Below are positions 1 to 64,000 of a stretch of DNA of 64,000 nucleotides, piece after piece; position 1 is the stretch's first letter, and every line of letters begins with the position of its first letter. The position numbers were made by a program, and so were the translations under genes. The stretch covers positions 1,922,001 through 1,986,000 of the forward strand of contig LR778114.1 in the NCBI GenBank assembly GCA_902809825.1, written 5' to 3'. The notes under the pieces were generated by a model. The model made no database searches, had not been told where the DNA came from, and saw only the letters and a program-made list of their open reading frames with translations. Source of the DNA: Candidatus Hydrogenisulfobacillus filiaventi. GTDB lineage: Bacteria > Bacillota > Sulfobacillia > Sulfobacillales > R501.

Positions 1-614
1 GAGAGCTCCTGGAGGCCATGAAGCAGCGCCTGGGCGCCAGCTATGTAGACGTCATCCTGTCCTTCACCTATTTCGTGACCAAGCATGCCCCCGTCACCGG
101 CCTGGCCAGCCTGCTCGACTACCGGGTCAGCCTGGCCGCCGAACTCGACCGCCACGACCAGTTCCGGCTGCTGGTGGGGATGGAGGTGCCCTACACCTCG
201 CTCTGCCCCTGCAGCAAGGAGATCTCCGACTACGGCGCCCACAACCAGCGCGGCAGCCTGCGGGTCAAGCTGGAGGTCGACCCCGCCCATCCCGCCCTCA
301 CCCTGGAGGACCTGGGTGAGCTGCTGGAGGCCCAGTCCAGCTGCGAGGTCTACCCGCTGCTCAAGCGGCCGGACGAGAAGTTTGTCACCGAGTACGCCTA
401 CGACCACCCCAAGTTCGTGGAGGACATCCTGCGCGATACCGTGCTGGCGCTGCGCGAGGACCCGCGGGTGGGCTGGTTCGAGGCCGAGATCGAGAACTAC
501 GAGTCCATCCACAACCACAACGCCTACGCCTATCACAACGAAGCCTGGGTGCAGGACGGCCCCGCCCAGCCCCTGGTGGCCAAACTGATGGTCCTGGAAG
601 GGGCCGGCCGGTAA
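1..614 (+). CDS. folE2: GTP cyclohydrolase FolE2 (type IB), 5' end cut by window edge
   Basis: FolE2 converts GTP to 7,8-dihydroneopterin triphosphate, the first step of folate and queuosine-type pterin synthesis in the cytoplasm. The frame is already open at base 3 (E-L-L-E-A before the first in-window Met at base 18), so the gene starts upstream; about 203 codons are visible against the usual 260 or so. The diagnostic block SLCPCSKEISDYGAHNQRG is intact and carries the active-site Cys pair and the His and Gln-Arg that mark this metal-promiscuous family. YFVTKHAPVTG and the C-terminal ESIHNHNAYA segment also fit. A perfect terminator follows, so this is the last gene of its transcript. Confidence 0.93.
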   Translation, partial: ELLEAMKQRLGASYVDVILSFTYFVTKHAPVTGLASLLDYRVSLAAELDRHDQFRLLVGMEVPYTSLCPCSKEISDYGAHNQRGSLRVKLEVDPAHPALTLEDLGELLEAQSSCEVYPLLKRPDEKFVTEYAYDHPKFVEDILRDTVLALREDPRVGWFEAEIENYESIHNHNAYAYHNEAWVQDGPAQPLVAKLMVLEGAGR

Positions 615-629
615 TCCCGGCCCCGGCCC

Positions 630-657
630 GCCCCCGGCCCCCGCCGGGGGCTTTTTT
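630..657 (+). terminator. Rho-independent terminator after folE2
   Basis: A perfect 9-bp GC stem (GCCCCCGGC at 630-638 with GCCGGGGGC at 643-651), a four-base CCCC loop and a run of six T at 652-657. It sits 16 bases after the folE2 stop. Confidence 0.9.
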
Positions 658-736
658 GTCCGCCGCCGGCCGTTCCCGGTCCGGGCCCGCATACCCTGGG
701 GCAGGCCCCCCATGCCCCCGGAAGGAGGAATCCCTC

Positions 737-1147
737 ATGCCGGCCCGCCTCCCCGCCGCCGTCGCTGCGGCGCTCATGCTCACCGCCTGTGCAGGTCCGG
801 CCACCCTCACCCCCCAGGTGACGGTGGGCACCACGGTCAACCGCCAGGCGGCCGCCCTGCCCGTCCACGGGACGGACTTCCGGCCCCTCACACCGCTCTA
901 TACCCGGGTGTAGAACCCGGCCGCCTTCGGCACCACCCGCCTGGTGGTCCAGCTTCAGCGGCGCGCCGGCGCCGGCTGGGAGATGGTGGCCTCGCGCGGG
1001 GTAGCCGTCGACCCGGCTGACACCATCGCGGTCATCCCCCTGTTCGTGACCGCCGCCGGCACCGACCGCGTGAGCTTCGTCGACGGCAACCAGGTGCTGG
1101 GGGCGGCCGACTTCACCGCCCGCCACCCCGGGCCGGCCGCCCCCTAA
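737..1147 (+). pseudogene. Secreted lipoprotein gene interrupted by an in-frame TAG
   Basis: An ATG at 737 follows a strong GGAAGGAGG site and opens a signal peptide with lipobox L-T-A-C (about residues 15-18). The frame stops at a TAG at 911-913 after 58 codons. The same frame then continues without a further stop to TAA at 1145-1147, giving about 78 more codons of protein-like sequence (FGTTRLVVQLQRR, then alternating hydrophobic stretches that look like beta strands). Restoring one codon would give a 136-residue lipoprotein; CAG to TAG is a single transition. The family is not recognised. It may be a recent pseudogene, a sequencing error or, less likely, a read-through gene. TAG is used as a normal stop elsewhere here (era, recO), so a genome-wide code change is not supported. 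Confidence 0.7.
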
Positions 1148-1166
1148 GGGCTGCTCCCTGCCCGCC

Positions 1167-1195
1167 TTGACCGGATGTCGTCCGGGTCCTATAAT
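1167..1195 (+). promoter_or_regulatory. Sigma-A promoter of RNase P RNA
   Basis: TTGACC at 1167-1172, a 17-base spacer and a perfect TATAAT at 1190-1195. The predicted start is about 1202, a few bases before the P1 helix of the RNase P RNA. Confidence 0.88.
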
Positions 1196-1209
1196 GGGAG
1201 GTCCGGCAT

Positions 1210-1556
<347 letters not shown>

Positions 1557-1560
1557 GCCG

Positions 1561-1598
1561 GCCCCGCCCGGATCGGGTTCCGGGCGGGGCGCTGTTTT
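1561..1598 (+). terminator. Terminator of rnpB
   Basis: A perfect 12-bp stem (GCCCCGCCCGGA at 1561-1572 with TCCGGGCGGGGC at 1579-1590), a six-base loop, then GCTGTTTT. The T run is short but the stem is very strong. Confidence 0.82.
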
Positions 1599-1648
1599 GC
1601 GCATAACCGGCCCCGCAGCCGCCCATCCTGACGCCAGGAGGTGCGGCT

Positions 1649-1891
1649 ATGGCCCCGACCATCAAGACCTTCCGCATCCATGGCCATGACCCCAACTTCC
1701 AGGTCAGTGCCGTGCTCAACCCGGGCGGGGAGGACCCCCAGGACCTGGTAGTGGAACTGGGCCCCTGGGATTACGTGTCGACATTAAGCGAGTCCCAGCT
1801 GCGGACCCTCATCCGCACCAAGCTGGCGGAAAGCCGGGGGCCCGTTTTCACCGCCGCCATGCGCAACCTGAGCGGCCAAGCCCTGGACTAA
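1649..1891 (+). CDS. Small hypothetical protein, 80 aa
   Basis: Unrecognised soluble protein. The start is supported by CCAGGAGGTGCGGCT just before the ATG at 1649. The sequence begins MAPTIKTFRIHGHDPNFQ and has an acidic middle with a helix-like SESQLRTLIRTKLAES near residues 47-62. There is no signal peptide, membrane segment or Cys. It stands alone between the rnpB terminator and the receiver gene. Function unknown. Confidence 0.65.
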   Translation: MAPTIKTFRIHGHDPNFQVSAVLNPGGEDPQDLVVELGPWDYVSTLSESQLRTLIRTKLAESRGPVFTAAMRNLSGQALD

Positions 1892-2004
1892 CGGCGCCGC
1901 TCCCACCGCCGACCCGCCCTTTCTCGGGTCCCCGCCGTGCCGTACAATCGGCAGCAGGGAATTCTGCCCATTCCCGCCGCCGGCGGTGGCCCGGGGAGGT
2001 CGCG

Positions 2005-2370
2005 ATGGCATCCATCCTGGTAGTCGACGACGACTGCGACATCTGCAGCATCATCGCCCTGGCCCTGGAACCCCTGGGCGTCACGGTCCTGGCCGCCTCC
2101 TCCTGCCGGCAGGCCCTCGAGCTCTGCCGGCGGGAACGGCCGGCCCTTATCCTGCTGGACGCCATCCTGCCCGGGGAGGAAGGCCCCTGTCTGACCCAGA
2201 TCCGGAGCCACGCCGACCTGGCCGGCCTGCCGGTGGTGGCCATGAGCGGTGACCCTTTGCGCGCCCAGGCCTTGCAGGCCGAAGGGGCGGTGGCGGTCCT
2301 GCCCAAGCCCTTCCCCTTGGAGGAACTGCGCCAGCTGGTGCGGCGGTGGGGCGGCACCGGATCGGCCTGA
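2005..2370 (+). CDS. Stand-alone response-regulator receiver protein
   Basis: A 121-residue single receiver (REC) domain with no output domain. The acidic pocket D8-D9-D10, phosphoacceptor D52 (LILLDAILPG), switch Ser81 (VAMSGD) and Lys101 (LPKPF) are all present, so phosphorylation should work. It starts at an ATG behind GGGGAGGTCGCG. A TACAAT at 1943-1948 could be its -10 element but the -35 is poor. Size and layout fit CheY- or Spo0F-like phosphorelay carriers; no kinase is adjacent. The nearest kinase in the window is the soluble PAS kinase at 45.8-47.1 kb, but pairing them is only a guess. Confidence 0.88.
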   Translation: MASILVVDDDCDICSIIALALEPLGVTVLAASSCRQALELCRRERPALILLDAILPGEEGPCLTQIRSHADLAGLPVVAMSGDPLRAQALQAEGAVAVLPKPFPLEELRQLVRRWGGTGSA

Positions 2371-2395
2371 CCCTGGTCCACCCGACCCATTCCTC

Positions 2396-2424
2396 TTGTC
2401 CGACCGGACCCTCCATACTACAAT
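2396..2424 (+). promoter_or_regulatory. Sigma-A promoter of the rhodanese gene
   Basis: TTGTCC at 2396-2401, a 17-base spacer, and TACAAT at 2419-2424. The expected start is near 2431, just before the inverted repeat at 2441-2456. Confidence 0.75.
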
Positions 2425-2440
2425 TACGCCAGACTGTATC

Positions 2441-2456
2441 ATACCCTTACGGGTAT
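2441..2456. promoter_or_regulatory. Candidate CsoR/CstR-family operator
   Basis: ATACCC-TTAC-GGGTAT, a perfect 6-bp inverted repeat with a 4-base spacer, lies about 10 bases downstream of the predicted transcription start and 18 bases before the rhodanese ATG. Operators of the CsoR/RcnR/CstR repressor family typically contain TACCC...GGGTA dyads. In staphylococci CstR controls rhodanese and persulfide-handling genes, so the position fits a persulfide or metal switch. No such repressor gene is in the window. Confidence 0.55.
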
Positions 2457-2473
2457 CATTTTGGAGGTCCGGT

Positions 2474-2776
2474 ATGGTGCATCATCTGCCCTCAAGCCGG
2501 GTGGAAGCCATGGCCCGGAACGGCCAGGCGGTGCTGGTGGACGTGCGCGAGTACCATGAGTACAAGGCGGGGCACATCCCCCGCTCCCGGCACATCCCCC
2601 TGAGCCAGCTGGTTCACCGCCTGCGGGAGGTGCGCAAGGACGCCACCATCGTGGTGGTCTGTCAGAGCGGCAACCGTTCCGCCCACGCCTGCGAACTCCT
2701 GCAGCAGGCCGGCTATCGGAAGGTCTACAACCTGGAGGGTGGCATGGCCCGCTGGACCGGCCCCCTGGATCAATAA
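2474..2776 (+). CDS. Single-domain rhodanese (sulfurtransferase)
   Basis: A 100-residue cytoplasmic rhodanese domain that moves sulfane sulfur through a Cys persulfide. The active-site loop is CQSGNRS at residues 63-69, preceded by VDVREYHEYKAGHIP, the usual N-terminal rhodanese signature; GGMARW near the end completes the fold. The ATG at 2474 is chosen because GGAGG lies at 2463-2467; a longer open frame upstream has no support. It has its own promoter and an apparent repressor site, and faces a DoxX-like gene, with a DsrE-like gene beyond it, suggesting a small sulfur-transfer group. Confidence 0.9.
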   Translation: MVHHLPSSRVEAMARNGQAVLVDVREYHEYKAGHIPRSRHIPLSQLVHRLREVRKDATIVVVCQSGNRSAHACELLQQAGYRKVYNLEGGMARWTGPLDQ

Positions 2777-2808
2777 AAAACCAGGCCCGCCCCCCGGGGC
2801 GGCCTTTT
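2775..2808. terminator. Bidirectional terminator between rhodanese and DoxX-like genes
   Basis: A GC stem (GGCCCGCCCC at 2784-2793 with GGGGCGGCC at 2796-2804, one bulged C) is flanked by six A at 2775-2780 and four T at 2805-2808, so it can terminate both converging genes. Confidence 0.8.
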
Positions 2809-2821
2809 GATGCCCGCCTGG

Positions 2822-3280
2822 CTACAGACGGCCCTCCCGCCGCTGCAGGCGCGCGGCGCGGCCGGGGGCGAAGGAGGCGGGGCGGGCCCGGTATTGGACG
2901 CGCGCAGGGTCGATGCGGGCGAACATCAGGTTGGTGAGGGCCATGAACAGGTTGAGGCCGAGGTCGTGCGGTTCCTTGAAGCCCAGGGTGAGCAGGAAGA
3001 TCACATTCAGGGTAAAGAGCACCCAGCCCGCGATGCGCCGGCCCACGTTGGCCAGCATCATGGCCCCCGCCACCGCCTCCACCGTGCCCAGGGTCAGGCT
3101 GAAGACCTGCAGATGGGGATAGATGAACTGGCGGATGATGGGCGCCAGCGGGGTGGTGGGCAGCGCGGCGTTAACCCGTGGTACCAGCCAGACCTGAGGC
3201 GGGGTGTACCATTTGTGGATCCCGCGCCAAAGGAAGTAGCCCCCGTCCAGCAGGCGGTAAAGCAGTAACCAGATGCCCAT
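2822..3280 (-). CDS. DoxX/DoxD-like membrane protein
   Basis: A 152-residue integral membrane protein with about four hydrophobic segments (near residues 1-20, 55-77, 82-102 and 106-122) and a basic C-terminal tail. The pattern of a short first helix, a loop of about 35 residues and then three close helices resembles the DoxX/DoxD group, which includes the small subunit of thiosulfate:quinone oxidoreductase and sulfur-oxidation accessory proteins. The start ATG follows GGGAGGACGACAC. Its neighbours, a rhodanese and a DsrE-like protein, favour a sulfur role. Family assignment is by topology and general resemblance only. Confidence 0.5.
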   Translation of the reverse strand: MGIWLLLYRLLDGGYFLWRGIHKWYTPPQVWLVPRVNAALPTTPLAPIIRQFIYPHLQVFSLTLGTVEAVAGAMMLANVGRRIAGWVLFTLNVIFLLTLGFKEPHDLGLNLFMALTNLMFARIDPARVQYRARPASFAPGRAARLQRREGRL

Positions 3281-3372
3281 GTGTCGTCCTCCCGGTGCCC
3301 CGGGCTGGCCCCGGGGCCTTTCCCCCAGTGTAGCGCAGCCGGACCGCCGCCCGCGTACGGATTTGCGCCCGA

Positions 3373-3401
3373 TTGCACCCCTCCGGGTACCCTACTACAA
3401 T
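3373..3401 (+). promoter_or_regulatory. Sigma-A promoter of the DsrE-like gene
   Basis: TTGCAC at 3373-3378, a 17-base spacer and TACAAT at 3396-3401. The spacer contains the perfect palindrome GGGTACCC (3385-3392), a possible operator. The leader to the GTG start is about 100 bases. Confidence 0.72.
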
Positions 3402-3509
3402 GGGTTGGGGCCCGGTCCGGGCGCCCGCCAGGAGATTCCCGGCGGGCGTGCGGCCGCGTCCCGCCCCGGCTGCCGGCAGCGGCGGCCGGATGAAGGGCAA
3501 GGAGGGATC

Positions 3510-3875
3510 GTGCGCGTGGCGGACGCAGGGGAACAGCAACGGACACTGGTGGTGCTGACCACCGGCAAAGAGGCGTTCATGCGGGCCAACGCCGTCCTGC
3601 AAGTGGCGCTGGTGCTGGCGACGCAGGGGCTTCAGGTCCAGTTCCTGGCCATTGGGCCCGGGATCGAGGTTTTCAAGTCCAATCAGCGCAACTCCCCGCA
3701 GTTCGCCGAGATGCTGAACAAGATGCGGGAGGCGGGGGTGCAGCTGTCGGTCTGCCAGGTCTCCATGGAGAACATCGGACTCACCCGCGACCAGATGTTC
3801 GACGCCGAGATCGTGATGGGCGGACGGGTCATTGCCCAACGCATCCGCGAAGGCTGGACGGTCCTGACCTTCTGA
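3510..3875 (+). CDS. DsrE/DsrF-like sulfur-relay protein
   Basis: A 121-residue soluble protein with the DsrE-like alpha/beta fold: LVVLTTGKEAFMRANAVLQ, then LATQGLQVQFLAIGPGIEVF, and the conserved SVCQVSMENIGLT block whose Cys82 is the likely sulfur-carrying residue. Small DsrE proteins pass persulfide sulfur between rhodanese, TusA and downstream enzymes in sulfur oxidisers. GTG at 3510 is chosen because AAGGAGGGATC precedes it; the frame stays open upstream but has no site. A GC-rich palindrome near 3887-3904 separates it from the convergent Nudix gene. Which relay it serves cannot be told from the sequence. Confidence 0.75.
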   Translation: MRVADAGEQQRTLVVLTTGKEAFMRANAVLQVALVLATQGLQVQFLAIGPGIEVFKSNQRNSPQFAEMLNKMREAGVQLSVCQVSMENIGLTRDQMFDAEIVMGGRVIAQRIREGWTVLTF

Positions 3876-3921
3876 GCCCGGCGGGCGGGGGGCGGCCGCC
3901 CGCCCCCCGGTCCCGCCCGGT

Positions 3922-4422
3922 TCAGAGGCGTCCGGCCAGGGGTTCCTGCACCGTCCCTGCCCGCTCCACAAAGTAACGCACTCCCTCCGTTGGCGGCTCG
4001 AACAGCGCCCGGCGCAGGAAACGAGGATACAGCGAGGCCACCGCCTCCGGGGTCAAGGGGATCCAACCGACCGCCAGGCCGGGGTGCTGGGCGTCCGGCC
4101 ACCGTTCCTCCCCTGCCGGACCTGGCCCACCCTCCAGGATGCGGAAGTACCACCCGTACTCATGCTGGCGCCAGCCGAAACGGTTGGTCCATACGACGTC
4201 CCCGATCCAGAGCAGGCGCCCGATCCGGGGCGGCAGCGGGGTGCCCAGCTCCTCGACCCATTCCCGCTCCAGGCTCACCGGCAGGGACTCGCCATGTTCC
4301 ACCCGGCCTCCCACCAGGAAGCGCCGGCCGTCTTCCCACTCGCTCACCAGCAGGCGCCCGTCCCGCACGTACACCCCCCGCACCACCACATTCACCCGCT
4401 CGTCGGGCCCGTGCAGGATCAT
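3922..4422 (-). CDS. Nudix hydrolase
   Basis: A 166-residue Nudix-fold pyrophosphohydrolase. The complete Nudix box is present: Gly39, Glu45, then R53-E54-W-V-E57-E58-L-G60, which binds Mg2+ and cleaves a nucleoside-diphosphate-linked substrate. The strands before it (VNVVVRGVYVRDGRLLVSEWE) are typical. The C-terminal part (YGWYFRILEGG, WIPLTPEAVASLYP) resembles ADP-sugar or NTP-pyrophosphatase-like members, but the substrate cannot be read off. The start ATG follows AAGGAGACGGGC. Confidence 0.88.
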   Translation of the reverse strand: MILHGPDERVNVVVRGVYVRDGRLLVSEWEDGRRFLVGGRVEHGESLPVSLEREWVEELGTPLPPRIGRLLWIGDVVWTNRFGWRQHEYGWYFRILEGGPGPAGEERWPDAQHPGLAVGWIPLTPEAVASLYPRFLRRALFEPPTEGVRYFVERAGTVQEPLAGRL

Positions 4423-4471
4423 GCCCGTCTCCTTCCCGCCCGGCCCCGTTGCCGGGGCGGGGCGCGTTGAC

Positions 4472-4485
4472 TACCATGCATGGTA
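4472..4485. promoter_or_regulatory. 14-bp perfect palindrome in a divergent intergenic region
   Basis: TACCATGCATGGTA overlaps the last base of a TTGACT (4467-4472) that would serve as a -35 element, between the divergent Nudix and DUF2508-like genes. No good -10 hexamer was found at the right distance, so the promoter reading is uncertain; the palindrome itself is exact. Confidence 0.4.
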
Positions 4486-4662
4486 CCGCCTGTCACTACG
4501 GTATGTAGGGATAGGCCCGGCCACCGGCCGCGGTTACGAGGTACCAGAAATTACTATACTAAGGCAGAAGGCGGCGGCGGTCTCCGGATTCCCTGTCCAA
4601 GCATAGTCTTGGCCATGACCCCGTACCGTCCGCCGCCTACGCAGCAGGGAAGGGGGATCATC

Positions 4663-4944
4663 ATGGCGGTGAGGAAGATCCGGGAAAGCGGAGACCGGGA
4701 AGGATGGCAGGCCGCAATCCAGGCCGCTGTCCGCGAAGTCCGCGAGATGGAGGACGCCTTCAATCAGGCCGAACGGGAAACCTGCGACTACCAGATCTAT
4801 CGCCTGCGGGCGGCCGAGGAGCACCTGGCCCTGGTGCTGCGCCAGGCGCGCCGGGCCCTGGGCGCGGACCCGGCCGTGGCCCGGCTGGCTCCCCCGCCGC
4901 CCCGGGCCCTGCCCTACGCTTCCGAGCCTCCGGCGGACGACTAG
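4663..4944 (+). CDS. Small DUF2508/YaaL-like protein
   Basis: A 93-residue soluble, probably helical protein. The stretch AAVREVREMEDAFNQ followed by CDYQIYRLRAAEEHLALVLRQ resembles the DUF2508 (YaaL) family of spore-formers, whose hallmark is a D-Y-x-I-x-R-L-x-A-A motif and a following helix. The tail is Pro-rich. The start ATG at 4663 follows GGAAGGGGGATC. A TATACT at 4555-4560 may be a -10 element. Function unknown; yaaL normally sits beside recR, which is not seen here. Confidence 0.55.
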   Translation: MAVRKIRESGDREGWQAAIQAAVREVREMEDAFNQAERETCDYQIYRLRAAEEHLALVLRQARRALGADPAVARLAPPPPRALPYASEPPADD

Positions 4945-6869
4945 CTGCCCGACTCGCCCGATTCGGTCTCCGTCCCGCCCGCCAGCGGCATCAGCCATAA
5001 CGGGCTGGACGCCTGGGCCGCGCCCAGCCGCCGCCGGCCGCCTTCCACCAGCTCCTCGGTCCAGAGTTCCAGCATCAGCAGGGCGTAGATCTTGCGGGCG
5101 GTGTTGGACGACGGCGGGGCGGTGAGGAGGGCCTCCACCGCCCGGGGCCGGAACCAGCCCCGGGCCTGGGCCCGGCCGCCCGTCAGTACATCCCAGGCCA
5201 GCTCCGACAGCGGCCCTTCCAGGAAACGGGTCAGCGGGGTGGGGAACCCCTGCTTGCGCCGGGCGACCACCGCTCGTGGCAGGTAGCGGGTCGCCACCCA
5301 CCGCAGCACCCGTTTGTCCCCCGCCCGGCTGCGGCGTAGGGCCAGGGGCAGGGCCAACGCCAGCTCCACCACCCGCCGGTCGCAGTAGGGGGCCCGGATT
5401 TCCAGGTTGTAGGCCATCCCGATGCGGTCGGTCTTCAGCAGCACGTCATCGGGCAGGAACCAGCCGACGTCGAAGCCCTGCATCTGCTGCAGGTCGGGCA
5501 GGCTGTCGTTGCGGGTCCAGTACGCCGCCACCTCCGGCGGCCGGTCGGGGCCGGCCAGGTCGGGATGCAGCACCGCCTGCGCCTCCGCGGGGGTAAAGGT
5601 GAAGCCCACCCCCCGGTAGCGGGCCGCCACCGGCTCCTCCGCCCGCCGGAAGGCCCCTGCCCCCGGCCATCCCCGTCCCGCCCACCAGCGGCGCAGGGGC
5701 GCCGGGATGCGGCGCAGGGCGGCCAGGCTGGCCACCTCCCCGTAGCCGGCGTATCCGGCAAAGATCTCGTCCGCACCCTCCCCGGAGATCATGACCGTGT
5801 GCCGTTCCGCCGCCGCCCGCGCCACGCCGTCCAGGGAGAGGGCGGTAGGGTCGGCCATGGGCTCGTCCAGGATGTAGGCCAGGTCCCGCACCCGCTCGGG
5901 GGTGATCAGGGGATCCACCTCCACCCGGTGGACCTCCAGCCCTAGCGCCTGCCCTACCCGGGACGCCCAGCCCGACTCGTCATAACCGGGGTACTGGGGG
6001 GAGAAGGCCGCCGACCACGCCTCCGGCTTGAGACCCCGCGTCCGCCCCACCAGGGCCGCCAGCAGCGAGGAGTCCAGGCCCCCGGAGAGGAAGAGGCCCA
6101 TGGGAACCTCGCTGTCCAGGTGGCTGTCCACCACATCCAGCAGGGTGGCCTCCAGACGGTCGGCCCAGTAGGCCAGGTCGCCCCCGCTTTCCAGCGCGGC
6201 CAGTTCCGGGGTCCAGTAGCGCCAGCGGCGGGTATGCCCCGCCTCGACCAGCCAGGCCTCCCCCGGGAGCACCTTACGCACCCCCTTGAGCAGGGTGTGG
6301 GGCCCGGGCACAAAGCGGTGGGCCAGGTACGCAGGCAGGTGCTGCAGGTCCGGCTCCGCCCGGAAGTTGCGCAGGGCGAAGAAGGCCTTGATCTCAGAGG
6401 CGAAGGCCAGGCTGCCCCCGTCCTCCCACACATACAACGGCTTCTGCCCCACGGGATCCCGGGCCAGCAGCAGCCGCCGGCGGCGGCGGTCATACAGCGC
6501 CAGGGCGAACATGCCCGTCAGGCGGCCGACAAAGGCGGGCCCGAAAAGCTCGTAGAGGTGCACCAGCACCTCCCCGTCAGCGCGGCTGGCCAGCACGTGA
6601 CCGCGGGCGCGAACCAGCTCGGCCAGGCTACGGTGGTTGTAGATCTCGCCGTTGAAGACCGCCACCACCGAACCGTCCTCGCTGCGGTAGGGCTGCCGGC
6701 CCCCGGCCACATCCAGGATGGCCAGCCGGCGCATGCCGAGCGCCAGGGGGCCCTCGCCGAAATGCCCCACGTCATCCGGCCCGCGGTGAGCCAGGCTGTC
6801 CAGCATCCCTCGCAATTCGCCGCGCCCTGGGGGTTCCCCGGGCCGCCATACCCCTGCAATCCCGCACAC
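4941..6869 (-). CDS. asnB: Asparagine synthetase (glutamine-hydrolysing)
   Basis: Makes asparagine from aspartate, glutamine and ATP. The GTG at 6869 is chosen as start because it puts the catalytic Cys at position 2 (V-C-G-I-A-G), which must be the N-terminal nucleophile of the class II glutaminase domain, and GGAGGT lies eight bases upstream; an ATG nine codons further up would bury that Cys. Residues 1-210 are the glutaminase (RGPDD, FNGEIYN, RDPVGQKPLY). The synthetase domain carries the pyrophosphate loop SGGLDSS at 262-268. The length of 642 residues is normal. Its stop overlaps the convergent DUF2508-like gene by four bases. Confidence 0.93.
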   Translation of the reverse strand: MCGIAGVWRPGEPPGRGELRGMLDSLAHRGPDDVGHFGEGPLALGMRRLAILDVAGGRQPYRSEDGSVVAVFNGEIYNHRSLAELVRARGHVLASRADGEVLVHLYELFGPAFVGRLTGMFALALYDRRRRRLLLARDPVGQKPLYVWEDGGSLAFASEIKAFFALRNFRAEPDLQHLPAYLAHRFVPGPHTLLKGVRKVLPGEAWLVEAGHTRRWRYWTPELAALESGGDLAYWADRLEATLLDVVDSHLDSEVPMGLFLSGGLDSSLLAALVGRTRGLKPEAWSAAFSPQYPGYDESGWASRVGQALGLEVHRVEVDPLITPERVRDLAYILDEPMADPTALSLDGVARAAAERHTVMISGEGADEIFAGYAGYGEVASLAALRRIPAPLRRWWAGRGWPGAGAFRRAEEPVAARYRGVGFTFTPAEAQAVLHPDLAGPDRPPEVAAYWTRNDSLPDLQQMQGFDVGWFLPDDVLLKTDRIGMAYNLEIRAPYCDRRVVELALALPLALRRSRAGDKRVLRWVATRYLPRAVVARRKQGFPTPLTRFLEGPLSELAWDVLTGGRAQARGWFRPRAVEALLTAPPSSNTARKIYALLMLELWTEELVEGGRRRLGAAQASSPLWLMPLAGGTETESGESGS

Positions 6870-6982
6870 CTGCCAGCCACCTCCTGTCCCTATCATGGGG
6901 ACCCTTCTTGAGAAAACCCTGAAAAGCCGGCAACCCGGTTTAGGCTGGGCAGGGATGCGGCAAAATATGCCCGGGACGGCGC

Positions 6983-7010
6983 GCGGCCCCTTCCCGGAGG
7001 AAGGGGCCGC
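6983..7010 (-). terminator. Hairpin downstream of rpoD
   Basis: A perfect 12-bp stem, GCGGCCCCTTCC at 6983-6994 with GGAAGGGGCCGC at 6999-7010, lies seven bases past the rpoD stop. There is no immediate T tract on the minus strand, only an ATATTTTG further on (6964-6971), so termination efficiency is unclear. Confidence 0.5.
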
Positions 7011-7016
7011 AGGCGG

Positions 7017-8159
7017 TCAGTCGAGATAATCCTTCAATTTCTTGCTGCGGGTGGGATGGCGGAGCTTGCGCAGGGCCTTGGCCTCAATTTGACGGATGCG
7101 CTCCCGGGTGACCCCGAAGACCTGCCCCACCTCCTCCAGGGTGCGGGCGCGGCCGTCGCTGAGCCCGAAGCGCAGGCGCAGGACCTTCTCCTCCCGGGTG
7201 GTGAGGGTGTCCAACACCTCCTCCAGCTGCTCCTTGAGCAGCTGGTAGCCGGCCGCCTCGGCCGGAGCCGGGGCGTCCTCATCCTCAATGAAGTCCCCCA
7301 GGTGAGAGTCCTCCTCCTCCCCGATGGGGGTCTCCAAGGAGACCGGCTCCTGGGCCACCTTCAGGATTTCGCGCACCCGCTCCTCGGTGATGCCCATCTC
7401 CTTGGCAATCTCCTCCGGGGTCGGCTCCCGGCCCAGCTCCTGCAGGAGCTGGCGCTGCACCCGGATCAGCTTGTTGATGGTCTCGACCATGTGCACCGGG
7501 ATGCGGATGGTACGAGCCTGGTCCGCAATGGCACGGGTAATGGCCTGCCGGATCCACCAGGTGGCGTAGGTGCTGAACTTGTAGCCCTTGCGGTAGTCAA
7601 ACTTCTCTACCGCCTTGATCAGCCCCAGGTTGCCCTCCTGGATGAGGTCCAGGAACAGCATGCCCCGGCCCACATACCGCTTGGCGATGGAGACCACCAG
7701 CCGCAGGTTGGCCTCCGCCAGCTTCCGCTTGGCCTCCTCATCCCCGGCCTCAATGCGCTTGGCCAGCTCCACCTCCTCCTCGGCGGTCAGGAGGGGCACC
7801 CGGCCGATCTCCTTCAGGTACATGCGCACGGGGTCGTCAATAGCCACCCCATCCGGCACCGAGAGGTCGGCCTCCTCCTCCGCCGCCTCGCCGGCCTCGG
7901 GCTCCGCCACCGGCTCCTCGCCAGTGCCTTCGTCCTCGACGTCCTCCTCCAGCGCGTAGGGCTCCGGCTGCTCGCCCACCAGTTCGATGCCCATCTCGTG
8001 AAACAGCTCGTAAATGGTGTCGATCTGTTCCGGAGGAAGGTCAATGGACTGCAGGGCATCCATGATTTCGCCGTAGGAGAGCTTACCCCGCTCCCGTCCG
8101 CGCCGGATGAGGTCCTTGACCGCGTCCAGCTGCTGGACGTCCACTTTTTCCTTGGCCAT
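7017..8159 (-). CDS. rpoD: Primary RNA polymerase sigma factor (sigma-70/sigma-A)
   Basis: The 380-residue housekeeping sigma factor. It has an N-terminal region 1.1-like segment, an acidic linker (roughly residues 60-95), region 1.2 ([17 protein letters not shown]), region 2 with the core-binding and -10 recognition helices ([31 protein letters not shown]), region 3, and region 4.2 ([18 protein letters not shown]) that reads the -35. The ATG at 8159 follows GGGAGGGATAGC; an in-frame extension upstream lies in dnaG and has no site. The gene follows dnaG by two bases, the classic dnaG-rpoD arrangement. The sigma-A-like promoters called in this window are what this factor would read. Confidence 0.96.
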
Positions 8160-8161
8160 CG

Positions 8162-9934
8162 CTATCCCTCCCCCCGTCGGCGACCGATGCCCGCTTCCAG
8201 CTCCAGCTTGCGATCGAGCCACTGCTTACCTTCCTGCTCCCATCCGGCGCCGGCCCCGGCCGCCAGCCGCCGCACCGTCTCCTGGTGCCGGGCCCGTACA
8301 TACTCCAGCAAGGCCGCCTGCAGATACTGCCGGGCCAAATCCGGGAGGGTCATCCCCGCCGGCAGCGGCGGCAGCGTCACGGTGGTTGCCGCCACCAGCA
8401 GGTTGCGGACCTCCTCCTCCGCCGTCTCCAGGCCGCCGGCCCCGGCGTCCGCGGCCAGGGCCTCCACCGCCCGGGCCAGGGGCGACCCGGCGCTCCAGCC
8501 GGGCAGGGCGGCCTGGACAACCCCTATCTGATCGGGAAAACGCATCAATAACGCCAAGAGTTGCACCAGCTGCGGCGGAACCCCCCCGGCCGCGCGGGGC
8601 ACCCGCTCCATAGTATGCCTAAATTTTCCGGAGGTATGCCGCCCTCCCCCTTGCGCACGTCCAAAAGTGTGTGCTAGCATAGGAATTTCGATGCGGAAGG
8701 CTTCCGCCGCCCGCTGCAGGGCCAGGTCCCGGCGGACCGGGTCCTGCTCCACCTGCCACAGGGTGCGCACCTCCGCCAACGCCTGCGTCCGTTCGGCCAG
8801 GCCTGCCCGCACCCGCGCTGCCAGCCGCCGCACCTCCCCCTCCAGGAAGGACTCCCGCGCCTCCACTGCCGCCGCCAGGGCCGCATCCCCCGCCTCCCGC
8901 CGGCACTCGTCGGCATCCTTGCCGGCGGGCAGGGTGACCCGGTTGACCTTGAGCCCCGCCCCGGCCAGGATGGGGAACGCCCGCCGCATGGCATCCTGCC
9001 CGGCGGCGTCGGCGTCGTAGAGCAGGTCGACCTCGGTGGCATGGCGGGCCAGGATGCGGGCCTGTTCGGCGGTGAGGGCGGTGCCCAGCGAGGCCACCGC
9101 CTGCTCCAGCCCGGCCGCGTGACAGGCCACCACGTCAAAATAGCCCTCCACCAGCAGCGGCCGCCGCCCCTGCCGCCAGGCCGCCCGGGCCAGGTCCAGC
9201 CCGAACAGGATCTGCCCCTTGCGGAAGACGGGAGTCTCGGGCGAGTTCAGGTACTTGGGCTCCTGCCCCTCCCGCAGGGCCCGGCCGCCAAAGCCCACCA
9301 CCCGCCCGGAGCTGTCCCGGATGGGGAACATAAGGCGGTCGCGCCAGCGGTCGTACACCCCGCGCTGACCGCGCACGGCCACCCCGGCGGTCACCATTTC
9401 CTCCGCCTCCACCCCCCGGCTGCTCAGGAAACGGACCAGCCCGTCCCAGCCCGGGGGGGCATAACCGAGCCCGAACCGCTCCGCCAGGCCGCCCTCCACG
9501 CCGCGCGCCGCCAGCGCGGCACGCGCGTCGGCCCCGCCCGCCTCCGCCAGGCGGGCGGTGAAGAACCGCCAGCTCCATTCCAGAATGTCCTCCAGACGCC
9601 CGCGCTCGCGCGCTGCCCGTTCCCGGACCGGACTGCGCCCCGGCTCCGGAATGGCGGCACGCTCCGCCAGTTCCCGCACTACCGTCAGGAAGTCCTTCCC
9701 CTCCACCCGTTCCAGGAAGGTGAAGACCGTCCCGCCGGTGTGGCATCCGAAACAGTAGAAGAGTTGCTTATCCGGGTCGACACTGAAGGAGGGCGTCTTT
9801 TCGACGTGAAACGGGCAGAGACCCCACCACTTGCGCCCCTTCCGTTTCAGCTGCACCGTCTGCCCGACCACGGCCACGATGTCGGTGGCTTCCCTGACCC
9901 GGTTTATCCATTCATTATAAACCTGATCGGGCAT
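8162..9934 (-). CDS. dnaG: DNA primase
   Basis: Synthesises RNA primers at the replication fork. The CHC2 zinc finger is at residues 40-64 (C40, H43, C61, C64). The catalytic TOPRIM domain includes [13 protein letters not shown] and the metal-binding DADAAG. The C-terminal DnaB-binding region is present, giving 590 residues, a normal length. The ATG at 9934 is preferred over one at 9964 because GGGAGTG lies nine bases before it. Although the frame stays open far upstream into ppdK, a terminator at 10043-10070 separates the two genes, so dnaG-rpoD should have its own promoter; no convincing one was found between 9935 and 10042. Confidence 0.95.
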
Positions 9935-10042
9935 CCGGATCACTCCCGTCCTGTACGTATTCATTCGCCGCCGGCGCCTATTCTCCTGCCGCCTTCCCCC
10001 TCCGGCCGCAAAAGTGCGAACAATCCGCCGGTTCCGGACGCC

Positions 10043-10070
10043 AAAAAGGCGGGGCCGGCCCGGCCCCGCC
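10043..10070 (-). terminator. Terminator after ppdK
   Basis: Read on the minus strand: a perfect 10-bp stem (10061-10070 with 10048-10057), a three-base loop, then TTTTT at 10047-10043. It lies 16 bases past the ppdK stop. Confidence 0.88.
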
Positions 10071-10086
10071 TCCGCCCCGGCGGGCC

Positions 10087-12735
10087 TCAGCCGGCCAGCG
10101 CCGCCTGGGCCGCGGCCAGACGGGCGATGGGCACCCGGTAGGGGGAGCAGCTGACATAGTCGAGGCCGCTGCGGTGGCAGAAGGCGATGGAGGCAGGATC
10201 GCCACCGTGTTCGCCGCAAATCCCCACCTTGAGGTCCGGCCGCCGGGAGCGGCCCCGCGCGACCGCCAGGGTGATCAGCTGGCCCACCCCCTCCTGGTCC
10301 AGGGTGATGAAGGGGTTGTCGGGCAGGATATGCTCGGCGATGTAGGCGGGCAGGAACTTGCCCTCGGCGTCGTCGCGGCTGAAGCCGAAGGTGGTCTGGG
10401 TCAGGTCGTTGGTCCCGAAGGAGAAGAAGGTGGCGTACTCCGCCAGGCGGTCCGCCACCAGCGCAGCCCGCGGCACCTCGATCATGGTGCCGAGGCGGTA
10501 GGGCAGGGAGCGGTTGTGCTCCGCCTCCACCGCCCGGCAGGTCTCCGCCACTACCCCCGCCAGCCGCTCCAGCTCGGCCGGAACGGCCACCAGCGGGATC
10601 ATCACCTCCACCACCGGGTGGCGGCCTTCGGCCAGCAGCCGCGCCTGGGCCTGAAAGATGGCGCGGGCCTGCATGGCGTAAATCTCGGGGTAGACCACCC
10701 CGAGCCGCACCCCGCGGAAGCCCAGCATGGGGTTGAATTCCGCCAGGGCGCGCGTGCGCCGCAGCACCGCCTCCAGGCGAGCCACCGCCGGCTCGTCCCC
10801 GCGGGCGAGGGCCTGCGCCAGCTCGCGTTCCGTCTCTTGGGCATCGGGCAGGAACTCGTGCAGGGGCGGGTCCAGCAGCCGGATGGTGACCGGGTAGCCG
10901 TCCATGGCCGCCAGGATGCCGTAAAAGTCCTCCTCCTGCATCGGCAGGAGCCGCTCCAGGGCCGCCGTCCGCTCCTCGGGGCTTTCGGCCAGGATCATCT
11001 CCTGCATCACCGGCAAGCGGTCCTGGCCCATGAACATGTGCTCGGTGCGGCAGAGACCGATGCCGGTGGCCCCGAACTCCCGGGCCTTCTGCGCATCCTC
11101 CGGGGTATCGGCATTGGCCTCCACCGTCAACCGTTTCATGCCGTCCGCCCATTCCAGCAGGGTAAGGAATTCGGGCGCCAAATCCGGCTCTACTGTCGGC
11201 ACCTCGCCCAGGATAACCCGGCCGCTGGCCCCGTCGATGGTGAGGAAGGTCCCCTCCCGAAAGGCCCCCAGCTCCGGCCGGCCCGCCACCGTGAACTGCC
11301 GCGCCTCCAGGTCGATGACCACCGCCTCGCAGCCGGTGACGGCGGGCTTGCCCATGCCGCGGGCCACGATGGCGGCATGGGAGGTCATCCCCCCATGGCT
11401 GGTCAGCACCCCCTGAGCGGCCACGATGCCGTGGATATCATCGGGGGTGGTCTCCGGCCGGACCAGCAGCACCCGCTCCCCGGCGTTGCCCCGCCGTTCC
11501 GCCTCATCGGCATCAAACACCACCGCCCCGCCCGCTGCCCCCGGCGAGGCGGGCAGGCCGGTGGCCAGCACGGTCAGGGAGGCGGCAGGGTCCAGCTGCC
11601 GGTAGAGCAGGGTGCGCAGCTGTTCGGGGTCCTGGCGACGCACCGCCTCGGCCCGGTCGATGACCCCCTCCCGGGCCAGGTCGACGGCGATGCGCACCGC
11701 CGCCCGCGCGGTGCGCTTCCCGGTGCGGGTCTGCAGCACCCACAGCCGCCCCTCCTCGATGGTGAACTCCACATCCTGCATGTCACGGTAATGGGCCTCC
11801 AGGGCGGACGCCGCCCGTTCCAGGTCCGCGTAGGCCGCCGGCAGCTCCTGCGCCAGCTCGCCGATGGGCGCCGGCGTGCGCAATCCCGCCACCACGTCCT
11901 CCCCCTGGGCGTTGGTCAGGTACTCCCCGTAAAGGCCCGGCTCCCCGGTGTTGGGGTTGCGGGTGAAGAGCACCCCGGTGGCCGAGGTCGGCCCCCGGTT
12001 GCCGAAGACCATGGCCTGCACGTTCACCGCCGTCCCTAGGTCGTCGGGGATGCGGCGCAGCTTGCGGTAGACCACCGCCCGCGGGTTGTTCCAGGAGTCG
12101 AACACCGCCCGGATGGCCATCACCAGCTGCTGGAAGGGATCCTGGGGGAAGGCCTTGCCGGTGCGTTCCGCCACCAGGGCCAAGTAGTCGGCCACCAGGG
12201 CCTCCAGCTGAGGGGCGGGAATGGCGGCGTCGGTAGCCGCCCCCGCCTCCAGGCGGCGGGCGGCCAGCAGCTGCTCGAAACGGTCGTGCTCAATGTGCAG
12301 AACCACATTGCCGAACATCTGGATAAAGCGCCGGTAGCTGTCGAAGGCGAAGCGGCGGTCGCCGGTGACCCGCGCCAGCCCTTCCACAGCCGCGGGGTTG
12401 AGCCCCAGGTTGAGCACCGTGTCCATCATCCCGGGCATGGAGACCGGGGCGCCCGACCGAACCGAGACCAGCAGCGGGTCGCGAGCATCGCCCAGCCGGC
12501 GGCCCAGCCGGGCCTCCAGGCGCTCCAGCGCCGCCCACACCTGGTCCAGCAGCCCCAAGGGGAAATCCCCGGTCTGCTGGTAGCGGATGCAGGCCGCGGT
12601 GGTGATGGTGAACCCTGGCGGGACCGGCAGCCCCAGGCGGGTCATCTCGGCCAGGCCGGCCCCCTTCCCTCCCAGGCGGGCCCGGTCGGCGGCCGACCCC
12701 TCCGCGAAGTCGAACACGTAACGCTCCCCGCTCAT
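10087..12735 (-). CDS. ppdK: Pyruvate, phosphate dikinase
   Basis: Interconverts pyruvate + ATP + Pi and phosphoenolpyruvate + AMP + PPi in the cytoplasm. The 882-residue chain has an N-terminal ATP-grasp part (LGGKGAGLAEMTRLGLPVPPG), the swivelling phosphohistidine domain with GGMTSHAAIVARGMGKPAVTG (catalytic His in TSHAA), and the C-terminal PEP-binding barrel ending GICGEHGGDPASI. The start ATG at 12735 follows GAGGAGGTAGGGCC. It lies four bases after ppsR, its dedicated regulator, so the two are almost certainly co-transcribed. PPDK here would let the cell make PEP during autotrophic or gluconeogenic growth, or save ATP in glycolysis. Confidence 0.95.
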   Translation of the reverse strand: MSGERYVFDFAEGSAADRARLGGKGAGLAEMTRLGLPVPPGFTITTAACIRYQQTGDFPLGLLDQVWAALERLEARLGRRLGDARDPLLVSVRSGAPVSMPGMMDTVLNLGLNPAAVEGLARVTGDRRFAFDSYRRFIQMFGNVVLHIEHDRFEQLLAARRLEAGAATDAAIPAPQLEALVADYLALVAERTGKAFPQDPFQQLVMAIRAVFDSWNNPRAVVYRKLRRIPDDLGTAVNVQAMVFGNRGPTSATGVLFTRNPNTGEPGLYGEYLTNAQGEDVVAGLRTPAPIGELAQELPAAYADLERAASALEAHYRDMQDVEFTIEEGRLWVLQTRTGKRTARAAVRIAVDLAREGVIDRAEAVRRQDPEQLRTLLYRQLDPAASLTVLATGLPASPGAAGGAVVFDADEAERRGNAGERVLLVRPETTPDDIHGIVAAQGVLTSHGGMTSHAAIVARGMGKPAVTGCEAVVIDLEARQFTVAGRPELGAFREGTFLTIDGASGRVILGEVPTVEPDLAPEFLTLLEWADGMKRLTVEANADTPEDAQKAREFGATGIGLCRTEHMFMGQDRLPVMQEMILAESPEERTAALERLLPMQEEDFYGILAAMDGYPVTIRLLDPPLHEFLPDAQETERELAQALARGDEPAVARLEAVLRRTRALAEFNPMLGFRGVRLGVVYPEIYAMQARAIFQAQARLLAEGRHPVVEVMIPLVAVPAELERLAGVVAETCRAVEAEHNRSLPYRLGTMIEVPRAALVADRLAEYATFFSFGTNDLTQTTFGFSRDDAEGKFLPAYIAEHILPDNPFITLDQEGVGQLITLAVARGRSRRPDLKVGICGEHGGDPASIAFCHRSGLDYVSCSPYRVPIARLAAAQAALAG

Positions 12736-12739
12736 GGCC

Positions 12740-13585
12740 CTACCTCCTCTGGCGCACGATCTCGAGCACCCGGCTGGCCGTCTCTTCGATGGCGTGGTTG
12801 CTGACGTCCACCACCGGGCAATCCAGCCGGTGGTAGATGTCCCAGGCGTAGGCGAGTTCATACAGGATGCGGTCGCGGTTGGCGTATTGGGCGGAGGCCC
12901 CCAGGCCCAAGGCCTTGAGGCGCTGGCGGCGGATGCCGACCAGGAGGTCGGGGTCGATGGTCAGCCCCACCGCCTTGGGGCGGCCCACGGTAAACAGCTC
13001 GGGCGGAGGGGCCACCTCCGGCACCAGGGGGATATTGGCCACCTTGAGGCCGTGGTTGGCCAGATACAGGCTGACCGGGGTCTTGGTGGTGCGCGACACC
13101 CCCAACAGCAGCACATCGGCCCGGCGGATGCCATGCGCGTCCTTGCCGTCGTCATAGCGGACGGCGAACTCCACCGCCTCTACCCGCGCGAAGTAGTCGC
13201 GGTCCAGGCGGTGGGACAGGCCCGGCACCAGCCGGGGCGGCACCTCCAACACCCCTTCCAGGGCAGTCAGCACCGGCCCCAGCACGTCCACCGCCGCCAC
13301 CCCCGCCCCCTGAGCGCGGGCCGCCAGGTAGCCGCGCAGCTCCGGCTGCACCAGGGTGTAGACGATGACGGCCGGTGCGGCCTCCCCGCCGTCCATGGCA
13401 CGGGCAATGACGGCGTCGATGCCGGCGGTGTCGGAGACGTGGGACACCCGCTCAATCTCGATGCGGCTCTTCTCAGCAAACTGAATGGCGGCCCCCCGCA
13501 CCACCCGCTCCGCCGTCTCCCCCAGGGAATCGGAGACGATAAACACGCGGGCGGCGGGCAGGGGGGTCTCCGGGCTATCGACCAT
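12740..13585 (-). CDS. ppsR: PPDK regulatory kinase/pyrophosphorylase (DUF299)
   Basis: A bifunctional enzyme that inactivates PPDK by ADP-dependent phosphorylation of an active-site Thr and reactivates it with phosphate. The 281-residue protein opens with VFIVSDSLGETAERVVR, typical of the family, and carries its P-loop-like GVSRTTKTPVSLYLANHG and the C-terminal YANRDRILYELAYA. The ATG at 13585 follows CGGAGGGAGGGACGGCC. In Bacillus the homologue yqfL also lies between glyS and dnaG; here its target ppdK has joined it. Confidence 0.93.
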   Translation of the reverse strand: MVDSPETPLPAARVFIVSDSLGETAERVVRGAAIQFAEKSRIEIERVSHVSDTAGIDAVIARAMDGGEAAPAVIVYTLVQPELRGYLAARAQGAGVAAVDVLGPVLTALEGVLEVPPRLVPGLSHRLDRDYFARVEAVEFAVRYDDGKDAHGIRRADVLLLGVSRTTKTPVSLYLANHGLKVANIPLVPEVAPPPELFTVGRPKAVGLTIDPDLLVGIRRQRLKALGLGASAQYANRDRILYELAYAWDIYHRLDCPVVDVSNHAIEETASRVLEIVRQRR

Positions 13586-13622
13586 GGCCGTCCCTCCCTC
13601 CGTGCGGTGTGGCCGCCGGCAG

Positions 13623-15659
13623 CTACAGCCGGCTCCAGTCCACCGGCTCCAGCAGCGCGGCCCGGGCGGCCCCCACCAGGTCCATGCGGCGGGCGCGGAC
13701 GGCGGGGTCGGGGTCGTTGACCAGCACCGCCTCAAAGAAGGCGTCCACCACCGGCACCAGCACCTGGGCCCAGCGCCACCAGCCTCCGAGGTCGTCGTCC
13801 GCCTCCCCCCGGGGGGCGGCCAGGGCCGCCGCCAGCTCCTGCTCCGCCGCCGGGGCGTCGGCCGGCACCTCCGGCAGCTCGGCACCGCTGCGGTCCCAGA
13901 CCCGGTCCAGGCGCTTGAAGATGCGCTGCACCTCGGCCCAGGCCGGGGAGGCGGCGGCCTCCGCCGCCCAGGCCAGCCGGCGGCGGTAGCTGCCCCAGGG
14001 CGCCGGCGCGGCCAGCAGGGCCGCCACCAGGGCAGGGTCGGTGCCTCCCCGCTCCGCCAGGTAGCCCTCCAGGCGCGCCTGCACGAAGGCGGTCACCGCC
14101 CGCGCCACCTCCCGGCCTTCCGGCCCGCCCACCCCGAAGCCCTCGGCCGCCCAGGCCGCCAGCTCCAGGATGGCCGCCTCCGGGTCCAGGTCCCCTTCCA
14201 CCAGCACGCGGCCGGCCGCCAGGGCCGCCCGGCGCAGGCCGAAGGGGTCCTCCGAACCGCTGACCCGGATGCCCCGGATCTGGGCCCCGGCCAGGGTGTC
14301 GAGGCGGTCCAGCAGCACCAGGGCCTGGCCCACGCGCCCGTCGGGGATAGCATCCTCCGGCCCCGCCGGCCGGTACTGTTCCTCCAGGGCCCGCGCCACC
14401 GCCTCCGCCTCCCCGTCCATCCGGGCGTAGATGCCGCCCATGACGCCCTGCAACTCGGGGAACTCCTCCACCACATGCGTCAGCAGGTCGCATTTCGCTA
14501 GCCGCACCGCCCGGCCCAGGTCCACCGCCTCCTGCCGGTCCAGACCCAGGGCGGCCCGGCTGCGCCCGGCCAGGGTAAGCAGGCGGCGCAGCTTGTCCCC
14601 CAGGGTACCCAGCTCGGCGTGGAACACCACCCGGTCCAGTTCCGGTTCCCGGTCCGCCAGGGGCCGACGGCGGTCGGCAGTGAAGAAGAAGGCGGCATCC
14701 TCCAGCCGCGCCCGCAGCACCTTCTCGTTGCCGCGCCGCACCAGCTCCAGGTCCTCCCCCACCCCGTTGCGCACGCCTACAAAACCGGGGTAGAGGCTGC
14801 CGTCGGCGTTGCGGAGGGGGAAGTAGCGCTGATGCCCCTTCATGGAGGCCACCAGCACCGGCTCCGGCACCGCCAGGTAGCGCTCCTCGAAGCGGCCCAG
14901 GAAGGGCGTCGGCCATTCCACCAGCGCCGCCACCTCGGTCAGCAGGGCCGGGTCGGCCTCCATCACCGCCCCCTCCGCCTCCGCCAGCCGGCGCCCGCCG
15001 GCGGCGATGGCGGCTTCCCGCCCGGCCTGGCTCAGCATCACCATCCCCTGCGCCAGGGCGTCCGCATAAGCGCCGGCCGAGGCCACGGTCAGGGGACCGG
15101 GATGGTCGGTGCGGTTGCCGTAGGTCGCCCGCCCGGCCCGCACCCCCGCCACCGTCCAGGGCAGGGCCTGGTCCTCCAGCAGCAGCAACGCCCAGCGGAT
15201 CGGGCGCAGGAAGCGTGCCTCCCCCGCCCCCCAGCGCATGCTGCGGGGCAGGGGCAGGGCAGCCAGGGCGGCGCTAAGCGCCTCCGGCAGCACCCGTTCC
15301 GCCGGCTCCCGCGGGGCCTCCACCTCCGCCACCAGGTAGCCGTCCACCACCCGCACCGCCTCCGGGCCGACCCCCAGCCGGCGCAGGAAGCCATGATAGG
15401 CGGCGGTGGGCTGCCCATGCCGGTAGGCGGCCTCCACCCCCGGCCCCTTCACCTGGCGGGTGAGGGGCGTCTGGCGGGGGGACACCGTGCCCTGCGCCAC
15501 CAGGCGCCGGGGACTGGCCGCCACCGTCACCTCGGCCTCGAGGCGCGCCTCCTCCAACGCCCGCCGCACCGCCGTTCCCCAATCGGCGGTCAGTCCGGGC
15601 AGGTAGCGCGCCGGCAGTTCCTCCACCCCGATCTCCGCCACCCAGGTGAGACCGGCCAT
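13623..15659 (-). CDS. glyS: Glycyl-tRNA synthetase beta subunit
   Basis: The beta subunit of the bacterial alpha2beta2 glycyl-tRNA synthetase, which binds tRNA-Gly. It starts at the ATG at 15659, which shares one base with the glyQ stop (TGATG); a GTG one codon earlier is possible. The N-terminus VAEIGVEELPARYLPGL and the motifs MKGHQRYFP and RNGVGEDLELVRRGNEKVLRARLEDAAFFF are family hallmarks. The length of 678 residues is normal. An anticodon-binding-like DALR region fills the C-terminus. Confidence 0.94.
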   Translation of the reverse strand: MAGLTWVAEIGVEELPARYLPGLTADWGTAVRRALEEARLEAEVTVAASPRRLVAQGTVSPRQTPLTRQVKGPGVEAAYRHGQPTAAYHGFLRRLGVGPEAVRVVDGYLVAEVEAPREPAERVLPEALSAALAALPLPRSMRWGAGEARFLRPIRWALLLLEDQALPWTVAGVRAGRATYGNRTDHPGPLTVASAGAYADALAQGMVMLSQAGREAAIAAGGRRLAEAEGAVMEADPALLTEVAALVEWPTPFLGRFEERYLAVPEPVLVASMKGHQRYFPLRNADGSLYPGFVGVRNGVGEDLELVRRGNEKVLRARLEDAAFFFTADRRRPLADREPELDRVVFHAELGTLGDKLRRLLTLAGRSRAALGLDRQEAVDLGRAVRLAKCDLLTHVVEEFPELQGVMGGIYARMDGEAEAVARALEEQYRPAGPEDAIPDGRVGQALVLLDRLDTLAGAQIRGIRVSGSEDPFGLRRAALAAGRVLVEGDLDPEAAILELAAWAAEGFGVGGPEGREVARAVTAFVQARLEGYLAERGGTDPALVAALLAAPAPWGSYRRRLAWAAEAAASPAWAEVQRIFKRLDRVWDRSGAELPEVPADAPAAEQELAAALAAPRGEADDDLGGWWRWAQVLVPVVDAFFEAVLVNDPDPAVRARRMDLVGAARAALLEPVDWSRL

Positions 15660-16546
15660 CACCGCACCTCCTCCGCCGCGGTCCCGGCCGCCAGCCAGCT
15701 GCGGGCAGCCTTACGGGCCAGGGCCCGGAGCCGGCCCAGATACGCCTGGCGCTCGGTGACGGCGATGGCCCCGCGGGCATCCAGCAGGTTGAACACGTGG
15801 GAGGCCTTCAGCAGGTACTCGTAACCGGGGCGTAGCACCCCCGCCTCGATCAGGCGCCGGCTCTCCGCCTCATAGGTGGTAAAGAGGTCCATCAGCACCC
15901 GGGGCTCGGCCGCCTCGAAGCTGTAGGTAGCCTGCTCCCACTCCACCCGCTGGAACAGGTCGCGGTAGCTCACCTCCGGGTTCCACCACAGCGACCACAC
16001 ATCGTCCACCCCGGCCAGGTAGCTGGTCAGGCGCTCGAGCCCGTAGGTGATCTCCGCCGACACCGGCCGGCATTCCTCCCCGCCCACCTGCTGGAAGTAG
16101 GTGAACTGGGTAATCTCCATCCCGTCCAGCCACACCTCCCAGCCCAGGCCCCAGGCCCCCAGGCTGGGTGCCTCCCAGTTGTCCTCCACGAAGCGGACAT
16201 CATGCCGCCGGCGGTCCAGGCCCAACGCCTCCAGGCTCTTCAGGTAGACCTCCAGCACGTCATCCGGGGCCGGCTTCAGCAGCACCTGGAACTGGTGATG
16301 CTGGTAGAGGCGGTTGGGGTTCTCCCCGTACCGCCCGTCCACCGGGCGCCGCGAGGGCTGCACGTAGGCCACCTTCCAGGGCTGCGGACCCAGGGCCCGG
16401 AAGAAGGTGAGGGGATGCATGGTGCCCGCCCCCATCTCCACATCATAGGGCTCGGCCAGAAGCGCCCCCTGCTGCCGCCAGAAATCCTTGAGGGCCCAGA
16501 TCACGCCTTCCACCGTGACCGGGGCCGTATCCGTCTTGTCCGCCAC
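15659..16546 (-). CDS. glyQ: Glycyl-tRNA synthetase alpha subunit
   Basis: The catalytic alpha subunit (295 aa). It contains [62 protein letters not shown] and [10 protein letters not shown], all strongly conserved in this class II enzyme. GTG at 16546 is the start, with GGAGGGTTAGGG immediately upstream; the open frame continues much further up, antisense-like, inside recO but has no site. Two bases separate it from recO and it overlaps glyS by one base, so translation is coupled. Confidence 0.95.
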
Positions 16547-16548
16547 CC

Positions 16549-17346
16549 CTAACCCTCCAACCGCGCGCCCGGGGCCGGCACCCGGCCGTCCAGGCGCGCC
16601 ACCTGGTCCAGAAATTTCCACGCCCGCGGGGTCCGGCCCAGCTGCCAGGCGGCGTACTCCCGCGTCGCCTGCTCGATCTGCCGGGCCACCGCCCCGCCCG
16701 CCGCCACCCGGACTGCCTCCGCCCGCCGCCAGGCGGCCAGGGTCTGCACCGCCCCCGCCGAAAGCTCGAGACCGGCGCCCGGCACGGTGCGGGTCCGGCA
16801 GGCGGGGCAGAGCAGGCCGCCCTGCCCGTAGTCCAGGTAGAACGGCCCCGGCCGTCCGGCCGTCGCCTCCCCGCAGGCGCTGCAATGCTCCCACTCCAGA
16901 CCGAAGCCGCCCGCCTCCAGCAGCCGCCAGAGCACCGCCAGGCCGATGCCGCCGGCAGCCGGGGCCCCCCCGTCCAGCGCGGCCAGACCGGCGTGCAGCG
17001 CGGCAAAGGCGTCGGGGGCGGGGTCGTGCTCGGAAAAGAGCTCCTCCGCCAGGCCGGTCCAGGCCGCCGCCCAGGCGGTGCGGTCCAGATCGGCGCGCAC
17101 GCGCGGGAAGCCTTCCACCAGCTCCGCGCCCGTCACCGTCTCCAGGGCCGAACGCCCCCGGTAGAGCAGCACCACGCTGTGGGAGAAGGGGTAGAGCCCG
17201 GCGGCCAGCGTGCTCTTGGGGCGCCGCACCCCCCGGGCCACGGCCGCCACCCGTCCGTGCTCGCGGCAGAGCAGCCCCACCAGGCTGTCCGCCTCCCGGT
17301 AGGGGCGGGCCCGCAGCACGATGGCATGGTCCCGGTAGACCGCCAA
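16549..17346 (-). CDS. recO: DNA repair protein RecO
   Basis: Anneals single strands and helps load RecA onto gaps together with RecF and RecR. A 265-residue protein with the N-terminal OB fold ([20 protein letters not shown], then [15 protein letters not shown]) and a C-terminal zinc site, CSAC followed about 27 residues later by CPAC. It starts at TTG 17346 with GGGAGGAGTAGGCA in front. It lies three bases after era, matching the Bacillus era-recO order. Confidence 0.9.
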
Positions 17347-17349
17347 TGC

Positions 17350-18264
17350 CTACTCCTCCCCGTAGCCGAACCGGCGCAACCACCCGGCTTCATTGCGCCA
17401 ATGCTTGCGCACCTTCACCCACAGGTCAAGGTAGACCCGGTGGCCGAAGTAGGCCTCCAGGTCCAGTCGGGCCGCCTGTCCGATGCTCTTCAGCATGCGG
17501 CCGCCCTCCCCGATGAGGATGGCCTTCTGCCCTTCCCGCTCCACATAGATGGCCGCCCGGATGTAGGTGAGGTCCGGCCCCTTGGCCGTTTTCTCCTCCA
17601 CCGTCACCGCCACCGCGTGCGGAACCTCCTCCCGCACCGCCAGCAGCACCTTTTCGCGGATGACCTCCGCCACATAGAAGTCCTCGGCCTGGTCGGTCAC
17701 CATGTCCTCGGGGAAGAAGGGCGGACCGGGCGGCAGGGCCTCCGCCAGCGCCGCCAGCAGCGCGTCCAGGCCCGCGCCGGTGAGAGCGGAAACGGTAAAG
17801 CGCCGGCGGTAGGCCATGAGGCCGGCGTAAGCCTGCTCCCGCGCCGCCAGCCGCGCCGGCTCCAGGGCATCCGCTTTGTTGGCCACCAGCCAGGCGGGCG
17901 TGGCCTGGCGGGCCAGCAGGGCCGCCACCCGCTGGTCCTCCTCGTTGGGATCGCGGGTGAGGTCGGCCACGTGCCAGACCAGGTCCGCCTCGCGCAGCGC
18001 CCGTTCTGCCTGGGCCACCATCCGCTCCCCCAGCTTGTGCAGCGGGCGGTGAATGCCGGGGGTGTCCACCAGCGCCGCCTGTAACCCGGGCCGGTGCAGG
18101 ATGCCCCGGATGGCGTTGCGGGTGGTCTGGGCCTTGGGGGCCACGATGGCCACCTTGCTGCCGACCAGGGCGTTGAGGAGGGTGGACTTGCCTACGTTAG
18201 GCCGTCCCGCCAGCGCCACAAAGCCGGACCGGAACCCCTCCGCCGTCTCCGGTGTACCTGCCAC
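17350..18264 (-). CDS. era: GTPase Era
   Basis: A ribosome-assembly GTPase that binds the 3' end of 16S rRNA. G motifs: GRPNVGKS at residues 20-27, DTPG in [10 protein letters not shown], and NKAD in LVANKADAL. The C-terminal KH domain includes [20 protein letters not shown] and [21 protein letters not shown]. Start GTG at 18264; 304 residues, a normal length. Confidence 0.95.
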
Positions 18265-18269
18265 CGCGC

Positions 18270-19598
18270 CTACTCCCCCTTGTCCTCGCCGGTCCCGTCG
18301 CCCGCCCCCGGCAGGGGCAGGCGCCGCCGCTCCGGCCCGGCGTCCCCCCCGCCGGCGCGGCGGACCACCGCCCGCACGATCCGGCGGCCGACCACCTTGG
18401 CGGCGGTGAACTCCAGCCCTTCCTCCCGCACGGTTTCCCCTTCCACCGGCGCCCGGCCCAGGAGGTGCAGGATGAGCCCGCCCACCGTGTCGAAGTCCTC
18501 GTGGGGCAGGTCCAGGTCCCAGTACTCATTGAGGTCATCGATGGGCAGGGTCCCGTCCACCTCCAGGGTGTCGGGGTCGATGACCTTCAAGGGCACCTCC
18601 TCGGTGTCGTACTCGTCGTGAATCTCGCCCACGATCTCCTCCAGCACGTCCTGCATGGTGACCATGCCGGCGGTGCCGCCGTACTCGTCCAGCACCACCG
18701 CAATCTGGGTGCGGGCCCGCCGGAAGTCGGCCAGGAGGTCGTTCACCCGCTTGGACTCCGGCACGTAGAGCACGGGGCGGATGAGCTCCTTGATGGGGGT
18801 GGCATGGTCCCGTTCCTTCAGGTAGGCCAGGATGTCGCGGGCGAAGATCACGCCGATCACGTTGTCGATGGTGCCCTCATACACCGGCAGACGGGAGTGG
18901 CCGTAATGGATGACCGCATCCCAGCTTTCCCCCAGGGTGGCGGTCTCGGGCACCGCATCGATATCGATGCGGGGCACCATCACCTCGCGCACCATGGTGT
19001 CACCGAGGTCGAAGATGCCCTGGATCATCTCCCGCTCGTTCTCCTCCAGCAGCCCTTGCTCCTCGCCCACCTCCACCATGTTGCGGATCTCCTCCTCGGT
19101 CAGCAGGCGGCCGCCCTCGGTCTTGCCCCCCAGCATCCGGACCAGCCCCACCCCGAACCAGGTCAGCACCTGCACCACCGGGTAGAAGAGCCGGGCCGAG
19201 ATCTCCATGAAACGGGCCATGCGCAGGGCTACCATTTCCGGGCTGTGCGCGGCGTAGGTCTTGGGGGCGATCTCGGCCAGCACCAGCACGGCCACCGACA
19301 TCACCACCGTGGCCAGCACCACCCCGTAGCGGGGGTCGAGGCCGATAAAAAAGGCGGTGGCCACTGTGGAGGCCATCACGTTACTGATATTGTTCCCGAA
19401 CAATACGGTTCCCAGGATGCGGTTGGGGGAATGGGCCAACCGTTCCAGCCAGCGGGCATGGGGCCGTTCCTGATCCACCAGGGCCCGCACCTTGCCTCGC
19501 GAGAGCGCCATCATGGCGGTTTCCGACATCGAGTAGAGGGCGGAAAGGCCGAGCAGGACGGCCAGCAGGATCAGGGACCCCCACTCCGACCCGTTCAC
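18270..19598 (-). CDS. CNNM/CBS-domain membrane protein (hemolysin-C/CorC family)
   Basis: A 442-residue membrane protein with an N-terminal CNNM (DUF21) domain of about four membrane helices (LILLAVLLGLSALYSMSETAMMALSR at the start), a CBS pair near residues 210-335 (MVPRIDIDAVP, then IAVVLDEYGGTAGMVTMQDVLEEIVGEI) and a C-terminal CorC_HlyC domain. Relatives act in Mg2+/Co2+ export or sensing. Start GTG at 19598. It takes the place of cdd between dgkA and era of the Bacillus cluster and is five bases from era. Confidence 0.88.
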   Translation of the reverse strand: MNGSEWGSLILLAVLLGLSALYSMSETAMMALSRGKVRALVDQERPHARWLERLAHSPNRILGTVLFGNNISNVMASTVATAFFIGLDPRYGVVLATVVMSVAVLVLAEIAPKTYAAHSPEMVALRMARFMEISARLFYPVVQVLTWFGVGLVRMLGGKTEGGRLLTEEEIRNMVEVGEEQGLLEENEREMIQGIFDLGDTMVREVMVPRIDIDAVPETATLGESWDAVIHYGHSRLPVYEGTIDNVIGVIFARDILAYLKERDHATPIKELIRPVLYVPESKRVNDLLADFRRARTQIAVVLDEYGGTAGMVTMQDVLEEIVGEIHDEYDTEEVPLKVIDPDTLEVDGTLPIDDLNEYWDLDLPHEDFDTVGGLILHLLGRAPVEGETVREEGLEFTAAKVVGRRIVRAVVRRAGGGDAGPERRRLPLPGAGDGTGEDKGE

Positions 19599-19604
19599 GG
19601 ACTC

Positions 19605-20090
19605 TTACCGTCCTCCTCTCCGGTGGGGGGCTTGGGGTATCCAGAACATCAGCGCCGCCACCGCCACGAGCAGGCCCAGCCAGGCGAGTGTCGCCGCCGG
19701 TTGCCGTTCCCATCGTAACATAAGGAAGGCCGGCAAACGGCCCAGGCGGGGCAAAAACACCCATAAGCCCAGCACCACCGCCCCCGCCGCCGCCAGCAGC
19801 ACCGCCGCCGCCGCCACGTCCTTGGCCGTCTTGGCCAGGCGCCGGATCTCGGGACTGATGAGGTCGACCACCGCCTCCAGGGCGGTGTTGAAGAGCTCCG
19901 CCACCATCACCACCACAATCGCCAGCAGCACCGCGATGAAGTCACGGATCGGCAGCTGTTCCACCCACGACAGCACCAGCACCAGGGCCGCGATGAGGAC
20001 GTGCACCCGCAGGTTGCGCTGGGTGCGCAGGGCGTACCACAGGCCTTCAAACGCATACAGGAAGGAGGCCCACAGGTTCTCAGCCCGCAT
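19605..20090 (-). CDS. dgkA: Diacylglycerol/undecaprenol kinase
   Basis: A small integral membrane lipid kinase. The signature ELFNTALEAVVDLISPEIRRLAKTAKD, which forms the active site, lies at about residues 65-92, followed by two membrane helices. In Gram-positives this protein phosphorylates undecaprenol for cell-wall synthesis. At 161 residues it is longer than the usual 120-130 because of an extra C-terminal helix (ATLAWLGLLVAVAALMFWIP). ATG at 20090 (or GTG 20093) lies inside the last codons of ybeY, an 11-base overlap. Confidence 0.88.
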   Translation of the reverse strand: MRAENLWASFLYAFEGLWYALRTQRNLRVHVLIAALVLVLSWVEQLPIRDFIAVLLAIVVVMVAELFNTALEAVVDLISPEIRRLAKTAKDVAAAAVLLAAAGAVVLGLWVFLPRLGRLPAFLMLRWERQPAATLAWLGLLVAVAALMFWIPQAPHRRGGR

Positions 20091-20538
20091 CACGCGACAA
20101 TCCCAACGGGGCCAGGATGGCCTCCGTGCGGGCCATCATGCGCGCTTCGTCCTCGGGATCGGCGTGGTCCCAGCCCAGGAGGTGCAGCACCCCGTGCACC
20201 GCCAGGAAGCCCAGCTCACGCTCCAGGGAATGGCCGTACTCCTCCGCCTGCGCCCGCGCCCGCTCCACCGAAATCACAATGTCCCCCAACAGGGCGGCGC
20301 CTTCCTCCCCGCCGCCCAGGGTCTCGCCCTCCCGCTGAGGGAAGGAGAGCACGTCCGTGGGCCGGTCGATGCCGCGGTACTCCCGGTTCAAGGCCTGCAC
20401 TGCCGCGTCATCGGTCAGCACCACGCTGACCTCGGCCTCCTCCTCCCCTTCCATGCGCAAGGCGGCTTCAACCGCCCGTCGGACCACGTCCGCCCAGCCG
20501 GCGGACCATCCGGGGGGGCTTTCCACCCACACCTCCAC
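20080..20538 (-). CDS. ybeY: Endoribonuclease YbeY
   Basis: A metal-dependent RNase for 16S rRNA maturation and ribosome quality control. The zinc motif H115-x3-H119-x5-H125 is intact (HGVLHLLGWDH), as are NREYRGIDRPTDVLSFP and LLGDIVIS. GTG at 20538 is chosen because AAAGGAG lies nine bases upstream and the residues after it align with the usual N-terminus. This makes the gene overlap the 3' end of pgpH by 71 bases. Confidence 0.92.
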   Translation of the reverse strand: MEVWVESPPGWSAGWADVVRRAVEAALRMEGEEEAEVSVVLTDDAAVQALNREYRGIDRPTDVLSFPQREGETLGGGEEGAALLGDIVISVERARAQAEEYGHSLERELGFLAVHGVLHLLGWDHADPEDEARMMARTEAILAPLGLSRDAG

Positions 20539-22654
20539 GCCCTTGGCTCCTTTCCATCTCCTTGAGGACCGGCTCGGGGTATTCGATGCGCTGGTGAAAG
20601 ACCCCGGTCAGCACCCGGGTAAAGGTCCGGGCGATGATATCCAGCTCCTTCAAGGTGAGATTGGAATCGTCCAGCTGGCCGTCCTCCAGCCGGTCCTTGA
20701 TGATGCGGCGCACCACCTGTTCGATGTTCTGGGCGGTGGGGTGCTTCAGGGTGCGGGCCGTAGCCTCACTGGCGTCGGCCAGCATGACGATGGCCGTCTC
20801 CTTGCTCTGCGGCCGCGGGCCCTCATACCGGAAGTCGTCCTCCACCACCCCCTCGCCCGTGTCCAGCTGCCGCGCCTTCTCGTAGAAGTATTTGATGAGG
20901 GTGGTGCCGTGGTGCTGGCGGATGAAGTCCACGATGGCATCGGGCAGATGGTGCTTTTTGGCCAGTTCCACCCCGTCCCGCACATGGGAGGCGATGATGA
21001 GGGCGGAAAGGCTGGGCGACAGCTTATCGTGCGGGTTTTCGGCCCCGAACTGGTTGTCGACGAAAAAGTAAGGACGCTTGGACTTGCCGATATCGTGGTA
21101 GTAGGCCCCCACCCGTGCCAGCAGGGAGTTGCCCCCCACCGCCTCCGTGGCCGCCTCGGCCAGGTTGCCCACCACCATGCTGTGATGATAGGTGCCGGGC
21201 GCCTCCACCAGCAGGTGGCGCAGCAGGGGCTGATTAGGGTTGGAGAGCTCGATCAGCTTGATGGAGGTGATGATGCCGAAGGGGGCCTCCAGGAAGGGGA
21301 TGGACCCCATGGCCACCACCGCCGCCAGCACCCCGTCCACCAGGCCCCACACCAGCTCCTGCCAGACCTCCAGTTGGGCCAGCACCGCGCCCTCCATGAT
21401 GTAGAGGCCGGCCAGGGTGACCAGGTTGACCAGCCCCACCACCAGCCCGGTCAGGATGATGTCGTTGCGGTGGGCGATGCGGCTGATCCCGATCACCCCC
21501 GCCACCCCGCCCACGAAGGAGACCAGGGCCACGTTGGCTTCGGCCCCGGTCAGCACCGCGATGCTGAGCGCCAGCACCCCCGCCAGGACCAGGCCCAGGC
21601 CGGTGTCCACCAGTTCCGCCACCATGATGGCCGCCGCCGGCACCACCAGGTCGCTCAAAGCCGGCACGCTGGACAGGGTCTGGGACCCGATCAGGGCCAG
21701 CACGGTGATAATGCCGGTGATGATGGTCAGCCCCCGCGTCTGCAGCACGTTACGGCGGAAGAACCAGAAGTAGCCGCCAAGAATGGCGGTCAGCACCCCG
21801 GCGAGCATGGCCGACCCCAGAAAGGGGGCGGGATCGAAGCCCTGGTCGAGCAGGCCCAGCTCCTTCAGCACCGCGATGTCGGCGGGGGTGACGCGCTGGC
21901 CCTGCACCAGTACCTGCTCGCCCTTCAAGATCTTGACCACCGGAACCGCCGCCGCCGCCCGCTCCCGCCGCTCCCGGGTCACCTGCCGGTTCAGGAACAT
22001 GTTCGGGCGCACCAGCTGCCGGCTGAGGGCCGCCAGGAAGGCCCGCAGCCCGGGATCGGTCTCCTCCTGTCCCGCCAGCTGGCTGGCAAACGCCTGCGCC
22101 TCATCCCGGCCCAGCGGGGTGTTGCGCACCCCGTTACCGTTACCCATCACCGAGGCCAGCACCACCAGGGTGTCCTGCTGCAACCGCTTCAAGCCTGCCG
22201 GCGGCTGGGACAGCACCTGGCCCCACACCGCCGGGGGGATGCCGATGGGGATGAGACGGGCCAGGGCCGCCTCCCGCTCCGCCAGCGGCACCGCCGAATC
22301 CGCGGCCATAGCCCCGATGAGGGAGAAGTCGTCCGCCGCCTGCTGGTCGACCTGGGTCAGCACCCGCGGGTCGGTGGTGTAGACATCCGGCACCGCCCGC
22401 GCCGCCGCCGCCCGCGCCCGGGCGGTGGCCGCCCAGTCCACCACCCCGAAGGGGGCATAGACGTTGCGGGGAGCCAGGTCGCCCACCCGCACCTGCACCC
22501 GCTGGGCGTAAAGGGCAATCGAAAAGATGAGGGTGACCGCCAGCCAGACCGCCCCCGCCACCAGCAGCTGGCGGGCTTTCCAGGTTTCCAGCCAGCGGGG
22601 GGCCTGGCCGCGAACGGCCGTCCACCACGCCTGCCCGCGCTCGATGGGTTTCAC
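20468..22654 (-). CDS. pgpH: Cyclic di-AMP phosphodiesterase, 7TMR-HD type (PgpH/YqfF)
   Basis: A 728-residue membrane protein. One N-terminal helix is followed by a large extracellular 7TMR-HDED domain (residues about 60-290), seven membrane helices (about 295-480) and a cytoplasmic HD domain with HHSMVVGNLAEAA, GAYYHDIGKSKRP and RQHHGTTLIKYFYEKA. HD proteins of this layout cleave c-di-AMP. Start GTG at 22654 forms a GTGA overlap with the phoH stop. The C-terminus beyond RIEYPE is about 35 residues longer than in Bacillus; that tail is the part that overlaps ybeY. Confidence 0.92.
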   Translation of the reverse strand: MKPIERGQAWWTAVRGQAPRWLETWKARQLLVAGAVWLAVTLIFSIALYAQRVQVRVGDLAPRNVYAPFGVVDWAATARARAAAARAVPDVYTTDPRVLTQVDQQAADDFSLIGAMAADSAVPLAEREAALARLIPIGIPPAVWGQVLSQPPAGLKRLQQDTLVVLASVMGNGNGVRNTPLGRDEAQAFASQLAGQEETDPGLRAFLAALSRQLVRPNMFLNRQVTRERRERAAAAVPVVKILKGEQVLVQGQRVTPADIAVLKELGLLDQGFDPAPFLGSAMLAGVLTAILGGYFWFFRRNVLQTRGLTIITGIITVLALIGSQTLSSVPALSDLVVPAAAIMVAELVDTGLGLVLAGVLALSIAVLTGAEANVALVSFVGGVAGVIGISRIAHRNDIILTGLVVGLVNLVTLAGLYIMEGAVLAQLEVWQELVWGLVDGVLAAVVAMGSIPFLEAPFGIITSIKLIELSNPNQPLLRHLLVEAPGTYHHSMVVGNLAEAATEAVGGNSLLARVGAYYHDIGKSKRPYFFVDNQFGAENPHDKLSPSLSALIIASHVRDGVELAKKHHLPDAIVDFIRQHHGTTLIKYFYEKARQLDTGEGVVEDDFRYEGPRPQSKETAIVMLADASEATARTLKHPTAQNIEQVVRRIIKDRLEDGQLDDSNLTLKELDIIARTFTRVLTGVFHQRIEYPEPVLKEMERSQGRGGVGGKPPRMVRRLGGRGPTGG

Positions 22655-23628
22655 CGGTCGTTCCCCTCCCGGTCCGCCGCCTCGGCCGCCTCATAGGCCG
22701 CGACGATGGCCGCCACCAGCGGGTGGCGCACCACGTCGCGATGGTCAAGGGTAACCACCGCGATCCCCGGCACCCGGGCCAGGATGCGGGAGGCGGTCGC
22801 CAGCCCGGAGGCCGTGCCCCGGGGCAGGTCCACCTGGGTCAGGTCCCCGGTCACCACCGCCCGGGACCCCTGCCCCAGGCGGGTCAGGAACATCTTCATC
22901 TGCTCATGGGTGGTGTTCTGGGCCTCGTCCAGGATGATGAAGCTCTGGGTGAGGCTGCGCCCCCGCATGTAGGCCAGGGGTGCCACCTCGATCTGCCCCC
23001 GCTCCCGATAGCGGAGGGCGGCTTCGCTGCCCAGCATCTCGAAGAGGGCATCGTACAGCGGCCGCAGGTAGGGATCCACCTTCTCCTCCAGCGCCCCCGG
23101 CAAGAAGCCCAGCTTCTCGCCGGCCTCCACCGCCGGCCGCGTCAGCACAATGCGGCTCACCTCATGGTTGCGCAGGGCCCGCACCGCCATGGCCACCGCC
23201 AGGTAGGTCTTACCTGTCCCGGCCGGGCCCACCCCGAATACGAGCTCATGGGTGCGGATGGCCTCGATGTACAGCTGCTGCCCCACCGTGCGCGGCCGCA
23301 CCGGCTTGCCCTGCCCGGTGGTCAGGACCGTCTCCGTCAACAGGTGGCGGAACTCCCGCTGGGACCCCTCCTGGACCGCCGCCGCTGCTGCCCGGACCAC
23401 TTCCGGCCGGACCGCCTCGCCGGCATATGCCCACTCCGCCAGGAGGTCAAGCGCCTCCCGCACCTGACTCTGGGCTTCGTCGCTGCCGGCGATGGCCACC
23501 ATGTTGCCGCGGGCGGTCAGCCGCACCCCGAAGGCATCCTCCAGGATCTTCAAGGTCTCCTCGCCCCGCCCCAAAAGCGTGCTCGCGGCCCGGTTGTCCG
23601 CGATGACCCATTGTTGGGTAGGTGGCAA
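22651..23628 (-). CDS. phoH: PhoH-family ATPase
   Basis: A 325-residue cytoplasmic ATPase related to the helicase core, implicated in RNA metabolism. Walker A GPAGTGKT at residues 134-141, Walker [11 protein letters not shown], and the conserved [15 protein letters not shown] and [22 protein letters not shown] are present, with an N-terminal KH-like region. Starts at TTG 23628 behind CAGGAGGGCGGGGA. It sits between yqfD and pgpH, as in Bacillus. Confidence 0.93.
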
Positions 23629-23690
23629 TCCCCGCCCTCCTGTCCGTGCTTCCCTGCGCGCCCGTCCGGCCGGAAGCGGGCGCCGTTCCG

Positions 23691-24881
23691 CTATGGCGCG
23701 GGCCCTTCGCCGGGCCCGATGGCAATCTGCTCCTCCACCACCCAGGTCAGCCGGACCTCCACCGCCTCCCGACCCCGGAGGATACGGCGCTCGCGCGCCA
23801 CCACCCGCGGGGAGGCGGGGGCCGCCTCCGCCAGGCGCCGGTTGAGCTCCGCCTCCGCCCGGGCCAGGGCCCGGGCCGCGGCCGCCTGGGGAGGAAGGCG
23901 GACGGTCTTCGGCACCATCTGTCTATATAATACCGTAATCCACGCCCCTGCGAGCGGCTGGCCCCGCCAGGACCAGGGCCGCACCACCGTCTCCGCCTGC
24001 CAGCGGACAAAAGGCACCGGGCCGGGAGCCGGCAAGGGGTAACGGTGCCCATCCCACTCCACCGCATAGCGCCGCACCAGGCCGGGCCCCGGCACCCATT
24101 CCGTGGCCCGGAGCGGCTGGCGCACCACCGCCCGCAGCGGCACCCGCGCCCACACCTCCCCGCGGGCGGGGGTCTCCTGCCCGCTGCCGATCCCGGTCGG
24201 CACCCCTTCAATCACGGTCTGCCCCCGGCGCACCGCCTCGCCGGGCCGGACCGCCGGCCGCCCCATGAACACCTCCACCCGGGTGACGGTGCCGCCGGTG
24301 CGCGCCACCAGCCGCGGCGGCAGCCCCGCCGCCGGTGCCGGTACCAGCGGCAGCACCCGTACCGTGGCCTCCACCCCGTGCAGTTCCACCCCTACCCAGG
24401 CCGCGCGCGGCAATGCCGCCAGCATGCGCCGCGCCACCCGGCGCGGCTCCACCGCCCCCGCCGGCACCCCCGGCCGCAAGCCGGCGGCGGCCGCAGCCGC
24501 CAGGACCTGCGCCCGTTCCCCGCCGCTCAGGCCGGGGGTGGCCACCACCCAGACGTGGCCGGCCAGCCACCAGCCCAGGACCGCCGCCGCCGCCGACCCC
24601 GCCGGCAGGAAGGGCCGGCGGCCGAGGTCCCGCAGCCGGAAGGGCAGGCCACCCCGGTCCCCGAACCGCACCGAAACCCGGTAGCGCCGGCGCAGCTCCG
24701 GCAGCAGCCGCACCGCCGCCAGGGGCAGGGTGAAGCTCAGGCCGTCCGGTTCCCGCAGCACGCGGTACAGGCGCAGGCCGCGGGCGGCCAGGGCACTGAC
24801 CAGGGCCTCCGGCGCTGGGGGGCGCCCCCGCACCTGCACCCGCACCCAACCGCCCCAGTAGCGGCCCGCTGCCCCGCTCAT
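23691..24881 (-). CDS. yqfD: Sporulation protein YqfD
   Basis: A 396-residue single-pass membrane protein of the mother-cell sporulation set. It has an N-terminal cytoplasmic part with RVQVRGRPPAPEALVSALAARG, one membrane helix near residues 92-112, and a long exported domain with the family segments VGVELHGVEATVRVLPL and GGTVTRVEVFMGRPAVRPGEAVRRGQ. Its ATG at 24881 shares one base with the yqfC stop (TGATG). In Bacillus the pair yqfC-yqfD is sigma-E controlled; no clear sigma-E promoter was seen here. Confidence 0.85.
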   Translation of the reverse strand: MSGAAGRYWGGWVRVQVRGRPPAPEALVSALAARGLRLYRVLREPDGLSFTLPLAAVRLLPELRRRYRVSVRFGDRGGLPFRLRDLGRRPFLPAGSAAAAVLGWWLAGHVWVVATPGLSGGERAQVLAAAAAAGLRPGVPAGAVEPRRVARRMLAALPRAAWVGVELHGVEATVRVLPLVPAPAAGLPPRLVARTGGTVTRVEVFMGRPAVRPGEAVRRGQTVIEGVPTGIGSGQETPARGEVWARVPLRAVVRQPLRATEWVPGPGLVRRYAVEWDGHRYPLPAPGPVPFVRWQAETVVRPWSWRGQPLAGAWITVLYRQMVPKTVRLPPQAAAARALARAEAELNRRLAEAAPASPRVVARERRILRGREAVEVRLTWVVEEQIAIGPGEGPAP

Positions 24882-25174
24882 CACCGCTTGCGCGCCTCCA
24901 GAAAGCGCACCGCCTGCACCTGGCCCGTCACCAGCACCTCGCCCCGGTCGATCCAGCCGATGGCGAGGTCCCGCCCTTCAATCAGCACCCGCCCCTCGTC
25001 GGTGGCCAGCACCAGGCGGGTAGGCAGGAAAAACTCCAGGCCCCGGTGGTTCTCCAGCCGCAGCTGGAGACGGCCCACCAGTTCCACGCGGGGCACGTTC
25101 AGGAACACCTCGGGGGGCACGTCCAGCACCCGGCTGAGACGGGCCCAGGTCCCGGTTCTGCCCGCCGTCGCCAA
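24881..25174 (-). CDS. yqfC: Sporulation protein YqfC
   Basis: A 97-residue protein of the YabP/YqfC family. It shows the family pattern LDVPPEVFLNVPRVELVGRLQLRLENHRG and a C-terminal VLVTGQVQAVRFLEA. The TTG at 25174 is chosen for its GGGAGGGGATGCCGA site; an ATG slightly upstream is out of frame. It is the first gene of the long minus-strand run down to rpoD. Confidence 0.85.
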   Translation of the reverse strand: MATAGRTGTWARLSRVLDVPPEVFLNVPRVELVGRLQLRLENHRGLEFFLPTRLVLATDEGRVLIEGRDLAIGWIDRGEVLVTGQVQAVRFLEARKR

Positions 25175-25308
25175 TCGGCATCCCCTCCCCCCGGCCCCGC
25201 TTACCGCCGCCGGGATATGCTATGCGCCCCCCGATGCCGCCATGCCGGCGGCAGGAACCGGCGCCGCGACGGCGAATTGGCGCAAGGATGCAAAGGGAGG
25301 GGATGGGG

Positions 25309-26070
25309 GTGGACCCGCAGGCGATCCTGGAAGGGACCCTGGGCGGCAGGTGGGACTGGGAAGAGCTGGAGGCCCGGGCCGCGGCCCTGGTGCGCCCCCC
25401 CGTGGAGCGGCGGGTGGGGATCCTGCCGGTGCCGGCGCCGCGCCGGCGGGGTGCGCCCCCCGCCCCCGATGCGGCCGCGGCTGCCCTCCCTCCCGGGGCG
25501 GAGGTGGTAGAGCCGGGGGGCATCCCCGCCCCCGGCCTGGAGCCCGCCTACTGGGCGGCCTGGGCCCGCGCCGCCGGACAACGGGCGCTGGTGCGGGGCT
25601 TTCCGGTCCCCGCCTGGGCCACCTGGGCCGGGGCCGGAGGGGGGGCCCTGACCGACCTGGCCGCCCGCCTGCGCCAGGCCGGGGTGCGGGAGCTGGCGCC
25701 GGCACTCTTACAGCCGGCCCACCTGACCCTGGCCCGCCGCTTGACCGCCGCCGGCCTGGTCCCGGCCGTCGCCCTCCCCGTCGACGGCAGCCGGCCGGCG
25801 CGGGCCCTGGCCGACACCCTGCGCGAGCTGGCCGCCCCCGGCGCCCCCGCCTGGGTGCGCCTCCGCCTGGAACCCTGCCGGCAACCGGGCCGGGAACCGC
25901 CCCTGGCCCTGCTGGGCCGGGCGGTGCTGGCCGCCCGCCTGCTGCTGCCGGTCGCCGAGCTGGCGGTGCGGGCGGAGCACCTGGATGCCGACGCCCGCTG
26001 GGTGCTCAACCGCCTGGGCGCCCAGGCCTTTGAATCCCTGCCCGGCGGGGAAGGAGGGGAACCCCGGTGA
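25309..26070 (+). CDS. Unrecognised protein, possibly a cysteine-less radical-SAM-like barrel
   Basis: A 253-residue soluble, Ala/Pro/Arg-rich protein of unknown function. GTG at 25309 is favoured by the GGGAGGGG site about eight bases upstream (ATGs at 25288 and 25303 are alternatives). The N-terminus AILEGTLGGRWDWEELEARAAAL and the C-terminal rhythm AVLAARLLLPVAELAVRAE...LNRLGAQAFESL recall the first helices and last strand-helix units of BioB/MqnC/MqnE-type radical-SAM barrels, but the CxxxCxxC cluster motif is absent. This likeness is by eye and may be wrong. Its stop overlaps the start of the next gene (GTGA), so the two form a unit inserted between yqfC and yqeY. Confidence 0.6.
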   Translation: MDPQAILEGTLGGRWDWEELEARAAALVRPPVERRVGILPVPAPRRRGAPPAPDAAAAALPPGAEVVEPGGIPAPGLEPAYWAAWARAAGQRALVRGFPVPAWATWAGAGGGALTDLAARLRQAGVRELAPALLQPAHLTLARRLTAAGLVPAVALPVDGSRPARALADTLRELAAPGAPAWVRLRLEPCRQPGREPPLALLGRAVLAARLLLPVAELAVRAEHLDADARWVLNRLGAQAFESLPGGEGGEPR

Positions 26071-26717
26071 GCCGTCCGCCGCTTTTCTGGCTGCCCACCT
26101 GCCGCGGGCTGCCGCCCGCTCCGCCGCCGGGCCGTCCGCCCCGCTGGCCTTATGCCTGGAGCGACGACCCCCGGGCAGCGGGGCGCGCCGCGGTGCTGGC
26201 CTGGGCCGGCCCCCCGGAAGCGGGGCCGGGCCCCGGTCCCTGGGTGCTGGCCATCCGCGGTCATGACCCCGCCGCCTTCGCCCGCTGGCGCTGGTCGCGA
26301 CAGGCAGGGCGTCCCGCCGACTGGGAACTGCCCTGGCCACGCGGAGCCGGTGACTCCGGCTGGGCGGTTCTGGACCGCTTCCTGGCCGAAGCCGGCCCGG
26401 CCGACCGCCTCATCTGGTACCGGGACCCCGGCTGTCCCCTGGAGCCCCTGGCCCGCGCCCTGGGGGAGATCCTGGCCGTAACCCCCGCCGGCTGGACGCC
26501 CTGGCTCGCCCTTGAGACCCTGGGCCCCTCCGCGGCCGAGTACCTGACCGCCCGTTTCCCGCGCGTGCAGCTGGCCCATCCCGGCTGGGAGGACCTGCCT
26601 CTCTTCGCCCGTGCCGGCGCCGGGAGCGGGCGGCCGGTGCTGGTCTGGCCCCGCCTGGGCGGCCGCCCCCGGCCCCTGGACCTGGCTGTGCGGCCCTACC
26701 TGCCCCCCGCGCCGTAA
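26067..26717 (+). CDS. Unrecognised protein, second gene of a coupled pair
   Basis: A 216-residue Trp- and Pro-rich soluble protein with no recognised motif. GTG at 26067 overlaps the previous stop, with AAGGAGG ten bases upstream, so translation is coupled. Noted segments: WVLAIRGHDPAAFARWRW, RLIWYRDPGCPLEPLARALGEILAVTP and WLALETLGPSAAEYLTARFP; a single alpha/beta domain is plausible. Its 3' end overlaps the convergent lipoprotein gene by 22 bases. Confidence 0.6.
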   Translation: MSRPPLFWLPTCRGLPPAPPPGRPPRWPYAWSDDPRAAGRAAVLAWAGPPEAGPGPGPWVLAIRGHDPAAFARWRWSRQAGRPADWELPWPRGAGDSGWAVLDRFLAEAGPADRLIWYRDPGCPLEPLARALGEILAVTPAGWTPWLALETLGPSAAEYLTARFPRVQLAHPGWEDLPLFARAGAGSGRPVLVWPRLGGRPRPLDLAVRPYLPPAP

Positions 26718-27658
26718 GGCACCAGCGCCCGGCCCACCGCCCCCGGGGGCAGCGACCAGCGCAACTCGCCCCCGAAGGTCCCTGCGGCGGGGGCAAACCA
26801 GAACCCCTGGCTGAAGCCGTCCTGGATGAGCAGCCAGCCCCCGGCCTGCCCGGCCGGCCAGGGGGTCTGTGCCGGCGGGGCAGGCCAGGATAGGGCCGGG
26901 GCGGTGGCTCCCGGCCGCTCCAGCCCGGCGGCGGTCAGCACCCAACCCGGACGGCCCCCTACCGCCAGCGGCGTCAGGACCGGCGGCGCAGCCGGCCCCA
27001 GGTGCAGAGGCCCCCGCAGGGGAACCCGGGCCAGGCGGATATGGCCGGCCCCCGCCCACAAGGGCACTAGGAAGGCCCGGCCGTTCCAGATGGCGGTCCC
27101 CACCGGCGGGACCGGCAGACGCCGCCGCCAGCCCGCCCCGGCCCCGCCCAGCAGCAGTAGCACCCCGCTGCGCGGGCGGGTGAGGAGCGCGGCGGGATGC
27201 CCTCCGGGCCCGGCAAAAAGGTAGGGAATGCCGGACGGCAGGCGGCGGGGGGCCATCCCGCCGGCCTCCACCGTCTCCGTCCGCCGGGCCGGGCAGGCCT
27301 CCAGACGCCAGAGCCGGCGGCGGCCCCGCGCCACTCCCATGAGGGCGCAGCCGGAAGGGGCGGTTGCCAGGGTCCGCAGCCGGCCGGGCCGCCACCACAG
27401 CAGGCGGCGGCCGGTGGCCACCGCCACCCCGCCCCGCCAAGCCACCGCCAGGTTCCAGGGTCCGGCCAGGCCCAACCGTCCCAGCCGCACCGGCGCGCCC
27501 CGCGGACGCCCAGCCGCGCTCAAGGGCTGCAGCCACAAGCTGCCGCCCCGGCTGTAAAGGGCCGCCGCCCCGGGAGGAGCCGGCACCGGAGCCGACCCCG
27601 AGCAGGCCAGAAGCCCCACCACCGCGGCCCCCAGCGCCGCCAGCCGCCGCCAGGTCAC
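26696..27658 (-). CDS. Secreted lipoprotein, possible beta-propeller
   Basis: A 320-residue protein. The signal peptide ends in the lipobox L-L-A-C at residues 16-19, so it should be lipid-anchored outside the membrane. The rest is rich in Gly, Trp and short strand-like repeats (GGSLWLQPLSAAG, GRRLLWWRPGRL, GRRRLWRLEACP, GGWLLIQDG), which suggests a beta-propeller, but no named family is recognised. GTG at 27658 follows GGAGGGACGGGT. It lies between the yqeY terminator and the plus-strand cassette. Confidence 0.65.
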   Translation of the reverse strand: MTWRRLAALGAAVVGLLACSGSAPVPAPPGAAALYSRGGSLWLQPLSAAGRPRGAPVRLGRLGLAGPWNLAVAWRGGVAVATGRRLLWWRPGRLRTLATAPSGCALMGVARGRRRLWRLEACPARRTETVEAGGMAPRRLPSGIPYLFAGPGGHPAALLTRPRSGVLLLLGGAGAGWRRRLPVPPVGTAIWNGRAFLVPLWAGAGHIRLARVPLRGPLHLGPAAPPVLTPLAVGGRPGWVLTAAGLERPGATAPALSWPAPPAQTPWPAGQAGGWLLIQDGFSQGFWFAPAAGTFGGELRWSLPPGAVGRALVPYGAGGR

Positions 27659-27732
27659 ACCCGTCCCTCCTGCCTGCGAACCGTCCCTCCTCCCGGTGTA
27701 CCCGGGGCGGGGCGATCCTAAGCAGGGACAGC

Positions 27733-27761
27733 AAAAAACCGCCCGGCATTCAGCCGGGCGG
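27733..27761 (-). terminator. Terminator after yqeY
   Basis: Read on the minus strand: a perfect 9-bp stem (27753-27761 with 27739-27747), a five-base loop, then TTTTTT at 27738-27733. It ends the lepA-to-yqeY transcript. Confidence 0.9.
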
Positions 27762-27776
27762 CTGTCGGCGGCAGGG

Positions 27777-28226
27777 CTAGCCGCCGAGACGGGCCTTGAC
27801 CAGATCGGCCACCGCCTTGCCGTCGGCCCGGCCGCGGGTGCGGGGCCGCAACCAGCCCATCACCTTGCCCATGTCCCGGGGCCCGCTGGCCCCGGTCTCC
27901 GCCACCGCCTCCTCCACCAGGGCCTCCAGTTCAGCGGGGGAAAGGGGGGCGGGCAGGTACTCCTCCAGGATGGCGATCTCGGCCTCCGCCTGCTCCACCA
28001 GGTCCGGCCGATTACCGCGCCGGAAGTCGGGGATGGCATCCCGCCGCTGTTTGATTTCCTTGCTCAATACGCCGACAATGCCGTCGTCGTCGAGGGAGGT
28101 TCGGGTGCCTTTGGTCTCCTCGGCCAGGATGGCGGCCTTGACGCCCCGGATTACCGCCAGCCGCCGCTGGTCCTTTGCCCTCAGCGCAGCCTTCAAGTCC
28201 TCGTCCAGGCGTTCCCGCAGTCCCAA
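27777..28226 (-). CDS. yqeY: GatB/YqeY-domain protein
   Basis: A 149-residue soluble protein of the GatB/YqeY family, related to the tRNA-binding tail of the amidotransferase subunit GatB; a role in tRNA handling is assumed. Family pattern: RERLDEDLKAALRAKDQRRLAVIR, VLSKEIKQRRDAIPDF, LEEYLPAPLS and MGKVMGWLRP. TTG at 28226 is chosen because CAGGAG lies eight bases upstream and the product then begins like its homologues; a GTG at 28235 sits directly on the ribosome site. It follows rpsU by 25 bases, as in Bacillus. Confidence 0.9.
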   Translation of the reverse strand: MGLRERLDEDLKAALRAKDQRRLAVIRGVKAAILAEETKGTRTSLDDDGIVGVLSKEIKQRRDAIPDFRRGNRPDLVEQAEAEIAILEEYLPAPLSPAELEALVEEAVAETGASGPRDMGKVMGWLRPRTRGRADGKAVADLVKARLGG

Positions 28227-28251
28227 CCGACTCACTCCTGACCGTTGGCCT

Positions 28252-28431
28252 TTAGCGCGCCTTCTTGCGCCGCGCCGCTTCCGACTTCTTCTTGCGGCGG
28301 ACGCTGGGCTTCTCGTAGTGCTCGTGCCGGCGCGCCTCTGCCAGCACCCCAGCACGCTGGATCTGCCGCTTGAACCGGCGCAGGGCGCTGTCCAAGCTTT
28401 CGTTCTTGCCTACCTTGACCTCGGCAGCCAC
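28252..28431 (-). CDS. rpsU: Ribosomal protein S21
   Basis: A 59-residue basic 30S protein: [19 protein letters not shown], then [22 protein letters not shown] at 28431 follows GGGAGGGAATCCC; a longer frame upstream has no ribosome site and adds non-homologous sequence. Confidence 0.94.
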
Positions 28432-28535
28432 GGGATTCCCTCCCCTCGCACCCGATCGGCTCGGGGTGAAAGTTCTTTTCATGATACTGGATACGCGAAG
28501 GGGTGTCAAAGGGCGCCACCGGGCGGAGGACCGGC

Positions 28536-28886
28536 TTAACCCGGCGGCCAGCGCATCGCCCGCCCGCCTAGCAGATGCCAGTGCATATGCGCCACCGTCT
28601 GTCCGCCCTCGCGGCCGGCGTTGGCGACCACGCGGTAGCCGCGCCGGTTCAGGCCCAGGTCGGCGGCCACGCGGTGCACCACCCGGACCAGATCGGCGAT
28701 GAGGGCGGCCTCCTCCGGGCTGGCCGCCGCCAGGGAGACGATGTGGCTGCGGGGAATAACCAGCACATGCACGGGGGCTACGGGATGAATGTCGTAAAAA
28801 GCCAGCGCCTGCCCGTCCTCATAGAGGATGCGGGCGGGAGCACGCCCTTCCGCAATGGCGCAGAAGGGGCAGGCGTCCGCCACCAT
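28536..28886 (-). CDS. HIT-family nucleotide-binding protein
   Basis: A 116-residue histidine-triad protein. It begins with a CPFC zinc pair, includes [20 protein letters not shown], and ends with the triad HMHWHLLGG whose middle His is the nucleophile. Such Hint-type enzymes hydrolyse adenosine 5'-phosphoramidates and aminoacyl-AMP. Start ATG at 28886. It lies where rsmE and mtaB are found in Bacillus, between prmA and rpsU. Confidence 0.9.
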
Positions 28887-28940
28887 GGGCCACCCGCCTT
28901 TCCGGCGCGGGGACCCGGGCGGCCGGGCGCGCGGGTCCCC

Positions 28941-29096
28941 TTACCAGGGATGGTAGAGATGCCCGTACTTGGTGAGACACTCTTTGCACAAGATACTCTC
29001 AAAGGTCGCCGGCGGCGTCAGCGGCAGCGGAGGCCCCTTCTTGACCACCGGCTTATGGCAGATGTCGCAGAAGCGGAGTTCGACCACCTTGGCCAC
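28941..29096 (-). CDS. Small two-CxxC zinc-ribbon-like protein
   Basis: A 51-residue protein with CDIC near residue 10 and CKEC near residue 38, spaced as a zinc ribbon. GTG at 29096 follows AAGGAGGGGACAAGG. The ending LTKYGHLYHPW is distinctive. Downstream a GC hairpin (28909-28917 with 28932-28940) separates it from the HIT gene. Function unknown. Confidence 0.65.
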   Translation of the reverse strand: MAKVVELRFCDICHKPVVKKGPPLPLTPPATFESILCKECLTKYGHLYHPW

Positions 29097-29156
29097 CCCT
29101 TGTCCCCTCCTTGCCCTTAGGATGGACAGGGAGCCGCCCCGGGACACCTGCCAATT

Positions 29157-31239
<2,083 letters not shown>

Positions 31240-31878
31240 CTAGGCCCCGGCCGCGGAGTCGTCCTCCGCGGGCGCCGCCGGACCGGACGAGACCTTCACC
31301 TGGCTGGCCCGGAGGACCCGGTCCCGCCAGCGGAACCCCTTCAGCACCTCTTCCACCACCGTCCCCTCCGGCTGTTCGCTGGCCACCCGCTGGATGGCCT
31401 CGTGGACCGCCGGGTCGAAACGCTGCCCCACGCTGGGGATGGGGGTCACCCCCAGGCGCGCCAGCACCTCGTCAAACCCCTTGAGCGTCATCTCCACCCC
31501 CACCCGCCAGGAGCGGGCCTCCGGGGTGTCGGGCATGAAGCGCAAGGCCCGTTCCAGGTTGTCGTAGACCGGCAGCAGCTCCACCACCAGGGCCCCGGTC
31601 ACCTGCCCCTGCACCTCCAGGCGGTCGCGCTCGACCCGCCGCCGGTAGTTCTCGAAGTCGGCCCGCAGGCGCAGGAGCTGGTCGTACCGTTCCTCGGCCA
31701 GCACCTTGTAGTCCGGTTCCGGCACCGGCTCCGGGGTGGTCTCCACTACCCCCGATTCCGGCTCCAGGGCCGGCTCCGGCGTCCCCTCCCCGGGCCCGGC
31801 CTGGCCGTCCGCCGCCCGGCGCTCCTCCCCGGATTCCGCCATGGCATCCATGTCCTCCCGGCCTTCGCCAGCCGCCAT
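31240..31878 (-). CDS. grpE: Nucleotide-exchange factor GrpE
   Basis: Releases ADP from DnaK. A 212-residue protein with an acidic, Pro-rich N-terminus, the long coiled-coil helix (YDQLLRLRADFENYRRRVERDR) and the beta-wing domain with VGQRFDPAVHEAIQRV. ATG at 31878 is preferred for its GGGAGACGGACA site; an ATG at 31908 lies in hrcA without one. It follows hrcA closely, so it belongs to the CIRCE-controlled unit. Confidence 0.93.
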   Translation of the reverse strand: MAAGEGREDMDAMAESGEERRAADGQAGPGEGTPEPALEPESGVVETTPEPVPEPDYKVLAEERYDQLLRLRADFENYRRRVERDRLEVQGQVTGALVVELLPVYDNLERALRFMPDTPEARSWRVGVEMTLKGFDEVLARLGVTPIPSVGQRFDPAVHEAIQRVASEQPEGTVVEEVLKGFRWRDRVLRASQVKVSSGPAAPAEDDSAAGA

Positions 31879-31898
31879 TGTCCGTCTCCCGCCCCTTC

Positions 31899-32930
31899 TC
31901 ACGCCCATTTCAACGCCCGCGACAGTTCGCCTGCCATCACATCCAGCACCGCCATCACCCGCGCATAATACATGCGCGTAGGCCCGATCACCACCACCTG
32001 CCCTAGCGTCTCCCCGCCCACGGTGTAGGTGGCGCTGATCACGCTGCAGCCGGCCAGGGCATCCGCCAGCTCACTGGCATAGGACCCCAGCTCCGCCCCG
32101 ATGGCCACGCTCACGGTTCCCTCCCCGGCCGCCAGCTCCTCCAGCAGCCGGACCCCGTCCCGTTCCAGGAAGCCCAGCACCCGCCGCACCCGGCTCACGT
32201 CCCGGAACTCCGGCTCGGCCAGGATGTTGAGCAGACCGCTGACGGTGATGCGGTCCTCCTCCTCCGCGCCCCACTCGTGCAGCCAGGCGGTGAGGGCTTC
32301 CCACAACCGCCGGTGCCGCCGCAGGCCGCCCTCTAGGTCGGTCACCCGGTCGCCCAGGTCCTTGACCGGGGTCCCCTGGTAGCGGCGGGTGAAGTCCTCG
32401 GCCAGGGCCGCCAGGGCCCGCGGGTCCAGGTCCGGGGGCAGGGAGACGGTCCGGGTCTGCACCAGGCCGGCGCTGGTCTGCAGCACCAGCAGCACCTGCT
32501 CCCCCTCCAGGGGGACGACGCGCAGGTCGAGAAGGTGGGCGTCGGCGCCGCCCGGCCCCAGCACCACGGTGGGATAGTGGGTGATGGCCGAGACCAGCTG
32601 ACCGGCCTGGTGCAGCAACCACCGGATCTCCCGCACCCGCGTGCGCAGGGCGGCGCGGATGCGGTCCCGGGTGTCGCGGTCCACCGGCGCCGGCGGCATC
32701 AGCTCGTCCACATAGTACCGGTATCCCTTGTCGGACGGGATCCGTCCGGCCGAGGTATGCGGCTGCTCCAGATAGCCGGCCTCTTCCAGATCGGCCATCT
32801 CGTTGCGCACCGTGGCTGAACTGACCCCCAGCCCGTACTTGCGCACCAGGGTGCGGGACCCCACCGGTTCGGCGGTGGCGATGTAGTCCGTCACGAGGGC
32901 TTGGAGCACCCGCCGCTTGCGTGCGTCCAT
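31899..32930 (-). CDS. hrcA: Heat-shock repressor HrcA
   Basis: A 343-residue transcriptional repressor of class I heat-shock genes that binds CIRCE. The winged-helix N-terminus includes YIATAEPVGSRTLVRKYGLGVSSATVRNEMADLEEAGYLEQPHTSAGRIPSDKGYRYYVD, diagnostic for the family, followed by the GAF-like dimerisation part with VVIGPTRMYYARV at the end. ATG at 32930; the in-frame extension upstream runs through the operator. It represses its own operon through the CIRCE element just upstream. Confidence 0.95.
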   Translation of the reverse strand: MDARKRRVLQALVTDYIATAEPVGSRTLVRKYGLGVSSATVRNEMADLEEAGYLEQPHTSAGRIPSDKGYRYYVDELMPPAPVDRDTRDRIRAALRTRVREIRWLLHQAGQLVSAITHYPTVVLGPGGADAHLLDLRVVPLEGEQVLLVLQTSAGLVQTRTVSLPPDLDPRALAALAEDFTRRYQGTPVKDLGDRVTDLEGGLRRHRRLWEALTAWLHEWGAEEEDRITVSGLLNILAEPEFRDVSRVRRVLGFLERDGVRLLEELAAGEGTVSVAIGAELGSYASELADALAGCSVISATYTVGGETLGQVVVIGPTRMYYARVMAVLDVMAGELSRALKWA

Positions 32931-32962
32931 GTTCGCACCCCCTGCCCCTTCTGACCCCGCGG

Positions 32963-32989
32963 TTAGCACTCGCACGGTTCGAGTGCTAA
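32963..32989. promoter_or_regulatory. CIRCE operator
   Basis: TTAGCACTC-N9-GAGTGCTAA, an exact match to the CIRCE consensus (arms 32963-32971 and 32981-32989). It lies 32 bases before the hrcA start and just downstream of the predicted promoter. Confidence 0.97.
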
Positions 32990-33007
32990 TCCCCATGCTC
33001 AAATTTG

Positions 33008-33036
33008 AACTTACCATCCGCATAAAATGCGGTCAA
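33008..33036 (-). promoter_or_regulatory. Promoter of the hrcA-grpE-dnaJ unit
   Basis: On the minus strand: TTGACC at 33036-33031, a 17-base spacer and TAAGTT at 33013-33008. The -10 is imperfect but the position, immediately before CIRCE, supports it. The -35 region overlaps the last codons of hemW. Confidence 0.6.
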
Positions 33037-34211
33037 TGCACCTCCGCATCCACCAGCGCCCGGAAGACCACATTGGCCACCTCCAGCCCCCGCGGGCTCA
33101 AGGCCAGGCGGGACCCTTCCGCCAGCAGGCCGCGGCGGCCGAGTTCGGCCAGCACCGGCACACCCTCCCCGGGCGCCCGCCCGAAACGCCGCCGGAAGGC
33201 CTCGGGGTCCACCCCTGCCACCTGACGCAACCCCAGCCACAGGAACTCACGCATCTCCTCCGCCCGGTCCAGGCGCTCCTCCCCGGCCGCCGGGTCCCGC
33301 CCCGCCTGTACCGCATCCCGGTAGCGGCGGAGGTTGGCCGGGTTCCACCAGCGCCGGCCGGGACGGCTGCCGTCGCCGGGCAGGTAGCCGTGAGCCCCGG
33401 CCCCCAGAGGGAGATAGGGGTCCAGCTCCCAGTAGAGGCGATTGTGGCGGGACTCCCGCCCGGGACGGGCGAAGTTGGAGATCTCATAGCGCCGGAAGCC
33501 GGCCGCCTCCAGGCGCGCGAGGGCGGCGTCGGCCATATCGGCCGTGGCATCCTCCTCCGGCAGGCGGACCTGCCCCCGGCGCACCGCCACCGCCAGGGGC
33601 GTGCCCTCCTCCACCTGCAGCCGGTACAGCGACAGGTGTTCCGGCGCCCAGTCAAGGAGCCGGTCCAGGGTGTCGCGCCAGTCGGCAACGCTCTGCCCGG
33701 GCAGGCCGTAGATGGCATCCAGGTTCAGGTTGTCGAAGCCGGCCCGGCGCGCCCAGTTCACCGCCGCCGCCGCCTCGGCGGCGGTATGGTCCCGGCCCAG
33801 GGCGGCCAGCAACCGGTCCTGGACCGCCTGAACCCCCAGCGAGAGGCGGTTGACCCCGGCCGCGCGGTATCCGGCCAGGCTGGCCGGGGTAACGGTGCCG
33901 GGGTTGGCCTCCAGGGTGACCTCCGCCCCCGGGGCCAGACCGGGGTCACGGGCCACGGCCTCCAGGATGCGGCCCACCGCCGCCGGCGGCAGCAGGGAGG
34001 GGGTCCCCCCGCCCAGGTACACCGACACCGGCCGCCCGGGCGGGGCCTGAGCCCGGCGCACCGCCTCCCACTCGCGCACCACCAGGCCGGCATAGGTTTC
34101 CGGGTCCACCGGCGCCCGACCGGCGGCGGCGGCAAAATCGCAATAGGTGCAGCGCCGGCGGCAGAAGGGCACATGCACATACACCCCCCAGGGCAGGGGG
34201 GTGCCGCTCAC
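33033..34211 (-). CDS. hemW: Radical-SAM haem chaperone HemW
   Basis: A 392-residue radical-SAM protein. The cluster motif is C17-x3-C21-x2-C24 ([11 protein letters not shown]), followed by [22 protein letters not shown] and the HemN_C domain ([14 protein letters not shown]). HemW binds haem and delivers it to respiratory proteins; confusion with true HemN is common, but the position next to lepA and hrcA is that of hemW. GTG at 34211 forms a GTGA overlap with the lepA stop, with GGGAGGGG eight bases upstream. Confidence 0.92.
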
Positions 34212-36013
34212 GAGGACCCCTCCCGGTCCGCCCCCAGCACGGCCAGGAACGCCTCCTGCGGGATGTCCACGCTGCCCACCGCCTTCATGCGCTTCTTGCC
34301 TTCCTTCTGCTTCTCGAGCAGCTTGCGCTTGCGGGTGACATCGCCGCCGTAACACTTGGCCAGCACGTCCTTGCGCAGGGCCCGGACCGTCTCGCGGGCA
34401 ATGACCCGCCCGCCGATGGCGGCCTGGATGGGCACCTCAAACAACTGGCGGGGAATGAGGTCCTTGAGCCGCTCCACCAGGGCCCGGGCGCGGTAGGGGG
34501 CCCGCTCCCGGTGGACGATGGAGGAGAGGGCATCCACGGGGTCGCCGTTGACCAGGATGTCCAACCGCACCAGGTCGGCCGCTTCAAACCCGGCCAGGGT
34601 ATAGTTGAAGGAGGCATACCCGCGCGTGCGGCTCTTCAGCTGGTCATAGAAGTCGAACATAATCTCCCCCAGCGGCAGCCGGTAGGTGATGAGGGCCCGG
34701 GTGGGGTCGATATAGCTCAGGTTGCGGTACTGGCCACGGCGTTCCTGGCAGAGCTCCAGCACCGCCCCGATGAACTCGGCCGGGGTGATGATCTCCGCCT
34801 CCACCACCGGTTCCCGGATCTCCTTGAAGCTCCCGGCCGGGGGCAGCAGAGCCGGATTGTCGATCCGCTCAACCCGCCCGTCGGTCCGCACCACCTCGTA
34901 GACCACATTGGGGGCGGTGGTGATGAGGTCAATATGATACTCCCGCTCCAGCCGCTCCTGTACCACCTCCATGTGCAGCAGCCCCAGGAAGCCGGCCCGG
35001 AAGCCGAAACCGAGCGCGGCGGAGGTCTCGGGCTCAAAGGTGATGGCGGCATCGTTGAGCTGCAGCTTCTCCAGGGCCTCGCGCAGGCGCTGGTAGTCAT
35101 CGGCATTGACCGGATAGAGACCGGCGTAGACCATGGGCTGGGCGGGCCGGTAGCCCGGCAGCGGTACCGCCGCCGGCCGCGCGGCGTCGGTCACCGTGTC
35201 GCCCACCCGGGTATCGGAGATGGTCTTGATGGCTGCTGCCAGGTAGCCCACCTCCCCCGCCTCCAGCACCTCCCCCACGGTCAGCTGCGGCCGGAACGTC
35301 CCCACCTCCGCCACCTCGAACTCCTTGCCGGTGGCCATGAAACGGATGCGCTGGCCGGGGTACAAGCGCCCGTCCATCACCCGCACATAGACCAGCACCC
35401 CCTTATAGGGGTCGAAACGGGAGTCGAAGATGAGGGCGCGCAGGGGCGCGCCGGGATCGCCGCCGGGCGGGGGGATGCGTTCCACAATCGCCGCCAGCAG
35501 CTCCCCGATTCCGGTGCCCTCCTTGGCCGACACCGGCAGGGCCTCGGTGCCGTCAATGCCGATCTCGATCAGCTCTTCACGCACGCGGTCGGGTTCCGCG
35601 CTGGGCAGGTCAATCTTGTTGATGACCGGAATGATGGCCAGGTCGTGCTCGAGGGCCTGATACAAGTTGGCCAGGGTCTGGGCCTGCACCCCCTGGGTGG
35701 CGTCCACCACCAACAGCACCCCCTCGCAGGCGTCCAGGGCCCGTGCTACCTCATAGGAAAAGTCCACATGCCCGGGGGTGTCGATCAAGTTGAGCTCGTA
35801 GGGCTCCCCGCCATGGACGTAGGTCATCCGGACGGCCTGCGACTTGATGGTGATGCCTCGTTCCCGTTCCAGCTCCATCTGGTCGAGGACCTGAGGCGCC
35901 ATCTCACGGCGGCTGAGGGTGCCGGTGGCCTCGATCAGGCGGTCGGCCAGCGTCGACTTGCCGTGGTCGATATGGGCAATGATGGAAAAGTTGCGGATGT
36001 GTGCGCGATCCAC
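34208..36013 (-). CDS. lepA: Elongation factor 4 (LepA)
   Basis: A ribosome-associated GTPase that back-translocates stalled ribosomes and helps 30S assembly. 601 residues: G1 AHIDHGKS near residues 13-20, [38 protein letters not shown]-like domains III and V, and the LepA-only C-terminal domain ([16 protein letters not shown]). GTG at 36013 lies six bases after GGAGGACCAG. TATAAT on the minus strand at 36062-36057 could be its -10, but no matching -35 was found. Confidence 0.95.
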
Positions 36014-36097
36014 CTGGTCCTCCCGCCTCCCGCACCATGGCCGTGCCGTCCCTCCCATTATACGGGTTTTGCGGGCCCGGCCCGGCTCCCGCCCCGC

Positions 36098-36126
36098 TTG
36101 TCTCCCGACCGGCGGTCGGCCATAAT
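36098..36126 (+). promoter_or_regulatory. Sigma-A promoter of the HAD phosphatase gene
   Basis: TTGTCT at 36098-36103, a 17-base spacer and CATAAT at 36121-36126. The spacer holds the inverted repeat CGACC-GGC-GGTCG (36106-36118), a possible operator. Confidence 0.65.
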
Positions 36127-36149
36127 GCCGGCGACAGGGAGGGGGGCCA

Positions 36150-36896
36150 ATGAGCCAGCAGCAGCCCGGGACGGTCCTGGGCCGGGTACGGGCGGTCTTC
36201 TTCGACCTCGACGACACCCTCTACGACTTCCGGCGCACCTGGGAGACCGTAACCCGGGCCTTCCTGGCCGAAATCCTGCCCCCGCCCCATCGCGTGGATG
36301 AGGTCTGGCCCGCCTTCGACCGCCTGAACCGCGTGATCTACCATTACGCCGACCGCGGCCATTTCCCCGGCCGCCTGGCCCGCCGCCTGCGCTGGGAACT
36401 GCTGGCCGCCTTTCTCGGCCTCCATTTCCCCGACTTCGACGCCCTGACCGCCGACCACATCGGGCGCATGGCCGCCGGCTGCGTGCCCTTCCCCGATACC
36501 CTGCCCACCCTGGCCCGCCTGCGGGCCCTGGGCCTGACCCTGGGGGTCATCACCAATGGACCGCGGGAGCTGCTGGCCCGGCGTCTGACCGCCATCGGGG
36601 CCCGCGACTACTTCCCCGACCACCTGTGCATCGCTGCCGACCAGGTGGGCCGGCTGAAGCCGGGCCCGGAGATCTTCCTGGCCGCGCTGGCGGCGGCGGA
36701 GGTCGCCCCCCATGAGGCCCTGTACGTCGGCGACTCCTGGACCTTCGACGTCAAGGGGGCGGAGGCGGCCGGCATCCCCGTCATCTGGATCGACCGCCGG
36801 CGGCGGCCGCCGCCCGACCCGGCCCTGATCGTGGCTGCTGTGCCCGACCTGACTGCGGTGGCCGACCTCCTCACCCGCGCCCGCCGCTCCCCCTAG
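36150..36896 (+). CDS. HAD-superfamily phosphatase
   Basis: A 248-residue hydrolase. Catalytic motif I is D19-x-D21 in [11 protein letters not shown], motif II Thr/Asn in GVITNGP, motif III Lys in [10 protein letters not shown], and motif IV in [13 protein letters not shown] helical cap lies between motifs I and II (subclass C1), resembling YjjG/2-haloacid-dehalogenase-like phosphatases. Start ATG follows CAGGGAGGGGGGCCA. Its 3' end overlaps spoIIP by four bases, tail to tail. The substrate is unknown. Confidence 0.88.
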
Positions 36897-38128
36897 CCCC
36901 CGCCCCGGGTCAGGGCGCCGGTGTGCGCCAACTGGGCCAGGGCCTCGGCGAGGTAGCTGGCGGCATAGCGTTCCTGGGCCAGGGTGTTGCCCGGCCCGCC
37001 GATGCGGATGAGGAGGTCGGCCGGCAGCAGCTCCTGGTTATAGCGGTAGGGCACGGTGCTGACCCCGTCCTTCCCCTCCAGGATGCCCGGCGCGTCGGCC
37101 TCGAGCCGCCCGGCCAGACGCAGGGCGAAGCGCAGGTCCTGGTGCCAGTAGGGATCCGGCAGCAGGCGGTTGGTGCCGACCACGATGGCGATGCGTGCCA
37201 CCCGCACCCCCGCCAGCTCGACGGTGGTGGCGGCGGGGTCGGGGTTGTCCCCCCGGGCCACGTCCAGCAGCACCCGCACGCCCGGGTACCAGGTCAGGAT
37301 CTGCCGCGCGGTGCGGTAGGAAAGGTGGTAGGCGTCCAGCAGGCCCTGGCGCATATTGTCGACCCGTGCCTGCACCACCGGCACCCCCAGCCGGTGCAGG
37401 TCCTGCGCCAGCCACCAGCCGACCTGCACCACCGTGCGCGGCCAGTCGGTGCTGTAGCCGCTGCCGCCCCCGCCGAAGGTCTGCCGGGTGAAGGTATGGT
37501 AGATGCCGATGAGGGGTCCGCTGCCCAGCTGCGCCCAGACCCGCCCGTGATCGCCGGGCAGGGCGGGGGCGACGGCCTCCGGACCCGGCAGCCCCGGGGG
37601 CAGGGGCGCCGCCGCCGGCAGCGGACGGGCGGCGGCCGCTTCCATCACCGGCAGGGCCAGGGCCACCAGCTGCCGGAGGTCGTGAATACGGCTGCCGCTC
37701 AGGTCGGCCAGGGCCGCCCCCAGCCAGGACCGCCAGGAGCGGGGGGCCGGGGCGGGCGGCAGCATAGCCGGCAGGGCGGCCTCCACCCAGGCCCGGGCGG
37801 TGGCCTCCTCCACCCCCAGAGCCGCCAGGGTCCGCCCCGCCCAGGAGGACGGGCCCGCCGTCCGGCCGCCCAGGGGTGCCGTCACCGGCTGCAGGGGCGG
37901 GAACAGGCGGCGGGGCCCGCCCGCCAGCACCCACAGGCTGGCAGCCAGGGTGAGCCCGTAGACGGTCAAGGCCCCCCAAGGCCACCGCCAGGCCCGGGCC
38001 GCCGCCGGCGGCCGCCCCACCGCCGGCGGATGCGGCGCCCGCGCGCGGGGGCCCCGCCGGGGTCCGGGCCGGTTCCAGCTCCGCCGGGACCCGCTCCACC
38101 AGATGATGATCGGCCGCCGCATGCCCAT
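36893..38128 (-). CDS. spoIIP: SpoIIP-family sporulation protein with altered active site
   Basis: SpoIIP normally cleaves septal peptidoglycan with SpoIID during engulfment. Family features: a membrane anchor at about residues 51-70, then IGIYHTF (H211), VVQVGWWLAQDL, YHLSYRTARQIL, VARIAIVVGTN and YRYNQEL...IGGPGNT. The order and spacing match, and the gene sits in the rpsT-spoIIP-lepA neighbourhood. However, three positions that are acidic or His in the homologues I recall have changed: the HTHxxE-like motif reads H-T-F-T-R-Q (211-216), DIHRD reads D-V-A-R-G-D (289-294), and VEVGG reads I-R-I-G-G (R375). ATG at 38128 has a weak ribosome site. The gene is full length (411 aa). Confidence 0.82.
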   Translation of the reverse strand: MGMRRPIIIWWSGSRRSWNRPGPRRGPRARAPHPPAVGRPPAAARAWRWPWGALTVYGLTLAASLWVLAGGPRRLFPPLQPVTAPLGGRTAGPSSWAGRTLAALGVEEATARAWVEAALPAMLPPAPAPRSWRSWLGAALADLSGSRIHDLRQLVALALPVMEAAAARPLPAAAPLPPGLPGPEAVAPALPGDHGRVWAQLGSGPLIGIYHTFTRQTFGGGGSGYSTDWPRTVVQVGWWLAQDLHRLGVPVVQARVDNMRQGLLDAYHLSYRTARQILTWYPGVRVLLDVARGDNPDPAATTVELAGVRVARIAIVVGTNRLLPDPYWHQDLRFALRLAGRLEADAPGILEGKDGVSTVPYRYNQELLPADLLIRIGGPGNTLAQERYAASYLAEALAQLAHTGALTRGGG

Positions 38129-38186
38129 CCCCCCGGTTCCGGTGTTACCCGATCCCTATGGGACGAGCCTGGGAAAAATTCCGGTT

Positions 38187-39044
38187 TTATCCAGACGTCC
38201 GCCGCCCGCTTTGCAGCAGCCCCGGCCGGCGTTGCAGGGCCAGGTAGAGGAACAGAAAGTAGGAGACGGCCACGTCCGCCAGCGCCCACACCGTGTTGAC
38301 CCCCACGGTGGCGTCATAGGTGCCGTGGAGCACCGCCACCGTCAGCCATCCCCAGCCGGCCGGCCCCCAGCGCCAGCGCGGCCCCTGGGCCGCCACCCCC
38401 AGGGCATAGGCCGCCACCCCCGCCCAGATGGCGTGCAGGAAGGGGGTGTAGAGGGCGCGGGTGAGGGCGGTGACGGTGCCCAGCCCCACTGCCAGGTGGG
38501 ACATGTCCATGAACACCCCGCGGTTGACGTAGTCGATGTTCTCCACCGCCGAAAAGCCGAGCCCGGAAACGATCCCGAGGGCCATGAAGGCCCAGGGATT
38601 CCACACCCGCCCCCGCCAGCGCTGGTAGAGGGCAAAGCCTCCCACCACCAGCTGCTTGGCCGTCTCCTCCACCATGCCCACCGCGACCACATAGGTCAGC
38701 CAGGAGGCGGTGTCGAGGGGACCCGCGATCAGGCGCCGCGCCCCCCAGGCCATGGCGGTGGACTCCAGCCCGGCCGCGAACAGCACCCCGAACACGGCCG
38801 TGAACAGGTAGGCCGCAGCATCCAGGGTGCGGGAGGGGGTGCGCAGTTCGTCCCCGCTGATGCGGCGGAAGATCACCAGCCAGAACAGCGAAAAGTAAAC
38901 CATCATGCCTGCGATCACATCCACCCGCAGGCTCTCCATAATCATCGGGGCCACCGCGAAGACGAACAGCCCCAGGTACTGCGGGGATCGGGCCACCCGC
39001 CAGCCGTAGGCCAGCGTCCGCAGGGGCCCCTTCTTCTCCAGCAT
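38187..39044 (-). CDS. PrsW-family membrane metalloprotease
   Basis: A 285-residue protein with about eight membrane segments. The glutamic-type/metalloprotease motifs of PrsW are present: E126-E127 in MVEETAKQL, FSAVENI at 164-170, H204 in FLHAIW and H240 in LHGTYD. PrsW of Bacillus performs site-1 cleavage of the anti-sigma factor RsiW; here no anti-sigma gene is near, so the target is unknown. ATG at 39044 lies seven bases after AGGAG. It occupies the place where gpr, a spore protease gene, lies in Bacillus. Confidence 0.85.
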   Translation of the reverse strand: MLEKKGPLRTLAYGWRVARSPQYLGLFVFAVAPMIMESLRVDVIAGMMVYFSLFWLVIFRRISGDELRTPSRTLDAAAYLFTAVFGVLFAAGLESTAMAWGARRLIAGPLDTASWLTYVVAVGMVEETAKQLVVGGFALYQRWRGRVWNPWAFMALGIVSGLGFSAVENIDYVNRGVFMDMSHLAVGLGTVTALTRALYTPFLHAIWAGVAAYALGVAAQGPRWRWGPAGWGWLTVAVLHGTYDATVGVNTVWALADVAVSYFLFLYLALQRRPGLLQSGRRTSG

Positions 39045-39063
39045 GTGCACGCTCCTGTCCGCC

Positions 39064-39092
39064 TTTACGGCCCTGTCTGCCCCTGCTATAAT
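39064..39092 (+). promoter_or_regulatory. Promoter of rpsT
   Basis: TTTACG at 39064-39069, a 17-base spacer and TATAAT at 39087-39092 preceded by TGC, an extended -10. Confidence 0.78.
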
Positions 39093-39144
39093 GCCATGTC
39101 AGGCTTTACGCCCATAACCCGGTTCTTAGGAGGGACGACCACCC

Positions 39145-39429
39145 GTGGCCCACAGCAAGTCGGCCAAGAAGCGCATCCGCATCACCCGCGTGCGCACGGC
39201 CCGCAACCGCCTGCGTAAGACCCTCTTCCGGGCCGCCATCCGGCGCTTCCGTGACGTGCTCAAGACGGGCGACCTGGAGCAGGCGGAGGCGGCACTCCGT
39301 TTCGCCTACAGCCGGCTCGACCGCGCCGCCCAGAAGGGCGCCATCCATCGCAACGCCGCGGCCCGCAAGAAGGCCCGCCTCACCGCGCTGCTCAACGAGG
39401 CCCGCCGCAGCGCCCGGCAGGCCGGCTAA
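39145..39429 (+). CDS. rpsT: Ribosomal protein S20
   Basis: A 94-residue basic 30S protein: AHSKSAKKRIRITRVRTARNRLRKT at the N-terminus and KGAIHRNAAARKKARLTALL near the end. It starts at GTG 39145 after TTAGGAGGGACGACC. It has its own extended -10 promoter and ends within the convergent holA stop. Confidence 0.95.
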   Translation: MAHSKSAKKRIRITRVRTARNRLRKTLFRAAIRRFRDVLKTGDLEQAEAALRFAYSRLDRAAQKGAIHRNAAARKKARLTALLNEARRSARQAG

Positions 39430-40460
39430 CCGGCGCCCCCCAGCGGGGGCGCTTCCTGCTTCCGGGGCGGCAGGGCCAGGGCCACCCAGCTCTCCAGCCA
39501 GACCCGGGCCTCGCCCCCGCGCTTGAGGGCGGCATCCGCCGTCGCCGCCCGCTCCAGGGCCGCCTCCACCTCGGGCAGCCGCCAGCGGCTTAAGGCCGCC
39601 TCCAACCGCCGCGCCCGGCCCCCGCTGACCCCGGCCGCCGCCCAGGCGCGGGCGGGGGACTGCCGCCGCGCTGCTGCCAGCAGCCCCTGCCGCAGGAGCA
39701 GCAGCTGGCGCACGGCCGTGATCAACAGCACCAGCGGCGGCTGCCCGGCCGCCAGCAGCTCCTCCAACCATCGCCAGGCCTCCTCCCCCTGCCGCGCCTG
39801 GAAGGCGTCCAGGAAGCGGTAGAGCTCGACCGGATTGGCGGGGTCGGCGGCCAGGCGGGCCACCGCCTCCGCATCTGTGCGCCGCCCGGCGGCGCACCAG
39901 AGGGCCAGCTTGTCGAGTTCCTGCCGCAGTTGAAAGCCGTCCCCGCGTACCGCCGCCAGCAGCCGCGCCCGGGCAGCGGCGTCCAGCTTGAGGCCGCGGG
40001 TGCGGGCCTCCTCCTCCAGCAGGCGGCTGAAGGCCGCCTCCGCCGGCAGGGCCAGGGACACCACCACCACCGCCGGCGGCAGGGTCGCGATCCAGGGCGC
40101 GGGCGCCTCCAACCGCACCACCAGCACCGCACCCGGCGGCATCCGGCCCGCGAACGCCGCCAGCCGGCGCGGCAGGTCACGGCCCGCGGGATCCCGCCAC
40201 ACCGCCAGGCGGGCGCTTTCAAACAGGCCGCCGTTGCCCAGCCAGTCCCAGACCTCCCCCGCCGCCTCCGCCCCGGTGAAACGGCGCACCGCCGGGCGTG
40301 CGGACAGGCGGTCCAGCAGCCCGTCCAGCCAGCGCTCCGCCCAGAAGTCCAGCCGGGGGTCGGCATCCCGCCGGCCGGCCGGCATCAGGACATACACCGG
40401 CCGGGGATCCCCCTCCGGCAGCAGGTTCCAGGCCCGTTCCCAGGCCCCGTCCATTGCCAT
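39426..40460 (-). CDS. holA: DNA polymerase III delta subunit
   Basis: The clamp-loader wrench subunit. A 344-residue protein with the family layout: a degenerate AAA+ N-terminus (PVYVLMPAG, FTGAEAAGEVWDWLGNGGLFESARLAVWRD), ILxxLPPAVVVVSLAL-like strands, and a helical C-terminus with GFQLRQELDKLALWC and ELYRFLDAFQARQGEEAW. ATG at 40460 has GGGAAGGGG just upstream; ATG 40454 is an alternative. In Bacillus holA (yqeN) is also the neighbour of rpsT. Confidence 0.88.
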   Translation of the reverse strand: MAMDGAWERAWNLLPEGDPRPVYVLMPAGRRDADPRLDFWAERWLDGLLDRLSARPAVRRFTGAEAAGEVWDWLGNGGLFESARLAVWRDPAGRDLPRRLAAFAGRMPPGAVLVVRLEAPAPWIATLPPAVVVVSLALPAEAAFSRLLEEEARTRGLKLDAAARARLLAAVRGDGFQLRQELDKLALWCAAGRRTDAEAVARLAADPANPVELYRFLDAFQARQGEEAWRWLEELLAAGQPPLVLLITAVRQLLLLRQGLLAAARRQSPARAWAAAGVSGGRARRLEAALSRWRLPEVEAALERAATADAALKRGGEARVWLESWVALALPPRKQEAPPLGGAG

Positions 40461-40530
40461 CCCCTTCCCGGCGGGCGCATAGCCCGTCCCGTGTGCGGTC
40501 ACCCTGGGGAATATTGTAGCGGAACTACGA

Positions 40531-40554
40531 CGGCCCCCGCGGCCGCGGGGGCCG
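40531..40554. repeat. 24-bp perfect palindrome in the germination operon leader
   Basis: CGGCCCCCGC-GGCC-GCGGGGGCCG, symmetrical over all 24 bases, about 19 bases before the first germination gene. It could form a very stable RNA hairpin or serve as an operator. Confidence 0.6.
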
Positions 40555-40572
40555 GAACCGGATGAGGAGAGG

Positions 40573-42381
40573 ATGGTGGCCATGTGGCCCTTCACACGTC
40601 GCCGGCGGCAGCCGCCCCGGACGGCGGGGCCGGTGATCCCTGACCGCCTCCGAACCCCCCAGCCGCAGGCCGGACCGGCCGCGCCCGTCAACCAGGCCCT
40701 TCGGGCTGCGCAGGGCACCCTGCAGACGGTGACCGCCACCGATCCCCGGCTGGTGGAAAACCTCATCAACGAGGCCCAGGACGCGGTCTGGAAGCTGGAC
40801 GGGGTGCTGGCGTCCCTGGCGGGCGGCGCCGGCGGGGCCGACCGCGTGCCCACGGCCATCGAGGATATCTACCACCGCCTCAAGGCCGAGATCGGGATGT
40901 CCCCCGACATCATCATCCGCCGCTTTACGGTCGGCCGGCAGCGGCCGCTGCCTGCACTGCTGGTGTTCGTGGAGGGCCTGACCTCCAACCAGATGGTGGA
41001 CCAGGACACCCTAGCCGTCCTGCAGGCCTATAGCGATGCGGAAGTCCTGGCCGCCTCCCCCGGGGAGGTCATGCGGCTGGTGCAGGATCGGGTGGTGGCG
41101 GTGGGCCACGCCACCACCGGCAGCACCTGGGACACCCTGCTCACCGAGCTGATGGGGGGCAACACCCTCCTCTTCCTGGAGGGGGCGGGCGAGGCCCTGG
41201 TGCTGGACACCAGCAAGTACCCGCAGCGGTCCATCTCCAGCCCCACGGACGAGCGCTCGGTGCGGGGGCCCCAGGAGTCCTTCAACGAGGTCAGCTGGAC
41301 CAGCATGGCGCTCCTGCGCCGGCGCATCCGCACTCCCCGCCTGCGCTTCGACGCCATGAAGCTGGGCACCCGCACCCGCACCACCGTTTCCGTGGCCCAC
41401 ATTGAGGGCCTCACCAATCCGGTGCTGGTGGAGGCGGTGCGCAACCGTCTGGCCCAGGTCAACGTGGACGGCATCCAGATGGCGAGCGAGCTGATGCCGT
41501 TCCTGGTCACCCGCCAGCGCACCCTGTTCCCCATGGCCCGGGCCACCCAACGCGTGGACCTGGTGGTGCATGCCCTGCTGGAGGGGCGGGTGGCCATCCT
41601 GGTGGAAAACACCCCCACCGTGCTTATCCTGCCCACCACCTTCGTCGACTTCTACCGCACCAGCCAGGACTACTCCATGTCCTTCTGGGAGGGCAGCCTG
41701 ACCCGCATCATCCGCCTGCTGGGCCTCCTGACCGGGCTCTTCCTGCCTCCCCTCTACGTGGCCCTGGTCGGGGTGGACCCCGAGCTGCTGCCCACCAAAC
41801 TGGCCATCACCATCGCCGGCAGCCGGGTGAACATCCCCTTCTCGCCCATCTACGAGGTCATCACCATGTGGGTCATCATCGAGATTCTGCGGGAAGCCAC
41901 CATCCGCCTGCCCAAGGAGATGTCCACCACCCTGGGCACGGTGGGGGCGATTGTGGTGGGCACCGCCATCGTCAAGGCAGGGGTGGTCTCCCCCCTTATG
42001 ATCATCATCATCACCATGACCGCCCTCGCCCTCTACACCGCCCCCGCCTATGAGATGGGCACCCCCTGGCGCATCCTGTTCTGGGCCCTGGTGCTGGCGG
42101 CCAACTTCCTGGGGGTGTTCGGGATCGTGCTGGTAGGATCTGCCATTGTCACCTACCTGGCGGCCCTCGAGGACTTCGGGGTGCCCTACCTCTCCCCCTC
42201 CGGCCCCTGGCGCTGGCGGGACCTGCTGGACAGCTGGATCCGGGCCCCCTACCGGGTCATGGCGCGCACCCGCCCGGTGGCCTGGCAGCCGGTCAACATC
42301 CGCCAGGGCACCTTCCCGCCCCGGCCGGCGGTAGCCGATGTGGATCTGGGGGCGGCCCAGGAGCAGCGCCATGACGATTAA
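40573..42381 (+). CDS. Spore germination receptor A subunit (GerA family)
   Basis: A 602-residue inner-spore-membrane protein. The large soluble N-terminal part has SPDIIIRRFTVGRQRPLPALLVFVEGL, SPTDERSVRGPQESFNEV and RTRTTVSVAHIEGL. From about residue 370 it has several membrane helices with the family block FLPPLYVALVGVDPELLPTKLAITIAG and FSPIYEVITMWVIIEILREATIRLPKEM. It detects nutrients together with the B and C subunits. ATG at 40573 is preceded by GATGAGGAGAGG; ATG 40582 is an alternative. No clear forespore (sigma-G) promoter was found. Confidence 0.93.
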   Translation: MVAMWPFTRRRRQPPRTAGPVIPDRLRTPQPQAGPAAPVNQALRAAQGTLQTVTATDPRLVENLINEAQDAVWKLDGVLASLAGGAGGADRVPTAIEDIYHRLKAEIGMSPDIIIRRFTVGRQRPLPALLVFVEGLTSNQMVDQDTLAVLQAYSDAEVLAASPGEVMRLVQDRVVAVGHATTGSTWDTLLTELMGGNTLLFLEGAGEALVLDTSKYPQRSISSPTDERSVRGPQESFNEVSWTSMALLRRRIRTPRLRFDAMKLGTRTRTTVSVAHIEGLTNPVLVEAVRNRLAQVNVDGIQMASELMPFLVTRQRTLFPMARATQRVDLVVHALLEGRVAILVENTPTVLILPTTFVDFYRTSQDYSMSFWEGSLTRIIRLLGLLTGLFLPPLYVALVGVDPELLPTKLAITIAGSRVNIPFSPIYEVITMWVIIEILREATIRLPKEMSTTLGTVGAIVVGTAIVKAGVVSPLMIIIITMTALALYTAPAYEMGTPWRILFWALVLAANFLGVFGIVLVGSAIVTYLAALEDFGVPYLSPSGPWRWRDLLDSWIRAPYRVMARTRPVAWQPVNIRQGTFPPRPAVADVDLGAAQEQRHDD

Positions 42382-43513
42382 GGCCCGCACCCTGCGGCGG
42401 ACGGCCGCCCTCCTCCTGCTGACGGGACTGGCGCTGACCGGATGCTGGGACAACCGCCCCATCGACGAGCGCGCCATCGTCATGGTGCTGGGGGTGAGCA
42501 GCCGGCACGGACGTCTGGCCCTGCGTTTCCAGATCCCCACCGCCTCCGCCCTGACCGCCCTGCCCTCCGGGTCGAGCGGCAACAGCCAGAGCGAGTCCTT
42601 CTTCGTCCTGCCCGCCGAGGGGCGCACGGTGGCCTCCGCCTTCGGCCGCGCCCAGGCCTCGGTCTCGCGGGACCTGTACCTGGGCCAGATCCAAGCCCTG
42701 GTCCTGTCCGCCAAGCTGCCCCCCCGGGTGCTGCGAGCGGCCATGACCGGCCTCGCCCGTCTGGAACCGGTGGACCGCACCATCTTCGTACTCACCACCC
42801 CGGACCCTGTCACGCGGCTGCTGTCCACGCCTACGCCCCTGAACCAGCTGCCCAACGAGTACTTCTCCACCCTGTTCAACTGCCCGGACTGCGCCACCTT
42901 GCACCTGCAGGTGCGCCTCTGGCAGCTCATGGACCGGCTGGTCACCCCCGGGGTCGACCCTTTTCTGCCCGTCGCCCGCCTCGGGCCGCACGGCATCGAG
43001 CTCAACCAGGTGGCGCTCTACGCCAAGGACCGCTACCTGGCCACCCTCTCCCCCCAGGAGACCGTCGCCTTCGCCCTGCTCACCGGGCGGGCGGTCAAGC
43101 CCACCCTCTCCGCCCCCACGCCGCTGGGGGAGACCGCCTTGCGGGTGGGCACCTGCCGGGGAGAGTTCTCCGCCCGCATCGTGCACGGCCGGCCCCAGGC
43201 CCGCTTCACCGTCTCCATCGATGGCCAGCTGGTGGAGGGCCCCGCCCTGGACGGCGACCGCACCGCCCGTGCCCGGGTGCTGCAGGCGGTGGCGCGCCAA
43301 GTGACGGCCCGTTGCCTGGCCCTCATCCGCCATACCCAGGCCCTGGGCAGCGACCCCTTCGGGGTGGGCCGCCGCCTGCATTGGACCGATCCCCGGGGCT
43401 TCCAGGCCCTGGGGCCCTGGGACCGGGCCTGGAAACAGACCCGGGTCACGGTCACCGTGCACGTGGAGACCACCCGGGCCGGCAACATCCGCCCCCTGGG
43501 CCCCAACTTCTGA
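42371..43513 (+). CDS. Spore germination receptor C subunit (Ger(x)C lipoprotein)
   Basis: A 380-residue lipoprotein. The signal peptide ends in L-T-G-C (Cys25) followed by WDNRPIDERAIVMVLGVS, the typical start of mature GerAC proteins. Its ATG lies within the last 11 bases of the A gene, so translation is coupled. C precedes B here, unlike the usual A-B-C order. The C-terminus RVTVTVHVETTRAGNIRP fits the family. Confidence 0.9.
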   Translation: MTIKARTLRRTAALLLLTGLALTGCWDNRPIDERAIVMVLGVSSRHGRLALRFQIPTASALTALPSGSSGNSQSESFFVLPAEGRTVASAFGRAQASVSRDLYLGQIQALVLSAKLPPRVLRAAMTGLARLEPVDRTIFVLTTPDPVTRLLSTPTPLNQLPNEYFSTLFNCPDCATLHLQVRLWQLMDRLVTPGVDPFLPVARLGPHGIELNQVALYAKDRYLATLSPQETVAFALLTGRAVKPTLSAPTPLGETALRVGTCRGEFSARIVHGRPQARFTVSIDGQLVEGPALDGDRTARARVLQAVARQVTARCLALIRHTQALGSDPFGVGRRLHWTDPRGFQALGPWDRAWKQTRVTVTVHVETTRAGNIRPLGPNF

Positions 43514-43528
43514 GCGGAGGGAGACACC

Positions 43529-44674
43529 ATGGCCGACCGCACCAAGGTGCTGGGGGAGGCCTTAAGCCCCTCCCAGCTGGGCACCCTGCTGGTGGCGGGC
43601 TATGCCACCCAGGCCCTGTGCTACTTTCCCCGGCCCCAGGTCACCTACGCCGGACGGGCCGCCCTCCTCACGGAGGTGGCGGCGGGCCTGGCAGCCGCCC
43701 TCGGCCTCTGGCTCTGGATCCGGGTGGCGGCTCTACATCCCGGGGAGAGCCCGGAAGCGGCCCTCAGGGCGCTGGGCCCGGCACAGTGGCCGCTGGTGAT
43801 CGGGATCGCGGCCTATCACATCCTGCTGGGCATGAACTGGCTCATGATCTACACCTCGGTGCTGCACGGCATCTTCCTGGAGGCCACCCCCCTTTGGGCG
43901 CTGGCCGGCGCCATCCTGGCCGAAAGCCTCTACCTGGCCTGGAACCAGGTGGTGCCCCTGGCCCGGGCCCTGCAGAGCCTGTGGGTACCGGTGGCGGTGT
44001 TCACCGTCTTCAGCCTGGCCGGGGGCATGGCCCTCATCCGCCATCCCCGTCTGCTGTGGCCGGCCCTGCCGCCAACCGCCCGCGGATTCGCCCTGGGTAG
44101 CCTGCACGGCTTGAGCGCCTACCTGGGTCTCGACGCCGTGGCCTGGTTCTATCCCTACGTGCATCCCGCCGCCCGCCGAACGGCCGGCCGTCATCTGTTC
44201 TGGTGGCTGGCCGGCAGCTTTGCCGCCTTCAGCTGGGCCCTGGAGGACGTGATGGGCACCTTCGGCCCCGACTTCATCCCCGCCCTGCGCTGGCCCATGG
44301 CCCAGTTCGTGCGCCTGCAGAGCCTGGCCACCTTCTACGTCAACAAGTTCGGGCTGGTGGTGCTCCTCTTGTGGACGGTGACCAGCGTCAGCTTCGAGGC
44401 GGTGCATATCACGGTGGCGGCCCAGGCCCTGCACCCGCTGGGGGGCTACCGCACCCGAGCCGGCTTCCGCTGGCATGCGGCCGTGGTGGCCCTCCTCATC
44501 GGCGGGGTGCTGGTCGGGGTGCGCAGCCCCTACCGCGTTCAGCACCTGCTGGGCACCACCACCCTGCTCACCGGCGCCGTGTACACCTTCAGCCTGCCCC
44601 TGCTGCTGCTGGGGGCCAACGCCCTCGCCGGCCGGTGGACCGCCGCCGGCCCGCGGGCCGGGGAGGGGTCCTGA
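43529..44674 (+). CDS. Spore germination permease, B subunit copy 1 (GerAB)
   Basis: A 381-residue protein with about ten membrane helices, of the amino-acid-permease-like spore permease family that binds germinants. It starts LGEALSPSQLGTLLVAGYATQALCYFPR and contains WFYPYVH, TFGPDFIPALRWPMAQFVR and TFYVNKFGLVV. ATG at 43529 follows GCGGAGGGAGACACC. It is followed directly by a close paralogue. Confidence 0.9.
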   Translation: MADRTKVLGEALSPSQLGTLLVAGYATQALCYFPRPQVTYAGRAALLTEVAAGLAAALGLWLWIRVAALHPGESPEAALRALGPAQWPLVIGIAAYHILLGMNWLMIYTSVLHGIFLEATPLWALAGAILAESLYLAWNQVVPLARALQSLWVPVAVFTVFSLAGGMALIRHPRLLWPALPPTARGFALGSLHGLSAYLGLDAVAWFYPYVHPAARRTAGRHLFWWLAGSFAAFSWALEDVMGTFGPDFIPALRWPMAQFVRLQSLATFYVNKFGLVVLLLWTVTSVSFEAVHITVAAQALHPLGGYRTRAGFRWHAAVVALLIGGVLVGVRSPYRVQHLLGTTTLLTGAVYTFSLPLLLLGANALAGRWTAAGPRAGEGS

Positions 44675-44675
44675 G

Positions 44676-45821
44676 ATGGCGGCGCGGCAGGGACCCGCCC
44701 TGCTGGGCACCGGGCTCTCTCCCGGCCAGTTCGCCACCCTGGTCACGGCCGGGTACATCACCCAAGGGCTGTTCTACTTCCCGCGCGATCTGGTGATGGA
44801 GGCCGGGCGGGCGGCGCTGTGGGCCTTCCTGCTCACCGCCGCCCTGGGTGGGGCCAGCCTGCTCCTCTTCCTGACCGTGATGGAAAAGGCGGAGGGGGAA
44901 ACCCTCACCGGGCTCGGCTTCCGCCTGCTGGGGCCGGCCTTCTGGCCGCTAGCGGCCCTGATCGTGCTGTACCATCTCTTCCTGCTGCTGGGCTTCGGGG
45001 TCATGACGGTGGGCCTGGTCATCCACAGCATCTTCCTGGCCTCCACCCCCCTGTGGGCGGTGGCGGCGGCCCTCCTGGGCGGCAGCCTCTACATGGCCTG
45101 GTTCGGCCCGGTGCCGCTGGCGCGGGCGGCCCAGTCCCTGTACCTTCCGGTGGCGCTCATCACCGTGCTGGTGGCGGTGATGGGCGTCAGCCTCATCCGC
45201 CACCCCCTGCTGCTGGTGCCAGCCCTGCCCGCCTCCGCCGCCGGTTTCGCCCGGGCCGTCTACCACAACTTCGGCCTCTTCCTGGGCATTGATGCCCTGG
45301 GCTGGTTCTACCCCTACGTGCACGCCGCCGACCGCGCCCGCGCCCGCCGGACCGTGCTGTGGGCGCTGGTGGCGGCGTCGGTGGTGTTCGCCTGGGGGCT
45401 GGAGGATGTGCTGGCCACCTTCGGCCCCGACTTCGTGCCGGCTCTGCGCTGGCCGGCGGCCCAATTCCTGCGCCTGCTCAACCTGGTGACCTTCTATGTC
45501 AACAAGTTCGGGCTGGTGGTGATGGTGATGTGGACGGTGGCGGCTATCACCTTCGGGGCGGTGCACCTCTCGGTGGTGGGGCACACCCTCTATCCCTTCC
45601 TGCGCTTCCGTGACCTCCGCGGCCATCGCTGGATCCTGGCCGTGGCCGCCCTGCTGGCCTGGGGCATGGTGTGGGTCTTCAAGAGCCCCTACCGCGTCAT
45701 CCACGTCTTCCTACCCGTAGCCATCGGAGCCGGGTGGGTATACTCCTGGGCACTGCCCCTGCTGCTGCTGGGGGCCGCGGCCCTGCACGGGCGGCGGGGG
45801 GCCCCGCCGCAGGCGGGCTAA
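44676..45821 (+). CDS. Spore germination permease, B subunit copy 2 (GerAB)
   Basis: A 381-residue paralogue of the preceding permease, collinear over its whole length: TGLSPGQFATLVTAGYITQGLFYFPR, WFYPYVH, TFGPDFVPALRWPAAQFLR, TFYVNKFGLVV and FKSPYRV all have counterparts. ATG at 44676 follows GGGGAGGGGTCCTGAG with one base between the stop and start. A tandem duplication is likely; two permeases could widen germinant range or form a mixed receptor. Confidence 0.9.
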   Translation: MAARQGPALLGTGLSPGQFATLVTAGYITQGLFYFPRDLVMEAGRAALWAFLLTAALGGASLLLFLTVMEKAEGETLTGLGFRLLGPAFWPLAALIVLYHLFLLLGFGVMTVGLVIHSIFLASTPLWAVAAALLGGSLYMAWFGPVPLARAAQSLYLPVALITVLVAVMGVSLIRHPLLLVPALPASAAGFARAVYHNFGLFLGIDALGWFYPYVHAADRARARRTVLWALVAASVVFAWGLEDVLATFGPDFVPALRWPAAQFLRLLNLVTFYVNKFGLVVMVMWTVAAITFGAVHLSVVGHTLYPFLRFRDLRGHRWILAVAALLAWGMVWVFKSPYRVIHVFLPVAIGAGWVYSWALPLLLLGAAALHGRRGAPPQAG

Positions 45822-47110
45822 CCCCCGCGAGGGGGCGCCGGCAGTTCAATCCGCACCGTGGTCCCCTGCCCGGGGGCGGAGGAGAGGGAGAGCCGGCCGC
45901 CATGGGCCTCCACCAGGTGGCGCACAATCAGGAGCCCCAGGCCGTTGCCGTGCGGCTTGGTGCTGACGAAGGCGGAAAATAGGCGGTCCTGGATCTCGGG
46001 CGGGATGCCGGGCCCGTCATCGCTCACCACCACCGCGGTGCCGGTCCCGGCGGCCTCGGCCCACACCCGCACCGTACCCGGCCGGCCGCCCAGGGCCTCC
46101 ACGGCATTGCGGAACAGGTTGACCAGCACCTGGGCGAAGCGGTCCCCGTCCACCCACAAGGTGGCGTCCCCTGCCACCACCAGCCGGGCCCGGCTGCCCT
46201 CCCCCGCCGCCGGCGGCCAGGCCGCCTCCGCCAGGGCGGCCAGGGAGCGGGCGGACCGGTCCAGGGTGAGGGTGCGGGTGGTCCAGAGCAGGTCGCCGGT
46301 GAGCCGGCTCAAGCGCTCGACTTCCGCCACCGCATGCTCGAGGTGAGGCAGCACCGCCGCCCCCCCCGGGCCGCCCCCCTTCCGGAGGCGGTCGAGGGCC
46401 AGCTCGAGGAACCCGGACAGGGCGGTGAGGGGATTGCGGATCTCATGCATGATCATCGACACCTGTTCCATGCTGACCTGATCCCCCGCCCACGCCTGGG
46501 GCAGCACCTCCAGCAGCACCTCGTCGCCCACATGCACCAGGCGCAGGAGCGCCCCCTCCTGCCAGCCGATGAGGGTGCGCCCGTCGGGGGGCAGGCTGAG
46601 GGCCCGCTCCCAGGGGGGCAGGCCCTCTACCGCCTGCCAGGGCCGGCCGGCCAAGCCGCCCGGAAACCGGGCCTCGGCAGCGGGATTGGCATAAATGAAG
46701 CGGGCGTCGCAGGCCAGCGCCACGCCGCCCGCCGTGTGGGCCAGGGCCCGGCCCAACACCCCCCGCTCGCTGCCGGCGTGAACCAGGTAGGCCTGCGGCT
46801 GGCCCCCCTCGCCCAGGAGCGGGGTCCAGCCGAACCCGGTGAGGGCGGCAGGGGGCGATTCCCGCCCCACCTGGGCGGCCAAGGGAGCCTCCTCCGCCGC
46901 AGCCACCGTCCGCCGCCAGTCGCGATTACGCCAGAGCCAGCGCCCCCGGGCGTCCACCAGCGCCAGAGGCCAGGGCCAGTGTTCCAGATCACGGGCCCGG
47001 AGCGCGAAGTCGTTGTAGAACACGATGCCTTCCGCCAGGCGGTACACAAACTCGGGTGGGGTGGGTCCGGGATTGTCCTTGTGCATGCCTTTTCTCGGTT
47101 TTCCCTTCAT
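45818..47110 (-). CDS. Soluble PAS-type sensor histidine kinase
   Basis: A 430-residue kinase with no membrane segment. Two PAS-like regions (about residues 42-110 and 120-200) precede the phosphoacceptor box MHEIRNPLTALSG with H222, the N box around N335, G1 box DDGPGIP at 364-370 and G2 box GNGLGL at 388-393. The layout, soluble PAS plus HisKA, is like the KinA/KinC-type kinases that feed the sporulation phosphorelay; no response regulator is adjacent. ATG at 47110 follows GGGGGAGGCGACC. Its 3' end overlaps the germination operon end by four bases, tail to tail. Confidence 0.92.
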   Translation of the reverse strand: MKGKPRKGMHKDNPGPTPPEFVYRLAEGIVFYNDFALRARDLEHWPWPLALVDARGRWLWRNRDWRRTVAAAEEAPLAAQVGRESPPAALTGFGWTPLLGEGGQPQAYLVHAGSERGVLGRALAHTAGGVALACDARFIYANPAAEARFPGGLAGRPWQAVEGLPPWERALSLPPDGRTLIGWQEGALLRLVHVGDEVLLEVLPQAWAGDQVSMEQVSMIMHEIRNPLTALSGFLELALDRLRKGGGPGGAAVLPHLEHAVAEVERLSRLTGDLLWTTRTLTLDRSARSLAALAEAAWPPAAGEGSRARLVVAGDATLWVDGDRFAQVLVNLFRNAVEALGGRPGTVRVWAEAAGTGTAVVVSDDGPGIPPEIQDRLFSAFVSTKPHGNGLGLLIVRHLVEAHGGRLSLSSAPGQGTTVRIELPAPPRGG

Positions 47111-47166
47111 GGTCGCCTCCCCCGGGCGGGCCCGGCTGCCCGTCGGTCAGGGGGCGGCGGCTCCGG

Positions 47167-47182
47167 CCATCGCGAGCGATGG
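47167..47182. promoter_or_regulatory. 16-bp inverted repeat between kinase and Hsp20 genes
   Basis: CCATCGC-GA-GCGATGG, exact arms of seven bases, in the 282-base divergent region 47111-47392. It lies 57 bases before the kinase start and may be an operator. The rest of this region shows a possible minus-strand TAGAAT near 47211 but no firm promoter and no CIRCE element for the hsp20 gene. Confidence 0.4.
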
Positions 47183-47392
47183 AACGTTATTTGGTTGTTT
47201 CGCATTCTAGCCCTAAAAACGCGGTGGAACCAAATCCTCTTTCCGCGGCCGCGCCCCGGCCCTCCGGCCTTTTCCGGCGCCGGGGAGGACTTCGCTGTCC
47301 GCCCGGCGACCCCTTTTTTCCCGTCCCAACAGCCGGCCCCCGGCGCACATAAGGCTGCCCCCGGCCGCCATACTAGGGCGGGAGGTGCAGCC

Positions 47393-47806
47393 ATGAGTCT
47401 CATCCGTTGGGATCCCGAGGACTTCCTGCGCTGGCGAGACTTCCGCGAGGACATGAACCGCATGTGGACCTGGCTGGCCCAGGCGGGGGAAAACCGGCCC
47501 CGCACGCGCCTGCATCAGCTGGATGACGCCTACCTGGTAGAGTTCGAGATCCCCGGCATCGACCCCCAGACGGTGGACCTGGAGGTGGACATCGACGGGG
47601 CCACCCTCAAGGGAGCCTTCCCGCCCCCTCCCGGCCGGCCGGAGGATGAGGCGGAGGCCTTCGAATCCACCGTTGGTTTTCCGGGCGAGGTGGACCCCGA
47701 CCGGGCGGAGGCCACCTACCGCCACGGACTGCTGTCGGTTCGGGTCCCCAAGGCCCGCGGCCACCGGCGCCGCTTGGCCATCGCCGAGGCCAAACCCCAG
47801 GCCTAA
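47393..47806 (+). CDS. Small heat-shock protein, Hsp20 family
   Basis: A 137-residue alpha-crystallin-domain chaperone that holds unfolding proteins. The N-terminal WDPEDFLRWRDFREDMNRMW is typical of bacterial Hsp20, followed by YLVEFEIPGIDPQTVDLEVDIDG and the strand GLLSVRVPKA. The usual C-terminal I-x-I is replaced by LAIAEAKP, a weak match. ATG at 47393 follows GGGCGGGAGGTGCAGCC. Confidence 0.9.
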   Translation: MSLIRWDPEDFLRWRDFREDMNRMWTWLAQAGENRPRTRLHQLDDAYLVEFEIPGIDPQTVDLEVDIDGATLKGAFPPPPGRPEDEAEAFESTVGFPGEVDPDRAEATYRHGLLSVRVPKARGHRRRLAIAEAKPQA

Positions 47807-47831
47807 GGACCCCGGGACCCCCCGGGGTCCT
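47806..47831. terminator. Hairpin between converging genes
   Basis: AGGACCCCGG at 47806-47815 pairs exactly with CCGGGGTCCT at 47822-47831. It lies between the hsp20 stop and the end of the small membrane protein gene. No T tract on either side, so it is only a probable bidirectional terminator. Confidence 0.5.
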
Positions 47832-47834
47832 GCC

Positions 47835-48119
47835 TTAGCGGGGCGGACGCGGAGGATGACGCGGGTGGGAGGGCGGCGGCCTGCGGCCGGAGAAGAGACC
47901 CGCGAACAACCCCAGCCCGAAGCCGGCGCTCAACGGCAGCCAGGGGCTGACCGGCACCCCGGCCCACAGGATGCTGGCGGTTTCGGCAATGACGGCCCCG
48001 GCCACCGTCCAGATCAGGGTTACCCCCGGGGCCACCCCCAGGGGGCGGCGCGCCCGCACCAGCAGGACCCCGATAACGGCCGAACTGGCCGCCATCACCA
48101 CCGCCAGGACGGCCCTCAC
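47835..48119 (-). CDS. Small membrane protein coupled to leuS
   Basis: A 94-residue hydrophobic protein with two or three membrane helices (about residues 2-22, 30-52 and 60-78) and a Pro/Arg-rich tail. GTG at 48119 overlaps the leuS stop (GTGA), so it is translated with leuS. No family recognised; its job is unknown. Confidence 0.65.
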   Translation of the reverse strand: MRAVLAVVMAASSAVIGVLLVRARRPLGVAPGVTLIWTVAGAVIAETASILWAGVPVSPWLPLSAGFGLGLFAGLFSGRRPPPSHPRHPPRPPR

Positions 48120-50629
48120 GCCACCACCACATTGACCAAGCGACCGGGGATGGCCACCACCTTCACGATGCGGCGGCCGTTCAGGTAGGGGGCCAGCCGC
48201 TGGTCCTGCACCGCCAGCTGCTCCAGCTGTTCGGGACCGGCCTCGCGCGCCACCCGCAGCTTGGCCCGGACCCGGCCGTTGACCTGCAGGGCGATCTCCA
48301 CCTCCTGCTCCACCAGCAGGGCCGGGTCATACCCGGGCCAGGGCTGACGATGGACGCTGTCGGCATGCCCGAGACGATGCCATAGCTCCTCCGCCAGATG
48401 GGGAGCGAAGGGGGCCAACAACTGCACCACGGTCTCCAGGTGCTCCCGGCGCGCCCCGACACCCAGCCCTTCCCACAGCTGATAGAGGCTGTTGGTCCAC
48501 TCCATGAGGGCGGAGATGGCGGTGTTAAATGTCCGCCGTTCGATGTCCTCCCCCACCTTGCGCACGGTGCGCGCCCGCCGCCGGGCCGCCTCCGCTTCCG
48601 CCCCGGCGTCCGGGGCGGCCGGCAGCGCCTGGTCCAGGCGCACCGCCAGGCGGTAGACCCGCTGCAGGAAGCGATAGGCCCCCTCTACCCCCTGGTCCGA
48701 CCATTCAAAATCCTTCTCAGGCGGGGCCGCGAACAGCATGAAGACCCGGGTGGCGTCGGCCCCCCAATGGGCGATGATCTCCTCCGGACTTAGGGTATTG
48801 CCCTTGGACTTAGACATCTTTTTGCCCTGGTAGATGACCATGCCCTGGGCCAGCAGGCTGGAGAAGGGCTCGTCCACCGGGACCAAGCCCGCATCATAGA
48901 GTACCTTGGTGAAGAAGCGCGAGTAGAGCAGGTGGAGCACGGCATGCTCCTTGCCCCCCACGTACTCGTCCACCGGCATCCAGTAGGCGACCCGGGCGGG
49001 ATCAAAGGGGCGGGTGGTGTCCTCCGGTGAGGCGTAGCGGAGGTAGTACCAGCTGGAGTCCACAAAGGTGTCCATGGTGTCGGTCTCCCGCCGGGCCGGA
49101 CCGCCGCAGGCGGGGCAGGTGGTCTCCACCCAGTCCTGCGCCCCTGCCAGCGGCGAGCGGCCGGTACCGGTGAAGACCACGTTCTCCGGCAGCAGGACAG
49201 GCAGCTGGTCGCGGGGCACCGGCACCACCCCGCAGCGGTCGCAGTGCACCACCGGGATGGGCGCCCCCCAATAGCGCTGGCGGGAGATGAGCCAGTCGCG
49301 CATACGGTAGGTGATGCGGGGGCCGCCCCGATCCCGGCGGGCCAGCTCGGCGGTGATGGCGGTCTTGCCCTCCTCGCTGGTCAGGCCGCTGAAAGGACCC
49401 GACCGCACCAGCCGGCCGGGGCCGGTCCAGGCCGCGTCCGCGGGCGCCTCACCGGTCTCCGGCTCCACCACCGTCACCACCGGCAGCCCGTACTTGCGGG
49501 CGAAGAGGTAGTCGCGCTGGTCGTGGGCCGGCACCCCCATCACCGCTCCCGTACCATAGTCCACCAGGACGTAGTTGGCCACCCAGACCGGCACCGGCTC
49601 TCCGGTCAGGGGATGCAGGGCATAGGCGCCGGTGAAAAGGCCGCGCTTTTCGGTGGTTTCGGCGGTGCGTTCAATCTCGCTGTGCCGCCGCTCCTCGGCC
49701 ACAAAGGCCCGCACCGCCTCCGCCTGCGGCAGCCCCTCGATGAGGGCCTCCACCAAGGGATGCTCTGGGGCCAGCACCACGTAGGTCGCGCCATACAGGG
49801 TGTCGGGGCGAGTGGAGAAGACGGTGATATCCGCATACCCGGCCTTAGGCTCCGGCAGCGGAAACCGGATCACCGCCCCCTCGCTGCGGCCGATCCAGTT
49901 GCGCTGCTGGACCTTGATCTCCTCCGGCCAGTGCAGGCGGTCCAGGTCGTCCAGCAGGCGCTGGGCGTAATCGGTAATGCGGAAGTACCATTGGGTAAGG
50001 TCCCGCTTCTCCACCAGGCTATCGCAGCGCCAGCACCGGCCCTCCTCCACCTGCTCGTTGGCCAGCACCGTCTCACAGCTGGGGCACCAGTTGACAGGAC
50101 CCGCCTTGCGGTAGGCCAGCCCGCGTTCATACAAAAGGAGGAAAAGTTCCTGGGTGAAGCGGTAGTAATCGGGATTGCAGGTGCGCACCTCCCGTTGCCA
50201 GTCGAATGAAAGGCCCATGCCCTGCATCTGCCGCTTCATATACTCGATATTGGTCTCGGTCCAGTGCTGGGGGTCCACCCCGCTTTTGATGGCGGCATTC
50301 TCGGCCGGCAGCCCGAAGGCGTCCCACCCCATCGGGTGCAGCACATGGTCCCCGCGCATGCGCCGGTAGCGGGCGATGACGTCCCCCAGCGTGTACACGC
50401 GCACATGGCCCATGTGCAGGTGGCCGGAGGGATAGGGGAACTGCTCCAGACAGTAGTACTTCCGCGCCCGGTCCTGCCCCGGTTCCGGATCGGGGGTCCG
50501 GTAGAGGTCCTGTGCTGACCAGACCTGCTGCCAGCGGGCCTCCACCCGTTTGACGTTGTAGCGGTCCCGGTTCTCGCGTTCGACCGCGTCCGTAACCGCC
50601 GCCTGAACCTCACCCTCGCGCTCTGCCAT
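48116..50629 (-). CDS. leuS: Leucyl-tRNA synthetase
   Basis: Charges tRNA-Leu with leucine. A class I enzyme of 837 residues with HIGH-type motif PYPSGHLHMGHVR, the CP1 editing domain (TGAVMGVPAHDQRD), the zinc-type CDRCGVVPV region, and the KMSKS motif in YQGKKMSKSKGN. ATG at 50629 follows GGAGGCAGGT; longer in-frame extensions lack a site. No T-box leader was seen in 50630-50800. Confidence 0.95.
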   Translation of the reverse strand: MAEREGEVQAAVTDAVERENRDRYNVKRVEARWQQVWSAQDLYRTPDPEPGQDRARKYYCLEQFPYPSGHLHMGHVRVYTLGDVIARYRRMRGDHVLHPMGWDAFGLPAENAAIKSGVDPQHWTETNIEYMKRQMQGMGLSFDWQREVRTCNPDYYRFTQELFLLLYERGLAYRKAGPVNWCPSCETVLANEQVEEGRCWRCDSLVEKRDLTQWYFRITDYAQRLLDDLDRLHWPEEIKVQQRNWIGRSEGAVIRFPLPEPKAGYADITVFSTRPDTLYGATYVVLAPEHPLVEALIEGLPQAEAVRAFVAEERRHSEIERTAETTEKRGLFTGAYALHPLTGEPVPVWVANYVLVDYGTGAVMGVPAHDQRDYLFARKYGLPVVTVVEPETGEAPADAAWTGPGRLVRSGPFSGLTSEEGKTAITAELARRDRGGPRITYRMRDWLISRQRYWGAPIPVVHCDRCGVVPVPRDQLPVLLPENVVFTGTGRSPLAGAQDWVETTCPACGGPARRETDTMDTFVDSSWYYLRYASPEDTTRPFDPARVAYWMPVDEYVGGKEHAVLHLLYSRFFTKVLYDAGLVPVDEPFSSLLAQGMVIYQGKKMSKSKGNTLSPEEIIAHWGADATRVFMLFAAPPEKDFEWSDQGVEGAYRFLQRVYRLAVRLDQALPAAPDAGAEAEAARRRARTVRKVGEDIERRTFNTAISALMEWTNSLYQLWEGLGVGARREHLETVVQLLAPFAPHLAEELWHRLGHADSVHRQPWPGYDPALLVEQEVEIALQVNGRVRAKLRVAREAGPEQLEQLAVQDQRLAPYLNGRRIVKVVAIPGRLVNVVVA

Positions 50630-50800
50630 ACCTGCCTCCAGTTCGCGCGCGCCCGCCTGCGCACGCCGCATTTCCCCATCCGGACCGGGGCCTGGCCCGG
50701 GCGCGAACGGACCGGGCACACAAAACCCCATCATCCGTTTTCCAGCATATCTGGCCCTTATCTTACCGGCTTTGCCGCCGGGGCGCAAACCACCGCCGGC

Positions 50801-53098
50801 TCAGCGGGAGGGCGTCCAGACTTGGCTCAGCGCCGCCCGCCAGCCGGCGCTCTCCAGCCCAAGCGCCCACAGGCTGACACCCCCCAGCCCCTGCCGGGCC
50901 GCCATCTCCAGCAGGGTCAGCCCCGCCCGGCTGTCCGCATCCCAGACCACCTGCTGCCGAAGGCCGAGGGCGGCCGCCACCGCCGCCAGGGCGCGGGCGG
51001 TGCCGGGCCCGTAGACCCCTGAATCCTGTGCATGCGGATCGAAGACGGCCTGAAACGCCGCCACCGCCCTGCGGGTGGCCGGGCCGTAGCCACCGTCGGT
51101 GGCCAGCAGGGCAGGCGGGGCCTGATCCTGGGCCAGCGCCGTCCACAACGCCACCGTGTTGAGCAGGGCCTGCAGCTCCTGAACGGCGGGCCGGAAGCTG
51201 ATCCCAGGCGCGAGCGGCCCGGGCACCGCCGCCGGGACGCCGGCGGTGAAGGTGGTCTCCGCCTGTGCCGGATCCCAGAGCGTCGCCGACTGGGGCAGGG
51301 TATGGGCGGCCAGCACGGCCGCCCCCAGCGCCTCGCCCCCCCCGAAACCCTGGAGGGTGTAGGTCCAGGCCTCCCCGTAAGCGGCGGTGCCCAGCAGCAG
51401 CCGTCCGGGGGGCACGCCTGCCTGCAACGCCGCCGCCACCGCCTGCGCGGCCCAGGGCGCCCCTTCCACGGGACCCGGATCGGGCGCTTGGGCCGTAGGG
51501 CCGTTCAAGGTGTACTCCGGATAGGGCAGCAGGTCCAGGTAATCGGCGGAGGCGGCCAGGATGGCGTCGGCGTAAGCGCTGGCGGGATAGGGTTGGGGAC
51601 CCGCCGTCACCACCAGCCGCCGGTCCTGCGCGTGCAGGGCCTGGGCCAGGGCTGCAACCAGCGCGTCCAGGCTGTCCCGGTCAGCGGGCGGCAAGTCCTC
51701 CAGGTCCAGCACCAGGCCGTCCGCCCCGGCTGCTGCCACCGCCCCCGTCACCGCCTGCACCAAACCGGAAATGGCCGCCGGGTCCCGGGCCAGCGGGGCA
51801 ACCAGGCCGGATCCGGCGGTATACTGCAGCACCGGCCATACCTGCACCCCGCGGGCATGGACGGCCGCCGTCACCGCCGCCTGAACGGCCGCCGGCACCG
51901 CCGGCTTCACCACCGGATCCCCGGGGGTGCCTGCCAGGCGGAACCAGAGCGGGGCGGCCGCCGTCACCCCGGCGCGGATCAGGAGCGGGTCCTGCAGGGC
52001 GGTTCCGTCCAGGTTCCGGAACCGCCCGTAGGCCACCACCACTCCCGGCAACGGTGGCGGCAGAGTGAGAGCGCCGGCCAGGGCCTGGATCACCGCCGGC
52101 GGGATGGAGGCGGGGCCGCCGATGACCGCCACCGCCCTGACCTCCCCGGCGGCATCGCGCAGGAAGGCGGCGGTGGAAGCCGGGAGGCTGCCCCCGTTGA
52201 CCAGCACCAGGGCCGTCCCCGTGGCGGCGGCCCAGGGCCCGGCGCTCAGCGCATCCACCAGGTGGGCATCCTGCCCGTTCGCCACCACCAGCCGGCGGTA
52301 GACCCCGCTCCGGGGCGGAAAGACACGGTCCACCGCCAGGGCCGTCCGGAAGCGGTCGGACCCGGCGACCGGCAGCACCGGCCGGCCCAGCCCAGTGAAG
52401 GGATAGGACCCGGCTGCGCCCACAGCATAGACGGCCGCGGCCGGCGAAACCCACCTCTGCTCCCCGGCCGGCATCCCTGCCCATCCCGCCGCCGGGGCCA
52501 GCAGGATGGGGAGGCCCCGCCGCGCCGCCGCCGGATCAGCTGCCAGGGCATCCACCAGGTGGCCCGGCTCCCCCGAGGCCACCATCACTGCCCCGAACTG
52601 TTGCACCCCTTCCGCCGCCGCCAGCGCCCCTGCCACCGCCGCAGCGGTGGTGAACCGGGTGGCGCCCGCCAGTTCCTGGCGGACCGTGACGCCCGGCGGC
52701 AGTTGCGCCTGAAGGGCGGGATTGGCGGCCGCGCCCACCAGGATGACCTGCCGGATGCCGAGGGCCGTCAGAGCGGAGGCAGTGACGGACCCCAGGCGGT
52801 GCGGGCTGTCCGTCAGCAGAATGGGGGCGCCCAGCACCCGCGCCAGCGGGGCGGCCGTGAGGGCATCCACCAGGTTGGCGTCCTGCCCGGAAACCAGCAC
52901 CGCCAGGCGGGAGGGCGGCCCCTCCGGATACGCCAGCCGGGCCACCGCCAGCGCCGTGGCCTGCCGGGTGCTGCCCGCCACCCGGGTCACCGTGGCCGCC
53001 GGCGGCTGGGCCCGGGCAGGGACGGTGGTCCCGGCCGTCACCACGGCCAGAATCCCGCCCAGCATCCCGGCCCGCCCTATCGCCCACCCGCTCCGCAT
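50801..53098 (-). CDS. Secreted protein: three cell-wall-binding repeats, GH18 barrel, nested peptidoglycan-binding domain
   Basis: A 765-residue exported protein. The signal peptide spans about residues 1-30 (cut near ARAQ). Three cell-wall-binding type 2 repeats lie at roughly 37-135, 143-235 and 245-340; each has an R-F/R-Q-A-T-A start and an A-N/H-L-V-D-A-L segment. Residues 352-760 form a GH18 barrel with the catalytic DGLVLDLE at 460-467 (Glu467). Its last strand unit (VVWDADSRAGLTLLEMAARQGLGGVSLWALG, 717-747) is separated from the rest by a peptidoglycan-binding domain at about 637-712 (VQELQALLN, TDGGYGPATRRAVAAFQ, VYGPGTARAL). Barrel-end features resemble SleL/YaaH cortex-lytic enzymes. 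ATG at 53098 has a weak site. Confidence 0.85.
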   Translation of the reverse strand: MRSGWAIGRAGMLGGILAVVTAGTTVPARAQPPAATVTRVAGSTRQATALAVARLAYPEGPPSRLAVLVSGQDANLVDALTAAPLARVLGAPILLTDSPHRLGSVTASALTALGIRQVILVGAAANPALQAQLPPGVTVRQELAGATRFTTAAAVAGALAAAEGVQQFGAVMVASGEPGHLVDALAADPAAARRGLPILLAPAAGWAGMPAGEQRWVSPAAAVYAVGAAGSYPFTGLGRPVLPVAGSDRFRTALAVDRVFPPRSGVYRRLVVANGQDAHLVDALSAGPWAAATGTALVLVNGGSLPASTAAFLRDAAGEVRAVAVIGGPASIPPAVIQALAGALTLPPPLPGVVVAYGRFRNLDGTALQDPLLIRAGVTAAAPLWFRLAGTPGDPVVKPAVPAAVQAAVTAAVHARGVQVWPVLQYTAGSGLVAPLARDPAAISGLVQAVTGAVAAAGADGLVLDLEDLPPADRDSLDALVAALAQALHAQDRRLVVTAGPQPYPASAYADAILAASADYLDLLPYPEYTLNGPTAQAPDPGPVEGAPWAAQAVAAALQAGVPPGRLLLGTAAYGEAWTYTLQGFGGGEALGAAVLAAHTLPQSATLWDPAQAETTFTAGVPAAVPGPLAPGISFRPAVQELQALLNTVALWTALAQDQAPPALLATDGGYGPATRRAVAAFQAVFDPHAQDSGVYGPGTARALAAVAAALGLRQQVVWDADSRAGLTLLEMAARQGLGGVSLWALGLESAGWRAALSQVWTPSR

Positions 53099-53188
53099 CG
53101 GCCCGCCCCCATTTCCGGGAATTTCCTTGCCTGGGCCCACCTTACCACGTCCGAGGCGGCCGGGATCCGGTCAACCGGCAACGGGCCG

Positions 53189-53353
53189 CTACTCCTCCCC
53201 GGCGGGCCGCCCTTCGCAGGTGGGCCCGATCCCGCAGTAGACACAGTCCTCCCACCCGCTCCCCGGCACCCAGAGCGGGGCCCCACAGCGGGGGCAGACG
53301 AGGGCCGGATCCCCTTCCCGCCCTTCCCGGGACGGCCGTTCCCTTTGTCCCAT
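53189..53353 (-). CDS. Small zinc-ribbon protein
   Basis: A 54-residue protein with CPRC near residue 20 and CVYC near residue 37, followed by another Cys; probably binds one zinc ion. ATG at 53353 follows TTAGGGAGGGATCGACC. It begins 13 bases after the ClC stop and is likely co-transcribed. Function unknown. Confidence 0.6.
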   Translation of the reverse strand: MGQRERPSREGREGDPALVCPRCGAPLWVPGSGWEDCVYCGIGPTCEGRPAGEE

Positions 53354-53366
53354 GGTCGATCCCTCC

Positions 53367-55340
53367 CTAAGCGGATCCTTCCAGCAGCTGCCGCACCAGG
53401 GCCGAACGGGCGGAAGGGGCCACATACACCAACACACGGTCCCCCGCCTGCAGACGCGTCTGGCCGTGGGGTACCAGGTTGGGCCCCTGGCCGCGGGGCC
53501 GGACAGACAGGACAATGGCATCGGCCGGGAGTCCGGCCTCCGCCAGGGTGCGACCGGCCACCGGCGAGCGTTCGCCGACCACCACCTCGACGAAGGCGCC
53601 GGGATCGTCGGTCGCCGCTGCCTGCAGGGAGCGGACGCGGGCGGCGGTGTCGATGGTGGTGAGGGCGCTGCTGTAATAGGCGTTCAGGGCTCCGGCCATG
53701 GTGACCATGCCCGCCGTGCGCCCGTCCCGTCCCGCTACCGGCAGGGCCTCCGCCCGGTAGAAGGTCAACCGTCGCAGCGCCGTATCCAGGCTGGCATCCA
53801 GGCCCACCGGCGGCGGCACCGGCGCAGCCACCTCCCCCACCTGCCGCCCGGGCTCCCGGCCGATGACGCCGGCCAGGTCGGCCAGCCGGACCAGGCCAAT
53901 GAAATTGCCGTGACCATCCACCACCGGCAGGGCCTCCCGCTCCTCATGCAGCAGGCGGGTGTAGGCCACCGACACCGGGTCCGTGTCCCGGACCGCTTCC
54001 CGCACCGGCTCCATGGCTGCCGTTACCGGCACCGCATCCACCGGCCGCACGTCGTTGCCGCGCAGGATCTTGATCCCCCGTCGGCTGAGCTTCACGGTGT
54101 ACATCGAATCACGGGTGAGCATGGCATAGAGGAAGTAGCTGACGGCAGCAGCGGCGATGACCGCCGACGTCAGATGGTAGTCACCTGTGACCTCCAGCAG
54201 GATGGTGACCGCCACGAACGGCGCCTGGGCGGACGCCGCAAATAGGGCCGCCATGCCGGCCACGGCGTAGATGGGCGGATGCGGGGCCAGGGAGGGGGAG
54301 ATGGCATGCAGGACGGCTCCGTAGGTGCCCCCCAACATGCCGCCCAAAAAGAGGGAGGGCGCGAAGACGCCGCCGGAACCCCCCGCCCCGATGGTAATCA
54401 GGGTGGCGACGTATTTCGCCAACAGGAGGGCCAGCAGGGTGACCAGCACCAGGTGGCCGTCCAGCGCCTGGTGCATGGTGGGATACCCGACGCCCAGCAC
54501 CTGGGGATAGGCCAGGCCCAGCAGCCCTACCGCCGCCCCGCCGGCCAGTGCCTTGACCCAGAACGGCCAGGGCAGGCGGTCGAACCAGGTTTCACTGCCG
54601 TCCAGGCCCCGGGTGTAGGCGTAGCCGGCCAGCGCGGTCAGCACGCCCAACCCCATCATGAACAGGGGCGCGAAATGATTGATGATGTGATAGGGCGGCG
54701 TGGCCAGCACCGCCCCGCCCCCCATAATGGCGGTAAAGACGGTATCCCCCGCCACCGAAGCTAAAAAGACCGGCACCATGGCCCCCAGGGCGTAGGTGCC
54801 GAGGATGACCTCCAGGCCAAAAAATCCCCCCGCAAGGGGGGCGTTGAAGGTGGCGCCGATCCCGGCCGCGGCACCGCACGCCAGCAGTAGAATAGTATCG
54901 CGGTCGCTGAACTGGAACAGCTGGCCCACCGTGGAACCGAAGGCGGCCCCGATGAGGGCAATAGGCCCCTCCCGCCCCACGGATCCCCCGCTGCCGATGG
55001 TGACCGCGGGGGCGATAATGCCCAGGATCCCCACCCGGGGCCGGATACGGCCTCCCCGCAAGGCCAAGGCCTCCAGGATCTGAGGCACGCCGTGCCCCTT
55101 GACCTCCCGGGCCAGGTAATGACTGATGAGGCTGACCACCAGCAGCCCGGCGGCCGGCTCCAAGGGCCGTTCCCACCAGCGGCCGCCCGCCGCCTGCCAG
55201 CCGGCCCCGAACACCAGTCCCGCCCACCGGATCATCAACCGGAACAGCACCGCCCCCAACCCGCCCACCACCCCGGTGGCGAGCGCCCAAAGCAGCAGGA
55301 GGGGCGGGAACACGCCGCTCGCGGTAGCACTCCGATCCAT
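53367..55340 (-). CDS. ClC chloride channel/antiporter with CBS and TrkA-C domains
   Basis: A 657-residue protein. The ClC membrane domain (about residues 10-430) has the ion-path motifs GSGGSVGREGP at 116-126, with gating Glu124, and GGVFAPSLFLGG. It is followed by a CBS pair (about 455-575: MEPVREAVRDTDPVSVAYTRLL, EALPVVDGHGNFIGLVRLADL) and a C-terminal TrkA-C/RCK domain (GRTLAEAGLPADAIVLSV, LQAGDRVLVYV). The added domains suggest nucleotide or ligand gating. In an acid habitat ClC antiporters can help pH tolerance. ATG at 55340 follows GGAGGCGGAC. Confidence 0.92.
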   Translation of the reverse strand: MDRSATASGVFPPLLLLWALATGVVGGLGAVLFRLMIRWAGLVFGAGWQAAGGRWWERPLEPAAGLLVVSLISHYLAREVKGHGVPQILEALALRGGRIRPRVGILGIIAPAVTIGSGGSVGREGPIALIGAAFGSTVGQLFQFSDRDTILLLACGAAAGIGATFNAPLAGGFFGLEVILGTYALGAMVPVFLASVAGDTVFTAIMGGGAVLATPPYHIINHFAPLFMMGLGVLTALAGYAYTRGLDGSETWFDRLPWPFWVKALAGGAAVGLLGLAYPQVLGVGYPTMHQALDGHLVLVTLLALLLAKYVATLITIGAGGSGGVFAPSLFLGGMLGGTYGAVLHAISPSLAPHPPIYAVAGMAALFAASAQAPFVAVTILLEVTGDYHLTSAVIAAAAVSYFLYAMLTRDSMYTVKLSRRGIKILRGNDVRPVDAVPVTAAMEPVREAVRDTDPVSVAYTRLLHEEREALPVVDGHGNFIGLVRLADLAGVIGREPGRQVGEVAAPVPPPVGLDASLDTALRRLTFYRAEALPVAGRDGRTAGMVTMAGALNAYYSSALTTIDTAARVRSLQAAATDDPGAFVEVVVGERSPVAGRTLAEAGLPADAIVLSVRPRGQGPNLVPHGQTRLQAGDRVLVYVAPSARSALVRQLLEGSA

Positions 55341-55389
55341 GTCCGCCTCCAAGACCGTCGTCATTGGCAACCAGGGCGCGGCAGCCCGG

Positions 55390-56109
55390 TTACGGACCCC
55401 CGTAGCCCAGGTTGAGGCCGCCGTCCACCCGCAGCACCTGGCCGGTGATGTAGGACGCCTCGTCCCCCAGCAGGAAGTCGATGGCGGCCGCCACCTCCGC
55501 CGGCCGCCCCAACCGGCCCAGAGCCACGTCCGCCGCCACCGCCGCCGCCACCGGGCCCTCCGGCCCCAGGCCGGTCTCCAGCGCCCCCGGCGCCACGGCA
55601 TTCACGCGGATGCCATGTGGACCCCATTCCTGGGCCAGGTGCGGGACCAGCCCCTCCAGGCCGGCCTTGCTGGCGCCGTAAGCCGCCGCCGGGCCCGGAC
55701 GGGCCGACAGGCGCGCGTCCACACTGGACACAAACACGATCGCCGCCCCGGGTCCCATGCGGGGGGCCAGAGCCTGGGCCAGGAAAAAGGCGGCGGACAG
55801 GTTGACGGCCAGGGTCCGCCGCCACTCATCGCCGGTGGTGGCCAGCGCCCGGTCGGCGTAGAGGGTCCCGGCCAGGTGTACAAACCCCCGCACCGGCCCT
55901 TCCGCCGCCAGCGCCCGGCCCAGGTCACGCACCGTCTCCGCCTCCCGGGCCAGGTCGGCCTGCAGCCAGCGCACCGCCGCCGGCAGGTGCGGCGGACGGC
56001 GGCGGCTCAAGGCCACCACCGTCCAGCCCCGCTCCTCCCACCGCCGGTAAAGCTCGGCCGCGATGGCGGACCCGGCCCCGGTCAGCACCACCAGGGGACG
56101 GGTCATCAT
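55390..56109 (-). CDS. Short-chain dehydrogenase/reductase
   Basis: A 239-residue Rossmann-fold oxidoreductase. Cofactor motif TGAGSAIAAEL near residue 10, HLAGT in place of NNAG, catalytic Ser in FVSSVDA, Y-x3-K in YGASKAGLEGL, and a typical C-terminal SYITGQVLRVDGG. The basic run SRRRPP after the second strand suggests NADP preference. Two adjacent ATGs (56109, 56106) follow GAAGGAATG. Substrate unknown; a 3-oxoacyl reductase-like role is possible. Confidence 0.88.
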   Translation of the reverse strand: MMTRPLVVLTGAGSAIAAELYRRWEERGWTVVALSRRRPPHLPAAVRWLQADLAREAETVRDLGRALAAEGPVRGFVHLAGTLYADRALATTGDEWRRTLAVNLSAAFFLAQALAPRMGPGAAIVFVSSVDARLSARPGPAAAYGASKAGLEGLVPHLAQEWGPHGIRVNAVAPGALETGLGPEGPVAAAVAADVALGRLGRPAEVAAAIDFLLGDEASYITGQVLRVDGGLNLGYGGP

Positions 56110-56146
56110 GCATGCTTCATTCCTTCGTCTGCCTCATTTGATCTTC

Positions 56147-56155
56147 ACTATAGCA
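56147..56155 (-). promoter_or_regulatory. Extended -10 promoter of the SDR gene
   Basis: On the minus strand TGC-TATAGT (56155-56147), an extended -10. No -35 hexamer was found. It lies about 38 bases before the SDR start, in an AT-richer island. Confidence 0.5.
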
Positions 56156-56274
56156 CAGTCGCCCTTCCCGCCCGGCAGGCAGGGCCGCCGGCCCGGCGCA
56201 CGGCCGCCGCCGGAAGGACCATCCCGTCTGGCCCAAATGGCGCAGCCATTGCCATACAAACGGAAAGTATCTTC

Positions 56275-56303
56275 TTGACAATACGGGCTGGCGGTCCCAT
56301 AAC
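56275..56303 (+). promoter_or_regulatory. Strong promoter of the oxidase-assembly operon
   Basis: A perfect TTGACA at 56275-56280, a 17-base spacer and CATAAC at 56298-56303. The leader to the first start is about 93 bases. The surrounding 293-base gap (56110-56402) otherwise shows only GC-rich short repeats. Confidence 0.82.
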
Positions 56304-56402
56304 GTAGATGATACCTGGGTGCTAGACGTGCCGCACCCGGGCGGGCCCCGAGCCCACGGTGCCGGGGCCCGTGATACCGGTACGGAAAGAGGGAATGGCC
56401 CC

Positions 56403-58136
56403 GTGGATATGTCCAACAGCCCCAATCCCGGTATCCTGCATATTTTCTACGGGCTTCTGGTGGCGGAGGCGGTACCCCTTTTGGCCTTCGCCGGCTTCTT
56501 CGGGTTCTTCGGCTTCTTCCGCCCCCGCCGCGCCGCCGTCCTCCCGCCCGCGCCGGAGCCGCCCATGCGGCGGGTGGTCCGCATCGCCTTCGGCCTGCTC
56601 TGGATCCTGGACGGGCTGTTGCAGGCGCAGCCGGCAATGAGCACTGAGTTCGTGCCCAACTTCCTCCTGCCCCTCATGAAGGGCCAGCCGGCCTTCCTGG
56701 CCCGGGTGATGGAGGATGCCATCGTCCTCTGGAGCAGCCATCCCGTCTTCTGGGATACCGTGGCGGTCTGGATCCAGATCGGGATCGGGGCGGCCCTGCT
56801 GGCCGGTCCCCGTTGGCAGCGGATCGGGGCCTGGGCCTCCATCGCCTGGGGCATCCCGGTCTGGATCAGCGGGGAGGGCCTGGGCAGCCTGCTTTCCGGC
56901 GGGGCCAGCTGGTGGGCCGGATCCCCCGGCTCGGTGGTGTTCTATATGGCGGCCGCCCTGCTGCTGCTGGCGCCGGCCGCCCGCTGGAGCGACGGTTCGG
57001 TGGCCCGCTGGCTGCGGCGCGGCAGTGCCGGGCTCTGGCTGTGGGCGGCGGTGGCCCAGGCCTGGCCCCGGTCCGGGTTCTGGAGCGCCTCCGCCTGGGA
57101 GGGCCTCATCCAGCCCATGGCCCAGATGGCCCAACCGGCCCTCTTTTCGGCGCCGCTGTACGCCTTTGCCCGGGTGGCGGCCGCCCATGCCTTCCTGCTC
57201 AACCTGGTGAGCGTAGCGGTGATGGCCCTGCTGGGCGCCGGCTGGGCCGCCGGCGTGCCCGCACGGCGCTTGGTCCCCCCCACCATCGTGTGGGCGGCCC
57301 TGACCTGGTGGTTGGGGCAGGATTTCGGGGTGCTGGGCGGGCTGGGCACCGACCCCAATTCAGGGCTGCCTGTCATCCTGCTGACCGCCATTCAGCTCCC
57401 GCTGGCCACCGCCGCCGCCCCGGCCGCGGCTCCCGCCCGGGCCCGGGCGCGCGTGCTGCCCTGGCGGCCCCGTACCCCCTGGGGCTGGGGTGGCGGCGCG
57501 GTGCTGGTGGCGGCAGCCATCACCGGCTTCCTGGCCGGCCGGCATCACCCGGCGGCAGCCGTCTCCCCCCAGGCGGCCCGGATTAACGGCGGGTTCACCC
57601 CCCTCAACGGCCGGCCCGCCCCCGGCTTCACCCTCATCGACCAGAACGGCAAACCGGTCTCCCTGTCCGACTTCCGGGGCAAGGCGGTGGTCCTGACCTT
57701 CCTTGATCCCCTTTGCTACAGCTCCTGTCCGATCATCGCCGCCCAGATGGTGGAGGCCGATCACCTGCTGGGGGCCCGGGCCCAGCGGGTGGAGCTGGTA
57801 GCGGTCTGCGCCAATCCCCTGGTGCATTCCACCGCCGCCCTGCGCGCCTTTGACGCCCAGCACGGCCTCAACCGCCTGCCCAACTGGGTCTACCTGACCT
57901 CGCCGTCGGTGACCCAGCTGCGCCGGGTATGGCGCGCGTACTACATTTACGTCGCCGTCCCCCGCACCGGCATGGTCGACCACACCTCCGCCCTCTACTT
58001 CATCTCCCCCTCCGGGCGCGAGCGCTATTTCAGCGGCGACACCGAAAACCCGTCTGCCGCCTTAAGCGCCTCCTACGCCAGCTTGATTGCCCGCTATGCC
58101 GGACGGCTGGCGGCCGGGGGAGGATCGGGCCGATGA
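56403..58136 (+). CDS. Multi-helix membrane domain fused to a SCO1/SenC copper chaperone
   Basis: A 577-residue fusion. Residues 1-380 hold about nine hydrophobic segments, including GLLWILDGLLQAQPAMS and TWWLGQDFGVLGGLG, with no named family. One more helix precedes a SCO1/SenC thioredoxin-fold domain (about 400-570) with the copper motif C-Y-S-S-C at 438-442 and the copper-ligand His527 in GMVDHTSALYFISPSGRE. SCO1 loads the CuA site of cytochrome oxidase; the domain should face outside. GTG at 56403 is preferred for AGAGGGA about nine bases upstream; ATG 56409 is the alternative. First gene after the promoter; its stop overlaps the next start (ATGA). Confidence 0.85.
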   Translation: MDMSNSPNPGILHIFYGLLVAEAVPLLAFAGFFGFFGFFRPRRAAVLPPAPEPPMRRVVRIAFGLLWILDGLLQAQPAMSTEFVPNFLLPLMKGQPAFLARVMEDAIVLWSSHPVFWDTVAVWIQIGIGAALLAGPRWQRIGAWASIAWGIPVWISGEGLGSLLSGGASWWAGSPGSVVFYMAAALLLLAPAARWSDGSVARWLRRGSAGLWLWAAVAQAWPRSGFWSASAWEGLIQPMAQMAQPALFSAPLYAFARVAAAHAFLLNLVSVAVMALLGAGWAAGVPARRLVPPTIVWAALTWWLGQDFGVLGGLGTDPNSGLPVILLTAIQLPLATAAAPAAAPARARARVLPWRPRTPWGWGGGAVLVAAAITGFLAGRHHPAAAVSPQAARINGGFTPLNGRPAPGFTLIDQNGKPVSLSDFRGKAVVLTFLDPLCYSSCPIIAAQMVEADHLLGARAQRVELVAVCANPLVHSTAALRAFDAQHGLNRLPNWVYLTSPSVTQLRRVWRAYYIYVAVPRTGMVDHTSALYFISPSGRERYFSGDTENPSAALSASYASLIARYAGRLAAGGGSGR

Positions 58137-59245
58137 GCCGCCGGCGCCGCCGGATGGCGGCCCTGCTGGCGGTCGCCGCCCTGGGGGCGGCGGGGTGCGG
58201 ATCGGGCGGCGGCTCCTCCGCCGCCGCCGAGGCCGCCCTGCCTTCGCCACCGCCGCCGGCGGTGCACCGCCGGGCCGGCTTCGCCACCGTCAGCATGACC
58301 GGCGGCGGCAGCGGATGGGCGCTATATAACACCCAGCCCTACCAGCTGGTCCTGACTACGGCCGACGGCGGCCGCAGCTGGCAGAATGTCACCCCGCGCG
58401 GCATCTCCCCCCGGGGCGGGATGGTGCTCGACGCAATCGGGCCCGCCGCAGCCTGGGCCGGCTACCTGCCGTACGACCTGGAGCGGGATTCGGTGCTGGA
58501 GGGGACCACCGACGGCGGCCGGCAATGGGCGCCCGCCTTCCCACCCGGCGGGATCGCCTCCGCCTACCATCCGGTGCTGGACTTTCTGAATCCGTCCCAG
58601 GGCTTTGTCCTCTTTCCCCGCCGGCTGGTGGCCACGGCGGACGGCGGCCGCTCCTGGCGGATGCTGGCCCCGCCCTGGCAGGGCACGCCGCCGGCCGCGG
58701 CCGGCATGACCTGGACCTCCCCGCAACAGGGCTGGGTCTATGCGGTCCGCGACGGGCAGCTGGCGCTGTGGTCCACCCGCGACGGCGGACAGCACTGGAC
58801 CGCCGTCGCCCTGCCCGCCGGCGCCGGCGGCCGCCTGATCCCCTTGGGGTTGTGGGCTGGCAGCGCAGGGCCCCGGCTGCCGGTGGCGGATCCCGCCGCC
58901 GGCGGCCTGGGGGTGCGGGTCCTCTTCCCCGCCGGCCGCCGCTGGCGGGCGGGAGCACCGCTCCGCCTGCCGTCCGGGCGGCTAAGCGCAGCGGAGGCCG
59001 GCAACGGGGTGGTGGTGGCCTGGTCCGGCCCGCACCACCGCCCGCGCCTGGAACGCTGGTCGCCGGCCGGCGGCTGGCAGGGCGGCCCCCTGCAAGGCCT
59101 GGCCCCGGGGAGCCGGGTAACAGCCCTCGCCGTCAGCCCGGGCGGCAGGGTCTACCTGGCCGCTGGCGGCCACGGCCCGGTGGAGCTCTACCGCCTGGGC
59201 CGCGGGAAGACCGTCCGTCCCCTCCATGCGCAGGTGCATCTGTAG
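58133..59245 (+). CDS. BNR/Ycf48-like beta-propeller lipoprotein
   Basis: A 370-residue lipoprotein. A basic start and signal peptide end in the lipobox G-A-A-G-C (about residues 18-22), then a Ser/Gly/Pro linker. Asp-box repeats appear at least four times: TTADGGRSWQNV, TTDGGRQWAPA, TADGGRSWRML and TRDGGQHWTAV. Such propellers occur in Ycf48-type assembly factors and in sialidase-like proteins. ATG overlaps the SCO-fusion stop and follows GGGGGAGGATCGGGCC. Its place in an oxidase-assembly operon suggests a scaffold outside the membrane, but that is inference. Confidence 0.78.
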   Translation: MSRRRRRMAALLAVAALGAAGCGSGGGSSAAAEAALPSPPPPAVHRRAGFATVSMTGGGSGWALYNTQPYQLVLTTADGGRSWQNVTPRGISPRGGMVLDAIGPAAAWAGYLPYDLERDSVLEGTTDGGRQWAPAFPPGGIASAYHPVLDFLNPSQGFVLFPRRLVATADGGRSWRMLAPPWQGTPPAAAGMTWTSPQQGWVYAVRDGQLALWSTRDGGQHWTAVALPAGAGGRLIPLGLWAGSAGPRLPVADPAAGGLGVRVLFPAGRRWRAGAPLRLPSGRLSAAEAGNGVVVAWSGPHHRPRLERWSPAGGWQGGPLQGLAPGSRVTALAVSPGGRVYLAAGGHGPVELYRLGRGKTVRPLHAQVHL

Positions 59246-59275
59246 GCCGGCGGCGGTCCGGGAAGGAGGTCCGTC

Positions 59276-59827
59276 ATGACGCAACATCCGCAGGCCGGGC
59301 AGGCAGCCGGGCGCGCCCTGCGCGCGGCCGGCTGGGGTCTGGCCGCGCTTCTGCTCTACGCCGCCGCGGTCGCCCGCCCGGTGACGGCGCTGGTCCGGGC
59401 GGCGGATGCCGCCGGCTGCATCGACCCCCACGCCCTGGATTACGGCGTGCTGGTACTGGCCGGCACCCTGGGGGGCCTGGGAGCGGGTCCGCTGCTGGAA
59501 CCGGGCATCGCCGGCGCCGCCCGGGCCCTGGTCCCCCGGGGCCAGGAGGCGGCCGCCCGCCGTCTGGCCCGCACGGCGGCCGTGCTAGCGGTGCTGGTGG
59601 CCATGGCCGGCCAGCTCTGGTGGATCTCCCCCGTCGTCAACGCCTTCGTGGACGCCCACCGGGTGCTGCTGGTGGAAACGGAGGTCAGCCTTTTCGCCAT
59701 GGGTGTCCTTAACGGCACCGCCTGGGTGATGCTGTGGCGGCGGGCGGCCTGGCTGGGGCTGGTCGTCACCGCCGGGGCCGGCTTCATGGTCATGAGCAGC
59801 GTCCTCAATGCACACGGCTGGTGCTGA
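59276..59827 (+). CDS. Unrecognised four-helix membrane protein
   Basis: A 183-residue protein with four or five membrane segments (about residues 18-38, 55-75, 98-118, 130-150 and 155-175). Several His residues near membrane faces (residues 52, 127 and 180) and a terminal N-A-H-G-W-C could be metal or haem ligands. ATG at 59276 follows GGAAGGAGGTCCGTC. It lies directly before ctaG. No family recognised; a copper or haem role is a guess from context. Confidence 0.7.
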   Translation: MTQHPQAGQAAGRALRAAGWGLAALLLYAAAVARPVTALVRAADAAGCIDPHALDYGVLVLAGTLGGLGAGPLLEPGIAGAARALVPRGQEAAARRLARTAAVLAVLVAMAGQLWWISPVVNAFVDAHRVLLVETEVSLFAMGVLNGTAWVMLWRRAAWLGLVVTAGAGFMVMSSVLNAHGWC

Positions 59828-59853
59828 CCGGCTGATACCGGGAGGTGAGGGAG

Positions 59854-60669
59854 ATGGCCGTCAACCTGGGTTGGGTCCTGCGCCACGCCAACCTCTTCGC
59901 GCTCTGGCATCCTGAGGTGCTGGCCCTGGCCGTCACCCTGGGGGTGCTGTACTGGCAGGCGGTGGGGCCCCGGCGTGCCCAGCTGGCTCCCGGCGCCCCG
60001 CCGCCGGGAGCGGGCCGGGCGGCCGCCTTTGTCGGGTCCCTGCTGACCTTCTACGTGGCCATCGGGACCCCCTTGAACCTGCTGGCCGACACCTACCTGT
60101 TCAGCGCCCACATGCTGCAGGAAATGCTGCTGGCCATGGTGTGGCCGCCGCTGGTCATCGCCGGCCTGCCGCCCTGGCTGTGGGAGCGCCTGCTGGCGGG
60201 CGGCGCCCTGGCCCGCCTCTGGCGGGTGATGACTACCGAACCGATCCCTCTCTTCGCCTTCAATGGCCTCTTCCTGATCATGCAGCTGCCGGGGGTGCTG
60301 GACGCCTCTCTGCGCCTCAACTGGCTGTACGCCCTCCTGCAGTATGTGCTCATGGCCACCGCCCTTTTCCTGTGGTGGCCGCTCATCAGCCCCGTGGCGC
60401 AGCCGGGGCGCCTCAGCCGGGGGGCTCAGTTCCTCTACCTCTTCTTCGCGATGGACTTCATGATGCCGGCGGTGATCTACGTCTTCTTCACCGGCTTCCC
60501 CTTCTATCCCGTCTATGCCGCGCGGCCCAGGGTGTTCGGGCTCACCCCGGTGGCCGACCAGCAGATCGGGGCGGTGCTGATGTTCGCGGCGATGCTGGCC
60601 GCTTACGGCGCGGTGGCCGCCGCCCGCCTCAGCGAGTACCTGGGCGGCGAGTCCCAGTTCTATGCCTGA
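59854..60669 (+). CDS. ctaG: CtaG-type cytochrome c oxidase assembly protein
   Basis: A 271-residue membrane protein of the caa3_CtaG family with about seven helices. Family marks: LLADTYLFSAHMLQEMLLAMVWPPLVIAGLPPWLWE, VYFFTGFP-like VFFTGFPFYPVYA and ADQQIGAVLMF. It is needed for CuB/CuA assembly of caa3 oxidase in Bacillus; it is unrelated to the Cox11 protein that shares the name. ATG at 59854 follows GGGAGGTGAGGGAG. Neighbours are other copper-handling genes. Confidence 0.9.
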   Translation: MAVNLGWVLRHANLFALWHPEVLALAVTLGVLYWQAVGPRRAQLAPGAPPPGAGRAAAFVGSLLTFYVAIGTPLNLLADTYLFSAHMLQEMLLAMVWPPLVIAGLPPWLWERLLAGGALARLWRVMTTEPIPLFAFNGLFLIMQLPGVLDASLRLNWLYALLQYVLMATALFLWWPLISPVAQPGRLSRGAQFLYLFFAMDFMMPAVIYVFFTGFPFYPVYAARPRVFGLTPVADQQIGAVLMFAAMLAAYGAVAAARLSEYLGGESQFYA

Positions 60670-60709
60670 GACGGCCGCGTAAGCCGGCAGCAGGGGGAGG
60701 AAGGTAACC

Positions 60710-61435
60710 ATGCACGGCTGGGCGCTGGTGGTCTGGGGGCTGGGTATCGGCCTCCTGCAGGGGTTCGTGCATTGTTCCGGCATGTGCGGACCCTTCGTGC
60801 TGGCCTTCAGTTTGGCGCTGGAAGGCGGGGACCGGACCGCAGGCCAGCGGGTGCTGCCCCTCTTCCTGGCCCACAATGCCGGCCGCATCGCCACCTTCAC
60901 CGTCCTGGGGGCGGTGTTCGGGGGGGTGGCCCATTACGTCAACCTGGCCGCCCGCCTCACCGGGGTGGAGGCCGCGGCCGGGTTCGCGGGCGGGGCGGTC
61001 ATGATAGGCTGGGCGGTGGCCACCGCCCGCAGCGGCTCCGCCGCCGGCAGCTGGGAGCGCTGGTCGCTCCTGGGCATCCCGGCGGTAGGGCGGTGGTTGC
61101 AGCGGCTCTACCGCACCCGCCGGCCGGGGGACGCCTTCCTGGCGGGCGCGGTGCTGGGTCTGCACCCCTGCGGCCTCATCTTCACGGTGCTGCTGGCCGC
61201 GGCCGCCGCCGCCTCCGCCCTCACCGGCGGGCTCACCCTGGCCGCCTTCGGGATAGGGACGGTTCCGGCCCTCCTGAGCGTCGCCACGGCCGGCTGGTAC
61301 GGCCGTCGCCGCCTCAAGGGCCCGGGCTATACCCGGCTGGCGGCGGGGCTGATCGGGTTGAGCGGGCTGCTGTTCGTACTGAGGGGAATGGCGGTGAACG
61401 GATGGATCCCGGACTGGAACCCGTGGCTGTTCTGA
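60710..61435 (+). CDS. DsbD_2/TauE-like membrane protein with HCxGMCG motif
   Basis: A 241-residue protein with about six helices. The motif HCSGMCGP at residues 21-28 and a second GLHPCGLIFT mark the DsbD_2 group, often annotated sulfite exporter TauE/SafE and commonly found next to CcoI/FixI copper ATPases. The paired Cys suggest thiol or metal transfer across the membrane. ATG at 60710 follows GGGGGAGGAAGGTAACC. Its end overlaps the ATPase start by 34 bases. Confidence 0.83.
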   Translation: MHGWALVVWGLGIGLLQGFVHCSGMCGPFVLAFSLALEGGDRTAGQRVLPLFLAHNAGRIATFTVLGAVFGGVAHYVNLAARLTGVEAAAGFAGGAVMIGWAVATARSGSAAGSWERWSLLGIPAVGRWLQRLYRTRRPGDAFLAGAVLGLHPCGLIFTVLLAAAAAASALTGGLTLAAFGIGTVPALLSVATAGWYGRRRLKGPGYTRLAAGLIGLSGLLFVLRGMAVNGWIPDWNPWLF

Positions 61436-63858
61436 CCTGCCACCTGTGCGAGGAACCGGTGGTCACCCCCTTCCCGGCCGAAGGGCACACCTTTTGCTGC
61501 CACGGCTGCCGGGAACTCTGGCGGCTGCTGGGGGAGGAGGAGGTGGCGCGCCTGAAGGCCCAGCCCGGCATCAACTGGGCCCGCCTGCGCCCGCCGGAGG
61601 AATCCGTCATCCCGTCCCCCGCCCCCGCCTCCGGCGGGGGCACCGCCCAGCTGGAGCTGGGACTCGACGGCCTTTGGTGCGCCTCCTGCGGGGTGCTGGT
61701 GGAAACCGTCCTCCGCCGCACCCCCGGGGTGGTGGCGGCCCGGGTCGATTACGGCCGCAGCTTGGCCTCCGTCACCTTCGAGCCGGGCCGGGCCGATCCC
61801 CTCCGCCTCCGGCAGGCCGTGGAGGAACTGGGTTACGGGGTGCATGACCCGCTGCCCGAGGAGGATCGCGACAGCCTGCGCCTGCGCCGGCGCTTCGGGG
61901 TGGCCGCCGTGCTGGGCGCCCTGGTCATGATGTTCAGCGTGCCGGTCTGGGACGGCTACCTGCCCGGCCTGCCCGCCAGCCTGTACGATGCCCTCGGCGG
62001 TCTCCTCCTGGCCCTCAGCGTGCCGGTGGTGTTCTGGTCGGGCTGGCCCTTTCTGCGCGGGGCCTGGGCCGCCCTCACGCACCGGGTGGCCACCATGGAC
62101 CTGCTGGTAGCTCTGGGCAGTCTGTCCGCCTTCGGCTACAGCCTGGCCGTGTTCCTGACCCGCGGCCGCTGGCTGTACTTCGACACCTCCGCCCTGCTCA
62201 TTACCTTCCTGCTGCTGAGCCGCAACCTCGAAGTCGGCAGCCGCAACCGGGCCGGGGCGGTGATGCAGGGGCTGGCCCGGCTGGAAAGCCGCTCCGCCGC
62301 CCGCCTGACCGCGGACGGGACGGTCGAGACGGTCGCCGCCCGCGACCTCGTGCCCGGGGACCAGGTGCTGGTGCGTACCGGCGGCCGCATCCCCGCCGAC
62401 GGCACCGTCCGAGAAGGCCGGGCAGCGGTGGACGAGAGCTGGTTTACCGGGGAGGCGGTGCCGGTCCGCAAGGCTCCCGGTAGCCCGGTGTTCGCCGGCA
62501 GCCTGGCAGTGGAAGGCCGGCTGGTGATCACAGTGGCGCGGCGGGCACAGGCCTCCATGCTGGCCGAGACCGCCCGCATGGTGGCGGTGGCGCAGGGGGA
62601 AGGCAACCGCTGGCAGCGCCTGGCGGACCGCGTGCTGCGGGTGTTTGTGCCGGCGGTGCTGGCCCTGGCCCTCCTCACCTTCGCCGCCTGGCGCTGGGGG
62701 GCGGGGGCCCCGTGGCACACCGCCCTCCTGAACGGCATCGCCGTGCTCATCATTGCCTGTCCCTGCGCCCTGAGCGTCGCCACCCCGGTGGCGGTGGCGG
62801 CCGCGGCGGAACGGCTGGGCCGCGCCGGCATCCTCCTGCGCAGCCCGGACGGCATCGAGCGGGCCGCCGGGATCGACACCGTGATGCTGGACAAGACCGG
62901 CACCCTCACCCTGGGACGCCTGGTGCTGGAGGAGATGGCAGGGGACGCGGGCGCCCTGTTGGGCCCGGTAGCGAGCCTGGAATTGGCCTCCGAGCACCCC
63001 GTGGCCGTGACCCTGGTCGAGGCAGCCCGTGCCCGCGGGCTCCAGCCGCAGCCGGCAGCCAGTGCCCGGGTCGAGCCCGGCCGGGGCGTGGAAGGGACGG
63101 TGCAGGGCCGGCGCCTCACCGTCGGCCGCTTCCCGGAGCTGAGCTGGCCGGAGGACCTGGCCGCCCGGGCCCGCGGAGCGGAAGCGGCGGGACGCACGGT
63201 GGTGCCGGTGGCGCGCGACGGCCGGGTAGCCGGCCTCTACATCCTCAGTGACACCCTGCGCCCGGAGACGGTCCAGGCGGTGGCCCGCCTCCGGGCCGCC
63301 GGCCTGCGGGTGGTCATCGCCAGCGGCGACGGGGAGGGACCGGTGGCGGCAGCCGCACGGGCAGCCGGCATCACCGAGTGGCAGGCCCGCCTCTCCCCCC
63401 TGGAGAAAGCGGAACGCGTCCGGGCCGAGCAGGCCCAGGGCCACCGCGTGGCCTTTCTGGGGGATGGCATCAATGACGCTGCGGCCCTCATGCACGCCGA
63501 CCTCGGCATCGCCATGGGGGCGGGGGCCGACATCGCCCGCGCCGCCGGGCATTGGACCCTGGTCAGTCCCCGGCTGACGGCAGCGGTGGACGGCCTGGAG
63601 GACACCCGCAAGGCGGTCCGCATCATCCGCCAGAACCTGGGCTTCTCCCTGGTGTACAACCTGGCCGCCCTGCCCCTGGCGGCCGCCGGCTGGGCGACCC
63701 CGGCGCTGGCGGCGGCCGCCATGCTGGCGTCCAGTGCTTCCGTGCTCGCGAACGCCCTGCGGGTCCTGGCCTGGTCGCCGCGACGCCTGTTGTGGTGGGG
63801 GCTGGGGGTGACCGGTACCGGTGCGCTGCTGGCGGTCCTGGCCTGGAGCGGCCTTTAG
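61402..63858 (+). CDS. Copper P-type ATPase, CcoI/FixI-like
   Basis: An 818-residue P1B ATPase. The N-terminus carries a Cys-rich domain (C13, C16, C32, C33, C36; FCCHGC) of the type found in FixI/CcoI, then an HMA domain with WCASC (C93, C96). Eight membrane helices follow, with the ion motif C453-P-C455, the TGE loop near 349, phosphorylation site DKTGT at 497-501, SEHPVAV and GDGINDA. CcoI-type pumps supply copper to haem-copper oxidases rather than detoxify. ATG at 61402 lies inside the previous gene with only a weak site; GTG 61423 is an alternative. Confidence 0.9.
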   Translation: MDPGLEPVAVLTCHLCEEPVVTPFPAEGHTFCCHGCRELWRLLGEEEVARLKAQPGINWARLRPPEESVIPSPAPASGGGTAQLELGLDGLWCASCGVLVETVLRRTPGVVAARVDYGRSLASVTFEPGRADPLRLRQAVEELGYGVHDPLPEEDRDSLRLRRRFGVAAVLGALVMMFSVPVWDGYLPGLPASLYDALGGLLLALSVPVVFWSGWPFLRGAWAALTHRVATMDLLVALGSLSAFGYSLAVFLTRGRWLYFDTSALLITFLLLSRNLEVGSRNRAGAVMQGLARLESRSAARLTADGTVETVAARDLVPGDQVLVRTGGRIPADGTVREGRAAVDESWFTGEAVPVRKAPGSPVFAGSLAVEGRLVITVARRAQASMLAETARMVAVAQGEGNRWQRLADRVLRVFVPAVLALALLTFAAWRWGAGAPWHTALLNGIAVLIIACPCALSVATPVAVAAAAERLGRAGILLRSPDGIERAAGIDTVMLDKTGTLTLGRLVLEEMAGDAGALLGPVASLELASEHPVAVTLVEAARARGLQPQPAASARVEPGRGVEGTVQGRRLTVGRFPELSWPEDLAARARGAEAAGRTVVPVARDGRVAGLYILSDTLRPETVQAVARLRAAGLRVVIASGDGEGPVAAAARAAGITEWQARLSPLEKAERVRAEQAQGHRVAFLGDGINDAAALMHADLGIAMGAGADIARAAGHWTLVSPRLTAAVDGLEDTRKAVRIIRQNLGFSLVYNLAALPLAAAGWATPALAAAAMLASSASVLANALRVLAWSPRRLLWWGLGVTGTGALLAVLAWSGL

Positions 63859-64000
63859 GGCCGGACCGGCACGGTGAAGACCGCTCCCGCCCCCGGCCAG
63901 CGCAGGTGCACGGACCAGCTGCCGGCCATGGTGAAAATGGCGCTGCCGCGGTAACGGCCGTCGCCGGCGGGAGCCAGGGCCACCCGCAGGGGCGGCATCA
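63855..64000 (-). CDS. YtkA/FixH-like protein, 3' end only
   Basis: The last 48 codons of a minus-strand gene running off the window. The visible sequence MPPLRVALAPAGDGRYRG then AIFTMAGSWSVHLRWPG and VFTVPVRP resembles the C-terminal half of YtkA-like/FixH beta-sandwich domains (G-x-Y followed by M-x-G-x-W). FixH assists copper oxidase assembly, which fits the neighbouring ATPase, but this gene points the other way and overlaps the ATPase stop by four bases. The Met at 63998 may be internal. Confidence 0.5.
   Translation of the reverse strand, partial: MPPLRVALAPAGDGRYRGSAIFTMAGSWSVHLRWPGAGAVFTVPVRP

Follow-up and report, generated by a model that had tools for sequence, protein, structure and literature searches.

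The spoIIP gene of Candidatus Hydrogenisulfobacillus filiaventi is located on the minus strand at positions 36893..38128 of the window, by which we mean the whole stretch of 64,000 nucleotides that was analysed. Its reading frame is open throughout and codes for 411 residues, and a search of the complete single-contig chromosome (2,570,337 bases) returned exactly one SpoIIP. Against the Pfam family SpoIIP (PF07454) the protein scored 108.5 bits, the cut-off being 24.4, with a match spanning residues 202-398 (36935..37525 on the minus strand), and it reached 96.8 bits with the NCBIfam family TIGR02867, below the curated cut-off of 123.15. A hydrophobic stretch in the N-terminal part, residues 51-70 (37919..37978, minus strand), forms a helix in the AlphaFold2 model and would serve as a membrane anchor. 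Between spoIIP and lepA, the plus strand carries a gene for a HAD hydrolase (36150-36896) that shares four bases with the end of spoIIP. Directly upstream, a gene for a PrsW-family intramembrane protease (38187..39050, minus strand; PF13367, 90.8 bits) is placed between rpsT and spoIIP, a position at which it was not recognised in relatives. The gene order holA-rpsT-spoIIP, followed by lepA-hemW where the locus extends, was found throughout the order Sulfobacillales, and the spoIIP of the window occupies the orthologous position. Promoter scoring detected a SigE-like site, GAATTTT-N14-CATAGGGA (38153..38181, minus strand), 53 bases upstream of spoIIP. Sites of such a score were present within 130 bases for 30 of the 40 orthologues of the order, compared to 103 of 2000 control stretches (5%). 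Since 1.5% of random 100-base stretches of the window reach the score of its own site, this site is by itself modest evidence; the gene is putatively under SigE control.

The genome also contains a SpoIIQ-like LytM protein, SpoIIID and the full spoIIIA operon (SpoIIIAA to SpoIIIAH), and germinant receptor genes are present within the window. Its sole match to TIGR02831 (67.9-68.7 bits, below the curated cut-off of 100.2) was counted as SpoIIM. In the window genome and in its Sulfobacillales relatives, the SpoIIQ-like protein (L146:7603-8259) exhibits YYNPGITI in place of the active HxxxD motif, as in bacilli. As for an alternative amidase that might compensate for SpoIIP, the Amidase_2 and Amidase_3 families offered no evident candidate: Amidase_2 was absent from the 46 genomes searched, and the window genome has a single Amidase_3, a number not above that of relatives, whose motifs are intact and which is nearest to CwlD.

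With a threshold as loose as E<=10, the SpoIID family (PF08486) still had no match in the window genome, so that the genome lacks the SpoIID component of the DMP engulfment complex (SpoIID-SpoIIM-SpoIIP). The absence of SpoIID in Sulfobacillus was previously published (PMC7924749), and among the other sampled Sulfobacillales only one MAG (G013) gave a match. The locus reads atpC-ywmB-spoIIQ-spoIIID in the window genome, with spoIID missing; ywmB-spoIIQ-spoIIID, with nothing recognisable between, is common to the window genome, Sulfobacillus thermotolerans (G017), G004, G018 and G030, and the order in the class member G308 is spoIID-spoIIQ-spoIIID. A phylum survey of 249 genomes at least 90% complete found SpoIIP in 216; SpoIID was missing from 15 surveyed genomes, and the SpoIIP-positive ones among these were just the two Sulfobacillales. 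In the same survey, the sole SpoIIP match of one genome of complete quality (G213) was very weak (E 3.8e-5). The only SpoIID-domain gene that Sulfobacillales yielded, that of G013 (L101, G013:C26:1-8000), sits at one end of its contig, where the G+C content is 76.8% against about 71%. The far part of the contig resembles the rest, and the gene may be native, acquired or a contaminant.

In the alignment, the window protein reads H211-T-F213-T-R-Q216, D289-V-A291-R-G293 and I-R375-I-G-G, exactly as the original prediction had described the three altered motifs of this SpoIIP homologue, and the equivalents of all four active-site residues are replaced. F213 (37490..37492; this codon and those that follow are on the minus strand) stands at the catalytic His of motif 1, by inference H142 of C. 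difficile, and Q216 (37481..37483) at the conserved Glu of HTHxxE, both by alignment and by the column test described below. Alignment and hhalign place A291 (37256..37258) at the catalytic His of DxHRD, H222 in C. difficile, and R375 (37004..37006) at the Glu of (V/I)E(V/I)GG. The alignment also puts Q385 (36974..36976) at the Glu of GGxxNxxxE, E309 of C. difficile by the published motif; Gln occupies this position also in several relatives whose other catalytic residues are intact. The first His of the HTH motif, H211 (37496..37498), is kept in the window and is Gln in nearly all other Sulfobacillales in the alignment. Because conservation of this first His is restricted to clostridia and not found in bacilli (PMC6934232), the His that experiments found to be essential in motif 1 would be the second, F213 of the window, and H211 is probably not the catalytic His.

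The residue equivalence between SpoIIP and Amidase_3 was taken from a profile alignment. Canonical SpoIIP and Amidase_3 were aligned by hhalign with an E of 2.2e-5, the DxHRD His (A291 in the window) falling on the SxHxN zinc His of Amidase_3 and the (L/V)E(V/I)GG Glu (R375) on its catalytic Glu. The label 'zinc ligand' for the SpoIIP positions is by homology only, since C. difficile SpoIIP is active with no detectable bound metal, which makes any role of a metal tentative (PMC6221140). In C. difficile, H142 (HTH) and H222 (DxHRD) are needed for amidase activity and sporulation, the H142R and H222R proteins being inactive and giving no spores (PMC6221140), and the E309A variant (GGxxNxxxE) fails to complement (PMC6934232). 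The window SpoIIP, which lacks both catalytic His (F213, A291) and both Glu (Q216, R375) of an active SpoIIP amidase, would be without amidase catalysis, as judged from its sequence and these published mutants.

The substituted positions were then set against a reference of 33 intact-motif SpoIIP proteins from elsewhere in the Sulfobacillales. Out of 59 columns invariant in this reference set, the window protein keeps 52 and differs at 7, four of which are H213F, E216Q, H291A and E375R (hypergeometric p 7.7e-5); the three others, V207I, S266A and N331D, are mild changes. This column test indicates that the four catalytic substitutions are something other than chance drift. The AlphaFold2 model of the window protein has a mean pLDDT of 72, mostly 80 to 97 over residues 231-400, and its domain 202-398 matched mycobacterial Amidase_3 structures (Foldseek E 9e-7). 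By VIA, the Z was 13.9 with Rv3717 (171 residues, 3.4 A) and 11.8 with CwlV, and the model of an intact-motif SpoIIP from G013 gave the same fold picture. A search by sequence for a solved SpoIIP structure found none. The amidase fold is thus predicted to be kept in the window SpoIIP despite the lost catalytic residues.

We considered whether such a protein might have lost its amidase activity and kept a peptide-crosslink endopeptidase activity sufficient without SpoIID. Both activities are known for the SpoIIP of B. subtilis and C. difficile, the residues for the endopeptidase not being assigned (PMC6221140), and many residues of the domain are conserved in the window protein, including Y210, D289, R292, N364, Q365 and G377. 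However, amidase activity is reported to be needed, at least in part, for the endopeptidase to act, the H142R and H222R strains cannot sporulate (PMC6221140), and no second active-site-like cluster was identified in the window SpoIIP. On balance we hold this explanation to be unlikely.

Substitution of the catalytic residues was not limited to the window. Eight degenerate SpoIIP genes were found: that of the window, L034, the group L040, L049 and L050, the clade L043/L048, and L051, which belongs to another order of the class (source genome G057). The equivalents of His213 and His291 are lost jointly in every one of them, those of Glu216 and Glu375 only in some. The residue sets of the degenerate lineages (HFQAGRNQ, QEQQSESE, QFQQSENE, QRENAQNQ and HIEEGENQ) do not converge on a common replacement, as would be expected of loss and not of redesign. 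On a maximum-likelihood SpoIIP tree built minus the catalytic columns, the fewest changes gave four catalytic losses. A single origin of all seven losses within the order was weakly rejected (AU p 0.04), while a joint loss in the window and L034 was not (AU p 0.19); because of these tests, the catalytic His would have been lost in about four lineages, and in at least three on a conservative reading.

Every genome with a degenerate SpoIIP (both catalytic His lost) was devoid of a SpoIID match, G057 included, and SpoIID was present in the sampled class members outside the order with fully intact SpoIIP motifs. The original prediction had named as refuting evidence either a supply of the ligands by nearby residues or a sharing of the changes by many active SpoIIP proteins; no residues restoring the set were found, and the SpoIIP with intact motifs do not share the changes, the loss being limited to a few SpoIID-less lineages. 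The SpoIIP proteins of Sulfobacillales with intact motifs do share other changes, found order-wide: the first His of HTH is replaced by Gln, VHS by VQS (Q253), HD by NM (N258), and the last D of DxHRD by S, G or A (position 293 in the window). These order-wide changes may reflect an altered substrate handling following the loss of SpoIID. The SpoIIP of one class member whose genome has a SpoIID match (L113, G306) exhibits HTD for HTH, VDIGG for VEIGG and DLHRGD, with DxHR kept, and is possibly an intermediate or a case of an acidic metal ligand.

A second explanation is decay, that is, a relaxed selection on sporulation with SpoIIP heading for loss. In G003, a Sulfobacillales genome of the same genus (g4) as the degenerate G005, no SpoIIP, SpoIIM or SpoIIIAH match was found, and sporulation has apparently been lost there, beside a lineage with a degenerate SpoIIP. 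The score of the window SpoIIM is also low. The dN/dS was about 0.23 in two close degenerate pairs (L049/L050 and L043/L048), at the high end of the range of about 0.04 to 0.22 of intact SpoIIP pairs; these values come from other lineages than the window, whose SpoIIP has only distant pairs for which dN/dS is unusable. Purifying selection on degenerate spoIIP would therefore persist, perhaps in a weaker form. Against decay, the open reading frames of all eight degenerate genes are intact, most invariant columns are kept in the window protein with the losses concentrated at the active site, and the window genome retains the spoIIIA operon, SpoIIID, the germinant receptor genes and the promoter-like site. 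We regard this course of events as quite improbable.

A third explanation is a rebuilt site, in which H211 and new neighbours such as D331 would take over metal binding or acid/base catalysis, leaving an amidase that still works by another mechanism. H211 is indeed kept where nearly all relatives have Gln, and Asp replaces N331 both in the window protein and in the clade of L043 and L048. This change arose in parallel in the two, both of which are also without Glu375. However, the absence of any replacement set common to the degenerate lineages speaks against a rebuilt site, which we find very hard to credit. A sequencing or assembly artefact can be dismissed with near certainty: the chromosome is a single contig, the reading frame is open, the four missense differences in it are scattered, and genomes assembled independently show parallel changes.

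Taken together, the window SpoIIP is probably a membrane-anchored pseudo-amidase that, after the loss of SpoIID, was retained for a structural or peptidoglycan-binding part in engulfment. According to the current model, SpoIIP strips the stem peptides and so denudes the glycan strands, and SpoIID cuts denuded strands only (PMC6221140). In B. subtilis without SpoIID, SpoIIP activity leads to septal bulges (PMC12700454), and in a C. difficile spoIID mutant an inactive SpoIIP relieves asymmetric engulfment (PMC6934232). We propose that the loss of spoIID in Sulfobacillales left the SpoIIP amidase with no partner to feed and possibly harmful, a situation that would favour repeated inactivation; the catalytic His and Glu would then have been replaced in the several lineages counted above. 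The protein itself is retained; it would be expressed by the mother cell under a SigE-type promoter and would probably act, in a structural or peptidoglycan-binding capacity, together with the SpoIIQ:SpoIIIAH zipper and SpoIIM. That the protein, its fold, the conserved columns and the promoter-like site were all kept points to a non-amidase role, most likely a structural or peptidoglycan-binding one. Two observations sit less easily with the pseudo-amidase explanation: most SpoIID-less Sulfobacillales keep all four SpoIIP catalytic residues, which is why the loss of SpoIID would permit and not force the catalytic loss, and the G013 MAG has its SpoIID-domain gene.

The original prediction had also stated that the enzyme should be inactive or use a different mechanism, implying a different engulfment machinery or a pseudoenzyme partner, and had called for a search for a second, canonical spoIIP and for spoIID and spoIIM. 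Only spoIIM was recovered. An inactive enzyme together with a different engulfment machinery is the best supported of these options, because four residues are replaced and neither a second SpoIIP nor a spoIID exists; the idea of a pseudoenzyme partner of a canonical SpoIIP found no support, no canonical copy being present in the complete genome. As to what this machinery might be, we suggest tentatively that wall synthesis and the SpoIIQ:SpoIIIAH zipper could drive engulfment without any peptidoglycan hydrolysis by SpoIID/SpoIIP, SpoIIP having become a structural component that binds peptidoglycan; we would not put this at even chances. Spore wrapping in these bacteria probably departs from the textbook model.

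The catalysis of SpoIIP is held to be essential for engulfment, as the C. difficile point mutants give no spores. A 2012 survey listed spoIID and spoIIP in all spore-formers (PMC3533761), a 2019 review described both SpoIIP catalytic His as strictly conserved in bacilli and clostridia (PMC6934232), and in the open-access literature we found no report of SpoIIP pseudoenzymes or of lost SpoIIP catalysis. Genomes that keep SpoIIP without its catalytic residues, a state reached repeatedly and only where SpoIID is gone, separate an enzymatic from a structural role and make it testable what drives engulfment minus septal wall hydrolysis by SpoIID/SpoIIP. They also suggest that the hydrolase pair was dismantled stepwise, the transglycosylase first and the amidase site next.

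In comparison with the SpoIIP of B. subtilis and C. difficile, the window protein shares the domain, the N-terminal membrane helix and a SigE-like promoter, spoIIP being driven by SigE in B. subtilis and by SigF in C. difficile (PMC6934232), but it is without the essential His pair, the conserved Glu pair and a SpoIID partner, and it stays under the NCBIfam cut-off. The SpoIIP of other Sulfobacillales, with named relatives including Sulfobacillus thermotolerans Kr1 and S. benefaciens, are about 40-50% identical to it over the whole protein (e.g. S. thermotolerans, L073) and have Q253, N258, the gene neighbourhood and the absence of spoIID in common with it, whereas such proteins keep the His213, Glu216, His291 and Glu375 equivalents that the window protein does not. 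Several of the named relatives are identical in sequence to genomes counted as same-order, which puts the window in the Sulfobacillales. By model, its fold is like that of the Amidase_3 proteins CwlV, Rv3717/Ami1 and CwlD (VIA Z 11.8 to 13.9), whose zinc His and catalytic Glu have no equivalents in the window SpoIIP. The engulfment machinery already offers one hydrolase fold whose active site has degenerated, the LytM protein SpoIIQ of bacilli (PMC6934232), a precedent that differs from the window SpoIIP in fold and in role.
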